A DNA stretch of 64,000 nucleotides from NCBI GenBank assembly GCA_902517615.1, contig CABYCY010000001.1, positions 108,361 to 172,360 on the forward strand. Reading direction: 5' to 3'. Position numbers and translations under genes: made by a program. How positions within the stretch are numbered: position 1 is the stretch's first letter; every line of letters starts with the position of its first letter. Below are positions 1 to 64,000 of the stretch, one piece after another. The notes under the pieces were generated by a model. The model had not been told where the DNA came from and did not search any database. It worked only from the letters and a program-made list of their open reading frames with translations. The stretch is from an uncultured Pelagibacteraceae bacterium. GTDB lineage: Bacteria; Pseudomonadota; Alphaproteobacteria; Pelagibacterales; Pelagibacteraceae.

Positions 1-285
1 CTTATTTTTTTTTTGTACTTTTATAATTTTTTTATTTACAATTTTAAGCCAATCACCAGTGGAGAAACTTTTTCTAGCATCATGAAATCCATATAAATGA
101 TGATTTATTTTTTGATATTTTTTTGGATCAGGTCTTGCAGATAAAATTTTTAATTGTTTATAAACCTGCATACTATCTGCATTAATAATTTCACCATTAA
201 CTTTTTTAGCAAGCTGGATTGCAAAACTTGATTTTCCAGAAGCAGTAGGTCCTGAAATTAATATAATCTTGGATTTAAAATCCAT
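1..285 (-). CDS. miaA: tRNA dimethylallyltransferase MiaA, N-terminal part, runs off window start
   Basis: Reverse-strand translation from CAT at 283-285 reads MDFKSKIILISGPTASGKSSFAIQLAKKVNGEIINADSMQVYKQLKILSARP, with the MiaA P-loop and DSMQVY motif. Confidence 0.9.
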   Translation of the reverse strand, partial: MDFKSKIILISGPTASGKSSFAIQLAKKVNGEIINADSMQVYKQLKILSARPDPKKYQKINHHLYGFHDARKSFSTGDWLKIVNKKIIKVQKKNK

Positions 286-287
286 GA

Positions 288-1703
288 TTAATCTAATTTA
301 ACACCAATGTATCTTCGTTGATTTTGATTGTTGTAAATTGCTAACAATACAGTTTTTTGATTTGAATTTAAAACTTCCTCAATAATTTTTCTTAAATCTT
401 CCGCTGTTCTAATTTTTTTCTTTTGTGCTTCAATAATAATACTATTTAATTCTATAGAGTTAACTAAAGGACTATTATTTGCAATTTTTGTAATTATTAG
501 ACCAGTTGTTTGATTTGGTAATTTACGATTTTTTATGTCTTCTTTATTTAAAGGTCTTACAGCTATTCTTAAACTTTCAATAATTTCGTCAATTTTTTGC
601 TCTTTAGTTTTGTCATTTTTGCTAATTTTAAAATCATCAGAAGTTTCTAATCTTCCTAAAATAACATTTTTTATAATTTCTTTTTTATCTCTCCATATTT
701 TTACTTGCACATCTTTACCAACCTCTGTACGTGCAACAATTGCTGGAAGTTCTTTCATTTGGTCTATTTTTTCACCATTAAATTCTAAAATAATATCTCC
801 AGCTAAAATTCCTGCTTTTTCTGAAGGGCTATTTTCAGCAACACTTGCAACCAACGCTCCTCTAGGTTTATCTAATTTTTCAACTTCAGCGATTTCTTTT
901 GTTACATCTTGTATTCTAACACCAAGCCATCCTCTTTTTGTTTCTCCAAACTTAATGAGCTGATTGATTACTAGTTGAGCACTATTTGATGGAATTGAAA
1001 ATCCTATTCCAATTGAACCATTTCTACCTAAAATAGCAGTATTTATTCCAATTACGTTTCCATCCATATCAAATAAAGGTCCACCTGAATTTCCAGAATT
1101 AATAGATGCATCTGTTTGAATAAAATCCTCATATCTTGATAAGCCAATTGATCTATTTCTGGCTGAAATAATACCAGCTGTGACTGTACCACCTAAACCA
1201 AATGGATTTCCAATAGCTATTACCCAATCACCAATCCGTGCTTTATCAGAATCCCCAAAAGCAACGGGTATGAATTTTTCATCTGTTTCTAATTGTAAAA
1301 CAGCTATATCCATTAACGGATCTGCTCCTAAAACTTTGGCTTTAAATTCTTTATCACCATTAACTCTAACAATAATATCATCGGCATCTTGAATTACGTG
1401 ATTATTTGTTACCACTACACCTTTTTCATCAATTATAAAACCAGAACCTAAAGCAGCAGACTGCCTTTCCTGTGGAGTTCCAAATTCTTTAAACATATCT
1501 TCTAATGGGGATCCTGGTGGAAATTGAAATGGAAATGGATTACTATTAGTTACTACTGTGGTTGTTGTCGAAATATTCACAACAGATGGCATTAATTTTT
1601 CAGCGAGGTCAGCGAAAGATGCTGGAATTGGTTTAGAGCTTACATTAAACGAAAAACTAAATGATAAAATTACTGTAAATAAAAAAAGTTTAATTTTTTC
1701 CAT
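288..1703 (-). CDS. degP: DegP/HtrA-family periplasmic serine protease with PDZ domains
   Basis: Signal peptide, HVIQDAD, DIAVLQ and TDASINSGNSGGPL catalytic motifs, C-terminal PDZ-like segments; next to hflCK. Confidence 0.93.
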   Translation of the reverse strand: MEKIKLFLFTVILSFSFSFNVSSKPIPASFADLAEKLMPSVVNISTTTTVVTNSNPFPFQFPPGSPLEDMFKEFGTPQERQSAALGSGFIIDEKGVVVTNNHVIQDADDIIVRVNGDKEFKAKVLGADPLMDIAVLQLETDEKFIPVAFGDSDKARIGDWVIAIGNPFGLGGTVTAGIISARNRSIGLSRYEDFIQTDASINSGNSGGPLFDMDGNVIGINTAILGRNGSIGIGFSIPSNSAQLVINQLIKFGETKRGWLGVRIQDVTKEIAEVEKLDKPRGALVASVAENSPSEKAGILAGDIILEFNGEKIDQMKELPAIVARTEVGKDVQVKIWRDKKEIIKNVILGRLETSDDFKISKNDKTKEQKIDEIIESLRIAVRPLNKEDIKNRKLPNQTTGLIITKIANNSPLVNSIELNSIIIEAQKKKIRTAEDLRKIIEEVLNSNQKTVLLAIYNNQNQRRYIGVKLD

Positions 1704-1705
1704 AA

Positions 1706-1891
1706 TTAACTCTTGATATAGTAAATAATTATAAAACCTATTAATGCAAAAATAAAACCACCAAATCTTAATTGACTGTCTTTAACAAATTCTAGTTTTT
1801 TTAACATATTTTTCATTTTTGATGGAAATAAGGCATACAAAACACCTTCAACAAACAAAAAAAGACCAAAAGCTATAACTAGCTCACGCAT
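1706..1891 (-). CDS. DUF2065-family small membrane protein
   Basis: 61 aa with two TM segments, located between htrA and hflC as is usual for this family. Confidence 0.75.
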   Translation of the reverse strand: MRELVIAFGLFLFVEGVLYALFPSKMKNMLKKLEFVKDSQLRFGGFIFALIGFIIIYYIKS

Positions 1892-1897
1892 TTAAAA

Positions 1898-2770
1898 TTA
1901 TTGTTTGATTTCAGGTTTTATATTTCCAAAGAATTTAAAAAATTCACTATCAGGAGATAATATTAATGATGTTTCACCACCAATTAAAGCTTTTTCATAA
2001 GCCTGCATTGCTCTGTAGAAAGCAAAAAATTCTGGATCTTGACCAAAAGCATTAGCAAAGATTTTGTTTCTTGCACCATCACCTTCTCCTTTCATGATCT
2101 CACTTTCCTTTTGTGCGTCAGCTAAAATCACAGTTACTTCCTTGTCTGCAGTTGAAGTAATTGTAACTGCCATTTCGGCTCCTTTAGCTCTAAATTCTTT
2201 CGCTTCTCTCTCCCTTTCGGTTTGCATTCTTCTATAGATTGCATCACTATTCGCTTGTGGAAGATCTGCTCTTTTAATTCTTACATCAACAATATTAATT
2301 CCAAAATTTTGAGCTTCATTATTTACACCTTCTTTAATAAGTGACATCTGTTTAGATCTATCTTTTGATAATAATGTTTGTAACTCCTCTTGACCTAAAA
2401 CGTTTCTTATTCTTGAATTTATAATTGTAGATAACCTTGATCTTGCAACTCTTTCATTTCCTACAGAAATATAAAACTTAAGTGGATCAACTATTTGAAA
2501 TCTTGCAAAAGCATCAACAATTAATCTTTTTTGATCAGATGCAATAACCTCTTCTGGTGGAGCATCTAAATTTAAAATTCTTTTATCTAAATAAACAACG
2601 TTTTGAATAAATGGAATTTTAAAATTCAAACCAGGTTTCATTATAATTCTTTTTGGATCACCAAATTGAAGTATAATTGCTTGATTTACTTCTTTAACTA
2701 TAATTATTGATAAAAAAGCCACAACTCCAATTGCAACCAATAAACCAGCTAATATTTTTCCAGCTTTCAT
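1898..2770 (-). CDS. hflC: HflC, SPFH-domain modulator of FtsH
   Basis: N-terminal TM, SPFH domain, adjacent to hflK. Confidence 0.92.
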   Translation of the reverse strand: MKAGKILAGLLVAIGVVAFLSIIIVKEVNQAIILQFGDPKRIIMKPGLNFKIPFIQNVVYLDKRILNLDAPPEEVIASDQKRLIVDAFARFQIVDPLKFYISVGNERVARSRLSTIINSRIRNVLGQEELQTLLSKDRSKQMSLIKEGVNNEAQNFGINIVDVRIKRADLPQANSDAIYRRMQTEREREAKEFRAKGAEMAVTITSTADKEVTVILADAQKESEIMKGEGDGARNKIFANAFGQDPEFFAFYRAMQAYEKALIGGETSLILSPDSEFFKFFGNIKPEIKQ

Positions 2771-2771
2771 C

Positions 2772-3872
2772 TTAATTTGTCGCTTTCTTTTTTAGCTCAG
2801 GTAAAGGTAAGTATGGAACCACTCCTGAACCTGCATTTTTTTCAATAATTACTTTGTCTATATCTGCTAAAACTTTTTCCATAGTCTCTAGGTACATTCT
2901 TTCTTGAGTTACTACTTTTGCATTTTTATATTCGTTATAAATTGATAAAAATCTGCTAGCTTCACCTTCAGCTTTTGCTACAACCTCTTTTTTGTAAGCT
3001 TCAGCAGCTTGTAAAATTTTTTGTGCTTCCCCCCTTGCTCTTGGTATCACATCATTTGCATAAGCTTCTGCTTCATTTTTGGATCTTTCCATATCAGCTC
3101 TTGCAGCTTGAACATCTCTAAACGCATCAATCACCTGATCAGGTGGGTCAGCTTTTTGAGTTTGTACTTGAGTAATTTGAATTCCACTTTCATAGTCATC
3201 TAAAATGCTCTGAATAATTTCTTGAGTTTCAACCTCAATTTTTGATCTTCCTTCAGTTAAAATTGGTTGAATATCACTTTTAGCAATTACTTCTCTCATT
3301 GCAGTTTCAGCAGCTGCTTTGACCGTTCCTTCGGGGTCTTGAATTTTGAATAAAAAATTCCCAGCATCTTTAATCACCCAAAATACTGAAAAATCTATAT
3401 TTACAATATTTTCATCTCCAGTTAGCATTAAACTCTCTTGAGGAACGTCTGCAACACCCCCACCTGTTGAGAAGCCGCTATCTCTCTCCGATCTAAATCC
3501 TATATCCATTCTATTAACTTTTGTAACTTTTGGTGTTTGAACTGTCTCTACAGGAAAAGGTATATGATAATTTAAACCAGGTTGTGTAGTATTTACAAAT
3601 TTACCAAATCTTAAAACAACACCTTGTTCATCGGGTAGAACTCTGTAAAGTCCGCTAGCTAGCCAAACAAAAGCTAAAACTAATAAAATTAAACTTATTG
3701 ATTTTCCACCTGAAGATTTACCACCAGGTAAAAATTTTTTTATTTTATCTTGAATTTCCTTTATAATTTCGTCAATATTTGGTGGTGTAGGACCTCTTCC
3801 TGATCCATTTCCACTTCCACCTGGAGGTGACCCCCATGGGCTGCTACCCTTGCCTCTGAAATCGTCTGACAT
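2772..3872 (-). CDS. hflK: HflK, SPFH-domain modulator of FtsH
   Basis: Gly/Pro-rich N-terminus, TM, SPFH domain; pairs with hflC. Confidence 0.93.
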   Translation of the reverse strand: MSDDFRGKGSSPWGSPPGGSGNGSGRGPTPPNIDEIIKEIQDKIKKFLPGGKSSGGKSISLILLVLAFVWLASGLYRVLPDEQGVVLRFGKFVNTTQPGLNYHIPFPVETVQTPKVTKVNRMDIGFRSERDSGFSTGGGVADVPQESLMLTGDENIVNIDFSVFWVIKDAGNFLFKIQDPEGTVKAAAETAMREVIAKSDIQPILTEGRSKIEVETQEIIQSILDDYESGIQITQVQTQKADPPDQVIDAFRDVQAARADMERSKNEAEAYANDVIPRARGEAQKILQAAEAYKKEVVAKAEGEASRFLSIYNEYKNAKVVTQERMYLETMEKVLADIDKVIIEKNAGSGVVPYLPLPELKKKATN

Positions 3873-3923
3873 ATGGTGACTTATATAGTGTCTTTATTAT
3901 AAAAAACAAGTAATGATAGTTTT

Positions 3924-4748
3924 ATGACAGAGAAAAAACCTGAACTTAGTGCCGCAATGAAAAGGGGACAAGAACCTAAAAAATTCACTAAAAATCCAAT
4001 TTTAGGAACAAAATTTACAATTGCCATATCAAGCGCTAAGGGTGGAGTTGGAAAATCTACGTTCGCAACAAATCTAGCTTTAGCTCTTAATAAAATTGGT
4101 TGCAAAGTTGGTTTGCTTGATGCTGACATTTATGGTCCTTCAATTCCAAAAATGTTTAACATTCATGAAAAGCCAAAAAGTGATGGGCAAAAGTTAGATC
4201 CAATTATTAAATATGATATTCAATGTATGTCCATTGGTTTTTTAACTGATCAACAAACGCCAATGATTTGGCGTGGTCCAATGGTAACAAGTGCAATCAA
4301 AACTTTTACTCAAAAAGTGAACTGGAAAGACTTAGATTTTATTATTGTTGATATGCCGCCAGGGACGGGTGATACTCAATTAACATTTTCACAAGAAATT
4401 AAAATGGATGGTGCAATAATAGTTTCTACACCGCAAGAAGTTGCTCTTTTAGATGTGAAAAGAGGAATTAGAATGTTTGATAAGCTTGGAGTAAAAATCT
4501 TAGGTTTGGTGGATAATATGAGTTTTTTTACTGGAGACGATGGTAAAAAATATAAAATTTTTGGTGAGGGAGGTGTTAAAAAAACAGCTGAAGAATTTCA
4601 AAAAAAATTTTTAGGAGAAATACCAATCAATCCTGAAGTTGGTAAAAGTAGTGATGAGGGATTACCTTTAGTTGAAGCAAACCCTGAACACGAGATTTCA
4701 AAAATATATTTAGATTTTGCAAATACAATTAAATCAACTTATCTTTAA
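3924..4748 (+). CDS. mrp: Mrp/ApbC/NBP35-family Fe-S carrier P-loop ATPase
   Basis: [17 protein letters not shown] deviant Walker [26 protein letters not shown]. Confidence 0.93.
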
Positions 4749-5676
4749 GATCAAAAGCAGTCATTAACTCGTTCCACTCTCTTTTCGAGAGGCCTGAACT
4801 TTCAACATCAACATTTTCACCTTTGATTAGATTTTGAATAATTAATTTTCCTTTAGCGGAAACTTCTGTACCTCCAACTCTATAATCCATAAACGCATCA
4901 TAAGTAATTGGAACCCATTTCTTTACAGTATCAAGCATTATATCGGCATAAACTCTTATTTCATATTGAGCGTGACTATCAGCTCTAAGTCTTAAAAAAT
5001 TCATTAAATTTAATAAATCAGTTTTCCAGTACCATTGTGTATATGTATTTAAAGTTAAATTCATTCTTGCTAATTCTCTAGCTAGTCCTTTTTTATTCTC
5101 ATCAATTGTTGAGCCATCAAATCTTTCATTTAACATGGTCTCATAATTGTCATAAGTTCTTTCAGCGTCACTTTTTAAAAGTTCTAAAACTTCCTCAGCT
5201 TGTTTGCCTTCTAAAACATCCCCTCTTCCTTGTCTGTTACTAATTGATTGAGCAGCTAAGTTTTCTTTTAAAGGTAAATAGAATTCTTTATCTAAAATTG
5301 AGTATCTTGCAGAGTATTCATTAACATTTGCAGTTCTATGTCTTATCCACTGTCTTGCTATAAAAATTGGAAGCTTGATGTGATATTTTATTTCACACAT
5401 TTCAAATGGAGTGCTATGCCAATGTCTCATTAAATATTTAATTAAACCTTTATCGGTTGAAACTTGTTTTGTTCCTTTTCCGTATGAAACTCTTGCTGAT
5501 TGAACTATAGATGTATCATCTCCCATATAATCAACCACTCTAACAAAACCGTGATCTAAAGCTGGAATTGCTTCATATAGAATGTTTTCAAGCTCAGGAG
5601 CGGTAACTCTTTTAGTTTGATTTCTTTGAGATTGTTGATTTTTTATTTCTTCTGATTGTTCTTTAGTTAATTTCAT
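4729..5676 (-). CDS. thyX: Flavin-dependent thymidylate synthase ThyX (start moved to MKLTKEQ)
   Basis: [19 protein letters not shown] ThyX motif. The supplied ORF start (5799) lies inside the tmRNA acceptor piece; internal ATG at 5674-5676 is the likely start. Confidence 0.92.
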
Positions 5677-5684
5677 GATTGTTA

Positions 5685-5712
5685 TTGAATCTGTTATATT
5701 TCCTTTTATATT
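5685..5712 (+). promoter_or_regulatory. Candidate sigma70 promoter for permuted tmRNA
   Basis: TTGAAT (5685-5690), 16 nt spacer, TATATT (5707-5712), just upstream of the GTTGG-TTTT-CCAAC hairpin. AT-rich context makes false positives likely. Confidence 0.35.
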
Positions 5713-5718
5713 AATAAT

Positions 5719-5985
5719 GTTGGTTTTCCAACTACGACGATAAACGAATTTCGTAATAACCATTGCGGACGTGGGGGCAGTACCCACCACCTCCACCATT
5801 GCAACTTATGGGGGTGAACTAGATTCGACGGGTGACTAAAGGCTATTCTTTCGTTCGGGATTGTTCCACCGTAACGGGCTAATTTATAATTGCTAACGAA
5901 AGTTACGCACTTGCTGCATAATTAACTCTGTTAATTAAGCAAACGGGGTCCGGGGCACCTGGCAACAGAACGCCCCTAAAAACAA
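5719..5985 (+). ncRNA. ssrA: Circularly permuted two-piece tmRNA: acceptor piece first (ends CCA at 5798), coding piece second (starts GGGGGTG at 5810), tag ANESYALAA
   Basis: 7-bp acceptor pairing GGGGGTG (5810-5816) with CACCTCC (5788-5794), then A and CCA (5795-5798); T-arm stem GTGGG/CCCAC (5771-5787); conserved GAACTAGATTCGACGGGT; tag reading frame GCT AAC GAA AGT TAC GCA CTT GCT GCA TAA (5892-5921). Outer ends approximate. Confidence 0.93.
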
Positions 5986-6106
5986 TTACACTTTTATTTT
6001 CAATAATAATTTTTTTAAAACTTTAACGAAAAACAAAAAAGTTTAAATCGTAAAATCTCAATATACAGAGTATATATGTGCACAATAATATTCAAAAATA
6101 ACAAAA

Positions 6107-7462
6107 ATGTTTAAAAAAATTGAGATTTGGATAGTTGGTCTTATAGTATTATTCTTTATTTTATTAATATTATTAATATCTGGTATATTAAGAGATGCCT
6201 ACTTAAATAAAAATAAAACTCCTGAGTTTTTGAGAAACAGTTTTGTAACAATAGCAGAAATTCCAAAAAATGTTTATGTTATAATTAGACATATTACAGG
6301 TGATGATATCAATGCAATATCCAAATTACAAAAACACAAAAATAAAAAAAGATTTGAACAGTTTATAGAGAATAAAAGAAATGCTCTTTTAGTATTGCCT
6401 CGATACGAACATAGTTTAAATAGGTCAGTTGTTGATATTGTAGATTTAAATAATTTTGAAGTCATACACACATACTCACATGATATAGATGAAATGAATG
6501 ATCGAGTAACAAATACTGAAGAATTTTCAAGAATTAAAATTGATGATGCTAAAATTAGATTTGAATATCTTCATCCTTTAATATTAAGTGATGGATCATT
6601 AATAAGTGATAGTGGTTACTCTGTAGAGTTTAAAATTGATTTTTGTTCGAATTTAAAATGGATAAATGATGAAGAAATATTTCATCATAGTAAGATGTTA
6701 GATCATGAAGGAAATATTTGGGTAGCAGGACAAATGAACCCTAGATCTAAATATGTTGAAAAATTTGCAATTAAAGGTTTTAAAGATGATTCAATTATTA
6801 AAATAAATACTGAAGGCAAAATACTTTTTAATAAAAGTGTAACTGAAATAATAATTGAAAATGATATTGTGCCTAATAACTTTACATTAAATACATCAAT
6901 GTCAAGTAATTTAGATCCCATACATCTAAATGACATTGAACCTGCTTTAAGTGATACAGAATATTGGAAACAAGGAGATGTGTTTATGTCTATAAGAAAT
7001 CAATCTGCAATTATTCATTATCGACCTAGTACTAATAAAGTAGTCAATTACATAACTGGTCCTTTTGCTCATCAACATGATGTTGATTTCATTTCAGATA
7101 AAGAGATTTCAATTTTTAATAACAACAATTTTTTTGTTAATAATGAATACTCACAAGTTATAATTTATAATTTTGAGACAAAGACATTTAGAAAGTTATT
7201 TAACGATCAATTGCAAAAAGAAAAGTTTAAAACAGAAGATCAAGGTCTTTCTCATATTTTTAAAGATGGATCATTATTGGTTGAAGAACAAAATCATGGA
7301 AGAATAATATTATTTAATAATGAAGGTAAAAAAGAATGGGAGTTTGTAAATAAAGATAAAAATGGAGATATTGCTTATCTTTGGTGGAGTAGAATAATTG
7401 AAGACGAATTATTTATTGAAAAATTTAAATCACTAATTAAAAGTAAAAGATGTTTAAATTAA
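6107..7462 (+). CDS. Arylsulfotransferase (ASST)-like membrane-anchored beta-propeller protein
   Basis: N-terminal TM; HLNDIEPAL, FAHQHDVDFIS, NHGRIILFNNEGKKEWEF propeller-type repeats typical of ASST-family proteins. Confidence 0.72.
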   Translation: MFKKIEIWIVGLIVLFFILLILLISGILRDAYLNKNKTPEFLRNSFVTIAEIPKNVYVIIRHITGDDINAISKLQKHKNKKRFEQFIENKRNALLVLPRYEHSLNRSVVDIVDLNNFEVIHTYSHDIDEMNDRVTNTEEFSRIKIDDAKIRFEYLHPLILSDGSLISDSGYSVEFKIDFCSNLKWINDEEIFHHSKMLDHEGNIWVAGQMNPRSKYVEKFAIKGFKDDSIIKINTEGKILFNKSVTEIIIENDIVPNNFTLNTSMSSNLDPIHLNDIEPALSDTEYWKQGDVFMSIRNQSAIIHYRPSTNKVVNYITGPFAHQHDVDFISDKEISIFNNNNFFVNNEYSQVIIYNFETKTFRKLFNDQLQKEKFKTEDQGLSHIFKDGSLLVEEQNHGRIILFNNEGKKEWEFVNKDKNGDIAYLWWSRIIEDELFIEKFKSLIKSKRCLN

Positions 7463-7668
7463 TTTCTAGTTCAATTATTTTTTGTTTAATTACCACATCC
7501 TCATTTGCTTATTTGGGACCGGGCGTTGGAGGTGGTGTTATTGTAGCAACAATCGGAATAATTGTTGCAATTTTTGCAGCATTTTTTGGTTTGATATGGT
7601 TTCCGATAAAGAGATTGCTTAAAAAAAGAAAAGAAAAAAAAATTCAACAACAAAATAAAGTTGATTAA
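7450..7668 (+). CDS. Small membrane protein with signal peptide and AYLGPGVGGG signature
   Basis: Overlaps preceding ORF by 13 nt; signal peptide, Gly-rich motif, one long TM, basic tail. Confidence 0.7.
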   Translation: MFKLISSSIIFCLITTSSFAYLGPGVGGGVIVATIGIIVAIFAAFFGLIWFPIKRLLKKRKEKKIQQQNKVD

Positions 7669-8026
7669 TCACATATTATTAGTTTGTTCTTCAATACTTA
7701 TCTATGAGTTTATCAGATATATTAGATTTATTGATATTTTAAAATCTAACTTAAAAATTTATCAAAAAATACTAAAGTTATTTAAATATAAAAATATATC
7801 TGATTTTAGAAAAGAAAAATTAATATTTAATTATTCAAAATCATTATTCATAGTTTCAATAAGGATAATTGCTATTCTTATCTCAATTATCATTTTGTTA
7901 TTAATTCTAAATATACTATCTAATTCATATTTAAATTTAATCATATCCATTTTAGGTATTATTGAATTGAGTATAGTCGTTATGATTTATCATTTAATGC
8001 GAAGAAAGTATGATGAAAAACTATAG
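7661..8026 (+). CDS. Hypothetical membrane protein in sulfotransferase operon
   Basis: TTG start overlapping the upstream ORF by 8 nt; hydrophobic segments; ends inside the next ORF. Confidence 0.6.
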   Translation: MINHILLVCSSILIYEFIRYIRFIDILKSNLKIYQKILKLFKYKNISDFRKEKLIFNYSKSLFIVSIRIIAILISIIILLLILNILSNSYLNLIISILGIIELSIVVMIYHLMRRKYDEKL

Positions 8027-8972
8027 CACTATTCAAAAGTTTTTACATGACTTTGTGTTAAATAAAAAGTTTATCAATAAATCTTTGTTTGAACTTGAAA
8101 AAATCATTTATCTAAAAAATAAAGATATAAAAAATCAATCACATATTTTTATCACTGGTCTTCCAAGATCTGGAACAACTAGTATTCTAAATTTTTTATT
8201 TTCGTCAGGTGAATATACTTCTTTGACATATAGAAATATGCCATTTGTGCTCTCACCTAATTTCTCAAAATTATTTAATAAAAAAAACACTCCTCAAAAA
8301 GAAAGGGTACATGGTGATGGTATTACTTATGATATCAATAGTCCAGAGGCATTTGATGAGGTTTTTTTTAATAATGATGAAGAATTTGTAGAAAATGAAT
8401 TATTAAATTATCTTCAATTAATACTACTATCTGAAAGTAAAGTTAAATATTTGAGTAAAAATAATCTAAGTTATAAAAGAATAGATTTAATTCAATCAAT
8501 ACTGCCCAACTCTATATTTCTAATCCCTATTAGAGAACCATTGCAACACGCATATTCACTACTAAGTCAACATATCCATTTTAATCAATTACAAAAGGAA
8601 GATGATTTTATCAGACGATATATGAATTATCTTGGTCACAATGAATTTGGTTTAAATCATAAACCATGGAACAAACCAGTTAATTTTTATGATTTAAATA
8701 AAATAGATTATTGGTTGGAACAATGGTTTTTATTTTATAAGAATATTTATAACAAATATAAATCTTATATAAATTGTTATTTTGTCATATATGAAGAATT
8801 AACGAACCTTAATTATATAAAAACATTATTAGAAAAAATTAATTTTAATGAAGCTGAAAGTATAGATTTAAATTATTTTAAGAACTCTAATAAACAAGAG
8901 ATAAATATTGATTTTTCTAATAACATGTATGAAAACGCAAATAATATTTATAGCAATTTTAAAAATATATAA
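8010..8972 (+). CDS. P-loop sulfotransferase-family protein
   Basis: HIFITGLPRSGTTSILNFLF (5' phosphosulfate-binding loop type) and FLIPIREPLQHAYSLLSQH (3' phosphate-binding type). Confidence 0.82.
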   Translation: MMKNYSTIQKFLHDFVLNKKFINKSLFELEKIIYLKNKDIKNQSHIFITGLPRSGTTSILNFLFSSGEYTSLTYRNMPFVLSPNFSKLFNKKNTPQKERVHGDGITYDINSPEAFDEVFFNNDEEFVENELLNYLQLILLSESKVKYLSKNNLSYKRIDLIQSILPNSIFLIPIREPLQHAYSLLSQHIHFNQLQKEDDFIRRYMNYLGHNEFGLNHKPWNKPVNFYDLNKIDYWLEQWFLFYKNIYNKYKSYINCYFVIYEELTNLNYIKTLLEKINFNEAESIDLNYFKNSNKQEINIDFSNNMYENANNIYSNFKNI

Positions 8973-9024
8973 AAAATATTTAATATACTCGGAAGCTAAA
9001 TTAACAGATGTTGTAGTGTGAGAA

Positions 9025-9486
9025 TTAATCTAACTTTCTCAATAATTTTGCAGGATTACCAGCGTACACACCTTTAATTTTACAGTCGCGCGTAACAACA
9101 CTTCCCGCCCCTATAACACAACCTGATACTATATTTACTGGTAAAATAGTAGAATTACTCCCAATTAAAACATTGTCTCCAATAATGGTTGAAAACCAAT
9201 TCTCTAAACTACCTCCTAATTTTCCATTTTTGAACAAGTCATTCGTAAACATTACCCCATGAGCAATAAAACAATTTTCACCAATAGAAACTAATTCACA
9301 AACAAATGAGTGACTAGATATTCTTGTATTGTTTCCAATAGTTGCACCTTTTGTTATTTCCACAAAAGGACCTACGAACACATTGTTTCCCAAATTGCAT
9401 TCATAAAGATTTACTGGCTCAACTACCTTGCAGTCTTTTCCAAAATTAACATCTTTAATTTGACTTTTTTTAATAATGGGTTTCAT
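9025..9486 (-). CDS. Hexapeptide-repeat (left-handed beta-helix) acyltransferase, WbpD/WlbB-like sugar N-acetyltransferase
   Basis: Hexapeptide repeats, AHGVMFTND, VIGAGSVVTRDCKIKGVYAGNPAKLLRK. Confidence 0.82.
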   Translation of the reverse strand: MKPIIKKSQIKDVNFGKDCKVVEPVNLYECNLGNNVFVGPFVEITKGATIGNNTRISSHSFVCELVSIGENCFIAHGVMFTNDLFKNGKLGGSLENWFSTIIGDNVLIGSNSTILPVNIVSGCVIGAGSVVTRDCKIKGVYAGNPAKLLRKLD

Positions 9487-9532
9487 TCAATAATTATTTA
9501 CAACATAAAAAACAAAAAAAAACAATATTAGT

Positions 9533-12193
9533 TTATTCACCTTTAAGTTCAGCTTGGGCAGCTGCTAATCTTGCAATTGGTACTCTATAAGGTGAACATG
9601 AAACATAATTTAATCCTGCTTTAGCACAAAAAAATATACTGTGTGGGTCGCCACCATGTTCACCACAGATTCCTAATTTTAGATTTTTGTTTTGTTTTTT
9701 TCCTTTTTCCACTGCAAGTTCGACTAAATCTGATACACCTTCGTCTATAGAAATAAAAGGGTCAACTGAAAATATTTTATTTTCCAAATAATCATTTAGA
9801 AACTTGCCACTATCATCTCTGCTAATTCCAAAAGTAGTTTGTGTTAAGTCGTTTGTTCCAAAACTAAAAAATTCTGCATATTTTGCAATTTCTTTAGCTT
9901 TTATTGCTGCTCTAGGCAATTCAATCATTGTACCTACCATAAATTTTATTTTCAGGTTATATTTTTTTTGAACTTCGCTTGCTATTCTAATTACTAATTC
10001 TTTCATTATTTTTATTTCAGCTTCAGTAGATACTAAAGGTATCATTATTTCTGGAAATGCAGATTTTATTTTATTTATTTTAAGCTCTGCCAACGCTTCA
10101 AAGATTGCTCTACATTGCATTTCATAAATTTCAGGAAAAGATATTCCTAACCGACAACCTCTGTGACCTAACATTGGATTTTGTTCATGAAGTTCCTCAA
10201 TTCTTGCCTCGATCTCTTTAAAGGATAAATTAACTATGTTAACCAACTCATTAATCTCTTTACTTGTGCGTGGTAAAAATTCATGTAATGGTGGATCTAG
10301 CAATCTTACTGTGACGGGTAAATCACTCATAATTTTAAATATATCAACGAAATCTTTTTTTTGATGAGGTAAAAGCTTATCAAGCGCTATAGCTCTGTCC
10401 TCTTTTGTTTTTGATAATATCATTTCTCTTACAGATAAAATCCTTTCTTCATCAAAAAACATATGTTCCGTTCTACAAAGTCCAATACCTTCTGCGCCAA
10501 ATTCTTTTGCTGTTTTTGTGTCCTTTGGTGTTTCTGAATTTGTTCTTACTTTTAATTTTCTAAAACTGTCAGCCCAAGACATTAATTTTGAGAAATCACC
10601 AGATATTTCTGGTTTTATAGTTGACACATTCCCTAAAATAATTCTACCAGTTGATCCATCGATAGTAATTATGTCTCCTTCTTTAATCTCCATTAAAGAA
10701 GTTTTAAAAGACTTATTTTCATAGTTTATATCAATTTCACTTGATCCAGAAACACATGGTCTACCCATTCCTCTAGCAACAACTGCAGCATGACTTGTCA
10801 TTCCACCTCTAGCTGTCAAGATTCCTCTAGCAGCATGCATTCCTTGTATATCTTCTGGAGAAGTTTCTACTCTAACTAAAATTGTATCTTGCATCATTGC
10901 AGTTAATCTTTCAGCTTCTTCTGATGTAAATACAACTTTACCACTTGCTGCACCTGGAGACGCGGGTAAGCCATTTGCTATAACATTGATTGAACTTTTT
11001 TCATCTAAAGTAGGGTGCAAAAGTGTGTCTAGTGAATTTGGATCAATTCTTAATACCGCTTCTTTTTTTGAAATTAATTTTTCTTTAACCATATCAACCG
11101 AAATTTTTACTGCTGATTTTGCAGTTCTTTTTCCTGATCTTGTTTGAAGCATCCATAGTTTATTTTTTTCAACTGTGAACTCTACATCTTGCATATCTTT
11201 GTAATGCTTCTCTAACTTTTTCAAAATCTTTTGAAGTTCTTTAAAAACTTTTGGCATAGATTCTTCCATTGATAAATCTTTTACTTTTGCATCTTGCCTA
11301 GCTTTTTTAGTTATATACTGTGGTGTTCTTGTACCTGCTACGACATCTTCACCTTGGGCATTTATTAAATATTCACCATATATTTCGTTTGAACCGTCTG
11401 AGGGATTTCTTGTAAAGACAACTCCTGTCGCACAATCATCTCCCATATTACCAAAAACCATTGATTGAACATTTACTGCAGTTCCCCATTCAGCTGGGAT
11501 TTGATTTAGTTTTCTATAGACTTGTGATCTTTTACTTTCCCATGATAAAAATACAGCACTTATTGCACCTAATAATTGCTCGTAAACATTTTGTGGAAAA
11601 TCTTTTTTTGCTTTTTCTTTTACAGTTCTTTTAAAGTCTTCAATTAATCCATCCCAATCACTTTCATCAAGGTCTGTGTCTAACAAAACACCCTTTGTAA
11701 GTTTGTAATTTTCAATTAATTCTTCAAAATGATAACCTTCAACACCCAGCACTACGTTCCCATACATCTGAATAAATCTTCTATAACTATCTTTAGCAAA
11801 TCTACCATTTGAAGTTTTAATAGCTAAAGCTTTTACTGTTTTATCATTTAAACCTAAATTTAGAATAGTATCCATCATACCTGGCATAGATACTCTTGCA
11901 CCTGATCTTACTGATAATAAAAGTGGATTTTTTAAATCTCCAAATTTTTTATAAACATGCTTTTCTATTATTTTTAATTCTTTTTTAATTTGAGAAATTA
12001 AATTTTTGTTTAATTTTTTTTTATCTTTGTAAAAAATTTCACAAGCTTTAGTAGATATTGTAAAGCCTGGTGGTACTGGAAGGCCCATTCTACCCATTTC
12101 AGAAAGATTAGCTCCTTTACCTCCTAAAAAATTTTTTGGATTTTTAATTTTTTTACTCTCTTTAGAGTTAAAGTTTAAAATGAGCTTTTTCAT
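9533..12193 (-). CDS. ppdK: Pyruvate, phosphate dikinase
   Basis: FLGGKGANLSEM N-terminus, GGMTSHAAVVARGMGRPCVSG phosphohistidine motif, GICGEHGGDP C-terminus. Confidence 0.96.
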   Translation of the reverse strand: MKKLILNFNSKESKKIKNPKNFLGGKGANLSEMGRMGLPVPPGFTISTKACEIFYKDKKKLNKNLISQIKKELKIIEKHVYKKFGDLKNPLLLSVRSGARVSMPGMMDTILNLGLNDKTVKALAIKTSNGRFAKDSYRRFIQMYGNVVLGVEGYHFEELIENYKLTKGVLLDTDLDESDWDGLIEDFKRTVKEKAKKDFPQNVYEQLLGAISAVFLSWESKRSQVYRKLNQIPAEWGTAVNVQSMVFGNMGDDCATGVVFTRNPSDGSNEIYGEYLINAQGEDVVAGTRTPQYITKKARQDAKVKDLSMEESMPKVFKELQKILKKLEKHYKDMQDVEFTVEKNKLWMLQTRSGKRTAKSAVKISVDMVKEKLISKKEAVLRIDPNSLDTLLHPTLDEKSSINVIANGLPASPGAASGKVVFTSEEAERLTAMMQDTILVRVETSPEDIQGMHAARGILTARGGMTSHAAVVARGMGRPCVSGSSEIDINYENKSFKTSLMEIKEGDIITIDGSTGRIILGNVSTIKPEISGDFSKLMSWADSFRKLKVRTNSETPKDTKTAKEFGAEGIGLCRTEHMFFDEERILSVREMILSKTKEDRAIALDKLLPHQKKDFVDIFKIMSDLPVTVRLLDPPLHEFLPRTSKEINELVNIVNLSFKEIEARIEELHEQNPMLGHRGCRLGISFPEIYEMQCRAIFEALAELKINKIKSAFPEIMIPLVSTEAEIKIMKELVIRIASEVQKKYNLKIKFMVGTMIELPRAAIKAKEIAKYAEFFSFGTNDLTQTTFGISRDDSGKFLNDYLENKIFSVDPFISIDEGVSDLVELAVEKGKKQNKNLKLGICGEHGGDPHSIFFCAKAGLNYVSCSPYRVPIARLAAAQAELKGE

Positions 12194-14259
12194 TGGCGGG
12201 ACTCAATTAAAGAAAAATTAACATAATTGTCAAAGGTTTTACACATCATTTGAATTAGTTCTAGTCTATTTTTCTTAATCGCCGGGTCATCCTCATTAAC
12301 AATCACATTATCAAAAAAGTTGAACACTTCCCTTTTTACGCTAGCTAAATTGTTCAATGTTTGAACATAATTTTCTTCTTTGTCTATGCTTAAAAAATAT
12401 TTCTTTAATTCATTTATTTTTTTAAATAAGTTTTTTTCAGACTCAGTTTTAAAAATACTAGGATCAGTTGTATTTGATAGTTCGATTTTTTGATTTTTTA
12501 ATTCATTATCTAAAATGTTTGATGCTCGTTTATAGCTTGCAATAATATCAATACCATCTGATTTAGTAATTATTTTATTTAAATGTTTTGCTTTATTAAA
12601 AATAACAACTGATTGATCTAAATTAAAAGAGCTTATTGAAGCTTGAATAATATCATTCCGAATGTTTTCTTCATTCATATAATATCTTAATCTTTCCATT
12701 AAAAAATTTAATAAGTCTTTTTGTAAAAATTTATTTTCAAATTTAAAACCTTGATGAAAATACAGACTTGAAGAATAATTAATTAAATCTTTTATCTTAA
12801 AATCTTTTTTATTTTCAATTATAATTCTTATTACCCCTAATGCTAATCTTCTCAAAGCGAATGGATCTTTAGAACTTGTTGGCTTTTGATTTAATCCAAA
12901 AAATCCAACTAAAGTATCTATCTTGTCAGCTAGTGAAAGCGCAATACTAAATGGTTTTTTAGGAACTCTAGAGCCTGACCCTGTTGGTAAATATTGCTCG
13001 CTAATGGCCAAAACCAACTCCTTATCAAAACCTTGAAAATTAGCAAAATATCCTCCCATTACACCTTGGAGTTCAGGAAATTCTCCCACTAGTTCTGATA
13101 ATAAATCAACTTTACTAATTGTTGCTGATAACTCAACTTTTTCTTTGCTTATTAATAGTTCATCAGAGATCATTCCACCTAGCTTTCTCATTCTTTGAGC
13201 TTTATCGAAATAACTTCCTAATCCTTTAAAATAATTCATAGATTTTAAATCTGTAACTTTTTTAACCATATTTTGAGATTTATCTTTTTTCCAAAAAAAT
13301 TCTGCATCACTTAATCTTGCCTCAACCACTCTTTCATTTCCCAATTTAATTAAGCCCTTTTTATCTTTTTTGTTTGCTACTACTAAAAATTCATTAGTTA
13401 TATTTCCCTTGTTGTCAAATGTTGGAAAATATTTTTGATAATATTGCATGGTAATAATTAATATTTCTTTAGGAATATTTAAAAATTTTTTATCAAATTC
13501 ACAAAGTATAATATTTGGTTGATCAGTCAAATCAACAACTTCATTAAGTAATTTAGCGTTATATTGAATATTAATATTTTTATTCTTTAATATATTATTA
13601 AATTTTTTTTCTATAAAATTTCTTCTTTCATTGTGATCTATAATTATATCCATTCTTTTAAAGAAACTTTTATAATTTTTAAATTCCAAAAATAATTTTT
13701 TGTTTTCTTCAAATTCTTTATGGATAAAAGTTAAATTAGAAGAAACAAGATGATGAAAATTAAAATTTAACTTTTTTTTATCAAATACAGCTAGAATTGA
13801 CTTCAAAGGCCTAGCCCAATTTAGGTCAAAAGTTCCCCAATACATTGATTTTTTCCATTGAATTTTATTCAATAATATTGGAATAAATTCCTCTAATAAA
13901 TCATGAGTATATAATTTTTTTGATTTTGTCTTAAAAAAATAAAATTCTCCTTTATCTGTTTTTTTCTTATAAAGATCTTTTTTTAAGATTTTATTTGATC
14001 TTATGAATCCATCTAATGCTACTTCTGGTGACTTAATATTTGGTCCTTTTATCTCCTCAGATTTTAATGCAACTTTTTTTTGAACACCTTCAAACAAAAT
14101 TACTAGTCTATTTGGTGTTGAGTAAGATGAACTTTTTTTAAATGAAATTGATTTTTCTATAAATAATTCATTAAAGCTTTTAAGCAAATTCTCTCTTAAG
14201 TTTTGTTGAAGATTGGAAGGTATTTCCTCACTAAATAATTCTAGAAAAAACTCTGACAT
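12190..14259 (-). CDS. glyS: Glycyl-tRNA synthetase beta subunit
   Basis: LELFSEEIPS N-terminus, ELQGVMGGYFA, follows glyQ. Confidence 0.95.
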   Translation of the reverse strand: MSEFFLELFSEEIPSNLQQNLRENLLKSFNELFIEKSISFKKSSSYSTPNRLVILFEGVQKKVALKSEEIKGPNIKSPEVALDGFIRSNKILKKDLYKKKTDKGEFYFFKTKSKKLYTHDLLEEFIPILLNKIQWKKSMYWGTFDLNWARPLKSILAVFDKKKLNFNFHHLVSSNLTFIHKEFEENKKLFLEFKNYKSFFKRMDIIIDHNERRNFIEKKFNNILKNKNINIQYNAKLLNEVVDLTDQPNIILCEFDKKFLNIPKEILIITMQYYQKYFPTFDNKGNITNEFLVVANKKDKKGLIKLGNERVVEARLSDAEFFWKKDKSQNMVKKVTDLKSMNYFKGLGSYFDKAQRMRKLGGMISDELLISKEKVELSATISKVDLLSELVGEFPELQGVMGGYFANFQGFDKELVLAISEQYLPTGSGSRVPKKPFSIALSLADKIDTLVGFFGLNQKPTSSKDPFALRRLALGVIRIIIENKKDFKIKDLINYSSSLYFHQGFKFENKFLQKDLLNFLMERLRYYMNEENIRNDIIQASISSFNLDQSVVIFNKAKHLNKIITKSDGIDIIASYKRASNILDNELKNQKIELSNTTDPSIFKTESEKNLFKKINELKKYFLSIDKEENYVQTLNNLASVKREVFNFFDNVIVNEDDPAIKKNRLELIQMMCKTFDNYVNFSLIESRQ

Positions 14260-15164
14260 TATTTTTGACTAGCTAACCAAGTGCCTGCTGCAGATTTTGT
14301 AATATCTCTTATTCTAGCTATATAACCTGCTCTTTGTGCAACACTAATTGCACCTCTCGCATCCAAAATATTAAAAACATGACTTGCTTTTAAACATTGA
14401 TCATATGCCGGTAAAGAAATTTTTTTTTCTACTAAAGATTTTGCTTCTGATTCGTGCATTTCAAACATCTTTAAAAGAGTTTCTACATTTGCATGCTCAA
14501 AATTATATGCTGAAAATTCTTTTTCAGCTTGATGAAATACTTCATGATATTTTACACCCTCATCGTTCCACAATAAATCATAAACATTTTTTTGTTGTTG
14601 AGTGAACATGCATATCCTTTCTAATCCATAAGTGATTTCAACTGATACAGGTTTGCACTCAAATCCAGCCATTTGTTGGAAATATGTAAATTGAGTAATT
14701 TCCATTCCATCACACCATACTTCCCAGCCTAATCCCGCAGCACCTAAAGTAGGACTTTCCCAATCATCTTCAACAAATCTTATATCATGATCATTATTAT
14801 CTATTCCTATAGTTGATAAGCTATTTAGATAAAGTCTTTTTATATTTTCTGGAGAAGGTTTAATTAAAACTTGAAACTGATAATAGTGTTGTAATCTATT
14901 TGGATTATCTCCGTATCTTCCATCTGTTGGTCTTCTTGATGGTTGTACGTATGCTGTTTTCCATGGTTTTGTTCCAAGAGATCTTAGTGTAGTAGCTGGA
15001 TGAAAAGTTCCTGCTCCAACCTCAACATCATATGGCTGAAGAATAATACATCCCTTTTTACTCCAAAATTTCTGAAGATTTAAAATTGTTTCTTGGAATG
15101 TTTGAATTTTTTTTTTTGCTTTTTTAACTTTAGAAACCATATCTCTGCCAAATTGATCTTTCAT
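14259..15164 (-). CDS. glyQ: Glycyl-tRNA synthetase alpha subunit (start may be 15140)
   Basis: [40 protein letters not shown]. Longest ORF overlaps the sppA-like gene by 35 nt. Confidence 0.96.
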
Positions 15165-15936
15165 CTAGAATATTTGCTATTTGATCTACGTGATTGTTAG
15201 ATGAAGAAAGTTTTTGACTTAACCATCCTTTTGATTTTTCAAAATTTTTAATAATGACGTCCTCTCCAAATTTCTCTTTTAGTATTTCATGCGCGTTACC
15301 TACTCCGTCAATTAATCCTAAATTTTTTGCTCTACTTCCTGACCAAAACTCTCCTGAAAAAAGTTCTACTTCAGATTTATTTAATTTCAAACCTCTGCTT
15401 TTTTCAACAACATCAATAAAATCTTTATGTAAATCTAATTGGATATTTTTTAATCTTTCAATATCTTCATTTTTTTCATCCAAAAATGGATCGAGTGTAC
15501 TTTTATTTTTACCAGCAGTATGAACTCTTCTCTCAACCCCAATTTTTTTTATTAACTCAGTAAAACCGAAAGAGGAGTATATAACTCCTATAGATCCTAT
15601 AATTGAGCTTGAATTTGCATAAATTTCATCTCCAGCACAAGAAATTAAATATCCTCCAGAAGCTGCCACATCTTCGGCGAACACTATAACTTTTTTTTTA
15701 TATTTTTTTGCTTGTTGTCTAATAAAGCTGTAGATTAAATGAGACTGAACCGGTGATCCTCCTGGTGAATTGATTGATATAGCTACACATGTGGCTTTTT
15801 TCAAAGAAAACGCCTTTTTAATCAGTTCTTGTTGACCAGCGAAATCAATTCCTTGTTTAAATTTTCCAGCATTACCAATCACTCCATTTAACTTTAAATG
15901 GGAAACAACTTTTTTCTTTTTAAAAAAAGAGAACAT
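15130..15936 (-). CDS. S49-family signal peptide peptidase (SppA/SohB-like)
   Basis: [48 protein letters not shown]. Confidence 0.92.
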
Positions 15937-16050
15937 AATTAAGTCTTATAGAATTATTCGTTTAATATAAAGACTACTTATAATTGAAGAATTTGGTGCG
16001 TCAATTGATAAGTAATATATATAAATAAACTATACTAATTTAAAAATGTT

Positions 16051-17064
16051 ATGGGAACTGTTGTACAGCTTAAAAATCAGATAAATGATTCATATTTTCA
16101 GCTTAAAGACTCAGTTGAAGAAAAACTCATTTTGACCGAAGAAAAAATAAAATCAAAATTATCTAGCGAAGTACAATTGGTTCAAAAAATGACGGATTAT
16201 CACATCGAAACAGGGGGTAAAAGACTAAGAGCTTTATTAACATTAGGTAGTGCAAAGTTATGTGGCTACTCAAAAGGCTCTAGAGATATAAATTTAGCTG
16301 CATGTGTTGAATTAATTCATAGTGCAACATTGATGCATGATGATGTAATTGATGAAGGTGCTGTTAGAAGAGGAAAGGAAACTTTAAACAAAGTTTGGAA
16401 TAATCATTCCTCAGTTTTAATAGGAGATTATTTATTAAGTAGATGTTTTGAGATGATGGTAGAGGATGGAAACTTAGAAGTTTTAAAATTATTATCTTCC
16501 ACTTCATCTAAAATTGCTCAAGGAGAAGTTCTGCAACTTCAACACAAAGGTGAAGTTGATATGCTAGAAGAAACATATTTAAAAATAATCTCAGCAAAGA
16601 CTGCTGAGTTATTTGCAGCAGCAACTAAAGTTGGTGCAATTTTATCCGTTGCAGGAAATAAAGAAAAAGATGCTTTAGAATTCTATGGAAGAAACTTGGG
16701 ATTAACTTTTCAAATAGCAGATGATACACTCGACTATAATGCTGAACTGAAACTATTTGGTAAAAAAATTGGTCAAGATTTTTTTGAAGGAAAAATTACC
16801 TTACCAATAATTTTACTTTTTCAAAAATTAGGAAATGATGAAAAAAAAATTCTATTTAATATGTTTAATAAAGAGTTAAGAACAAAAGATGACTTTAATG
16901 AAGTAATTTCTCTTATAAACAAGTATAAAATAATTCAGGAATGCTATCAAAAAGCTCAGCACTATATAAATTTAGCATCAAATTCTTTAAGTGTATTCAA
17001 AGACTCTAACGAAAAAAATATTCTTAAAAAATTAACATCATTTAGTTTATCAAGAAATTTTTAA
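16051..17064 (+). CDS. ispB: Long-chain polyprenyl diphosphate synthase (octaprenyl type)
   Basis: GGKRLRALL, LMHDDVIDEG and FQIADDTLDY motifs. Confidence 0.9.
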   Translation: MGTVVQLKNQINDSYFQLKDSVEEKLILTEEKIKSKLSSEVQLVQKMTDYHIETGGKRLRALLTLGSAKLCGYSKGSRDINLAACVELIHSATLMHDDVIDEGAVRRGKETLNKVWNNHSSVLIGDYLLSRCFEMMVEDGNLEVLKLLSSTSSKIAQGEVLQLQHKGEVDMLEETYLKIISAKTAELFAAATKVGAILSVAGNKEKDALEFYGRNLGLTFQIADDTLDYNAELKLFGKKIGQDFFEGKITLPIILLFQKLGNDEKKILFNMFNKELRTKDDFNEVISLINKYKIIQECYQKAQHYINLASNSLSVFKDSNEKNILKKLTSFSLSRNF

Positions 17065-17687
17065 GGACTTAGTAAAGACCTTGTCCACTTTCCTGAGTTA
17101 TCTTTATTATATTTCAATCTTTCGTGAATTCTGTTTTCGCCATCTAACCAAAATTCAATACTATCTGGAGATAAAATCCACCCAGACCAATGACTAGGCC
17201 TTGGCAAATCTGATTTATTAGTAAATTTTTTTTTGTAATCTTTAATAGATTTTATTAATTGGTCTCGTGAATTTAATTCCTCACTTTGCTTAGAAGCCCA
17301 TGCTCCTATTCGACTTTCATATGCTCTAGATGAATAATATTTGTCTGCAACTTTATCAGAAACTAATGAAACCTTTCCATTAATTCTTATTTGTCTTAAA
17401 AGACTTTTCCAATGAAAACACATCGCAGCATATGGATTTTCTTTTAATTCATTTCCTTTTTGACTATTTAAATTTGTATAAAATACAAATCCATCTTTGC
17501 TGAAATCTTTAAGCAAAACCATTCTGACCGAAGGAATATTGTTTTGATTTGATGTGGCTAAAGAAACTGCGTTTGGGTCATTTGGCTCTTTTTTCTTTGC
17601 TTCCTCCATCCATTCATGAAATAATTGAATTGGATCGTTTATATCGAGAAAGCAACTGTTAAGACCAAAAGAGTTTTTTTGATTCAT
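17061..17687 (-). CDS. pdxH: Pyridoxamine 5'-phosphate oxidase
   Basis: RMVLLKDFSKDGFVFYTNLNSQKG, C-terminal WLDGENRIHERLKY. Confidence 0.94.
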   Translation of the reverse strand: MNQKNSFGLNSCFLDINDPIQLFHEWMEEAKKKEPNDPNAVSLATSNQNNIPSVRMVLLKDFSKDGFVFYTNLNSQKGNELKENPYAAMCFHWKSLLRQIRINGKVSLVSDKVADKYYSSRAYESRIGAWASKQSEELNSRDQLIKSIKDYKKKFTNKSDLPRPSHWSGWILSPDSIEFWLDGENRIHERLKYNKDNSGKWTRSLLSP

Positions 17688-17720
17688 AATTTAAACAAAA
17701 TAATCTATATAATATAAATA

Positions 17721-18803
17721 ATGTCATTTAATACATTTGGAAAGCTATTTCGTTTCACAACTTGGGGGGAGTCCCATGGGCCTGCAATTGGATGTATTGT
17801 TGATGGTTGTCCTCCAAATATAAATCTTAAAGAGCAAGATATTCAAATAGAACTAGACAAAAGAAAACCAGGACAGTCTAAATTTACGACTCAGCGAAAA
17901 GAGGATGATAAAGTTCAAATATTGTCGGGAGTATTTGAGGGCAAAACTACAGGTACGCCTGTTTCTCTCATAATTTATAATAAAGATATGAGATCCAAAG
18001 ATTATAGCAATATTAAAGATAAGTTCAGACCAGGTCACGCTGATTTTACTTATTTAAAAAAATATGGAATTAGAGATTACAGAGGTGGTGGCAGATCTTC
18101 TGCTAGAGAAACTGCAGCACGTGTTGCAGCTGGGGCAATAGCGAAAGTTGTGCTTCAAAAAAAATTAGGTAAAAAATTTAAAGTCATCGGTGCAGTAACG
18201 CAGTTAGGAATTCTTGGATGCGATACTAACCAATGGAATGATAATTTTATTTCAAAAAATCCTTTTTTTTGTCCTGATAAATCAATGATTAAATTATGGG
18301 AAAAGTATTTGCTTGGAGTAAGAAAATCAGGCTCCTCATGTGGAGCAGTGATTGAAATAAGAGCCAGAGGTATCCCAGTTGGTTTAGGTGCTCCAATTTA
18401 TTCAAAATTGGATACTGACATAGCTTCAGGTCTAATGAGTATTAATGCAGTTAAAGGTGTTAATATTGGAGCGGGTATGAACTCTGCACAATTAAGTGGA
18501 GAACAAAGTTCAGATGAAATTTATACAAAAGGAAAAAAATTAAAATTCAATTCAAATAACGCTGGAGGAATCCTTGGTGGAATTTCTACAGGACAAGAAA
18601 TTATTGCCTCTTTTGCAGTCAAACCAACATCATCTATTTTAACTATTAGAAAAACTATAAATAAATTTGGAAAAAATACCTCAATATCTGTCAAAGGTAG
18701 ACATGACCCTTGCGTAGGAATTAGAGCTGTTCCAATTGGTGAGGCAATGATGAACTGTGTTTTACTTGATCACTACTTAATGAATAAAGCTCAGTGTAGT
18801 TAG
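17721..18803 (+). CDS. aroC: Chorismate synthase
   Basis: [59 protein letters not shown]. Confidence 0.97.
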
Positions 18804-18809
18804 TCTAAA

Positions 18810-20726
18810 TTAATTTTTTACAACTCTTATTTTCTCTTTTTTAAACAAAATATCCGAAATTTTCTCGGAAATCTGAGAACAATTCAATCCAGCTTTATCA
18901 TACATTTTTTTTGGATCATCTTGTTCAATGAATTCATCTGGTAAAGTCATTGATCTAAACTTTAAACCTTTATCAAATACTCCTTTTTCAGCTAACAAAT
19001 TCTTAACATGAGAACCAAATCCACCTATTGAACCTTCTTCAACGGTAATCATAAGCTCATGCTCCTTAGCAGATTTTAATATCAGTTCTTCGTCTAAAGG
19101 TTTAGCAAATCTAGCATCAATCACTGTTACTGAAACTCCTTTTGCTTTTAATTCCTCTGCAGCTAATTTGCATTCCTCAAGTCGAGTACCAAGGTTTAAA
19201 ATACAAACCTGTGTTCCCTGATGAATAATTCTACCTTTGCCAATTTCAATTTTTTCATCTATTGCCGGGAGATCTACACCAACTCCTGTGCCTCTTGGAT
19301 ATCTAATTGCAGAAGGTCTGTCATTGATATCTACTGATGTATTAATCATTTTAACAAGTTCAGCTTCATCACTTGCGGCCATTACTATAAAGTTAGGCAA
19401 AGTTGATAAATAAGTTATATCAAATGAACCAGCATGTGTTGATCCATCGGCGCCAACTAATCCTGCTCTATCTATAGCAAATCTAACTGGTAAACTTTGG
19501 ATAGCAACATCATGGACTATTTGATCATATGCTCTCTGTAAAAAGGTGGAATAAATTGCAGCATATGGTTTATAGCCTTCAGTTGCTAAACCAGCAGCAA
19601 AAGTTACTGCATGTTGTTCTGCTATTCCGACATCAAACATTCTATTTGGAAACTCTTTTCCAAAAGTATCCATGCCAGTCCCACCCGGCATCGCTGCAGT
19701 TATTCCTACTATTTTGCTATCTTTTTTTGCATGTTTAACCAATGTGTTTGCAAAGACTTTTGTATAAGCTGGAAGATTGGTTTTGCTCTTTAGCTGTTCT
19801 CCAGTCTCAACATTAAATTTTGACACTCCATGATAATGGTCATTTGCTTTTTCTGCATAAGAATAACCTTTTCCTTTTTGAGTTTTAATATGGATCATTA
19901 TAGGACCCTCATGTCTTGAATCTTTTGCATTTTTTAAAATTGGAACTAGAGAGGATAAATCGTGACCATCTATAGGACCCGCATAATAAAAGCCAAGTGA
20001 ACTAAACAATGTACCACCAGTAACAGCTGAACGGAAAAAATCCTCTGCTTTTCCAGCTTTAGCGCTAAATCTTTTAGAAAATGCAGATGTAATTAATTTT
20101 AAAGTCTCTCTAAGACTAAAATATATTTTACCAGTAAATAATTTTGCTAAGTAAGTTCTCATTGCTCCCACTGGTTTTGCAATCGACATATCGTTATCAT
20201 TTAAAATAACAATCATTTTTGTCTTAGATGCTCCAGCATTATTCATAGCTTCGTAAGCCATGCCCGCACTAATTGCTCCATCACCTATAACAGCTATCAC
20301 ATTAGAAGATTTATTTTCTAATTTATTTGCCTCAGCAATTCCTAATGCAGATGAAATAGATGTTGAGCTGTGGGCTGCTCCAAATGGATCATACTCACTT
20401 TCAGATCTTTTAGTAAAACCTGATAAACCATCACCTTGACGCAAAGTTCTAATTTTATCTTTTCTCCCAGTTAAAATTTTATGCGGATAAGATTGATGAC
20501 CAACATCCCATATTAATTTATCATTTGGTGTATCAAAAACATAATGAAGTGCAACTGTCAATTCAACCACTCCCAAACCAGCACCTAAGTGACCTCCAGT
20601 TTCTGAAACTGCACTTATCATCTCTTCCCTCACCTCATCTGCAACTTTTTGTAAATTATTTTCAGAAACCTTTCTTAAATCAGATGGAAAGTTTATATCA
20701 TTTAAAAATTGATAATTTTTTTTCAT
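18810..20726 (-). CDS. dxs: 1-deoxy-D-xylulose-5-phosphate synthase
   Basis: [62 protein letters not shown]. Confidence 0.97.
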
Positions 20727-21595
20727 TTTTTTCTATTCAATATATAGTCCAAGGTTTTATTAATTTTTATAGATCTCGAACCATATTTACTTAAATTCTT
20801 GTTAATATCTTTTATTATCTTATCACAATACTTAATTGAGTCATCATAGCCTATTAAATTTATAAGTGTAGCTTTGCCTTTTTTTTGATCTTTTCCTGTT
20901 TTTTTTCCAGCTTCCTTAGAATTACTTTTCAGATCAATTAAATCATCAGCTATTTGGAATAAAAGACCTATTTTAGATCCAATATTTTCAAAATATTTAA
21001 TTTCTTGAATTTTTTTTTTTTTAATTATTGCGGGAGCAGCGCAACAAAAACTAAATAACATTCCAGTTTTTTTTATTTCCATTTCTAATATTTTATTTTT
21101 TGATATTTTCTTTCGCTCATAACTTAAATCTAAATATTGCCCTCCAGCTATTCCTAAATGACCCGAACATTCTGATAGTTTTTTGATTAAATTGATTTTA
21201 ATCTCGTCATTTAATTTTAAATTAGGACTTGATAAAATTTCAAATGCTAATGTTAATAATGAATTTCCTGCAAGAACTGCTGTAGACTCACCAAATTTAA
21301 TGTGAGTTGAAGGTTTGCCTCTTCTTATATCATCATCATCCATGCAAGGTAGGTCATCATGAATAAGTGAATAAGCATGAATACTTTCAACAGCTGACCC
21401 AATTATTATTAATGTCTTATAATCAATTGAAAACAATGAACCTAAATCAATTAGGATTTTGGACCTGATTTTTTTTCCTCCTGGAAATAAACCATACTTC
21501 ATGGGATACATTAACTGAGAATATTTTTGTGAATTTATATATTTTTTAAGAAATATATTAGTATCGTTAGCAATTTTATTAAGCTGTTTTTCCAT
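20723..21595 (-). CDS. ispA: Farnesyl/geranyl diphosphate synthase
   Basis: [36 protein letters not shown]; in dxs-ispA-xseB order. Confidence 0.93.
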
Positions 21596-21827
21596 TTTTT
21601 TTAGTTATCTCTTTAATCTTTTTGTTTGATTCTTCCCCAATAGATTTGAAATTTTTATGAAATTTCTTTTCAATAATATTGTTAAGTTTTAAAAGTTCTT
21701 GATAACTCTCAACTGAATTATTTAAGTCATTTTCTTTTTCTAGAGACTCTATAATCTTATTAGCTTTTTCTGTAAGCTCCTCAACTGAGCATTGATCATA
21801 ATCAAGTGGTAATATTTTATCTTTCAT
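21579..21827 (-). CDS. xseB: Exodeoxyribonuclease VII small subunit
   Basis: Short coiled-coil protein upstream of ispA, sequence consistent with XseB. Confidence 0.75.
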   Translation of the reverse strand: MKDKILPLDYDQCSVEELTEKANKIIESLEKENDLNNSVESYQELLKLNNIIEKKFHKNFKSIGEESNKKIKEITKKNGKTA

Positions 21828-21847
21828 ATAATAATAATTATTAATAC

Positions 21848-22780
21848 ATGAAATCTATTCAATCAAATATCAAAAAAGCAAAAAAATATTTAGATAATAA
21901 TCATTGTGTTGCTGTACCAACAGAAACTGTGTATGGACTAGCTGCCAACGCGTACTCGAGTATTGCAGTTAAGAAAATATTTGATCTTAAAAAAAGACCT
22001 TTAAACAATCCACTTATTGTCCATTACTACAATATTGATAGACTTAAAGAGGACTGCGATATCAATGACAATTTAGTAAAACTTTACAAAAAATTCTCTC
22101 CAGGACCAATAACTTATGTTTTGAAATTAAGAAAAAAATCCAAAATATCAAAATATGTCACTAATAATAAAAAAAGGATTGCTGTACGTTTTCCTAAACA
22201 TAAATTGTTTAGAAATTTATTAAAAAATTTAGATTATCCAGTAGCCGCACCAAGCGCAAATATATCCACAAGATTAAGTTCAGTTAAACCATCTGATGTA
22301 AAAGAAGAATTTGGTTCAAAAATAAAATATGTTTTAAATGGTGGAAAAAGTAAAATTGGAGTTGAGTCTACAATTTTAAATCTTTTAGAAAAACCTTCGC
22401 TTTTAAGATACGGAGGCCTTGATACCAAAAAAATTGAAAATGTTTTAAAAAAAAAAATATTAATTAATACTAATTCAAAAAATAAATTATCGCCTGGTTT
22501 GTTCCCATTGCATTACTCACCTGGAATACCGTTAAGAAGAAATGTTAAAAAACCAAAAAAAGATGAAGCTTTTTTGTTAATAAAAAAAAGACAATCAAAC
22601 TTAAAAAAATATTATTATTTATCCAAAGTGAAAAATATAGAAGAGGCTGCAAAGAACTTATATTCAACTTTAAGAAAAATTAAAAATGATGGGTTTGAGA
22701 AGATTGCAGTTGAGAAGATTCCAAACAAAGGCCTTGGCAAAACTATCAACGACAGATTAAAGAGAGCTTCAAAATATTAA
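21848..22780 (+). CDS. L-threonylcarbamoyladenylate synthase (Sua5/TsaC family)
   Basis: VAVPTETVYGLAANAYSS, KKRPLNNPLIVHY, PSANISTRLSSVKPSDV; Sua5-type C-terminal domain LSPGLFPLHYSP. Confidence 0.93.
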   Translation: MKSIQSNIKKAKKYLDNNHCVAVPTETVYGLAANAYSSIAVKKIFDLKKRPLNNPLIVHYYNIDRLKEDCDINDNLVKLYKKFSPGPITYVLKLRKKSKISKYVTNNKKRIAVRFPKHKLFRNLLKNLDYPVAAPSANISTRLSSVKPSDVKEEFGSKIKYVLNGGKSKIGVESTILNLLEKPSLLRYGGLDTKKIENVLKKKILINTNSKNKLSPGLFPLHYSPGIPLRRNVKKPKKDEAFLLIKKRQSNLKKYYYLSKVKNIEEAAKNLYSTLRKIKNDGFEKIAVEKIPNKGLGKTINDRLKRASKY

Positions 22781-23508
22781 TGACAAATTCAATTGAAGTA
22801 ATCAATCTTTCAAAAAAATATAAAGATAAACAAGCTGTAGCTAATATAAATTTTAAAATTAATGAGAATGAAATGGTTGGTTTATTAGGACCAAATGGGT
22901 GTGGAAAAACTACAACTATAGGAATGATTTTAGGATTATTAAAACCAAGTAGTGGTGAAGTTTTAATCAATGGAATGAATATTGAAAAAAATAAAATTTC
23001 ACTTCTTCATAAAATGAATTTTATTTCACCATACATTGAATTACCTAAAAAACTTAAAGTTAAACAAAATTTAATTGTTTATGGAAAATTATATAACATT
23101 CAAAATTTAAATGACCGAATAGATCACCTTGCTAATAAACTTAGATTAAAAGACCTTTTAGATAAAGTTACAGGAGAACTTTCTTCTGGACAAAAAAATA
23201 GGGTAAGTCTTGCTAAGGCTTTAATAAACGATCCAACAGTACTTTTGTTAGATGAACCTACCGCTTCATTAGATCCTGAAACAGGTGATTTTGTAAGAAC
23301 TTTTTTAGAGGATTACAAAAAAGAAAAAAAAATATCAGTTTTACTTGCCTCTCACAATATGGAAGAAGTGAAAAGATTATGCAGTTCTATTCTAATGATG
23401 AAAGATGGTTTAATAGTTGATAGGGGAAGTCCTGAAGATTTAATAACAAAATATGGTAGAAGAAATTTAGAGGAAGTGTTTTTAGAAATTGCGAGAAAAG
23501 AAAAATGA
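22780..23508 (+). CDS. ABC transporter ATP-binding protein (ABC-2 type)
   Basis: GPNGCGKTTTIGMI, LSSGQKNRVSLAKAL, LLLDEPTASLDP. Confidence 0.94.
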   Translation: MTNSIEVINLSKKYKDKQAVANINFKINENEMVGLLGPNGCGKTTTIGMILGLLKPSSGEVLINGMNIEKNKISLLHKMNFISPYIELPKKLKVKQNLIVYGKLYNIQNLNDRIDHLANKLRLKDLLDKVTGELSSGQKNRVSLAKALINDPTVLLLDEPTASLDPETGDFVRTFLEDYKKEKKISVLLASHNMEEVKRLCSSILMMKDGLIVDRGSPEDLITKYGRRNLEEVFLEIARKEK

Positions 23509-24296
23509 ATTTAATTAGAATTTACGGCCTTTTTTTAAGACACTTTTATTTAATAACAAGATCATTTCCAAGAATATTAGATTTAATTTATTGGCCTTCA
23601 ATTCAAATCACTCTTTGGGGTTTTATTTCAAATTTTTTTGCAGCACATAGCTCTTATTACAGTGGTGCAGTAGGAGTTATACTTTCATGTGCAATTCTTT
23701 ATGATTTTTTATTTAGAACAAGTATTGGGTTTAATATGTTATTTTTAGAAGAAATTTGGAGTAGAAATTTTACCAATCTTTTTATTGCACCGATGAAAAT
23801 TAGTGAAATTATAACATCTCTAGTTGTTACAGCTTTAATAAGAGCATTAATTGGCTTAGTTCCGGCAATATTATTAACCTCACCATTATTTGGAATATCT
23901 TTATTAAAACTTGGACTTCCTTTAGCCTTTCTTTTTTTAAGTTTATATATTTTTGGTATTACACTTGGACTATTTGTTTCAGCAGGTCTATTGAGATTTG
24001 GACCATCTTTTGAAAATATTGCTTGGTCTACAATGTTTTTACTAGCTCCATTTGGCTGCATATATTACCCTGTAGAAATACTGCCTGAAATTTTTCAAAA
24101 AATAGCGTTCGCCCTTCCCTTAGTTTATATTTTTGAAGAAACTAGAAGTATATTGGTTAATGGAATGGTTAATTATGAAAATATTTTAAACGCACTTTAT
24201 CTTAACGCATTTTATCTGATCTTATCAATATATGTATTTTATTACTCTTTTGATAAAGCAAGAGACAAAGGTACATTAATTAATATTGGGGAATAA
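23505..24296 (+). CDS. ABC-2 type transporter permease
   Basis: About six TM segments, overlaps the ATPase gene by 4 nt. Confidence 0.88.
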   Translation: MNLIRIYGLFLRHFYLITRSFPRILDLIYWPSIQITLWGFISNFFAAHSSYYSGAVGVILSCAILYDFLFRTSIGFNMLFLEEIWSRNFTNLFIAPMKISEIITSLVVTALIRALIGLVPAILLTSPLFGISLLKLGLPLAFLFLSLYIFGITLGLFVSAGLLRFGPSFENIAWSTMFLLAPFGCIYYPVEILPEIFQKIAFALPLVYIFEETRSILVNGMVNYENILNALYLNAFYLILSIYVFYYSFDKARDKGTLINIGE

Positions 24297-24298
24297 AA

Positions 24299-25183
24299 AT
24301 GAAAAATGAAATTGGTATACTGGGTTTAGGTTCGATGGGAACAGCAATGGCAAAACATCTTAAGAAAAAATATAAAATTTATGGTTATGATATCAAAAAA
24401 AATTATACGTTAAAATCCAGTAAAAATTTTTTTTTTGTTAATAATTTGAAAGAAATTTTCTTAAAAACTAATATTTTTATAATTATTGTATTGGATGAAG
24501 GTCAATGCCAAAAAATTTTCAATACATTCATGGACTTTAAAAAAAGACTTAAAATTAAGAAAAATTTTACAATTATTAACTGCACTACTGTATCTCCAAA
24601 TTGGGTTAAAAAAATATATAAAAAATTACAAAAAAATAATTTTGAATATATTGACTGTCCAGTATCAGGAGGACCAAAAAAAGCAGTAAATGGAAAATTA
24701 AGTTTAATGATTTCTTCAAGGAAAAATATATATAAAAAAAATTTAACTTTATTACAAGATATGGGAAATAATATTTATAATTTAGGAAATAAAATAGGTA
24801 CCGGCTCAACTGTAAAAATTATTAATAATAGCTTAGCAGGAATCCAGATTATATCTGCAGCTGAGGCTATCATATTAGCTAAAAAAGAAAAAATTAATTT
24901 AAAGAAAATATTCAAAATAATTAATAACTCATCAGGGCATAGCTGGATGTTTAATGATAGAGGAAAAAGAATGATAGATAAAAAATATTTTAAACCACTA
25001 AGCAGATTAAGTATTTTTAAAAAAGACATGAAATTGGCAAATAAATTATTAAAAAAACATTATTTAAATTTACCTTTGACTAAAACAGCGCTAAAAATTT
25101 ATGAAATGGGATGCAAGCAAGGTTTAGAAAATTTTGATGATTCTGCTGTAATAAGATTATTAGATAAAAGAACAAATTACTAA
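24299..25183 (+). CDS. NAD-dependent beta-hydroxyacid (3-hydroxyisobutyrate-type) dehydrogenase
   Basis: GILGLGSMGTAMAKHL, DCPVSGGPKKA, KIINNSLAG. Confidence 0.88.
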   Translation: MKNEIGILGLGSMGTAMAKHLKKKYKIYGYDIKKNYTLKSSKNFFFVNNLKEIFLKTNIFIIIVLDEGQCQKIFNTFMDFKKRLKIKKNFTIINCTTVSPNWVKKIYKKLQKNNFEYIDCPVSGGPKKAVNGKLSLMISSRKNIYKKNLTLLQDMGNNIYNLGNKIGTGSTVKIINNSLAGIQIISAAEAIILAKKEKINLKKIFKIINNSSGHSWMFNDRGKRMIDKKYFKPLSRLSIFKKDMKLANKLLKKHYLNLPLTKTALKIYEMGCKQGLENFDDSAVIRLLDKRTNY

Positions 25184-25260
25184 TGGTGCGCCTGCTAGGA
25201 GTCGAACCCAGAACCTCCTGATCCGAAGTCAGGCGCTCTATCCAGTTGAGCTACAAGCGC
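25184..25260 (-). tRNA. tRNA-Arg, anticodon UCG, CCA encoded
   Basis: GCGCTTGTAGCTCAACTGGATAGAGCGCCTGACTTCGGATCAGGAGGTTCTGGGTTCGACTCCTAGCAGGCGCACCA folds as a cloverleaf; loop CTTCGGA gives TCG. Confidence 0.96.
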
Positions 25261-25283
25261 ATATAGTATTAATATTATATTTT

Positions 25284-26261
25284 ATGGAAAAAAACATTAA
25301 TTTTATAGTTAAAGAAAGTGAAAATAATTTAAGAATTGATGTTCTTATAAATAAAAAAGATGAACTAATTAGCAGAACTAGAATTAAAAATTTAATACTA
25401 AAAGAAAAACTTAAATTAAATAATGAGATTTTAAAAAGTCCTTCAAAGAAAGTTATTACTGGTGATAAAATAAACCTAATAATACCTGAGCCTGAGAAGG
25501 CTTCTCTTAAGCCGTACGATTTTAAATTAGAAATAATTTATGAAGATAAAGATTTATTGATTATTAATAAACCAGCAGGAATTATTATGCACCCTGGAGC
25601 AGGTAATTATGATAAAACTATCGTGAATGCATTAATGCACTATGATAAAAACTCTCTTTCAAATATTGGCGACGAGCTAAGACCAGGAATTGTTCATAGG
25701 ATAGATAAAAATACGTCTGGACTAGTTGTAATTGCGAAAAATAATGAGACACATGAGAGTTTATCAAAACAATTTAGTGAACACACAATTGTAAGAGAGT
25801 ATCAACTTTTAATATGGGGAAAACTAAGACCATCATCTGGAAAGATTGAAACTTATATTGTTCGAAGCTCAAGAAATAGACAGCTCATGGAAGTAAGTCG
25901 TTCAAAAGGAAAAAAAGCTATCACAAATTATAAAACAATAGAAATCTTTGAAAATGATAAAGTGCCAACATTGAGCTTAATAGAATGCAGATTAGAAACT
26001 GGAAGAACACACCAAATTAGAGTCCATATGAATTATAAAGGCAATAGTCTTGTGGGTGACGACAAATATAAAAAAAAATATAAAAAACTAAAAAATGTTG
26101 ATTTAAATATTCAAAACTTAATTACAAAATTAAACAGACAGTTTTTGCATGCTAAAACTCTAGGTTTTATTCATCCTCGAACTAATAAAGAAATGATTTT
26201 TTCCTCAATTTTGCCAAAAGAGCTAAATAATATTTTAAAAATGCTTAGAAATACTAGATAA
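25284..26261 (+). CDS. rluD: Large-subunit pseudouridine synthase RluD family
   Basis: S4-like N-terminus, NKPAGIIMHPGAG, RPGIVHRIDKNTSGLVVIAK. Confidence 0.92.
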   Translation: MEKNINFIVKESENNLRIDVLINKKDELISRTRIKNLILKEKLKLNNEILKSPSKKVITGDKINLIIPEPEKASLKPYDFKLEIIYEDKDLLIINKPAGIIMHPGAGNYDKTIVNALMHYDKNSLSNIGDELRPGIVHRIDKNTSGLVVIAKNNETHESLSKQFSEHTIVREYQLLIWGKLRPSSGKIETYIVRSSRNRQLMEVSRSKGKKAITNYKTIEIFENDKVPTLSLIECRLETGRTHQIRVHMNYKGNSLVGDDKYKKKYKKLKNVDLNIQNLITKLNRQFLHAKTLGFIHPRTNKEMIFSSILPKELNNILKMLRNTR

Positions 26262-26305
26262 TAAATTATTGAAAATTGAACAAAATTAATTAAATAAGCC
26301 TTTCT

Positions 26306-27199
26306 ATGGGTTCAACAATATATAATAATTTACCTGCTCTTTCTAATGAAGGCGGTCTTTCTGTCTATTTAGAACAAATTAAAAAATTTCCAATGTTAGC
26401 AGCTGAAGAGGAATATATGCTTGCTAAGAATTGGAAGACAACTGGTAACATTAAAGCAGCAGAAAAATTAGTTACAAGTCATTTAAGATTAGTTGCTAAG
26501 ATTGCAATGGGATATAAAGGTTATGGTTTACCAGTAAATGAAATGATTTCTGAAGGTAATGTAGGTCTTATGCAGGCTGTAAAAAAATTTGAACCTGAAA
26601 AAGGATTCAGATTAGCTACTTATGCGATGTGGTGGATTAAAGCTTCAATTCAAGAATATATTTTAAGATCATGGAGTTTAGTGAAAATTGGAACAACTAC
26701 TGCTCAAAAAAAATTATTTTTTAACCTTAAAAAAATTAAAAACCAAATTGCTCCTCAGGCAGAAGGTGACTTAAGACAAGAGCATGTTAATCATATCGCA
26801 AATAAACTTGACGTTAGTCAAGAAGAAGTTGTTTCAATGAACAGAAGATTGTCTGGAAAAGAGTTTTCTCTAAATGCGCAAGTTGGTGAGGATGGCGATG
26901 AATGGCAAGATTGGCTTGTTGATAAAGAACTCGACCATGATCTAAAATTCGCCCAACATGAAGAAATGGAGAATAGAAAAGATTTATTGAAAGACGCTAT
27001 TAAAATACTTAATGATAGAGAGAGAGAAATTTTATATTCAAGAAGATTAAACGATGATCCTATAACTCTTGAAAATTTAAGTAAAAAATACAAAATTAGT
27101 AGAGAAAGAGTGAGACAAATTGAAAACAAAGCATTTGAAAAACTTCAAAAACACATGCTTCTTTTAGCTAAATCTAAAAATTTATTACCTATAAATTAA
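26306..27199 (+). CDS. rpoH: RNA polymerase sigma-32 factor
   Basis: [50 protein letters not shown], RpoH box region. Confidence 0.96.
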
Positions 27200-28488
27200 A
27201 TATCAAAAGGATTCTCAACTAAAATAGTATCATCTCTCTCAGGACTTGTAGAGACACTAGATACTTTAGCACCTATAAAGTCTTCTACAGCAAAAATATA
27301 TTTTTTTGCTTTCTCCGGCAATTCATCCATATTTTTTATTCCACTTGTAGAAACCTTCCATCCTTCAAATGATTTATATACTGGTTTAATTTTAACCTGG
27401 TCTTCTACTGCTGCAGGTAAATAATCTAATTTTCTTCCATCAAGCTCATACGCAACACACATTTTAATTTCATCTAATTCATCCAATACATCTAATTTTG
27501 TCAAAGCTATTCCGTCTATACCTGATATTTTAATTGTTTGTCTAACTAAAACTCCATCAAACCAACCACATCTTCTTTTTCTACTAGTAACAGTTCCAAA
27601 TTCTTTTCCTCTTGTGCCTAGCAATTCTCCAATATCATCTTTTAATTCTGTTGGAAAAGGACCTTCTCCAACTCTCGTTGTATAAGCTTTTGTAATTCCA
27701 AGAACATAATTTATCGAATTAGGACCGCACCCAGTTCCTGTCGCTGCACTTGATGCAACTGTATTGGATGAAGTTACAAAAGGATAAGTTCCATGATCAA
27801 CATCAAGCAAAATACCCTGGGCACCTTCAAATAAAATTTTCTTTTTTTGTTTTTTAAATTGATCAATTTTAAGCCAAACAGGTTGAGAAAATTCAAGAAT
27901 TTTCGGAGCTATTTTAAGTAAATCTTCTCTCAGCTGATCTTTTTTATAAATTTTTTTTCCAAGTCCTTTTCTAATTGCATTATGGTGAACTAACACAGAG
28001 TCTAGTCTTTGATCTAAATTCTTTTCTGATCTTAAATCCATTACTCTTATTGATCTTCTTCCAATTTTATCTTCATATGCAGGTCCAATTCCTCTTCTAG
28101 TGGTTCCTATTTTGCTTTTTCCTGCTGTATCTTCTCTAATCTCATCCATTTCTCTGTGAAAAGGCAAAATTAAATTTGCAGATTCTGAAATAATAAAGTT
28201 ATTTACATTTACTTCTACACCTTTAGATTTTATTTCCGCAATTTCCTCCAATAGTGCCCATGGATCTACCACAACACCATTACCAATAATTGATATTTTA
28301 CCTTCTCTAACTATGCCAGATGGAAGTAATCTTAATTTATAAGTAACACCATCAATTACCAGAGTGTGGCCAGCATTGTGACCACCTTGGAATCTTATTA
28401 CTACATCAGCTTGTTCAGATAACCAATCAACGATCTTACCTTTTCCTTCGTCACCCCATTGAGATCCAACAACAACTATATTTTTCAT
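27196..28488 (-). CDS. purA: Adenylosuccinate synthetase
   Basis: [45 protein letters not shown]. Confidence 0.97.
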
Positions 28489-29300
28489 TATTTAAATTTT
28501 CTATTTACTTTGAGTGAGGTGAGATGGTTAATTGGGCCATGACCTTTTCCATATTTAGGGTTCGATTTAATTGCTGAATTTACATACTTAATTCCAAGCT
28601 CACAAGATTTCTTTACTGGTTTTCCACATGATATAAAAGTGGTAATTGCACTAGATAAAGTACAACCAGTGCCATGAGTATTTGATGTTTTGTATCGCTT
28701 ACTTTCAAAGATTTTTATATCTTTATTATTTACAAAAATATCTTTAACAATTTTATGTTTTAAGTGCCCGCCTTTAATAAGTACATTTTTGGCTCCTATT
28801 TCAATGAGTTTATTAGAAGCATAAATCATGTCCTCTTTAGTTATAATTTTTGTTTTAGTCAAAATTTCTGCTTCAGGAATATTTGGAGTAATCAGTGATA
28901 CTTTTTTAATTAACTTTAATTTAAGTAATTGAATTGCTTTACTATCTATCAATTTAGCTCCTCCTTTCGCAACCATAACTGGATCTAAGATAATTTTTTT
29001 AACTTTAATTAAATCTAAAGCCTTTAGCACCATCTTAATAACCTCCGAAGAATGGAGCATACCAATTTTAATTGCATCAGGCCTTATATCTTTACAAGTA
29101 AAAGTAATTTGATTAAAAATTTCTTTTGGGTTAATTCCAACAATTGACTTTACGCCTGTAGTATTTTGCGTTGTAACTGCAGTTATCGCAGTCATTGCAT
29201 AAGATCCTAGAGCAGTTACAGATTTAATATCAGCTTGAATACCGGCACCACCAGATGAATCAGATCCAGCAATAATTAATATTTTTGAATTTGGTTTCAA
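28488..29300 (-). CDS. thiD: Hydroxymethylpyrimidine/phosphomethylpyrimidine kinase
   Basis: [50 protein letters not shown]. Confidence 0.95.
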
Positions 29301-29301
29301 T

Positions 29302-30633
29302 TTATTTAATCTTTTTTGAAATAATATTTACGCATTTAGAAAGAATTAATTTATTTTCACTTTCAACCATAATTCTAATTTTTGACTCTGTGCCTGATTT
29401 TCTAACCAAAATTCTTCCATTACCTTTGATTAATTTTTCTGCTATTTTTATAGACTTCTTTACCTCCGGTTTATTAATAATATTTTTATCCTTTACGTTT
29501 ATATTTTGTAAAAATTGAGGCGTTTTTTTAAATTTATCAAAAAATTCGCTAGCCTTTTTTCCCTTCCTTAAAGCAAAAAGAGCTTCTAAAGCAACAAGTA
29601 AACCATCTCCAGTTGTTGCAAATTTACCTAAAATAATATGACCTGACTGCTCACCACCTAGATTAAATTTATATTTTTGCATTTTTTCTTTTACATATCT
29701 ATCACCAACATTTGCCCTTATAAATTTTATTCCCTCTGATTTAAAATATTTTTCCAGGCCATAATTTGACATCAATGTTCCAACTACTCCACCTTTTAAC
29801 ATTTTTTTATTTTTCCATCTTGTTGCTAGAGCGGCTATTATTTGATCTCCATCTATAATATTGCTTTTCTCATCACACATTATAATTCTGTCAGCATCTC
29901 CATCTAAAGAAATACCAATATGTGCTCTATATTTTTTTACTGCCAATCTAATTTTTTTTGGAAAAGTTGAGCCACATTTTTTATTTATATTTAAACCATT
30001 TGGATTTACACCTATTGCTATAACTTTAGCTCCAAATGATTTTAATAGTTCAGGACCAACTTTATAACCCGCACCATTAGCGCAATCAATTACAATTCTT
30101 AATCCTCTTAAATTGAACTCTTTTATAAAATTTTTTTTTAATATTTTAATATATTTTTGTGTTCCTGTTTCTAATCTTTTTACCCTTCCTAATTTTTCAG
30201 GTTGAGAAAGGTTTGTTGAAATCTTTTTATCTATAAGACCTTCAATTTTTCTTTCTATTTTATCAGACAATTTCATTCCATCAGGGCCAAACAATTTTAA
30301 GCCATTATCGTAATGAGGGTTATGAGAGGCTGTAATCATTATACCCATATTGGCCTTCATTTCTTTTGTCAGCATAGCCAAACCATTTGTTGGTAAAGGT
30401 CCTAAAGTATAAACGTCCATACCGGCGGAAGCCAAACCTGAAACTAGCGCGGGCTCAAGAGTATAACCTGACAACCTCGTATCTTTAGCAATTATTGCTG
30501 TTTGTTTTCTTTTTTTTTGAGATTTAAAATAAGTTCCACTTGCAAGTCCAAATTTAAAGAACATATCGCCATTTATATATTTACTATTAATAGCACCTCT
30601 TATTCCGTCTGTTCCAAAATATTTTTTTGTCAT
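29302..30633 (-). CDS. glmM: Phosphoglucosamine mutase
   Basis: FGTDGIRGAIN, TASHNPHYDNGLKLFGPDG, C-terminal RKSGTESKIRIMVE. Confidence 0.96.
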   Translation of the reverse strand: MTKKYFGTDGIRGAINSKYINGDMFFKFGLASGTYFKSQKKRKQTAIIAKDTRLSGYTLEPALVSGLASAGMDVYTLGPLPTNGLAMLTKEMKANMGIMITASHNPHYDNGLKLFGPDGMKLSDKIERKIEGLIDKKISTNLSQPEKLGRVKRLETGTQKYIKILKKNFIKEFNLRGLRIVIDCANGAGYKVGPELLKSFGAKVIAIGVNPNGLNINKKCGSTFPKKIRLAVKKYRAHIGISLDGDADRIIMCDEKSNIIDGDQIIAALATRWKNKKMLKGGVVGTLMSNYGLEKYFKSEGIKFIRANVGDRYVKEKMQKYKFNLGGEQSGHIILGKFATTGDGLLVALEALFALRKGKKASEFFDKFKKTPQFLQNINVKDKNIINKPEVKKSIKIAEKLIKGNGRILVRKSGTESKIRIMVESENKLILSKCVNIISKKIK

Positions 30634-30670
30634 TAATTATTAGTTATCTCTTTAATTATTAATTATCTCT
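30633..30670. repeat. 19-bp tandem duplication at the folP 3' end
   Basis: TTAATTATTAGTTATCTCT (30633-30651) then TTAATTATTAATTATCTCT (30652-30670), 18/19 identical. Confidence 0.85.
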
Positions 30671-31704
30671 TTAAAAACTTTAATTCCTTGCATTACCTCA
30701 TTTACATCATGAATTCTTAAAATCTGAATTCCTTGCATCATTAAGTATATTGAAGACGCCATAGTTCCACCAATTCTTGTATTGCTATCATTTTTCTTAG
30801 ATATGTCCTTAATAAATCTTTTTCTAGAATTTCCAACAAGTATAGGAAAACCAAGAGAATGAAAAATAGAAATACCTCTAATTAGATTCATATTATGTTT
30901 CAAATTTTTTCCAAATCCAATTCCAGGATCTAAAATAATATTATTATGTTTAATACCTTTAGATCTTATTAACTTAATCTTCTCATCAAAAAAATCATAT
31001 ATATCCAATAATTCATTTTTATATTTAGGGTTTTTCTGCATATTTTCTGGTGTCCCAACTGAATGTTGAATTACAAATGGAATTTTATACTTTTTTAAAA
31101 CACTTATTGTATTAGGATCATAATTTAATCCTGAAACATCATTAATTAACTTTACTCCTAATTTAATACCCTTTTGCATAATTTCAGATTTTCTAGTATC
31201 CAAAGATATAGGTATTTTTTTTACAACTAATTTTAAAATCTTATTAATTCTGTTCCACTCTTTTTTTTTATTCACTGACTTCGATCCTGGTCTTGTTGAT
31301 TCTCCACCAACATCTATTATATTCGCACCTTTATTAAACAAATTGATTGCATGACTTATACCTTTATTTTCTGTATTAAATTTTCCTCCATCCGAAAAAC
31401 TATCGGGTGTAAGATTTAATACACCTAATATATTTGGAATTTTTTTGAAATTAAAATTAGAAAAATTAATTTTTTTTGATTTAATTTTTTTAATATCTCT
31501 ATTTATTATTTTATTTAAATTTTTAGGTAAATATTTGACTTGATGAATAGAAATTTTTTTTTTTGATTTTCTTGTAATGATTTCAACATGGTCAAAAGAT
31601 ATTTCTTTAATCTGATTTAAAGGGATTGATTTTTTTTTACTTACAAAAATTTTTGACTGCTTGCCAAAATAGAAATTACACGCTCTTGTGTAATATCTTT
31701 CCAT
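30652..31704 (-). CDS. folP: Dihydropteroate synthase with N-terminal extension
   Basis: LGVLNLTPDSFSDGGKF, INLFNKGANIIDVGGESTRPGS, DPGIGFGKNLKHN. Confidence 0.94.
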   Translation of the reverse strand: MERYYTRACNFYFGKQSKIFVSKKKSIPLNQIKEISFDHVEIITRKSKKKISIHQVKYLPKNLNKIINRDIKKIKSKKINFSNFNFKKIPNILGVLNLTPDSFSDGGKFNTENKGISHAINLFNKGANIIDVGGESTRPGSKSVNKKKEWNRINKILKLVVKKIPISLDTRKSEIMQKGIKLGVKLINDVSGLNYDPNTISVLKKYKIPFVIQHSVGTPENMQKNPKYKNELLDIYDFFDEKIKLIRSKGIKHNNIILDPGIGFGKNLKHNMNLIRGISIFHSLGFPILVGNSRKRFIKDISKKNDSNTRIGGTMASSIYLMMQGIQILRIHDVNEVMQGIKVFKEIINN

Positions 31705-31710
31705 TATTTA

Positions 31711-33618
31711 TTAATGAACAATTTTTGGTTTTAAACCCATCGCACCTAAAGCTGAATCTTGGTCATCTTTTGACTCTGGACTCTCTAATATCTTATCTTT
31801 AGGGTATAAATTTTTATTAATTATATTTTCGATTTCATCTCCCGTTAAAGTTTCATAGGTTATAAGGGCTTTTGCAATTTTATGTAAATCTTCAATCTTT
31901 TCAGCTAAAATTTTCTTAGCTTGATTATACCCTTCATCAACAAGCTTTCTTATTTCCTTGTCAATTTTTTGAGCAACTTCCTCTGAAACGGATTGAGTTT
32001 GAGTCACCGATCTGCCTAAAAATACTTCCTCTTGGTTTTCTCCATATTCTACTGGTCCCATTTCTTCACTCATACCATATTTTGTTACCATTGCTCTTGC
32101 TAGCTGTGTAGCTTGGTTGATGTCTGAACCATTTCCTCCTCCAGCACCCGTTGAAATATTATCTTTTCCAAAAATTAATTCTTCAGCAACTCGACCTCCG
32201 AAGCAGACTGCCAATCTTGCTTTAAGATATTTTATTGAGTAACCATGCTTATCTCTTTCAGGTAAATTCATAACCATTCCTAGGGCTCTTCCTCTTGGAA
32301 TAATTGTTGCTTTATGTATAGGATCATAACTTGGCATATTAAACGACACTAAGGCATGACCTCCTTCATGGTATGCTGTTAATTTTTTCTCATCCTCTGT
32401 CATGACCATTGAACGTCTTTCAGCACCCATCATAACTTTATCTTTTGCCTCTTCAAATTCTAACAAAGTAACTATTCTTTTATTTTTTCTTGCCGCTAGC
32501 AAAGCTGCTTCATTAACAATATTTGCAAGATCCGCCCCGGAAAAGCCAGGTGTACCTCGAGCAATAGTTCTTAAATTTACATCTGGTGCCATTTTTATTT
32601 TTTTTACATGAACTTTTAAAATTTTTTCTCTTCCAATAATATCTGGATTCGAGACCACAACCTGTCTATCAAATCTACCGGGTCTTAATAAGGCTGGATC
32701 AAGAACATCAGGTCTATTTGTTGCGGCAATTATAATTACACCTTCATTAGTATCAAAGCCATCCATCTCAACTAATAATTGGTTTAAAGTTTGCTCTCGT
32801 TCATCGTTACCTCCACCTAAGCCTGCACCCCTGCTTCTTCCAACTGCATCAATCTCATCAATAAAAATAATGCAAGGAGAGTTTTTTTTACCTTGTTCGA
32901 ACATATCTCTTACTCTTGAAGCACCAACTCCTACAAACATTTCGACAAAATCTGAACCTGAGATAGTAAAGAAAGGAACACCCGCCTCACCAGCAATTGC
33001 TCTTGCTAACAATGTTTTTCCTGTTCCTGGCGGTCCAACAAGTAATGCGCCTCTTGGTATTTTACCACCAAGTCTACTAAATTTTTTTGGATCCTTTAAA
33101 AATTCAACAATTTCCTCAACTTCTTCTTTTGCTTCTTCTACGCCAGCAACATCATTGAAGGTAACTTTGCCTTTGAGCTCATTCATCATTTTCGCTTTTG
33201 ATTTTCCAAAGCCCATCGCTCCTCCCTTGCCACCCTGCATCTGTCTCATAAAAAAAATCCAGACGGCAATTAATAACAACATGGGAAACCATGAAAGCAA
33301 TACCCCAAATAACGAAGGCATCTTTTCTTCTAAAGGAGCGGCAGATATACTAACTCCTTTATCTGACAACTTTTGAATTAAATTTGGATCATTGGGGGCG
33401 TATGTAGAAAAAGTGTTACCATTTGAATAAACACCCTTAATATTATTACCTTGAATTTCGACTTTTAAAACTTCCCCATTATCGACGGAGTCTAAAAAAT
33501 CTGAGAATATTATTTTGTTTACTCCTCTTAAATTTGATTGAGGATTTTTAAACATGTTATATAGGCCTATAGTTAGAAAAACTATTATTCCCCACATGGC
33601 CAGATTTTTTAAATTCAT
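31711..33618 (-). CDS. ftsH: ATP-dependent zinc metalloprotease FtsH
   Basis: [26 protein letters not shown] region, [11 protein letters not shown] zinc-binding motif. Confidence 0.98.
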
Positions 33619-33681
33619 TAGGTTAAAATAAGAATTATTATAAAATTAACAAGTGACAAAATAACTTTTAATTCTTTAATT

Positions 33682-34704
33682 TTAGCGCTCTTTTAGCACA
33701 ATTACAGTTTTATTAATTTTTTCAATAACACAATTACCAAGAGTATATCTAACATTGGTTTTATAACTTAAGTTTTCTAAAATAGTTTTAATCTTTTTTC
33801 CCCTAACAAAGAAATGCTTATTTCCTATCAATTTTAGAATTTCTGAAAAGGATCTAAACAAAACCTCTTCAGGATAATTAAAAAATTCCTCATTCAAAAT
33901 TGCTTTATTTTTTAAAATAATCGAATTTTCTTTTAAATTTTTTTCATAAAAAAATTTAATTGCATTATTCGCATGTTTTAAGTTTTTGATTGTTAATTTA
34001 AATTTTTTATTATCCAATCCTTCTGTTTCAAGTTTAGCTATTAAATTACGAACTCTAACTCTAGTAAAATTTTCATCATTGTTAGAGGGATCTTTGACAT
34101 ATGTGTTAAATACTTTTTTAGCAACATAAATTAAATCTTTCTTTTCTAAATGTATCAAAGGTCTTATTATATTAACTTTATGGATTACTGACTTTTTATC
34201 AAAAGATACCATTCCATTTAAACCACTACCTCTTAAAAATCTTATAAAAAAATTTTCAAAAACATCATTTATATGGTGACCCAATAAAATATTATTAATT
34301 TTCAACTTTTTAGTTTGTTCAATTAAAAGTTTATATCGCTTCTGCCTTGCAAGAGACTGAATATTGCTAGATGGTTTTTTCCCTATCCATTTTAAAATAT
34401 TTAAATCAATAGAAAAGTTTTTTAAAAGATCTTTTACAAACAAGGCTTCTGTTGAAGAATTATTTCTTAACTTGTGATCAACAATAAAATATTTTACTTT
34501 CAAAGACTTTTTGATTGAATAAATCTTCGAGAAAAATGCTAATGCAAGGCTGTCAGGTCCTCCAGACACAGCCACAATAAAGTTTTTATTTAAATTTAAA
34601 CTACTTTCAAAATTATTATAAATTTTTAAAATTCGCCTATCGTTTAATTTTTTAAATAAAAACTTACGAGTCTTGCTTGACACACTCAAATTTTTTAGAC
34701 TCAT
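33682..34704 (-). CDS. tilS: tRNA(Ile)-lysidine synthase
   Basis: AVSGGPDSLALAFF PP-loop, LGHHINDVFENFFIRFLRGSGLNGM. Confidence 0.93.
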   Translation of the reverse strand: MSLKNLSVSSKTRKFLFKKLNDRRILKIYNNFESSLNLNKNFIVAVSGGPDSLALAFFSKIYSIKKSLKVKYFIVDHKLRNNSSTEALFVKDLLKNFSIDLNILKWIGKKPSSNIQSLARQKRYKLLIEQTKKLKINNILLGHHINDVFENFFIRFLRGSGLNGMVSFDKKSVIHKVNIIRPLIHLEKKDLIYVAKKVFNTYVKDPSNNDENFTRVRVRNLIAKLETEGLDNKKFKLTIKNLKHANNAIKFFYEKNLKENSIILKNKAILNEEFFNYPEEVLFRSFSEILKLIGNKHFFVRGKKIKTILENLSYKTNVRYTLGNCVIEKINKTVIVLKER

Positions 34705-35668
34705 ATTTTGCTTTTTGTATCACAGACTGATTTGCGTTAGGATACTGCAACTCAACACCATTTATCATTTTACATCCCTGATCTTTTTCTCCTATCTGAA
34801 CCATTGAAACTCCAAGTTTTAATAAATTTATTGGAGCTTTTTTGCCTTTTGGATATTTTTGATATCCCTCGAGATATGCTGAAGCTGCATCAGTATATAA
34901 TTGTCTTATTCTAAATGTTTCGGCATACCAATATTGTGCACTGCCAGCCAATTCATGTTCAGAATTTGATAGAACAAATTCTCTAAAAGCTCTTTCTGCT
35001 GTTCCATAATCTCCTACTTTCAAAAAACTTGTTGCAAATTCATATTGTTCTTTTGGAGACATATCTGTTGGTAAAAGTTTATCTTCAGATTGAAAAGTTT
35101 CTTCAACTATTGAAGCGGTAGTATCAATTGACTGAATTTGTTGATTGGCTTCTGAAGTTTCTAAATCTTTATAAGAAATTGTACCAAGATCTTGTGGTTG
35201 TGAACTTCCAGGTAAAATTTTTTTTTCAATTTTAGGAGCGCTACTTAGTTTATTGTCGCTTTTGATGGTATTAATAGAATCAAGATTGTTTTCTATGTCT
35301 TCTAATCTTATTTGATTATCAGATTGTAATTTTGAAACTCTATTTGACAACTTATCAAGCTTGAAATTTATCTCCTCAAATTTATTTGTAAGTTCTCTAA
35401 ATTGTTCTTCAACCTCAGACAACTTTAATAAATGTCTTGTTAAAACATCCTCTGAATTAGGATCAAATTCAGTATCTGATTTGTTTTTTGTGTTTTTTTC
35501 AATTTCAATTGACCCAGAGTAAACAGCTCTCTCTAATGTTTTTAAGTCATTCTTAATAATGTCTAAAATTTCATAAATATTATGATTATCTGCTTTAGAT
35601 GTATTCAAAAAAAGTAGATTTAATAAAATAAATAATTTAAAAGATTTTGATCGAAACAATAGCCTCAT
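34664..35668 (-). CDS. cpoB: Cell division coordinator CpoB/YbgF-like, TPR protein
   Basis: Coiled coil plus tetratricopeptide repeats (YEFATSFLKVGDYGTAERAFREFV), downstream of pal. Confidence 0.87.
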   Translation of the reverse strand: MRLLFRSKSFKLFILLNLLFLNTSKADNHNIYEILDIIKNDLKTLERAVYSGSIEIEKNTKNKSDTEFDPNSEDVLTRHLLKLSEVEEQFRELTNKFEEINFKLDKLSNRVSKLQSDNQIRLEDIENNLDSINTIKSDNKLSSAPKIEKKILPGSSQPQDLGTISYKDLETSEANQQIQSIDTTASIVEETFQSEDKLLPTDMSPKEQYEFATSFLKVGDYGTAERAFREFVLSNSEHELAGSAQYWYAETFRIRQLYTDAASAYLEGYQKYPKGKKAPINLLKLGVSMVQIGEKDQGCKMINGVELQYPNANQSVIQKAKYESKKFECVKQDS

Positions 35669-35694
35669 TTAAATCATATATGATGATAAAAATG

Positions 35695-35734
35695 GCAAAA
35701 AAAAGACCCTATACGTTTTAACGTGTAGGGTCTT
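35695..35734 (-). terminator. Intrinsic terminator downstream of pal
   Basis: Minus strand AAGACCCTACACGTTAAAACGTATAGGGTCTT: hairpin arms with one mismatch, followed by a TTTTTTTT tract. Confidence 0.88.
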
Positions 35735-35747
35735 AAATTTATAATTT

Positions 35748-36296
35748 TTAATTTGCTTTAACAGTTACAGATCTTCTGTTTTTTGACCAAGCTAATGGAT
35801 TAGATCCAGAGTCTACTGGTCTCTCTTTACCATAACTTATTACTGTAATTCTGTCAGAAGAAATTCCATAGGTCATCAAGTAATCTTTAGCAGAGTTAGC
35901 TCTTCTTTCACCAAGTGCTAAGTTATATTCTCTTGTGCCTCTTTCATCAGCATGACCTTCCAATACAATTGTTATATTCGAGTTTTCTCTAAGCCATGCA
36001 GCTTGGGCTCTTAAAGTTTCTCTTGATGCAGTTGTAAGGATTGACTCATTTGTAGCAAAGAACACTCTATCAGCAACACCGTCAGCTAAATATTTTACGC
36101 TATCTGTTCCAACATAAACATCTCCTTGCATTTGACCTGCAATTTTTTCAATTTTAGTTACTTCCTCTTTTTTAGGCTCTTCTTTTTTGGGAGCCTCTTT
36201 AGTAGTAGATACTTCTTTTTTAGTTGCACATGCAGTTAAAATTATTCCCGCAGAAATCACTAAAAGTGTATTCTTAAAAATTTTGTTTAATTTCAT
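35748..36296 (-). CDS. pal: Peptidoglycan-associated lipoprotein Pal
   Basis: Lipobox ILTACA, OmpA-like domain LEGHADERGTREYNLALGERRANSAKDYL. Confidence 0.95.
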   Translation of the reverse strand: MKLNKIFKNTLLVISAGIILTACATKKEVSTTKEAPKKEEPKKEEVTKIEKIAGQMQGDVYVGTDSVKYLADGVADRVFFATNESILTTASRETLRAQAAWLRENSNITIVLEGHADERGTREYNLALGERRANSAKDYLMTYGISSDRITVISYGKERPVDSGSNPLAWSKNRRSVTVKAN

Positions 36297-36404
36297 TAAT
36301 TCGCTCCTTGCTGCTTATTTCAATTTCTCACTTTTTCACAACTAATTAGATGTTTCAAGCCTAAAAATCAAGAAATTTTACCATATACAAAGGTTAAATA
36401 CATA

Positions 36405-37745
36405 TTAATTACTTAACAAAGATGACCATGATGGGTCTGATGCATCAGTTTCAGTCTTAATTAATCTTTCATTATAACCAGTAAGATCAATAGACCATAA
36501 TTTTGCAGAAAACCCTTCACCTTTAGAGTTAGTTTTTGTCTCTCTATAAAATATTAGAACCCTCCCATTTGGCGACCAAGATGGTGCCTCCTGATAATAA
36601 TTTTCAGTTAATAATCTCTCTCCTTTACCATCTGTTCTCATAACTCCAATATAAAATTTCCCTTTATGCAATTTGGTAAATGCAATCAAATCTCCTCTAG
36701 GTGACCAAACTGGGGTCCCATATAAACCATTTCCAAAAGAAATTCTTCTAACATTACTTCCATCACTCCTCATAACATAAATTTGTTGATAACCACTTCT
36801 GTCTGAATTAAATGTGATGTATTTCCCATCTGGAGAATAAGATGGAGAAGTGTCGATTGATGGATGATTTGTAATTCTTTCAACTAAACGATTTTCTAAA
36901 TTCATTGTGTAAATGTCTGATTTACCATCTTTTGCAAAACTCATGATTATTTTTTTACCATCAGGTGAAAATCTTGGCGCAAATGTCATGCCTGGGAAAT
37001 CCCCAACTACTTCTTGGGTGCCCGTTTCAATATCTAAAAGATAAACCCTTGGCATATTTTTAAAATAAGATAAGTAAGTGACCATCTGACTTGTTGGATT
37101 AAAACGAGGAGTAAGAACTAGTTCATTTCCAAGAGTTAAAAACTTGTTGTTAGCACCATCCTGGTCCATTATTGCTAATTTTTTAATTCTTAATGTTTTA
37201 GGACCTTCTTCTGCAACATAAATAATTCTAGTATCAAAATAGCCTTTTTCTCCAGTCAATCTTTCATAAACTTTATCAGATATTATATGTCCAACTCTTC
37301 TCCAATTTGTTGGCACAGTAGTAAATGCCAAAGCCATCATTTCTTTTGCCGCTAATACATCCCATAATCTAAACTCTACCCTCAATTTATCGTTAACAAA
37401 ATTTACTTTACCTGTAATTAAAGCCTGAGCTTTAATCAAATTCCAATCTTCAAATCTTGGTTTTAAATTTGCAATTTCTGGTGCTTGTAAAAATGCATTT
37501 TTATCTAATGGATTAAACAAACCAGAAGTTCTTAAATTATTTTCAACAATTAGTGATATTTCGGAACCGATATTTTCATTTTCTAAAATTTGTTCAAATT
37601 TTTTTCTTGATACTTCATCAATTGACAATGGAGAAACAGCTAATGGTAATGGATCCAAATTTCCTCTTGTAATATCAACTTCAATTAAAGCTAATGCATT
37701 AATTGGGAAAAATAAAATAATTGAAAATACAATTTTTTTTAGCAT
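36405..37745 (-). CDS. tolB: Tol-Pal system protein TolB
   Basis: Signal peptide, beta-propeller repeats ([23 protein letters not shown]). Confidence 0.95.
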
Positions 37746-37756
37746 ATATTTATATA

Positions 37757-38620
37757 TTAACCTCCTAACATCTCTCTTGCATCAAAATTTAGTTGTAATT
37801 CTTTCCATCTTTCATAGCCTGAGCTAGGAACTCTTAAAGGTTGACATAATCTTACTGCCCTTAGTGCACTTTCTGCTAAAACTTTGTAAAAACCTTGGCC
37901 AGGTTTATTCATTCTCGCATGGTCTAAAATTTCAGTTTTTGTCACAGATCCGTCTGGTTTAAGTTTTAGTTTTATTCTTACTAATAGATTTTCATCATAA
38001 GGTAAACCTAGAGGAATACTCCAACATCCAAATATTTGAGCTTTAAGAGCATCTTCTTCACTTAAAGTGAGTTTTGAGTTTTCAATATTTCTAACCTGGT
38101 CTTGAGTAACATCGTTATTTGTCTTTAATACTTCGGCTTTTTCCTCTTTTGACTTATCAATCAATGCGGCAATATTATTTGGATCAAATAAATCTTTTTT
38201 TTCAAACTCAGAAACTTGCTTAACTTCATCATCTACTTTTTCTGGATTTTGTTTTTTTTCTTCTTTGGTTTTTATTTTCTTAACCTCTTTTTCAGGTAGT
38301 GGGACAGCTTCAGGATTTTGTTTTTCTATATTCTTATTGATTTCCTCAGATACCACTGTTTTGGTTTTATTTTTTTTAACCTTTTTAGGAGGTGCTTGTT
38401 CAGAAACTAACTTTTTTTCTTTTTCTTTGACCTTTTCAATTATTTTTTTTGCTTTAGGTGCAAATGGAATATTCGTCTTTTCAGTTATTTGAATTAATTC
38501 AACAGATACTATGGGAGGAACATCTATTGGTTTTTTTGAGAGGAAAGGTAAGCTTAAAGCAGTCAAAACAACTAATGAAATATGTAAAGCAGAGGATATT
38601 GCAATACTACTACTTCTCAC
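37757..38620 (-). CDS. tolA: TolA-like protein
   Basis: N-terminal TM, Lys/Glu-rich coiled region, TonB/TolA-like C-terminus; between tolR and tolB. Confidence 0.85.
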
Positions 38621-38625
38621 TACTT

Positions 38626-39042
38626 CTACCTTTGTTTGTATGGCTCTGAAATTAATGCTACTTTAGTAAAACCAGATCCAGATAATAAACCCATTATCTC
38701 TAGAACTCTTCCGTAATTGATTGTTTTGTCTCCTCTTACATAAATTCTAGTATCGGTTCTATTCTTTGAGACAGCAAGAACTTTGGCTATTATATTATCA
38801 TATTCTACTTTTGTTTCTTGAATAAATATTTCACCTTTAGCATTGATAGATAAAGTTAAAGGTTCTGTTTCCTCAGGAAGTGAGTCTGCTGAACTTTCGG
38901 GTAAATCAACTTGAACACCAACAGTTAAAAGTGGTGCAGTGACCATAAATATAATTAACAATACTAACATTACGTCAACAAATGGAGTGACGTTAATCTC
39001 ACTCATTGGTTCTTTTGATGAGCGATTTAATTTAAAAGCCAT
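38626..39042 (-). CDS. tolR: TolR (ExbD family)
   Basis: MSEINVTPFVDVMLVLLIIFMVTAPLL. Confidence 0.95.
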   Translation of the reverse strand: MAFKLNRSSKEPMSEINVTPFVDVMLVLLIIFMVTAPLLTVGVQVDLPESSADSLPEETEPLTLSINAKGEIFIQETKVEYDNIIAKVLAVSKNRTDTRIYVRGDKTINYGRVLEIMGLLSGSGFTKVALISEPYKQR

Positions 39043-39723
39043 TTAAATTATTGTTAAAAACCTTTTAGAGAAATTCTCTAGTTTTTCAGAATATTTTTTA
39101 GAGTCTGTGTTAAACTTATTATAAGCAACTACTGCAGGTATTGCCGCCAAGAGACCTAAAGCAGTAGCGAAAAGAGCTTCCGCTATACCAGGAGCAACTA
39201 TCGCAAGACTAGTATTTCTTGAAATCGCTATCGATTGAAAAGAATTCATAATCCCCCAGACTGTTCCAAATAATCCTATAAATGGAGCAGTTGAACCAAC
39301 AGTTGCTAAGAATGTAAATCCCTTTTCAATTTTTGTCATTTCTTTTTCAATTCCTCCTACGAGCAAAGCTGACATTCTTTCACTTAAATTTGTCTTTGAT
39401 TTTTTCTTTAATAAAGTTTCCATAGCATTTTGAAATACTAAGGCCATTGGATCCTCTAATTTTTCGGGCAAACTATTATAAAAATTCTCTGCAGATTTAG
39501 AGTTCCAAAATTTTTCTTCAAATTCTTCCGAAGATTTATTTATCTTTTTAAATAATTTAATTTTTTCGATTATTACGGCCCAAGAATATACTGAACAAAG
39601 CACTAAAATAATCATTACAGCTTTAACAATTATGTCTGCTTTTAAAAATAAACTTAAAAGTGAAAAATCTGTGTTTGAACCTAATTCAACTACTTTAGAT
39701 GCTATATCTGCTTCCATAATCAC
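39043..39723 (-). CDS. tolQ: TolQ (MotA/TolQ/ExbB family)
   Basis: TVGSTAPFIGLFGTVWGIMNSF, GIAEALFATALGLLAAIPAVVAYN. Confidence 0.95.
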   Translation of the reverse strand: MIMEADIASKVVELGSNTDFSLLSLFLKADIIVKAVMIILVLCSVYSWAVIIEKIKLFKKINKSSEEFEEKFWNSKSAENFYNSLPEKLEDPMALVFQNAMETLLKKKSKTNLSERMSALLVGGIEKEMTKIEKGFTFLATVGSTAPFIGLFGTVWGIMNSFQSIAISRNTSLAIVAPGIAEALFATALGLLAAIPAVVAYNKFNTDSKKYSEKLENFSKRFLTII

Positions 39724-39770
39724 TCATCACACTTAATTGTGTCATGAATTTGACTAAGATAATTCAAAGA

Positions 39771-40262
39771 TTACTCATTTTTATAAGTTTCATGAAAAAA
39801 ACTAGCTATCAAAATTGCATCAGCTTTATTTGAATCTTTTTTTTTTGACAGATTTGAGGAAAAATAAGGAAATATCTCAATCGCACGTGTTCTACTAGCA
39901 TCTTTTTCAGAATTAATTAAATTATAATACTTTTTCCATCTAGCAGGTCTGACAAAATAAGTTGGTAACTGCATAGCGCTGCATAGACCTTTCAAGATAC
40001 CAAATGACTGACCAAAATTAAACATGCTTGTAACGCCCTGACCTGGCATTGCTGAAACTTGCTCAATTATCACTTTTATATCCTTTTTATCAATTGATTT
40101 TATTCTTTCAGAAATTTCATTAAATATTTGAGATCCGTTTACTTGTTTTTTATTTTTTTTACCCTCAGTCATTGTGGGCATCTCTAAAACATCTACAATA
40201 ACACCATCTTTGAAAAAACAAATAGAGCCTGATATTCCTGGATCAATTCCAATAATCAACAT
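39771..40262 (-). CDS. RuvC-like Holliday-junction nuclease, phage-type subfamily
   Basis: GIDPGISGSICFF, IIEQVSAMPGQGVTSMFNFGQSFG, KADAILIASFF supply the RuvC-fold acidic residues, but the rest differs from canonical RuvC. Confidence 0.82.
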   Translation of the reverse strand: MLIIGIDPGISGSICFFKDGVIVDVLEMPTMTEGKKNKKQVNGSQIFNEISERIKSIDKKDIKVIIEQVSAMPGQGVTSMFNFGQSFGILKGLCSAMQLPTYFVRPARWKKYYNLINSEKDASRTRAIEIFPYFSSNLSKKKDSNKADAILIASFFHETYKNE

Positions 40263-40987
40263 TATATATTACCTAAATTGACGTTAGAATACACATTCTG
40301 AACATCATCGTCGTCTTCTAAATTTTCCAAAAACTCTACCACGTTCTCTCTATCATCTTTGCTAATTTCTAGACTGTTTAAAGGAACCCATTCAATTTCT
40401 GTGGAAATGAAATTTGTTATTGTCTTTTCTAAATTTTTTTTAACATTATAAATTTCACTAAATGCACATTGAATTTCATGAAATTCATCATGAGAGACAC
40501 ATTCTTCAGCTCCAGATTCAATTGCTAGCTCAAATATTTTATCTTCAGAAATGTCTTTTTTATCAATTTTAATAATTCCAAGTTGCTTAAAATTATGGGA
40601 TGCTGATCCTTGGGTACCTAAACTCCCTCCACTTTTTTGAAAAATAGTTCTAACATTAGATGCTGTTCTATTTTTATTGTCAGTTAAAGTTTCTACAATT
40701 ACAGCTATTTTGTTTGGACCAAAACCTTCGTATCTTAAATTTTCAAAATTTGCTCCGGACATGGCAGTTGATTTATCTATTGCTCTTTCAATATTATCTT
40801 TAGGCATATTTGCTGATCTAGCAGCTTGTACTGCTGATCTTAATCTTGGGTTCATTACTGGATCTTTATCACCAAGTTTTGCTGCTACTGTAATTTCTTT
40901 TGAAAGCTTAGAAAAAATTTTTGAACGCTGTTTATCTGCTTTTCCTTTTTTGTGCTTTATACCTGCCCAATGAGAATGACCTGCCAT
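40262..40987 (-). CDS. yebC: YebC/TACO1-family protein (start at MAGHSHWAGIKH)
   Basis: MAGHSHWAGIKHKKGKADKQRSKIFSKLSKEITVAAK; supplied ORF begins 12 codons upstream at 41023. Confidence 0.95.
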   Translation of the reverse strand: MAGHSHWAGIKHKKGKADKQRSKIFSKLSKEITVAAKLGDKDPVMNPRLRSAVQAARSANMPKDNIERAIDKSTAMSGANFENLRYEGFGPNKIAVIVETLTDNKNRTASNVRTIFQKSGGSLGTQGSASHNFKQLGIIKIDKKDISEDKIFELAIESGAEECVSHDEFHEIQCAFSEIYNVKKNLEKTITNFISTEIEWVPLNSLEISKDDRENVVEFLENLEDDDDVQNVYSNVNLGNI

Positions 40988-40997
40988 ACTTTTTTTA

Positions 40998-41801
40998 TTA
41001 AATATTTTTAAGTTGATCTCCAAATATATAACTCTTAATTCCTAATGCTAGACCAGTATTTATATCACAATCCACAATAACACCACACAAAGTGGCCTCA
41101 CCTGAAGCAGGAAAATGTTTTATAGATTCTTTTTTTAAAAATTTATTTAAAGAATTTTCTTTGTTCATCCCAATAACAGAGTCGTAGTCACCACACATTC
41201 CAGCATCAGTTTGATATCCCGTACCATGATTTAGTATTCTAGCATCATTAGTTGGAATATGAGTATGAGTTCCAACAACCAATGATGCTTTGCCATCAAA
41301 AAAATGTCCTATAGCGTTTTTTTCACTTGTGATTTCGCCATGAAAATCAACTACCAAAAAATCATAATCTTCCTTAAACTGGTATTTCTTTAAAAATTTT
41401 TTGGAAGTTTCGAAAACGTCTTCAGATTTTTTCATAAAAACATTTCCCATAAGGTTAAGAACTCCAATCTTTAAATCATTCTTAGTATTAAAAATCTGGA
41501 AACCTTTTCCAGGCGCTGGTTCAAATAAATTGTTAGGACGCAATAATCTCTCTTCTTTATCTATAAATTCCATTATCTCTTTTTGATCCCAAACATGATT
41601 ACCTGTAGTTATGACATCTACACCACAATTAAAAAATTCTTCACAAATTTCTTTAGTTAAACCAACACCTTGGTTGGCAGCATTTTCTCCATTTACAATA
41701 ACAAAATCTATATTTTTTGATTTGATTTCGTTAAGGAGGTTACTTTTTAATTTAGAACAACCTGAAATACCAACTACATCTCCCAAAAATAAAATTCTCA
41801 T
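40998..41801 (-). CDS. YmdB-family metallophosphoesterase
   Basis: ILFLGDVVGISGC, VNGENAANQGVGLT, TGNHVWDQKEI, GTHTHIPTND. Confidence 0.92.
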   Translation of the reverse strand: MRILFLGDVVGISGCSKLKSNLLNEIKSKNIDFVIVNGENAANQGVGLTKEICEEFFNCGVDVITTGNHVWDQKEIMEFIDKEERLLRPNNLFEPAPGKGFQIFNTKNDLKIGVLNLMGNVFMKKSEDVFETSKKFLKKYQFKEDYDFLVVDFHGEITSEKNAIGHFFDGKASLVVGTHTHIPTNDARILNHGTGYQTDAGMCGDYDSVIGMNKENSLNKFLKKESIKHFPASGEATLCGVIVDCDINTGLALGIKSYIFGDQLKNI

Positions 41802-42343
41802 TTTATAAAATCTTTTTCTGTAATTATTAAATCTAATTTCTTATCATATTTATTTATTGGTATTCTATTTATCTTTTGAAAAGAAAAAGCTAGTCCTATT
41901 TTAAAAACCTTTTTTTTTTTTTCAATTTTTTGAATATAACGATCATAAAAGCCTCCTCCATAACCTAATCTGTTTAATTTAAGGTCATAAGCTAATAGAG
42001 GAATTAGTATTAAATCAGGATAAATTTTTTTTTTTGATATTGGCTCAATGATCCCATATTTATTAATTTTAAGTGGATTATTTTTCGACCACTCAAAAAA
42101 ATCCATTTGATTATTTTTTTTTATAATTGGCAGTGAAACAATTACTTTTCTTTTTCTAAAATTATTTAAAATTTCTAAATCATCTATTTCATTATTACAT
42201 GGATAGTATCCACCTACGCTAATTACGTCTATCTTATTATATTTTAAAATTTGAAATATTTTTTTTGGATTTATTCTTACTTTTTCTTTGAATTTATATT
42301 TTCTTAGTTTTAAAATCTCACTTCTTATTTTAGATTTGCTCAC
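41798..42343 (-). CDS. 5-formyltetrahydrofolate cyclo-ligase
   Basis: LIPLLAYDLKLNRLGYGGGFYDRYI. Confidence 0.9.
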   Translation of the reverse strand: MSKSKIRSEILKLRKYKFKEKVRINPKKIFQILKYNKIDVISVGGYYPCNNEIDDLEILNNFRKRKVIVSLPIIKKNNQMDFFEWSKNNPLKINKYGIIEPISKKKIYPDLILIPLLAYDLKLNRLGYGGGFYDRYIQKIEKKKKVFKIGLAFSFQKINRIPINKYDKKLDLIITEKDFIK

Positions 42344-42347
42344 AAAT

Positions 42348-42794
42348 TTATTGAGATAAATTTTCTAATTTCGCTTTTTCAACGAAACTAGATATTTGAT
42401 CTGCCGCTTCATCAATCAACTTCTCATATTTTCTTTGATTAACTTCAATTTCATTTTTAAATTTTTCATAATCTAAATTTAAATTTTTAATCTCCTCTTC
42501 TTTTTTATCTCTATATTCATAAATCAACTCTTTAAGCTCAATAAACTTTTTTGAAAGATCTTTTAATTCTTTTTTTTTTTGTTCTACCCCTTTTTTTGTT
42601 TCATAATATTCATCCATTATTTTTACTGCTGTAATAAGTAAAAGCTTATTTTCACCCAGATTCCCAAGTTCATTTTTTAAATTATTAAATTTTTGATTTA
42701 ATTGTATTAATAATTCTTCTAGATGTTCTTCTTGGCCATCATCACATGACAATAAAAACTCTTTATTATTAAATTTTATACTTACATTTGCCAT
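42348..42794 (-). CDS. zapA: Cell division protein ZapA-like
   Basis: N-terminal VSIKFNNKEFLLSCDDGQEEHLEELLIQLNQKF, coiled-coil C-terminus; next to the formyl-THF cyclo-ligase. Confidence 0.83.
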   Translation of the reverse strand: MANVSIKFNNKEFLLSCDDGQEEHLEELLIQLNQKFNNLKNELGNLGENKLLLITAVKIMDEYYETKKGVEQKKKELKDLSKKFIELKELIYEYRDKKEEEIKNLNLDYEKFKNEIEVNQRKYEKLIDEAADQISSFVEKAKLENLSQ

Positions 42795-43105
42795 TTATCA
42801 ATTTCATCTATTAGAGTATCTGTTTCTTGGTTTAATTCATCAATTTTTTCAGAAAATTCAATTTGTTTTCTTTGATCTAATTTTTCTTTATTTTTTAATT
42901 CCTCTAACTTTTTTGATAAAACCTCATATTCTTCTAACAATTTTTTGTATTTGTTCTCAAGTTCGATTTTTTCAATTTCTAATTGATTTTTTTGTGAATT
43001 TAAATTTTTAATATTATTTTGTAAATCTGGATTGCTTAAATCTAAACTTTTTAATTCCTTTAAAGCATTGTCCAATTTTTTTTCTTTTTCGTTTATAGAA
43101 TTCAT
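42782..43105 (-). CDS. Coiled-coil protein, possibly DUF4164-like
   Basis: Entirely coiled-coil, between tkt and zapA as the alphaproteobacterial DUF4164 gene often is. Confidence 0.55.
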   Translation of the reverse strand: MNSINEKEKKLDNALKELKSLDLSNPDLQNNIKNLNSQKNQLEIEKIELENKYKKLLEEYEVLSKKLEELKNKEKLDQRKQIEFSEKIDELNQETDTLIDEIDKWQM

Positions 43106-43158
43106 ATATATATAATCATAATATTAAATAGATTCTTCTTAGTCTAGTCAGGATAATT

Positions 43159-45117
43159 TTGAGCAAACTACATAAAGATTTAGCAAATTGTATTAGATTC
43201 TTATCAATAGACGCGGTACAAAAGGCAAATTCTGGTCATCCAGGTATGCCTATGGGAATGGCTGATGTTGCAACTGTACTGTTTAAAAATTTTTTAAAAT
43301 TTAATCCAAAAAATCCTGATTGGTTAAATAGAGACCGATTTATTTTGTCAGCTGGTCATGGTTCTATGTTATTATACTCTTTATTGTATTTAACTGGATA
43401 TAAAAGTATTTCAATAAATAGTATTAAAAAATTTAGACAGCTTAATTCTATTTGTGCTGGACACCCCGAATATCATCCAAAAACAGGCATAGAGACAACT
43501 ACTGGTCCCTTGGGACAAGGTATAGCTAATGCTGTTGGTTTTGCTATTGCTGAAGAAATATTAAAAAAAAAATTAGGGAAAGATTTAATTAATCATAAAA
43601 CCTATGTTTTAGCCGGAGATGGATGTTTAATGGAAGGTATAAGCCATGAGGCCATGAGTTTAGCTGGTCATTTAAAGCTTAAAAATTTAGTAATGCTTTT
43701 TGATAATAATTCAATTTCAATTGATGGCCCAACCAATTTAGCAGTTTCAGATAATTTTAAAAAAAGATTTGAAGGTTATGGTTGGAATTATATTTTGATT
43801 AATGGTCATAATGAAAGAGACATTTTTAAAGCATTAAAAAAAGTTCAAAATGCCAAAAAGCCAACAGTTATTTCTTGTAAAACTAAAATTGGATATGGTT
43901 CACCAAATAAATCTGGAAAGGCATCTTCACATGGAAGTCCTTTAGGATTAGAAGAAATAAAACTAGTAAGAAAATCTTTGAATTGGAATAATAAACCATT
44001 TGATATTCCAAAAATAATTTTAAAAGAATGGAGAAAAATTGGAAATAGAGGTAAATTAAAAGAAAAAAAATGGTTAAAAATATTTCAAAAGAAAAAGAAT
44101 AAATTTAATCAACTAACCAGAGATAATTTTACAAAAGTACTGAACGAAGAGAAGAAGAATGCAATAAATAATCCTAAAAATTTGGCTACAAGAAAATGTT
44201 CTGAACTTACATTGAATGCATTAACTAAAAATAATAATACTTTAGTTGGTGGTTCTGCTGACTTAGCGGGATCTAATAATACCAAAACAAAAAATCATAA
44301 AATAATTAAACCAGGAGAATTTGGTGGAGATTATATACACTATGGAGTTAGAGAACATGGAATGAGTGGAATTATGAATGGTATTGCCCTACATAGCAAT
44401 TTAATTCCTTATGGTGGGACTTTTTTAATCTTTTCTGATTATTGTAAACCATCAATAAGATTGTCTGCATTAATGAAAAAAAGAGTAATATATGTAATGA
44501 CTCATGATTCTGTTGGTCTTGGAGAAGATGGCCCTACCCATCAACCAATAGAACAACTTTCAGGTTTGCGTTCAATTCCAAATTTAAATGTTTTTAGACC
44601 TGCAGATAGAATTGAAACAATTGAATGCTGGGAAATTGCATTAAAAAGTTTAAAGACACCAAGTATTTTATCATTAACAAGGCAAAACTTAAGTCCAATA
44701 AGAAAAATTTCTTTAAAAGTTAATAAATGTTTATCAGGAGCTTATGAAGTTTTAAGAACAAATAAAAAAATTAATTTAACAATACTTGCGAGTGGGTCTG
44801 AAGTTAATTTAGCTATTGAAACAAGCCATAAATTAGCCAAAGATAAAATATACTCTAAAGTAATATCGGTACCTTGCATGGAGCTTTTCGACTTACAATC
44901 AAATTCATATAAAAATAAAATTCTTAATGAATCTAAATTTAAAATAACAATAGAAGCTGGATCAACTGATTATTGGAAAAAATATGTTGGAAATAATGGT
45001 ATGAATTTTGGTATTGATGATTTTGGTAAAAGTGCCCCTTTTAAAGATATTTATAAATATTTCGGACTAGAAGTTTCAAATATTGCAAATAAAACAAAAA
45101 AATTGATAAAAAATTAA
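43159..45117 (+). CDS. tkt: Transketolase (start codon likely TTG/non-ATG at 43159)
   Basis: ANSGHPGMPMGMADVATVLF, ETTTGPLGQGIANAVG, THDSVGLGEDGPTHQP. Confidence 0.96.
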   Translation: MSKLHKDLANCIRFLSIDAVQKANSGHPGMPMGMADVATVLFKNFLKFNPKNPDWLNRDRFILSAGHGSMLLYSLLYLTGYKSISINSIKKFRQLNSICAGHPEYHPKTGIETTTGPLGQGIANAVGFAIAEEILKKKLGKDLINHKTYVLAGDGCLMEGISHEAMSLAGHLKLKNLVMLFDNNSISIDGPTNLAVSDNFKKRFEGYGWNYILINGHNERDIFKALKKVQNAKKPTVISCKTKIGYGSPNKSGKASSHGSPLGLEEIKLVRKSLNWNNKPFDIPKIILKEWRKIGNRGKLKEKKWLKIFQKKKNKFNQLTRDNFTKVLNEEKKNAINNPKNLATRKCSELTLNALTKNNNTLVGGSADLAGSNNTKTKNHKIIKPGEFGGDYIHYGVREHGMSGIMNGIALHSNLIPYGGTFLIFSDYCKPSIRLSALMKKRVIYVMTHDSVGLGEDGPTHQPIEQLSGLRSIPNLNVFRPADRIETIECWEIALKSLKTPSILSLTRQNLSPIRKISLKVNKCLSGAYEVLRTNKKINLTILASGSEVNLAIETSHKLAKDKIYSKVISVPCMELFDLQSNSYKNKILNESKFKITIEAGSTDYWKKYVGNNGMNFGIDDFGKSAPFKDIYKYFGLEVSNIANKTKKLIKN

Positions 45118-45118
45118 A

Positions 45119-46126
45119 ATGACAATTAAAATTGGTATTAATGGAATGGGTAGAATTGGTCGTATGGTTGTTAGATCTATTATAGAAAATAAAAATAATA
45201 AATTAAAAATTAAACATATAAATAACAGGTCAAATTCTGAGGCTACTAGTAAATTAATTAAATACGACTCAATACATGGGAAATTTAATGCGGATTTAAG
45301 TTTTGATGACAATCATATAATGATAAACAGTGAGAAAATTACATTTTCTCAGCAATCAAAAATAGAAGATATAAATTGGAAAAAATTTGATGTCGATTAT
45401 GTTTTTGAGTGCACAGGAAAATTTAATTCAAAAGAAAAACTATTATCTCATATAAAAAATGGAGCAAAAAAAGTAATAGTATCTGCACCTTGTAAAAATG
45501 CAGATAAAACAATCGTATTTGGTGTTAATGAAGAAAATATATCAAAGAATGATCAAATTATTTCAGCCGCTTCTTGCACAACTAATTGTTTAGCTCCTGT
45601 CGTAAATGTGTTGAACGAAAATTTTGAAATAGAAAAAGGTTTTATGACAACTATTCATGCTTTAACTAGCGACCAAAGGATTTTAGATAATTCTCATAAA
45701 GATCCAAGAAGAGCAAGATCCGCAGGTCAGTCTATTGTTCCTACTTCTACTGGTGCATCAAAAGCAATTGGTGAAATAATTCCAAGTTTAAAAGGTAAAT
45801 TAGAAGGTATTGCGATGAGAGTTCCTACTCCAAATGTTTCACTTATTGAATTAGTCTTTTGCACTAAGAAAGAGATTGATCAAGAAAAAATTAATAAATC
45901 ATTTGAAATAGCAGCTAATAATAAACTAAAAAATATATTAGAAATAACCTATGACAAATTAGTATCTATTGATTTTAATCATCATTCTGCATCAGCAATA
46001 GTTGATGGCTCCTTAACAAATGTAATTGGAAAAAATATGGGTAAAATCTCTGCATGGTATGACAATGAATGGGGGTTTTCAAATCGTATGTGTGATATTG
46101 CTGAAAATATTCATAAAATCTCTTAA
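45119..46126 (+). CDS. gap: Glyceraldehyde-3-phosphate dehydrogenase
   Basis: GINGMGRIGRMVVR, SAASCTTNCLAPV. Confidence 0.97.
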   Translation: MTIKIGINGMGRIGRMVVRSIIENKNNKLKIKHINNRSNSEATSKLIKYDSIHGKFNADLSFDDNHIMINSEKITFSQQSKIEDINWKKFDVDYVFECTGKFNSKEKLLSHIKNGAKKVIVSAPCKNADKTIVFGVNEENISKNDQIISAASCTTNCLAPVVNVLNENFEIEKGFMTTIHALTSDQRILDNSHKDPRRARSAGQSIVPTSTGASKAIGEIIPSLKGKLEGIAMRVPTPNVSLIELVFCTKKEIDQEKINKSFEIAANNKLKNILEITYDKLVSIDFNHHSASAIVDGSLTNVIGKNMGKISAWYDNEWGFSNRMCDIAENIHKIS

Positions 46127-47301
46127 TGAAGAATATTAAAGAGCAGACAAATCTCCTAGGAAAAAAAATAATTTTAAGGCTAGATTTAAATGTTCCTTTA
46201 GAAAATAGCAAAATAACTGATACAACAAGAATTGATAAGATTCTTCCAACTATAGAATTCTTATTAAATCAAAACTCAAAAATAATAATCTTATCTCATG
46301 TTGGTAGACCTAAGGGAAAAATTATAAAAGAACTTTCATTAAAACCAATTGGTGAAGAAATTGAAAAAAAATTAAGAGAAAAAGTTAGATTAATATCAAA
46401 CAATATTAGCAGTATTAACAAAAAATTTATTGATAATACAAAAGAGAACATCTTGTTGATTGAAAATATTAGATACTATCCACAGGAAGAACAAAATGAT
46501 AATAAATTTGGAGAACAATTGGCAAGTCTAGGTGATATTTATGTAAATGATGCTTTTTCATGTTCGCATAGAGCTCATTCATCTATTTGTGAAATTTCAA
46601 AATTTTTACCCGCATTTTCTGGCTTACAATTTGATTTAGAAGTTAAGGCATTGAAAAAAATTACTTCTGATATTACTAAACCCATAACTTGTATAATTGG
46701 GGGATCTAAAATTTCGACTAAAATCAATATAATTAAAAACTTAATTCCTAAATTTGATAATTTAATAATAGTAGGAGGCATGGCAAATAATATTATTGAG
46801 TATTCTGGTAATAAAATTGGTAAATCTATAAAAGAAGAAAATGTTAATGAAATTATTACTGAAATTTTCAGATTATCAAAAGAAGAAAATTGCAATATAA
46901 TTTACCCTGAGGATGTGGTCGTAGCTGAAAGTTCAAATGGATTTCCTCAAAATAAGGAATTAAATGAAATCTATAACGACGAAATGATTTTAGACATAGG
47001 ACCAAAAACAATCAAAAAAATTTTAAATATTATTGATAAAACTAAAACAATTTTATGGAATGGGCCAGCTGGATATTTCGAAAATCCAATTTTTGCAAAT
47101 GGGAGCAAAGAAATTGCAAAAAAAATAGTTGAAAATAATAAAGCAAATAAAATATTTTCTGTTGTTGGTGGTGGAGATACTGTTTCATTGCTCAATAGTT
47201 TGAATGTAGTGGATAATTTTAATTTTGTTTCAACTGCTGGTGGAGCTTTTCTAGAATATCTTGAAGGCAAAGAGTTACCTGGTATAACCGCTTTAAATTA
47301 G
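46126..47301 (+). CDS. pgk: Phosphoglycerate kinase
   Basis: RLDLNVPLENSKITDTTRID, LSHVGRPKG, SVVGGGDTVSLL. Confidence 0.97.
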   Translation: MKNIKEQTNLLGKKIILRLDLNVPLENSKITDTTRIDKILPTIEFLLNQNSKIIILSHVGRPKGKIIKELSLKPIGEEIEKKLREKVRLISNNISSINKKFIDNTKENILLIENIRYYPQEEQNDNKFGEQLASLGDIYVNDAFSCSHRAHSSICEISKFLPAFSGLQFDLEVKALKKITSDITKPITCIIGGSKISTKINIIKNLIPKFDNLIIVGGMANNIIEYSGNKIGKSIKEENVNEIITEIFRLSKEENCNIIYPEDVVVAESSNGFPQNKELNEIYNDEMILDIGPKTIKKILNIIDKTKTILWNGPAGYFENPIFANGSKEIAKKIVENNKANKIFSVVGGGDTVSLLNSLNVVDNFNFVSTAGGAFLEYLEGKELPGITALN

Positions 47302-47302
47302 T

Positions 47303-48313
47303 ATGTCTGAACTTAATAAAATAGCTATCCAAATATTATCAAGTGGTAAAGGAATACTTGCTGCAGATGAAAGTAACGGGACTATGACCAAGAGACTTGA
47401 GGCAGTTAGTGTTAAGTCATCACCAGAAAACAGACTTGCTTTTAGAGAAACTCTTTTTAGTTCAGAGAGCATGAAGGATTGTATTGGTGGCGTAATTTTA
47501 TACGATGAAACCATAAATCAGATAACGAGCTCAGGTAAATCAATCCCTGAGGTAATTGCAAAAACTGGTGCAATTCCAGGTATCAAAGTAGATACAGGCG
47601 CAAAAGAATTAGCTAACTCAACAGAGGAAAAAATTACCGAAGGTTTAGACGGCCTAAGAGAAAGATTAAAAAAATACTATGCACTTGGTGCAAGATTTAC
47701 AAAATGGAGAGGTGTTTATTCAATTAGTGATAAATTTCCAAGCAAACTTGCAATTCATAGTAATGCTCATGCACTTGCAAGATATTCTACATTGGTACAA
47801 GAGTGCAATATGGTTCCAATTGTTGAGCCTGAAGTTTTAATGGATGGGAGCCATACGGCTGATATTTGTTTTAGCAAAACATCAGATGTAATTAAAAAGT
47901 GCTTTGAAGAATTAATCTTACATAAAGTTGATCTTTCTGGAATAATTTTAAAACCAAATATGATCTTATCTGGCAGCCAATCAAAAGAAAAGATCTCATC
48001 TGAAGAGATTTCACTAAAAACTCTTAAATGTTTAAAAAATTCAGTACCAAGTGAAGTGCCAGGAATTGCCTTTTTATCTGGAGGACAATCTGAAATAGAA
48101 GCTACAGAAAATTTAAACTCCATAAATAAAAATAATAATACTAATTTTATAATGACTTATTCATACGGAAGAGCACTTCAACAAAGTGCCTTAAAAATTT
48201 GGTCAAATAATATTAAAGATATAGACGCGACTCAAAATACTTTTAATCATAGAGCTAAAATGTGCACATTGGCTGCTCAAGGAAAATGGTCGAGCGAACT
48301 TGAAAATAAATAA
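47303..48313 (+). CDS. Class I fructose-bisphosphate aldolase
   Basis: GKGILAADESNGTMTKRLEAV, VDLSGIILKPNMILSG, FLSGGQSEIEATENLN. Confidence 0.95.
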   Translation: MSELNKIAIQILSSGKGILAADESNGTMTKRLEAVSVKSSPENRLAFRETLFSSESMKDCIGGVILYDETINQITSSGKSIPEVIAKTGAIPGIKVDTGAKELANSTEEKITEGLDGLRERLKKYYALGARFTKWRGVYSISDKFPSKLAIHSNAHALARYSTLVQECNMVPIVEPEVLMDGSHTADICFSKTSDVIKKCFEELILHKVDLSGIILKPNMILSGSQSKEKISSEEISLKTLKCLKNSVPSEVPGIAFLSGGQSEIEATENLNSINKNNNTNFIMTYSYGRALQQSALKIWSNNIKDIDATQNTFNHRAKMCTLAAQGKWSSELENK

Positions 48314-48914
48314 AAGGAAATTTATTTATCTAATTTCTCCTAACAAAATAACCAAAAATTTTTATAAAAATCTTAAATTAGTATTTAAAACTGGTAAAGT
48401 TAGTTTTTTTCAACTGAGACTCAAAAATTACTCCTTAAAAGAGAAAATTATAATTGGAAGAAAAATCAAAAACATATGCAGGAAAAATAGAGTTAAATTC
48501 TTAATTAATGATGATCCTTTGCTTGCTTTAAAATTAGATGCTGATGGTTGTCATTTAGGTCAAAATGATATGGATATTATTAAAGCTAAAAAAATACTTG
48601 GTAATAAAATTATAGGAATAACTTGTCACAACTCTATAAATTTAGCAAAAAAAGCTATAAAAGCTAATGCAAACTATATTGCCTTTGGAGCTTTTTATTC
48701 AACTAAAACTAAGAAAACTAAATATTTAGCCTCTACAAATATTCTAAATAAAGTAAAAAAATTTACAAAAACTCCAATAGTAGCAATTGGTGGCATAAAT
48801 TATGATAATTATAAAAATCTATTATTGAAGAATGCAAATTTTTTAGCTATCTCAAGCTACATTTGGAAAAATAAAAAATATAAACCATTACAAGCTTTGG
48901 AAAGATTAAAATGA
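48300..48914 (+). CDS. thiE: Thiamine phosphate synthase
   Basis: FFQLRLKNYS, FLINDDPLLALKLDADGCHLGQND, PIVAIGGIN. Confidence 0.9.
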   Translation: MKINKRKFIYLISPNKITKNFYKNLKLVFKTGKVSFFQLRLKNYSLKEKIIIGRKIKNICRKNRVKFLINDDPLLALKLDADGCHLGQNDMDIIKAKKILGNKIIGITCHNSINLAKKAIKANANYIAFGAFYSTKTKKTKYLASTNILNKVKKFTKTPIVAIGGINYDNYKNLLLKNANFLAISSYIWKNKKYKPLQALERLK

Positions 48915-49471
48915 AAATTAATGCTGGAGAAATTAGAGTTGGAATGCTTTTAGAATATAAAAATGATTTATGGCAGGTTTTAAAAACACAACATGTGAAA
49001 CCTGGTAAAGGTGGTGCATTTGCACAAGTAGAAATGAAAAGTGTAAATAAAAATACAAAATTAAATGAAAGATTTAGATCAAGTGAAACTGTGGAAAAAG
49101 CTTCTTTAGAAGAAACTTCTTTCAATTATTTATATAACGATGAAAATAATTATTTTTTTATAGAACCTAAAACGTTTGAGCAAATAGAAATAAAAAAAGA
49201 ACTTATTGGAGATAAAGGAAAATTATTGACTGAAAATTTAAAAGTTTCTGTAAGTTTTTATAATGAGAGTCCAATTTCAGTTGAACTTCCAAATCAAGTG
49301 AAATGCAAAATAGAAACTACAGATGTGGCACTAAAAGGGCAAACTGTGTCATCATCTTATAAACCAGCAACACTTGATAATGGTTTAAATATTCAAGTAC
49401 CACCTTTTATTGAAGCAGGTGATGAAGTAATAGTGGATACTAGAAATTTAGAATATGTTAAAAAAATATAA
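48911..49471 (+). CDS. efp: Elongation factor P
   Basis: VLKTQHVKPGKGGAFAQVEMKSV, C-terminal GLNIQVPPFIEAGDEVIVDTRNLEYV. Confidence 0.96.
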   Translation: MKINAGEIRVGMLLEYKNDLWQVLKTQHVKPGKGGAFAQVEMKSVNKNTKLNERFRSSETVEKASLEETSFNYLYNDENNYFFIEPKTFEQIEIKKELIGDKGKLLTENLKVSVSFYNESPISVELPNQVKCKIETTDVALKGQTVSSSYKPATLDNGLNIQVPPFIEAGDEVIVDTRNLEYVKKI

Positions 49472-50212
49472 ATGATATCTATATCTTCAAATTTAAATTT
49501 AATGATTAAAGCAGCTGAAAAAGCTTCAAAATCGGCAATAAGAGATTTTGGTGAAGTTGAAAAATTGCAAGTATCGAAAAAAGGTCCTTATGATTTTGTA
49601 ACCAAAACTGATAAACATGTTGAAAAAATATTAATCGAGGAATTATCTAAATCAAAAAAAAATTATTCATTTATCACCGAAGAAACTGGAATAATAAATA
49701 ATAAAGATAAAGAAAATTTTTGGATTATTGATCCTATAGATGGAACAACAAACTTTCTTCATGGAATTCCTCATTTTGCAATATGCATAGCTTTTAAATC
49801 TGAAGAAGAGATAATAAGTGGTCTTATTTTTGATCCTATAAAGGATGAGATGTTCTATGCTGAAAAAAATAAGGGAGCTTTTTTAAACAATCAAAGATTA
49901 AGAGTATCGAATAAGGGTTCTATAGAAGATTGCTTATTTTCTAGTAATCATGAAGGGGTAAAATTCAGTGATTTAAATATGAGATATAGTGGATGCGCTG
50001 CATTGGATTTAGCTTATGTAGCTTCAGGTAGATTAGATGGTTTTTTTCACAACAAAATAAACCTCTGGGATGTTGCTGCTGGAACTCTAATGGTTCAAGA
50101 AGCAGGAGGTATAGTTAATGATATAAGTCAATATAATATAAATAATATTGATATTAGAGCTTCAAGTAGCTCAATTAATAATAAAATGCTTGAAAATTTA
50201 AAGAACTTTTAA
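49472..50212 (+). CDS. suhB: Inositol monophosphatase family protein
   Basis: FITEETG, WIIDPIDGTTNFLHGIPHFAI, LWDVAAGTLMVQEAGG. Confidence 0.92.
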   Translation: MISISSNLNLMIKAAEKASKSAIRDFGEVEKLQVSKKGPYDFVTKTDKHVEKILIEELSKSKKNYSFITEETGIINNKDKENFWIIDPIDGTTNFLHGIPHFAICIAFKSEEEIISGLIFDPIKDEMFYAEKNKGAFLNNQRLRVSNKGSIEDCLFSSNHEGVKFSDLNMRYSGCAALDLAYVASGRLDGFFHNKINLWDVAAGTLMVQEAGGIVNDISQYNINNIDIRASSSSINNKMLENLKNF

Positions 50213-50247
50213 TTGTGTTATAAAATTCTTTTGCTATAAGTCTCGTT

Positions 50248-50475
50248 ATGAAAAAAAGCATCCACCCAAACTACCATGCTATAAAAGTAGAAATGACTGA
50301 TGGAACCCAATTTGAAACAAAGTCAACATGGGGTACTGAAGGTGATATACTTAAACTTGAAATTGATCCAAAATCACATTCTGCCTGGACTGGTGGTAAA
50401 CAAAAATTAATGGATAAAGGTAGAATAAGTAAATTTAATAAAAAATTTCAAAATTTTAAATCTGAGAAAAACTAA
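50248..50475 (+). CDS. rpmE: 50S ribosomal protein L31
   Basis: [29 protein letters not shown]. Confidence 0.95.
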
Positions 50476-51056
50476 TGTCAAATGCACCATTAATGCCAAT
50501 GGCCACAGCTGTTTGGTTGGTTGAAAATACAACTTTAACATTTAAACAAATAGCAAATTTCTGTAAATTACATGAAGTCGAAATTCAAGGAATTGCTGAT
50601 GGAGAAGTTGCTAAAGGAATTAAAGCATATAATCCAATTATATCAGGACAACTTTCTAGAGAAGAAATTGAGCTCTCATCTAAAGATGAAAACAGAGCCT
50701 TACAAATCAAAAGTAGTGATATCGAAATTTCAAATGACGAAAAAAAAATTAAAAAATATATCCCACTTTCAAAAAGACAAGATAAGCCAGACTCTGCTTT
50801 ATGGCTAATACGACAGCACAATATTCTTAAAGATTCTCAAATAGCAAAATTGGTTGGAGTTACAAAAAATTCTGTAACTTCTATAAGAAATAAAAGTTAT
50901 TGGAATTATAATAACTTAAATCCAAAAGATCCAGTTGCATTAAATTTATTTACTCAAAAAGATTTAGTTGAAGCTATTGAAAAAGCTGAAAGAAGAATAA
51001 AAAGAGAAAAAAAAGAAAAAGAAAAACAAAATAAACTTAACCAAGCGTCTGCGTAG
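50475..51056 (+). CDS. DUF1013 family protein
   Basis: PLMPMATAVWLVENTTLTFKQIANFCKLHEVEIQGIADGE matches this alphaproteobacterial family; after rpmE. Confidence 0.9.
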   Translation: MSNAPLMPMATAVWLVENTTLTFKQIANFCKLHEVEIQGIADGEVAKGIKAYNPIISGQLSREEIELSSKDENRALQIKSSDIEISNDEKKIKKYIPLSKRQDKPDSALWLIRQHNILKDSQIAKLVGVTKNSVTSIRNKSYWNYNNLNPKDPVALNLFTQKDLVEAIEKAERRIKREKKEKEKQNKLNQASA

Positions 51057-51119
51057 TGAATAAAATTGATAGACATAAATTTATAAAAGTGATATCAAAC
51101 CACTTTTTTGGAGGTAGTT

Positions 51120-51314
51120 ATTAAAATAGAAGTTAAAGATAATAATATAGAACAAGCTTTGAGAGTTTTAAAAAGAAAACTACAGAGAGATGGTTTTTTT
51201 AAAGTTATAAAATTAAAAAATACATATGAGAAACCGTCTGAAAAGAAAAAAAGAATTCTCCAAGAAAATATTAAAAGAGTAAAAAAATTAAATAAACTAA
51301 AAAACAGAATTTAA
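51120..51314 (+). CDS. rpsU: 30S ribosomal protein S21, probable AUU start
   Basis: (M)KIEVKDNNIEQALRVLKRKLQRDGFFKVIKLKNTYEKPSEKKKR; GGAGG at 51110-51114 is 5 nt before ATT 51120-51122. Supplied ORF start is TTG at 51108, which overlaps the SD. Confidence 0.85.
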   Translation: MKIEVKDNNIEQALRVLKRKLQRDGFFKVIKLKNTYEKPSEKKKRILQENIKRVKKLNKLKNRI

Positions 51315-51320
51315 AAATAC

Positions 51321-51397
<77 letters not shown>

Positions 51398-51403
51398 ATT
51401 GAA

Positions 51404-52102
51404 CTAAATTCTAAATTTCGATTTTCTACTATCTATCAAAAAAGCTTTTACAGTTTCTACAGTTAACTGATCAAATGACTTTCCAAAGTTTTGAATTTTA
51501 TCAATAATAGAAGGTGGAATAGTTATAATATGACATCCTAGTTGTTTTGCCTGAATGTAATTATAGGGCTCCCTGACACTCGCCCATAAAATTTCCACAT
51601 TTTTATATTTTTTTGCCATTTTAATACTTTTAATCAGTTCTGGTATCGGATCCTTGCCAGTGTCTCCGGCCCTTCCAGCAAAAATAGAAATTATCACTTT
51701 TGTAGTTTTGTTTATTTTACTTAAAATTTTTTTTGTTTGTTTAGCAGTATAAACTGCTGTTACGTTGAGTTTAATATTTTTTCTATTTAATTCATTTATT
51801 ACTTTACCAGTGAATTGATTTTTTGAGTTTACTATAGGAACTTTTACGTAAACGTTTTTGCCCCAGCTATTTATTTCAATTCCTTGATCAATCATAGTCC
51901 TTTCTTTATCTGCAAATACTTCAAATGAAATTGGCTTATTAGGACACACTTTAAGTATTTGTTTTGAGTATGACTTGTAATCTTTTGCTCCTGCTTTTCT
52001 CATCAAGCTAGGATTTGTCGTAAAACCTTTAACTATTTTTTTTTTTTTGAAATTTTTAATAAGACTTAAATCAGCAATATCACAGAAAATTTTTATACTC
52101 AT
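51404..52102 (-). CDS. Transaldolase-family protein (short type)
   Basis: IFCDIADLSLIKNF, GFTTNPSLMRKAG, VPIVN, SIFAGRAGDTG. Confidence 0.88.
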   Translation of the reverse strand: MSIKIFCDIADLSLIKNFKKKKIVKGFTTNPSLMRKAGAKDYKSYSKQILKVCPNKPISFEVFADKERTMIDQGIEINSWGKNVYVKVPIVNSKNQFTGKVINELNRKNIKLNVTAVYTAKQTKKILSKINKTTKVIISIFAGRAGDTGKDPIPELIKSIKMAKKYKNVEILWASVREPYNYIQAKQLGCHIITIPPSIIDKIQNFGKSFDQLTVETVKAFLIDSRKSKFRI

Positions 52103-52108
52103 TATTCT

Positions 52109-53509
52109 TTATAAATTCTTAGTAATTTCCTCAGTCATTTTTTTTGCATCAGCAAATAACATTAGTGTATTTTCTTTATAAAAAAGATCATTATCAATCC
52201 CAGCATAACCGGGAGACAAACTTCTCTTAACAAATAAAACAGATTTACATTTTTCTACATCTAAAACAGGCATTCCATAAATAGGACTCTGTGGATCAGT
52301 TTTTGCTATTGGATTTGTTACATCATTGGCACCAATTACAAAAGCTACATCAGCATTAACAAAGTCGTTGTTAATTTCTTCTAGTTCAAATACTTCATCG
52401 TAGGGAACGTTTGCTTCTGCCAACAAAACATTCATATGTCCAGGCATTCTTCCAGCCACAGGATGAATAGCATAAGAAACTTTTATATCATTTTTTTTAA
52501 GTGTATCTACCATTTCTCTTAGGGCGTGTTGAGCTTGAGCAACAGCCATTCCATAACCAGGAACTATTATAACTGATGAAGCATTTTTCATTAAAAAGGC
52601 TGCATCTTCTGCATTGCCACTTTTAACTGGTCTTTGTTCTTTAGTTGAGTTACTCCCGTTGTCTTCTGTTGCTCCAAATCCACCTAAAATAACATTAAAG
52701 AATGATCGATTCATTCCTTTACACATTATATATGACAAGATTGCCCCCGATGATCCAACAAGAGCTCCTGTAATTATCAAAGCTGTATTTTCTAAAGTAA
52801 ATCCAATTCCTGCTGCAGCCCAACCCGAGTATGAATTAAGCATAGAAATTACTACCGGCATATCTGCACCACCGATTGGAATAATTAAAAGAAAACCTAT
52901 TAAGAAAGATGCTGCCAACAATATCCAAAATAAATTAGATGATTGAGATGAACACAATAAATAAATTAAAACAATTATTGAAATTAAAATTATTGCATTT
53001 AGAGGATGTTGACCTTTAAATGTAATTGGTGAACCAGACATTATTCCTTGTAATTTTAAGAAAGCAATTACTGAGCCTGAAAATGTTATAGCTCCTACCG
53101 CAGCCCCTATAGACATTTCAATCAAGCTAACAAGTTTTATATTACCTGGTGACCCAAGATTAAATGCTTCAGGATTTGAGAATGCAGAAATTGCAACAAA
53201 GACTGCAGCTAGTCCAACTAGACTATGAAATCCAGCAACTAATTCTGGCATAGCTGTCATTGGAATTCTATAGGCTATCAAGGCACCAATCGAACCGCCT
53301 ACTAAAATAAAAATTATTACAAATATAAATCCATTAGAAAAATTACCTGTAGAAAGAAATGTTACTGTTATAGCTATTATCATTCCTAAAATTCCAAACA
53401 AATTACCTTGTCTCGATGTTTCTGGTGATGACAATCCTCTTAAAGCAAGAATAAACAAAACTCCTGAAACTAAATAAAATATTGCAGATAAATTTGCTGA
53501 AATCATCAT
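52109..53509 (-). CDS. pntB: NAD(P) transhydrogenase subunit beta
   Basis: Multi-TM N-terminus, VIIVPGYGMAVAQAQHALREMVD, HPVAGRMPGHMNVLLAEANVPYDEV. Confidence 0.97.
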   Translation of the reverse strand: MMISANLSAIFYLVSGVLFILALRGLSSPETSRQGNLFGILGMIIAITVTFLSTGNFSNGFIFVIIFILVGGSIGALIAYRIPMTAMPELVAGFHSLVGLAAVFVAISAFSNPEAFNLGSPGNIKLVSLIEMSIGAAVGAITFSGSVIAFLKLQGIMSGSPITFKGQHPLNAIILISIIVLIYLLCSSQSSNLFWILLAASFLIGFLLIIPIGGADMPVVISMLNSYSGWAAAGIGFTLENTALIITGALVGSSGAILSYIMCKGMNRSFFNVILGGFGATEDNGSNSTKEQRPVKSGNAEDAAFLMKNASSVIIVPGYGMAVAQAQHALREMVDTLKKNDIKVSYAIHPVAGRMPGHMNVLLAEANVPYDEVFELEEINNDFVNADVAFVIGANDVTNPIAKTDPQSPIYGMPVLDVEKCKSVLFVKRSLSPGYAGIDNDLFYKENTLMLFADAKKMTEEITKNL

Positions 53510-53814
53510 TTATCCTTTTTCTTTTTTTTATACATTGCTAACATTCTTTGAGTTACGAGAAATCCCCCAAAAATATTAATCGCTGCTAACGCTATAGCTA
53601 AAAAACCAAAAATTGTTGAAGTATTAAATACGCTTTCAGAATTTCCTGATAAACCTGCAATTATAGCCCCAACAATTATTACTGAGGAAATTGCGTTAGT
53701 AACAGACATTAAAGGTGTATGTAGAGATGGAGTAACACTCCAAACTACATAATATCCAACAAATATTGATAGGATAAATATACTTAATCTAAATATTATA
53801 GGATCTATTTCCAT
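53506..53814 (-). CDS. NAD(P) transhydrogenase alpha subunit, membrane part (alpha-2)
   Basis: TM segments with TPSLHTPLMSVTNAISSVIIVGA. Confidence 0.94.
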   Translation of the reverse strand: MEIDPIIFRLSIFILSIFVGYYVVWSVTPSLHTPLMSVTNAISSVIIVGAIIAGLSGNSESVFNTSTIFGFLAIALAAINIFGGFLVTQRMLAMYKKKKKDK

Positions 53815-53817
53815 AAC

Positions 53818-54906
53818 TTATTTTATTAGCGTCTTTTCAATAATTTCATCTTCTAAATTAATATTTATTTTTTTATTTTCTTTATCTAATAAATTATCAA
53901 CAAAGTTAAAAACATTTTTTGCATATAAATTTGAAGCTGAAACAGGTAGTTTATTTAGAATATTACTTTCACCCATTATCCTTACTCCATTTTTTTCAAC
54001 AATTGTATCTACTTCTGTAAATGCAGTATTTCCTCCCTGAATTGCTGCAAGATCATATATAATAGATCCTGCTTGCATGTTATTAACCATATTGTCTTTT
54101 ATAATTAATGGTGCTTTTTTACCTGGAATTAAAGCTGTACAAATCACAATATCAATTTTTTTTAAAGTTTCAGATAATAGCTCTTCCTGTTTTTTTTTAA
54201 AATCATCTGAGGCTTCTTTTGCATAACCACCCTCAGTTTCTAAATTTTCTGAACCCTCTACGGTTAGAAATTTACCACCTAAACTTTCAACTTGTTCTTT
54301 GGATGCCATTCTAACATCGGTAGCAAAAACTATTGCCCCCATACGCTTTGCCGTTGCAATTGCTTGAAGTCCTGCAACACCTGCGCCTACAACCAAAACT
54401 TTTGCTGCTGGAATTGTTCCTGCTGCTGTCATCATCATGGGTATCGCTTTTTTAAAATTTGAAAATGACTCAACAACAGCTTTATATCCAGCAAGGTTTG
54501 CTTGGGAAGATAATATGTCCATAGATTGTGCTCTTGTTATTCTTGGGAGTAATTCTAAAGAAAAAATATTTATTTTTTTTTTAGATAAAGCTTCTAATTT
54601 ATCCTTATTATTATAGGGATCTAAAACTCCTATTAATGTCTGGTTTTCTTTAATCAAATTACATTTGTCATCTGAAAGTATTCCTAGTTGAACAATAACC
54701 TCTGAGGAACTTAATATTTCAGTATCATTATCTGTGATTTTAACGCCTAAGGCTAGAAATTCCTCATCGTTTATCCCAAGATGAGATCCATAATTTTTAC
54801 TCAAAATAACTTCGAACCCAAGTGAAATATATTTTTTTATAATTTCTGGAGTGATAGCAATCCTCTTCTCGATATTCTGATTTTCTAATACAGACCCAAT
54901 TCTCAT
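53818..54906 (-). CDS. pntA: NAD(P) transhydrogenase alpha subunit, soluble part (alpha-1)
   Basis: RIAITPEIIKKY, VLVVGAGVAGLQAIATAKRMGAIVFATDVR. Confidence 0.96.
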   Translation of the reverse strand: MRIGSVLENQNIEKRIAITPEIIKKYISLGFEVILSKNYGSHLGINDEEFLALGVKITDNDTEILSSSEVIVQLGILSDDKCNLIKENQTLIGVLDPYNNKDKLEALSKKKINIFSLELLPRITRAQSMDILSSQANLAGYKAVVESFSNFKKAIPMMMTAAGTIPAAKVLVVGAGVAGLQAIATAKRMGAIVFATDVRMASKEQVESLGGKFLTVEGSENLETEGGYAKEASDDFKKKQEELLSETLKKIDIVICTALIPGKKAPLIIKDNMVNNMQAGSIIYDLAAIQGGNTAFTEVDTIVEKNGVRIMGESNILNKLPVSASNLYAKNVFNFVDNLLDKENKKININLEDEIIEKTLIK

Positions 54907-54915
54907 TTTGTAACT

Positions 54916-55026
54916 TTACAATAAGAAGAGTGCCATTAAAACTAAAACAAAGATAACAGCGACAGTTCCCCACAGAACAAATTTAGTAAAATTATTCCAA
55001 GTATTTTTATGGTTTTCGTTATCCAT
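54916..55026 (-). CDS. 36-aa single-TM protein, candidate aa3-type cytochrome c oxidase subunit IV
   Basis: Not in the ORF track. Reverse strand reads MDNENHKNTWNNFTKFVLWGTVAVIFVLVLMALFLL-stop; resembles the subunit IV family, often near pntA in alphaproteobacteria. Confidence 0.55.
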   Translation of the reverse strand: MDNENHKNTWNNFTKFVLWGTVAVIFVLVLMALFLL

Positions 55027-55031
55027 AAAAA

Positions 55032-55157
55032 TTATTTTTGTCTTGCTTTAAATTTTGGGTTAGTTTTGTTAATTATATAAACCCGACCTCTTCTTCTAAC
55101 TAACTTAGAATTAAGATCTCTTTTTTTAATTGATTTTAAAGAACTTTTAATTTTCAT
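55032..55157 (-). CDS. rpmJ: 50S ribosomal protein L36
   Basis: [41 protein letters not shown]; supplied ORF extends wrongly into 5S rRNA. Confidence 0.94.
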
Positions 55158-55167
55158 ATTTTTATTA

Positions 55168-55283
55168 GCCTGGCAATGTCCTACTCTTCCATGTCTTAAG
55201 ACAAAGTACCATTGGCGCTGAAAGGCTTGACTTCCGAGTTCGGAATGGGATCGGGTATTACACTTTCGCAATAATCACCAGGC
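55168..55283 (-). rRNA. rrf: 5S ribosomal RNA (orphan)
   Basis: Minus strand GCCTGGTGATTATTGCGAAAGTGTAATACCCGATCCCATTCCGAACTCGGAAGTCAAGC...ATGGAAGAGTAGGACATTGCCAGGC; terminal GCCTGG/CCAGGC helix. Confidence 0.97.
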
Positions 55284-55375
55284 ACGGCACTTATATTGAA
55301 ATATATATTTTTGTAAATATTAATATTTAACTAAATAACTAATTTTTTAACAATAATTCCTATATTTTAATTCAA

Positions 55376-55395
55376 TTTACTGATTATTCAGTAAA
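55376..55395 (-). terminator. Weak hairpin, possible terminator downstream of the epimerase gene
   Basis: Inverted repeat TTTACTGA-TTAT-TCAGTAAA between the epimerase stop (55409) and 5S; only AT-rich sequence follows, no clean U-tract. Confidence 0.4.
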
Positions 55396-55408
55396 ATTTG
55401 ATTTCAAT

Positions 55409-56413
55409 TTAAAATATTTTGTTTTTCCATGTTTCAGGAGTCAGATGATTTATGATTTCCAAGTTATAATTATAAGAAAATTCTCTTGGCCCTCTTTTCT
55501 TAATATAATCAATTAAACGAGTTATAGTATCATCTAGAGTATTTTTGGTAGAGTATTTTAAAATATTTTTCGCCTTTTCATTTGAACAATTAGCGAATTT
55601 AACCTCTCCTGGACGATCTGGATAAAATATTGGTTCTCTATTAAATTGGAGCTTATTTGAAATCATTTTATACAAACTATTTATTGTTATGAAATTTTCA
55701 TCAGATGGACCTATATTTATTACCTCTGATTTGATTTTATCATCTGTTATCATTTTATCTAAACAATAAAGACAATCATTAACGTCTGAAAAAGATCTTT
55801 TTTGTTCTCCATCTCCGTAAATAATTGGAGATTTATTTTGTAACATTAAATTAATCATAATCGATGCTACATTTCTATATGGATCATCATATTTTTGATT
55901 TTCTCCAATGATGTTATGAGGTACTGCAATATTATACTCTACACCATGCATTTCACATAAATTGATAAGTATTTTTTCCGCTGAAAGTTTAGATATTCCA
56001 TAAGGATCAACAGGTATAGGTTTGTCATTTTCGTCAAACGGTATTTTAATTTTACCATATCTTGCCATTGAAGAACAAAATACTATTCTCTTTACTTTAT
56101 TTTGTATTGCCGCGCTAAACACTGATGTTGAACCAGAAACTATGTTTTTACTTATTAGGTGAGGAGAAAAAACTGAAAGACCTTCATGGGCATATGCAGC
56201 AGAATGCACCACTACATCAACGCCTTTAAAAATTTTTTTTAATTCATCGTAATTTTCACAATCTATTTCATAAAAATTTACTCTTTCATCTACATTTAAA
56301 ATATCTCCTCCAACCATATTATCATTACCACTTACTTTAAAATTTTTAGATAAATAATAATTTGCAAGGTTTGAGCCTAAAAATCCAGCAACACCAGTTA
56401 TAAATATATGCAT
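55409..56413 (-). CDS. NAD-dependent sugar epimerase/dehydratase (extended SDR)
   Basis: ITGVAGFLGSNLA, CSSMARYG, DPYGISKLSAEK (YxxxK). Confidence 0.9.
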   Translation of the reverse strand: MHIFITGVAGFLGSNLANYYLSKNFKVSGNDNMVGGDILNVDERVNFYEIDCENYDELKKIFKGVDVVVHSAAYAHEGLSVFSPHLISKNIVSGSTSVFSAAIQNKVKRIVFCSSMARYGKIKIPFDENDKPIPVDPYGISKLSAEKILINLCEMHGVEYNIAVPHNIIGENQKYDDPYRNVASIMINLMLQNKSPIIYGDGEQKRSFSDVNDCLYCLDKMITDDKIKSEVINIGPSDENFITINSLYKMISNKLQFNREPIFYPDRPGEVKFANCSNEKAKNILKYSTKNTLDDTITRLIDYIKKRGPREFSYNYNLEIINHLTPETWKNKIF

Positions 56414-56489
56414 AAGTTAAGAAATACTCAATAAACCAAAAAGATGCTTTATACAAATTTTTTTTTAAAATTTTTTAACAATTTTTAGT

Positions 56490-57539
56490 TTAAGATTTTT
56501 TTTTAATACTTCTTTTTAAACATATATTCAAAATAAAAATATATAAAGCGAGAAAAAGAAGGATTAATGATAAGGGATTTATATTTAGTAAATTAAATAA
56601 GAAAATTGGGCTAAAGATAAATAAAAAAATTATTATCATCGTTTTTCTATAATTAAATGTTCTCATTAAAATGTGATGAAAATGATTATTGTCTCCTTCG
56701 AAAGGACTCTTATTATTTAAGAATCTTAAAATTGACAATCTAATCATATCAATACCAGGCAACATCATGTACAAAAAAATTTCCTCTGCATAATAATTTT
56801 TATTCCAATTATGATCGCTGATAATAATAGTTGCTATAAAAAAAGATAAAAAATATGAACCATTGTTACCTAAAAAAGTTTTTTCTTTTAAGTTCATGTA
56901 TGAAAAAAAAATAAGACTTAATAAAAAAACAATTAAAAATTTATGATCAATCCCTTTAATATAGAATATTAAGAGAAAAGATGAATATAAAATCGAACTT
57001 TGAAGATTTAAACCATCAAACATATTTGAGGCATTCATGAATGCTAAAAAACAAAATAAAGTTAAAAAAATTGAAAAATTGTTAAAATAGATTTTATTTT
57101 CAAAATTGTAAAATTGTAAACTTGAAATAGGAATATTTGGATTTGAAATTAATAATAAGTAAATACAAACTAAAAATAATAATGTTTTTTTTAATGGTGA
57201 AACGTCATACATATCATCATAAAAACCAACTATATAAATTAATGTAATTACTATTAAAAATGTAAGTAATTGTTTAAATGATATAAATCTTAAATTAAAA
57301 AAAAATTCACTGTACACTGTTGAATTAAATTGAAAGTATAACTCAAACAAAAAAAACAGAGATATATTAATAAAAAAAAATAAACCTCCTAAAAGTGGAG
57401 TTGGCTTTGTATGTATTTTTTTTTTATTATTTGGGAAATCTATTATTTTTAAAAATTTTGCTAATGGGAAAGCTTTATATAAAATAATTAAATTACATAA
57501 TGATATAATAAGTAAAAAAATTATAAATAAATTACTCAT
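56490..57539 (-). CDS. WecA/MraY-like polyprenyl-phosphate glycosyl-1-phosphate transferase (GT4)
   Basis: HTKPTPLLGGLFFF, GFYDDMYDVSPLKK, NMFDGLNLQSS, FLGNNGSYFLSFF, DNNHFHHILM; multi-TM. Confidence 0.92.
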   Translation of the reverse strand: MSNLFIIFLLIISLCNLIILYKAFPLAKFLKIIDFPNNKKKIHTKPTPLLGGLFFFINISLFFLFELYFQFNSTVYSEFFFNLRFISFKQLLTFLIVITLIYIVGFYDDMYDVSPLKKTLLFLVCIYLLLISNPNIPISSLQFYNFENKIYFNNFSIFLTLFCFLAFMNASNMFDGLNLQSSILYSSFLLIFYIKGIDHKFLIVFLLSLIFFSYMNLKEKTFLGNNGSYFLSFFIATIIISDHNWNKNYYAEEIFLYMMLPGIDMIRLSILRFLNNKSPFEGDNNHFHHILMRTFNYRKTMIIIFLFIFSPIFLFNLLNINPLSLILLFLALYIFILNICLKRSIKKKS

Positions 57540-58821
57540 TTTTTAAATCAACTTTTTGCATATGAATTGATAAATAAAGACTCACTGGTAGATAATAAAC
57601 AATACTAATCCAATTATTAAAAAAATTACCGCTTGTAACAAATGGAAAAATATTAGCTGAAATTATAGATAATAAACAAATTTTAAAAAAAAAATATTTG
57701 TCTCTATTGATATTTTTTTCTAAAAGATTTCGAAAAAATAAAATTATTAAATACATATAAATAATAAATAAAAACAATAAACCAATAACTCCATTCTCAA
57801 CAGCTATTTGTAATAAAGTATTATGTGGATGTGTTGAGCAACTACTTACTGATCTTTTAAAATTTCCACAATTTTCATAATACATGTTATGACCATGGCC
57901 TAAAATTGGTTTTTCCAAAAACATTTTATAAGCTGCTACGTACAATTCGTGATGATCTGGTGAAAAAATTACAAATTTTTCTGGTGAGGTATATGAATTA
58001 TTTTTAAAATCTGAATTTAAAAATGCAAATGTCGACACAACCATTCTATTTTTTACGTTTGTATTTGTTAAAGTTATTAAAAAAATAATCGAGAAAAGTA
58101 TTAATAAAAAAACTGAAATTTTTTTTTTAAGATTTTTTGATTGAAATAAAATGTAAACAATACAAAATATTGTTATGAAAAAAGATAATCTTTCACCAGA
58201 TAAAAATACAATTATGAAAGCAGATGTTAAGAAAAAAATAAAATAAATATTATTTATTTTTTTTTTGCAAAATATATAAACCCCTAATAATACAAATATT
58301 GTTCTAGAGATGTAGCTCCCTAATATTAATTCACTTCCAAAAAAACCGCTTACTCTAGTAGTCATAGTTTGAGTATAAGAATCTTTCAGATAATAAATAC
58401 TTTGATTAAATAAATTTTTACCAAAAATCACTTGAACATAAGCATCTAAAATCAATATTACTAAGGTAAATAACATGAATTTAAAAAATGATTTATAAAA
58501 ATTTACATTTACTTTCGATAAATATACAACTGCCAATGAAAATAATAAAAACCTAATATAAGGTAATGAAGATTTAAGAGAAGACAAACTATCTGCAGCC
58601 CAAATAGACGAAGTAATTAAATATAGATAAAATGCTAAAAAAAACTTTGTGAAATAATTATTATAATAATTCCACAACTGATATTTAAAAGTATAAATTA
58701 AAAAAAAAAATCCTAAAAGTGTTACAATAAGGTCACTCAAAAAAGGGCCTGTAATTAAAGCAGCAGGTAATAAATAAAATAAATAAGAAAATGTTAAAAC
58801 TAAATTTTTCTTATTTAACAT
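57532..58821 (-). CDS. O-antigen ligase/polymerase-like membrane protein
   Basis: Multi-TM, PILGHGHNMYYENC and STHPHNTLLQIAVENGVIGLL Wzy_C/WaaL signature. Confidence 0.87.
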   Translation of the reverse strand: MLNKKNLVLTFSYLFYLLPAALITGPFLSDLIVTLLGFFFLIYTFKYQLWNYYNNYFTKFFLAFYLYLITSSIWAADSLSSLKSSLPYIRFLLFSLAVVYLSKVNVNFYKSFFKFMLFTLVILILDAYVQVIFGKNLFNQSIYYLKDSYTQTMTTRVSGFFGSELILGSYISRTIFVLLGVYIFCKKKINNIYFIFFLTSAFIIVFLSGERLSFFITIFCIVYILFQSKNLKKKISVFLLILFSIIFLITLTNTNVKNRMVVSTFAFLNSDFKNNSYTSPEKFVIFSPDHHELYVAAYKMFLEKPILGHGHNMYYENCGNFKRSVSSCSTHPHNTLLQIAVENGVIGLLFLFIIYMYLIILFFRNLLEKNINRDKYFFFKICLLSIISANIFPFVTSGNFFNNWISIVYYLPVSLYLSIHMQKVDLKNE

Positions 58822-58824
58822 TCT

Positions 58825-60648
58825 TTACAACCAGCCTTTATATTTATTATAAATTATAGCCAAATATTCATAAAATATAATTTTAATATTATTAAAATTA
58901 ATACCCCATTGGATTGTCTTGTTAGGCGTGTCTGTCATTTTGGGTATTATAATATTAATGCCTGGATAATTTTTTTTCCAAATTAATTTACTTCTAAAAG
59001 TATGGTAAGGAGATGTCAGGAATATTATATTATTTGATTGATCAACTAGTAAATAGTTACTAACTACTTTAATGTTTTCAAATGTATTATAAGGGTCATC
59101 TTTGATTACAATTACATCCTCTTTTTTTATACCTTCACTTAATAATAAGGATTTAATTATTTCCGCTTCGCTATATATTGCTCGTCTTCCTGTTAAAATA
59201 ACTTTAATATCAGGATATTTACCTTTTATTTTTTTGATATCTATAATTCTTTTTTGAAAACTCAAATTATGATACTCGTTTTCACCATCTCCTGAAAAAA
59301 CTACCATAGTTTTTGCATATTTTAATTCATTCTCCACTACTAGAAAATTTCCAAAAAATGGAATTAAAGGAGACTTAAAAAATATTACTAAAAATACTAA
59401 AACTATAGAAACTTTTTTTATGTTTGTATAAAATAAACTATTGTATTTTCTAATAAATTTTAACTTCCAGCTAATATCACTAAGTTTTTTCTTTACTATT
59501 TTATTATAAATCAATTCATTAAAAAATTTAAATCTACTTTCCCAAGAATTTTTTTTTGCAGCTAAAATTCTATTTCTAATTTTAAATTTTGTATTATTTT
59601 TTAAATTCTCATTAATTTTTTCATTAAATTTTTCATAAGAATTTCCTATTTGAATTATATTTTTATATTTTTTATTATATATATTGGTCTCTTTAAGGTT
59701 TGTAGATACAACGGGTATTCCCATCGATAAATACTCATTGAGCTTACAGCTATAAACACTGTTAGTAAAATCATTAACTTTGTATGGAATTATACCTACA
59801 TCAAAACCTTTTATATATGATGGGAGTCGACTGTGTTTTATCTCATTAATAAAATATATATTTTTGATATTTTGCAGTTTTTTCACATTTGCATAAATTC
59901 TACCAATAATTACAAAATTCAATTGAGGGTTATTTTTACTCAGAAATTCTAACAAATTTAAGTCAAAAACTTCTGTGATGGCTCCAATATAACCAACTAT
60001 TGGCTTACCTTTAATGGGATTTATTTTTTTTACACTTTTAAAATTGAATTTATTTAATTCAACACCTGCTGGTAAAAGGAATACTTCTTTGGTAAATCTA
60101 CCAGCTTTCTTCTTAAGATTATCAGAAATTACAAAAGAAATATCAGACTCTTTAAAAAATAATTTTTCCAAATCGTCAATTTTTTTATTTTTATTATTAA
60201 TTCCTTTCATTTCATTTGCACAATAATAAATATTTATATTGGCATTTACTAAATTTTTAATTTCATGGGATAATGGAGTAGGTAAAAATGATATTAAAAT
60301 ATCATTTTTAAATTTTAAAGTTTTAAACCAATTTGATAAAAGAAAATTAACTATAAACAAATTGATGTAATAAAAAAATTTAATGAATGGAAATGGAAAT
60401 ACTATTGGTGAAAATATAAATAGATTTTTTTTTTTTTCTGCAAAACCTTTGGCACTTTTAGACCAATTTATAATTCTATCTTTAATTCGAGATAAATCAG
60501 AAATTTTAGCAGTTCTTATGCCTGTGTTTTCAATGAATAAAACCCTATTATTTTGACTTACCAAAGAAGTAACAAGCCTATGCTGAGTTTGCCAATTTGT
60601 TTTCCAATCAATTGATCCTATTATGATTATATCCTTGTTTTTTATCAT
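58825..60648 (-). CDS. Apparent fusion: N-terminal glycosyltransferase plus C-terminal TM and DUF218 (YdcF/SanA/ElyC-like) domain
   Basis: N-terminal GT1-type KPIVGYIGAITEVFDL...LNEYLSMGIPVVSTNL; C-terminal TM then MVVFSGDGENEYHNLSFQKRI...VILTGRRAIYSEAE...DDPYNTFEN...FLTSPYHTFRSKLIW. Confidence 0.83.
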   Translation of the reverse strand: MIKNKDIIIIGSIDWKTNWQTQHRLVTSLVSQNNRVLFIENTGIRTAKISDLSRIKDRIINWSKSAKGFAEKKKNLFIFSPIVFPFPFIKFFYYINLFIVNFLLSNWFKTLKFKNDILISFLPTPLSHEIKNLVNANINIYYCANEMKGINNKNKKIDDLEKLFFKESDISFVISDNLKKKAGRFTKEVFLLPAGVELNKFNFKSVKKINPIKGKPIVGYIGAITEVFDLNLLEFLSKNNPQLNFVIIGRIYANVKKLQNIKNIYFINEIKHSRLPSYIKGFDVGIIPYKVNDFTNSVYSCKLNEYLSMGIPVVSTNLKETNIYNKKYKNIIQIGNSYEKFNEKINENLKNNTKFKIRNRILAAKKNSWESRFKFFNELIYNKIVKKKLSDISWKLKFIRKYNSLFYTNIKKVSIVLVFLVIFFKSPLIPFFGNFLVVENELKYAKTMVVFSGDGENEYHNLSFQKRIIDIKKIKGKYPDIKVILTGRRAIYSEAEIIKSLLLSEGIKKEDVIVIKDDPYNTFENIKVVSNYLLVDQSNNIIFLTSPYHTFRSKLIWKKNYPGINIIIPKMTDTPNKTIQWGINFNNIKIIFYEYLAIIYNKYKGWL

Positions 60649-61913
60649 AATCTAAAATCAGAATACTTTTTATCAAAATGTCCTTTTAAATCAAAAAATA
60701 TATTTTTTTGTTTTAAATAAGATTTAATAACTTTAATACCTTTTTTTACTATATTTTTATGAGGTACTGCCAAAATAATTATATCAAATGTATTTTTTTT
60801 TAATCTTTTTTCTAAAATAATATCTTCCTCTTCGAGACTTTTAATATTAGCAACTCCATCATAAACGTAAACTTTTTTATATTTATTTTTTATTAATTTA
60901 CAAAGTTTTAGTGATTGTGAATTCCTAATATCTGGACAATTTTCTTTAAAAGTAACTCCAAGCATTAAAATTTTTAAATTTTTTTTATTAAGTTTTTTTA
61001 TTTTTATATGTTTTTCGAGTTGCAAAGTTATGTATTTAGCCATTGAATCATTTAATTTTCTTCCAGCTAATATTATTTGTGGTTTATACCCTAACAATTT
61101 TGATTTATAAGTTAAATAATAAGGGTCTACTCCAATGCAATGACCTCCTACTAAACCTGGTGAATATTTGTGAAAATTCCATTTAGTCGAAGCTGCATTT
61201 ATTACTTGATTTGTATCAATATTTAATTTTGAGCAAATTATAGATAGCTCATTTGCTAAAGCTATATTTAAATCTCTTTGAGTATTTTCAATTACTTTAG
61301 CGGCCTCTGCCACCATTATCGAAGAGGTTGGAACAATTCTTGCTTTAATTATTTTTCCATACATAAATTTTAATGTATTTAATGTTTTTTTGTTTGAGGC
61401 AGATACAATTTTTGAAATTTTTTCTAATTTGTGCTTTTTATCACCTGGATTAATCCTTTCAGGAGAATATCCACAAAAAAAGTCTTTATTATATTTAAGT
61501 TTTGAGATTTTTTCTATTACAGGAACACATTGTTCTTCTGTTGCACCAGGATATACTGTGGATTCATAAACTATAATAGATTTTCTATTCATAACCTTTG
61601 CAACCAAACTTGAAGCCTTCTTTAAATAGTAAAAATCTGGTTTGTTTTTTTTTGTAACAGGAGACGGAACGGTAATAATAAATATATTACATTCCTTTAA
61701 ATCTTTTAATTCATTTGAAAAAAAAATTTTTTTTGCTTTTAAAAATTCACTTAAATTGGCTTCGTTTGTTATGTCTTTTTTATTTTTTAATTGCAAAATT
61801 CTTTTTTTATTTAAATCAAATCCTACAACTTTGAAAAAGCGGCCAAGAGATAAAGCTAAAGGAGTTCCAACATAACCTAATCCTATAACACCAATAATTA
61901 AATTTTGTTTCAT
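60645..61913 (-). CDS. Nucleotide-sugar dehydrogenase, UDP-HexNAc 6-dehydrogenase type (TviB/WbpO-like)
   Basis: IGVIGLGYVGTPLALSLGRFF, YESTVYPGATEEQCVPVIE, GYSPERINPGDKKH, GLVGGHCIGVDPYYL. Confidence 0.9.
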   Translation of the reverse strand: MKQNLIIGVIGLGYVGTPLALSLGRFFKVVGFDLNKKRILQLKNKKDITNEANLSEFLKAKKIFFSNELKDLKECNIFIITVPSPVTKKNKPDFYYLKKASSLVAKVMNRKSIIVYESTVYPGATEEQCVPVIEKISKLKYNKDFFCGYSPERINPGDKKHKLEKISKIVSASNKKTLNTLKFMYGKIIKARIVPTSSIMVAEAAKVIENTQRDLNIALANELSIICSKLNIDTNQVINAASTKWNFHKYSPGLVGGHCIGVDPYYLTYKSKLLGYKPQIILAGRKLNDSMAKYITLQLEKHIKIKKLNKKNLKILMLGVTFKENCPDIRNSQSLKLCKLIKNKYKKVYVYDGVANIKSLEEEDIILEKRLKKNTFDIIILAVPHKNIVKKGIKVIKSYLKQKNIFFDLKGHFDKKYSDFRL

Positions 61914-63025
61914 TGCTTTAGTTGGTTGATTAATTTTTTATACCTTTCGAAAACAATTTTTTCATTAAAGTAAGTCTCGGCTTTTTTTCTACTATTTTGA
62001 CCCATAATCAATCTTTTTTTATAGTTAAGGTTTAAAAACCTATGCATAGCTCTTAAAAGAGATTTTTCACTTTTTACTTTGCATAAAAAACCGTTATATC
62101 CATCATTTATGACTTCTCTACAACCTGGCACATTTGTTGTAATAGCGGGTATACCCATAGCTGAGGACTCCAATAATACTCTTGGGAGTCCTTCTCTATA
62201 AGATGGCAAAACAACACAATCTGATTTGAGTAAATATTTTTTTATATTTTTTTTTTGTCCAAGAAAATTTAGAACTTTTTTATTTTTAAATATTAAGTAA
62301 TCGTTGTTAGAAATTGATGAACTATTTTTACTATCAATAGAACCAATAACTGAAAATGTTACTTTAATTTTTTTATTTACTTTTATTTGCTGCGCAGCGT
62401 TTATAAATTCTATTATACCTTTATCTTTAAGTAGTCTTCCAATAAATAAAAAGTTAATATTTTTATTATTTATTTGTTTTTTTTTCGAAACAGTATATTT
62501 TTTTAAATCTATTCCCGATCCAGGTATCAAAAATGAATTTTTTGTTTTAACTAACCTTTTTTTAATAAAAAGATTTCTGTCATCTTTGTTTTGAAATAAA
62601 GTGACATTATTTTTTCCTAAGGCAATTTTATAAAATATTATAACTATATTTGTAAAAATAGTATTTTTGATAAAAGCTGTTCCCAATCCAGTAATATTTA
62701 TTATTGATTTTATATTTAAAATTTTTGCGACTAACCCACCATAAATATTTATTTTATGAGTGAAGCCTAAAAAAAAATCAGGTTTTTCAATATAAAAAAT
62801 TTTTAAAAATTGTAATATTAATTTTAAATCATCGAATGGAGAAAAACTATTTCTATTAATAGGTATTTCTAAAAATTTGACTTTAAGTTTTTTAATATGT
62901 TTAAGTGAAGAATCTTTTTTTGATAAAATCAATAAATTATTTTTATCTTTTAAAAAAAATTTAATTAGATTTTTTCTAAAATTTAAAATATTCCAGCTAG
63001 AGTTAGAACTAATAATTATTTTCAT
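61910..63025 (-). CDS. Glycosyltransferase, GT4/GT1 fold
   Basis: FIGRLLKDKGIIEFINAA, VLPSYREGLPRVLLESSAMGIPAITTNVPGCREVINDGYNGFL. Confidence 0.93.
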   Translation of the reverse strand: MKIIISSNSSWNILNFRKNLIKFFLKDKNNLLILSKKDSSLKHIKKLKVKFLEIPINRNSFSPFDDLKLILQFLKIFYIEKPDFFLGFTHKINIYGGLVAKILNIKSIINITGLGTAFIKNTIFTNIVIIFYKIALGKNNVTLFQNKDDRNLFIKKRLVKTKNSFLIPGSGIDLKKYTVSKKKQINNKNINFLFIGRLLKDKGIIEFINAAQQIKVNKKIKVTFSVIGSIDSKNSSSISNNDYLIFKNKKVLNFLGQKKNIKKYLLKSDCVVLPSYREGLPRVLLESSAMGIPAITTNVPGCREVINDGYNGFLCKVKSEKSLLRAMHRFLNLNYKKRLIMGQNSRKKAETYFNEKIVFERYKKLINQLKQ

Positions 63026-63106
63026 AATTTCTATTTGATAAATAAATATAAATAATGTTTAATAATACATGAATAAAAAAAATATTGTAATTTCCAAAAA
63101 AAAATT

Positions 63107-64000
63107 ATGAAAAAAAAATCAAGGAAATTTGCACTTATTGGTGCTGCTGGATTTATTGCACCAAAACATATGGCAGCAATTAAACATAATAAAGCAGAAT
63201 TAACTCTTGCTCTGGATCCAAATGACAGTGTTGGTATAATTGACAGATTTTTTCCAAATACTTTTTTTTTTACTAAAACAAATAAATTTATTAAAAATTT
63301 AAAGAAGGTTGACTATTTAAGTATCTGTTCTCCAAATTATCTTCACTATAATCATGTAAGAATAGGATTGAAAAATAATTTAAATGTAATCTGCGAAAAA
63401 CCATTAGTATTAAATAAAAAACAAATTTTTAAATTAGAAAAATTAGAAAAAAAAGCAAAAAAGAAAATTTATGTGATAATGCAACTTCGATATCACAAAC
63501 CTTTTTTGGATTTAAAAAAAAAATTGAAGAAGAATAAAAATCAAAATAAAGTTGAGGTAACATATATAGCGTCAAGAGGAAATTGGTACCAAACAAGCTG
63601 GAAAGGAAATAATAAAAAATCTGGTGGTATTATAAATAATATCGGTGTGCATATTTTTGATATTTTAATATGGCTTTTTGGAAAATTAATAAAAAGTGAA
63701 GTTCACATATTAAAAAGCGATGTTGCAGCTGGGAAACTTTTTTTCCAAAATACTGAAGTTAAATGGTTTTTATCTACTAATAGCGATTACTTACCAAAAG
63801 AATTTATTAAAAAAAATATTCCTTCTTTAAGGTCAATGACTTTCAATAATAAAAAAATAGAATTTTCAAAAGGAATAGCTGACCTCCATGATAATTGCTA
63901 TCAAGATTTTTTAAAAAATAAAGGTTACAGGCTTAATGATTTTAAAAAATGTTTAGAATTAATTACTCAAATTAAAAAAAGTAAAATAAAAATTAATAGT
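63107..64000 (+). CDS. Gfo/Idh/MocA-family oxidoreductase (WlbA/WbpB-like), runs off window end
   Basis: Not in the ORF track because it is open at the edge. Translation from ATG 63107: MKKKSRKFALIGAAGFIAPKHMAAIKHNKAELTLALDPNDSVGIIDRFFPN. Confidence 0.85.
   Translation, partial: MKKKSRKFALIGAAGFIAPKHMAAIKHNKAELTLALDPNDSVGIIDRFFPNTFFFTKTNKFIKNLKKVDYLSICSPNYLHYNHVRIGLKNNLNVICEKPLVLNKKQIFKLEKLEKKAKKKIYVIMQLRYHKPFLDLKKKLKKNKNQNKVEVTYIASRGNWYQTSWKGNNKKSGGIINNIGVHIFDILIWLFGKLIKSEVHILKSDVAAGKLFFQNTEVKWFLSTNSDYLPKEFIKKNIPSLRSMTFNNKKIEFSKGIADLHDNCYQDFLKNKGYRLNDFKKCLELITQIKKSKIKINS

Follow-up and report, generated by a model that had tools for sequence, protein, structure and literature searches.

Bacterial arylsulfotransferases of the ASST type accept many phenols, while their natural acceptors are mostly unknown, as is the natural role of nearly all of these enzymes (PMC13426309). 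The ASST of E. coli CFT073 (AssT) is a periplasmic beta-propeller of family PF05935, which has the Dsb partners DsbL/DsbI and no sulfotransferase partner. The active site of EcASST consists of His252, His356, Asn358, Arg374 and His436, the last being the residue that is sulfated (PMC13426309). The one characterized pairing of an ASST-type propeller with a PAPS-dependent sulfotransferase that was found is that of caprazamycin in Streptomyces. There, Cpz8 sulfates a triketide pyrone using PAPS and Cpz4 moves the sulfate to the sugar of the antibiotic. The two enzymes form a relay, as the product of the PAPS enzyme serves as the donor for the ASST (PMC4257720, PMC6731281). This pair resides in an antibiotic gene cluster, and its carrier is produced by a type III polyketide synthase.

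The same two enzyme types are encoded by an operon in a window of 64,000 nucleotides, the whole stretch of DNA analysed, from an uncultured Pelagibacteraceae (SAR11) bacterium (G000; assembly of 1.32 Mb, 91% complete). The operon consists of four consecutive ORFs on the + strand: 6107-7462 (451 aa), 7450-7668 (72 aa), 7661-8026 (121 aa, TTG start) and 8010-8972 (320 aa). Neighbouring ORFs overlap by 13, 8 and 17 nt. As homologues of the fourth protein start with MQNY or MNNY, its start is probably the second ATG (8013), which gives a third overlap of 14 nt. The 72-aa protein and the 121-aa membrane protein are referred to here as P2 and P3. The G+C content of the operon is 23%, against 30% in the surrounding DNA. 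The module is inserted beside an alpha-type tmRNA gene (ssrA; 5681..5980, + strand; Rfam RF01849, 222 bits; also called by ARAGORN), and the operon starts 95 nt downstream of the tmRNA as annotated by ARAGORN.

The first gene (6107..7462, + strand) encodes an ASST-like beta-propeller with one N-terminal TM helix and a catalytic domain predicted to be periplasmic. The protein matches Arylsulfotran_2 (PF14269) in Pfam with an E-value of 4.2e-36 and 125 bits, against a cut-off of 27 bits. It thereby differs in family from the CFT073 enzyme, and a Pfam search of the host genome gave no match to a PF05935-type ASST. The AlphaFold model (pLDDT 88) has a beta-propeller fold that Foldseek matches to Cpz4 (9kf4/9kf6) and to E. 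coli ASST (4p04/4p05), with moderate TM-scores of about 0.5. Of the solved structures, Cpz4 is the nearest to the propeller when judged by sequence profile, and it ranks among the nearest when judged by fold.

Across 22 divergent homologues, down to 14% identity, the residues H193, H194, H273, N275, R297, H324 and N339 are constant. One of the pair H193-H194 (codons 6683..6688, + strand) is proposed to be equivalent to EcASST His252, and H273-x-N275 (6923..6931, +), with the H-x-N spacing described for EcASST (PMC13426309), would correspond to His356/Asn358; the pairings with His252 and His356 were made by pattern and not by superposition. R297 (6995..6997, +) and H324 (7076..7078, +) were aligned to Cpz4, to the Arg of “LLLSGRN” and to “QHD”, respectively. 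They are the proposed counterparts of Arg374 and His436, with H324 as the putative sulfohistidine nucleophile. By profile, the stretch around H324 also aligns weakly to residues 432-481 of 3ELQ. Judged from these conserved positions, the propeller retains the ASST catalytic pattern of H, H-x-N, R and nucleophilic H that is seen in the periplasmic propeller of CFT073.

The fourth gene (8010..8972, + strand, with the probable start at 8013) encodes a P-loop sulfotransferase of the PAPS type, which has neither a TM helix nor a signal peptide and is predicted to be cytoplasmic. It matches Sulfotransfer_3 (PF13469) in Pfam above the cut-off (E 1.1e-11). Its AlphaFold model (pLDDT 89) finds human TPST1/2 and mycobacterial STF9 and STF1 as the top Foldseek matches, with moderate TM-scores of 0.4-0.5. 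These are the best matches in fold and sequence and carry the same PAPS motifs, but identity is only about 15%. The 5′-phosphosulfate-binding loop GLPRSGTT (residues 50-57; 8157..8180, +) has R53, G55, T56 and T57 in 41-43 of 43 aligned homologues. The 3′-phosphate-binding motif R175-x-P177...S183 (8532..8558, +) is present in 42 of the 43, the lone exception being a sequence translated in the wrong frame. Unlike the TPST and STF proteins, the family has the additional invariant residues R99-H101-D103 and H210-E212-F213-G214. Taken from alignment and model together, the protein retains the two PAPS motifs as well as the fold of a sulfotransferase.

The two small proteins encoded between the enzymes matched no family in Pfam or NCBIfam. 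P2 (7450..7668, + strand; 72 aa) has, by hydropathy and homologue alignment, a signal-peptide-like N-terminus with AxA before a tyrosine, a YxGPG motif, one TM helix and a basic tail predicted to be cytoplasmic. Its residues Y21, G23 and P52 are invariant across 24 homologues. P3 (7661..8026, + strand; 121 aa) has three TM helices with a predicted N-out/C-in orientation, based on a TM scan, fusions and alignment. Hydropathy and the positive-inside rule predict an N-in/C-out orientation for the ASST, and the sulfotransferase has no TM helix. Four lineages (L007, Paracoccus, Tateyamaria and L127) encode P3 and the sulfotransferase as a single protein, with P3 as the N-terminal part. Position and layout agree in all of them, while the P3 profile matches the Tateyamaria protein weakly (E 0.017) and the L007 protein with a bias in composition, and L127 is assigned by layout alone. 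These fusions put the sulfotransferase on the cytoplasmic side of the membrane. The layout of P3 had suggested an EMC3/Oxa1-type insertase, an assignment that was dropped as no profile supported it.

P2 resembles a group of small exported proteins of the AYLDPGTG type, which share the signal-like N-terminus, an AYxxPG motif and a single TM helix. They differ from P2 in that D replaces the first G and that no ASST or sulfotransferase gene is adjacent. P2-like exported heads are also found fused to type I phosphodiesterase (PF01663) and to CDP-glycerol glycerophosphotransferases (PF04464), at L130:4755-6902, L132:5151-6509 and L137:5133-6431. This suggests that the head serves several envelope-transfer enzymes.

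The arrangement of the four genes is not due to chance, since 23 of the 27 ASST-containing contigs that a propeller search recovered from other genomes carry the same four side by side (two entries in the locus list, L002 and L011, are one contig). The carriers are SAR11, Prochlorococcus, SAR86 and other plankton. Three of the four incomplete loci are cut by a contig end (L013, L029 and L032), and the fourth, L012, has lost P3 and the sulfotransferase. The order of the genes varies: in L014 the ASST is divergent from the other three, in L004, from the same genus, the order is P2-P3-sulfotransferase-ASST, and L006 and L007 have no separate P3. The pairwise distances of the four proteins are correlated over 26 loci (Spearman 0.48-0.80), a level reached in 0 of 500 permutations.

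When the P2 profile alone was searched against 349 Pseudomonadota genomes, 10 distant loci were found, and in all 10 an ASST and a sulfotransferase surround P2. Between P2 and the sulfotransferase is P3 or, in 5 of the 10, a longer membrane protein of the same position and layout; in one locus (L050) the ASST is downstream of the sulfotransferase. Among 385 Alphaproteobacteria, all nine new strong P2 loci adjoin a sulfotransferase, with the ASST adjacent in seven. The genomes of the other two (L125 and L126) have ASSTs elsewhere. A tenth match, L130, is of another kind, namely a phosphodiesterase that carries a P2-like head, and the weaker matches belong to a separate AYLDPG-type family with no ASST or sulfotransferase. 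The module is also carried on plasmids of Novosphingobium, Paracoccus and Tateyamaria. A search of 244 genomes from the cyanobacterial phylum gave a single strong match, the Prochlorococcus genome used as the centre. From these comparisons the four families form a conserved, co-inherited module.

The longer membrane protein that replaces P3 in L053, L054, L056, L051 and L050 has an outer domain between TM helices 2 and 3. A phage origin of the module was rejected, as a profile search of IMG/VR gave no viral relatives and no relative of the sulfotransferase was found among phage records.

These results bear on the original prediction for this DNA, which was made from the sequence of the window. 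It had placed four overlapping ORFs exactly where they lie, and its reading of an ASST-like propeller agrees with structure prediction and with the conserved catalytic positions. The two nucleotide-binding motifs it assigned to the sulfotransferase are borne out by the conserved 5′-PSB loop and 3′-PB motif (RxPxxxxxS) and by the fold match, and the co-occurrence it proposed to check is widespread. The prediction withstood the conditions that it had itself named for its refutation. It recognized the operon itself and missed the insertion at the tmRNA gene.

The best-supported reading, to which we assign a probability of about one half, is that the module is a portable relay which carries out sulfation in two steps across the inner membrane. 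The cytoplasmic sulfotransferase would shift sulfate from PAPS onto a carrier that is supplied by the host and can reach the outer face; a phenol or another type of aryl compound is probable. Outside, the ASST would take the sulfate from the carrier onto H324 and hand it on to an acceptor that has been exported and is probably a glycan or glycolipid of the cell surface. According to the predicted topology, the sulfotransferase is held at the cytoplasmic side of the membrane by P3, the propeller lies outside and P2 spans the membrane between them. P2 and P3 would hold both enzymes together and may aid the crossing of the carrier. The predicted location of two sulfate-transfer enzymes on opposite sides of the membrane, one of them an ASST that requires an aryl-sulfate donor, fits such a relay.

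The module shares with the caprazamycin system the combination of a PAPS sulfotransferase and an ASST-type propeller. It differs in having two dedicated membrane proteins and in being a self-standing cassette of Gram-negative and cyanobacterial plankton. A further difference is that no synthase for an aromatic carrier is encoded in the module, nor does one recur in the flanks examined. For this reason, the module is classed as working like Cpz8/Cpz4 and not as a member of that system. Certain loci count against the relay: L012 has neither P3 nor the sulfotransferase, and L125 and L126 have no adjacent ASST. The moderate TM-scores of the fold matches of both enzymes also weigh against it. Homologues of the ASST stand without P2 and the sulfotransferase in about 20 of 30 loci, which indicates that an ASST does not always need a relay. 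The idea that the ASST always needs the module was rejected for this reason.

One alternative, which follows the original prediction of a common acceptor, is that the enzymes sulfate one envelope acceptor independently, one before and the other after its export. Their encoding in one operon and their predicted location on opposite sides of the membrane accord with this, as do the glycosyltransferase and sugar-nucleotide genes beside some copies. We nonetheless consider a shared acceptor unlikely, since it provides no aryl-sulfate donor, which the ASST would still need, and since the known pairing of Cpz8 and Cpz4 is a relay. The sulfation module that had been proposed is supported as regards the ASST pattern, the PAPS motifs and co-occurrence, but not as regards a common acceptor. 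Its assignment to the cell envelope fits the predicted topology, whereas the acceptor is not established by the flanking genes. The flanks are diverse and mostly unrelated, with glycan genes beside only a minority of copies, and neighbouring genes were therefore rejected as a clue to the acceptor.

The flanks also bear on a role in the detoxification or export of phenols, in which the sulfotransferase would sulfate a phenol and the ASST would swap the sulfate among phenols outside, with no envelope product. Such a role is compatible with the range of phenols accepted by ASSTs, whose natural acceptors are mostly obscure (PMC13426309). It appears improbable, as genes of phenol metabolism do not recur beside the module, and coupling at the membrane, an ASST with a TM anchor and a pair of dedicated membrane proteins exceed what it needs.

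P2 itself might be the sulfate carrier, with Tyr21, the predicted first residue after signal cleavage, being sulfated by the TPST-like enzyme and then serving as the ASST donor. The invariance of this tyrosine, the closeness of the sulfotransferase fold to tyrosylprotein sulfotransferases and the finding that no other pair is as tight as that of P2 with the sulfotransferase are all consistent with this. However, the small AYLDPG proteins keep the tyrosine in loci that have neither the sulfotransferase nor the ASST (L131, L133-L140). This indicates that it is conserved for another reason and weakens the idea. The tyrosine is also predicted to lie outside and the sulfotransferase inside, so that P2 is a very improbable carrier.

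The main weakness of the relay model in this host is the gap in the supply of PAPS. Profile searches found no ATP sulfurylase (Sat, CysD) in the 91% complete host assembly, and neither ATP sulfurylase nor CysD in the cassette-bearing SAR11 genomes. The sole match to APS kinase in the host is weak and partial, to a small P-loop kinase. The genomes of two close relatives (L009 and L010) encode a divergent, full-length APS-kinase-like protein, and the distant carriers and Prochlorococcus have a normal APS kinase. AprA is present in all SAR11 tested and could provide APS from sulfite. A reverse flow, in which aryl sulfates outside the cell would be the sulfate source of the ASST and PAP would be recharged to PAPS by the sulfotransferase for a PAPS-deficient host, is suggested by the cassette-bearing SAR11 genomes having no Sat, no CysD and mostly no clear CysC, but it is the least probable of all these explanations given the APS kinase of the distant carriers, the ATP sulfurylase and APS kinase of Prochlorococcus and the ability of AprA in SAR11 to make APS from sulfite.

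In the host genome, the small APS-kinase-like P-loop protein is encoded next to nucleotidyltransferase-like and M24-peptidase-like proteins (L150, G000:C10:20600-21900), the last two being named by eye. The weak APS-kinase match recurs across the genus, and a link to sulfite/APS metabolism is possible.

The original prediction had regarded the system as undescribed, and this holds as far as open papers go: in those on ASST in SAR11, Prochlorococcus or marine operons, or on the P2 motif, the module is not described (subscription literature lies outside this scope). The logic would be Cpz-like and the architecture is new, with two unnamed families and a wide spread. A fuller form of the relay is more doubtful, though conceivable. 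In it, the ASST, the PAPS sulfotransferase and the two unnamed membrane families would make up a self-contained transmembrane sulfuryl-relay machine that sulfates the cell surface and has spread by transfer among the commonest bacteria of the ocean (SAR11, Prochlorococcus and SAR86). Its supply in SAR11 would do without ATP sulfurylase and could, for instance, come from APS made by AprA. The repeated tie of the ASST to a possible donor-making enzyme and two membrane proteins makes the question of its natural role testable. If the relay is correct, the module would be a portable gene set for extracytoplasmic sulfation. Surface sulfation would be predicted in both SAR11 and Prochlorococcus, with possible effects on phage receptors and on the use of sulfur. 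The module also raises the question of the source of PAPS in streamlined SAR11 cells.

The spread of the module is reflected in the ASST tree, where SAR86, another gammaproteobacterium and one alphaproteobacterium are nested in the Prochlorococcus set (96/92 support), which indicates transfer between phyla. Several copies lie within about 320 nt of genes for tRNA-Met, tRNA-Val, tRNA-Ser or tRNA-Asn (L011, L012, L022/L025/L026 and L031). In oceanic plankton, the module would move as cargo inserted next to tRNA and tmRNA genes. The interval between ssrA and ppdK is an insertion hotspot in this SAR11 genus, and it is empty in a relative (G038), in which the end of the tmRNA abuts ppdK. In the window, more cargo of this interval is found outside the module in the form of a hexapeptide acyltransferase gene (9025..9486, - strand; Hexapep PF00132, E 1.5e-17). 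As neither an integrase in the window nor a flanking att repeat around the insert was found, mobility is deduced from position and phylogeny.

The content of the ssrA-ppdK interval varies, with different genes in G033, G022 and G058 (window 5980-9533 compared with L191-L194). Tandem arrays of short cassettes, of 1-4 genes each, are present in L183 (G028:C12:54500-64000, at 1441, 2612, 6061, 7839 and 8450) and in L184-L190. No integrase for these arrays was recognized in the stretches read (L183-L190). The spacers between the cassettes are copies of 28-36 nt of the 3′ end of the tmRNA, so that the arrays resemble those of integrons and are built on ssrA.
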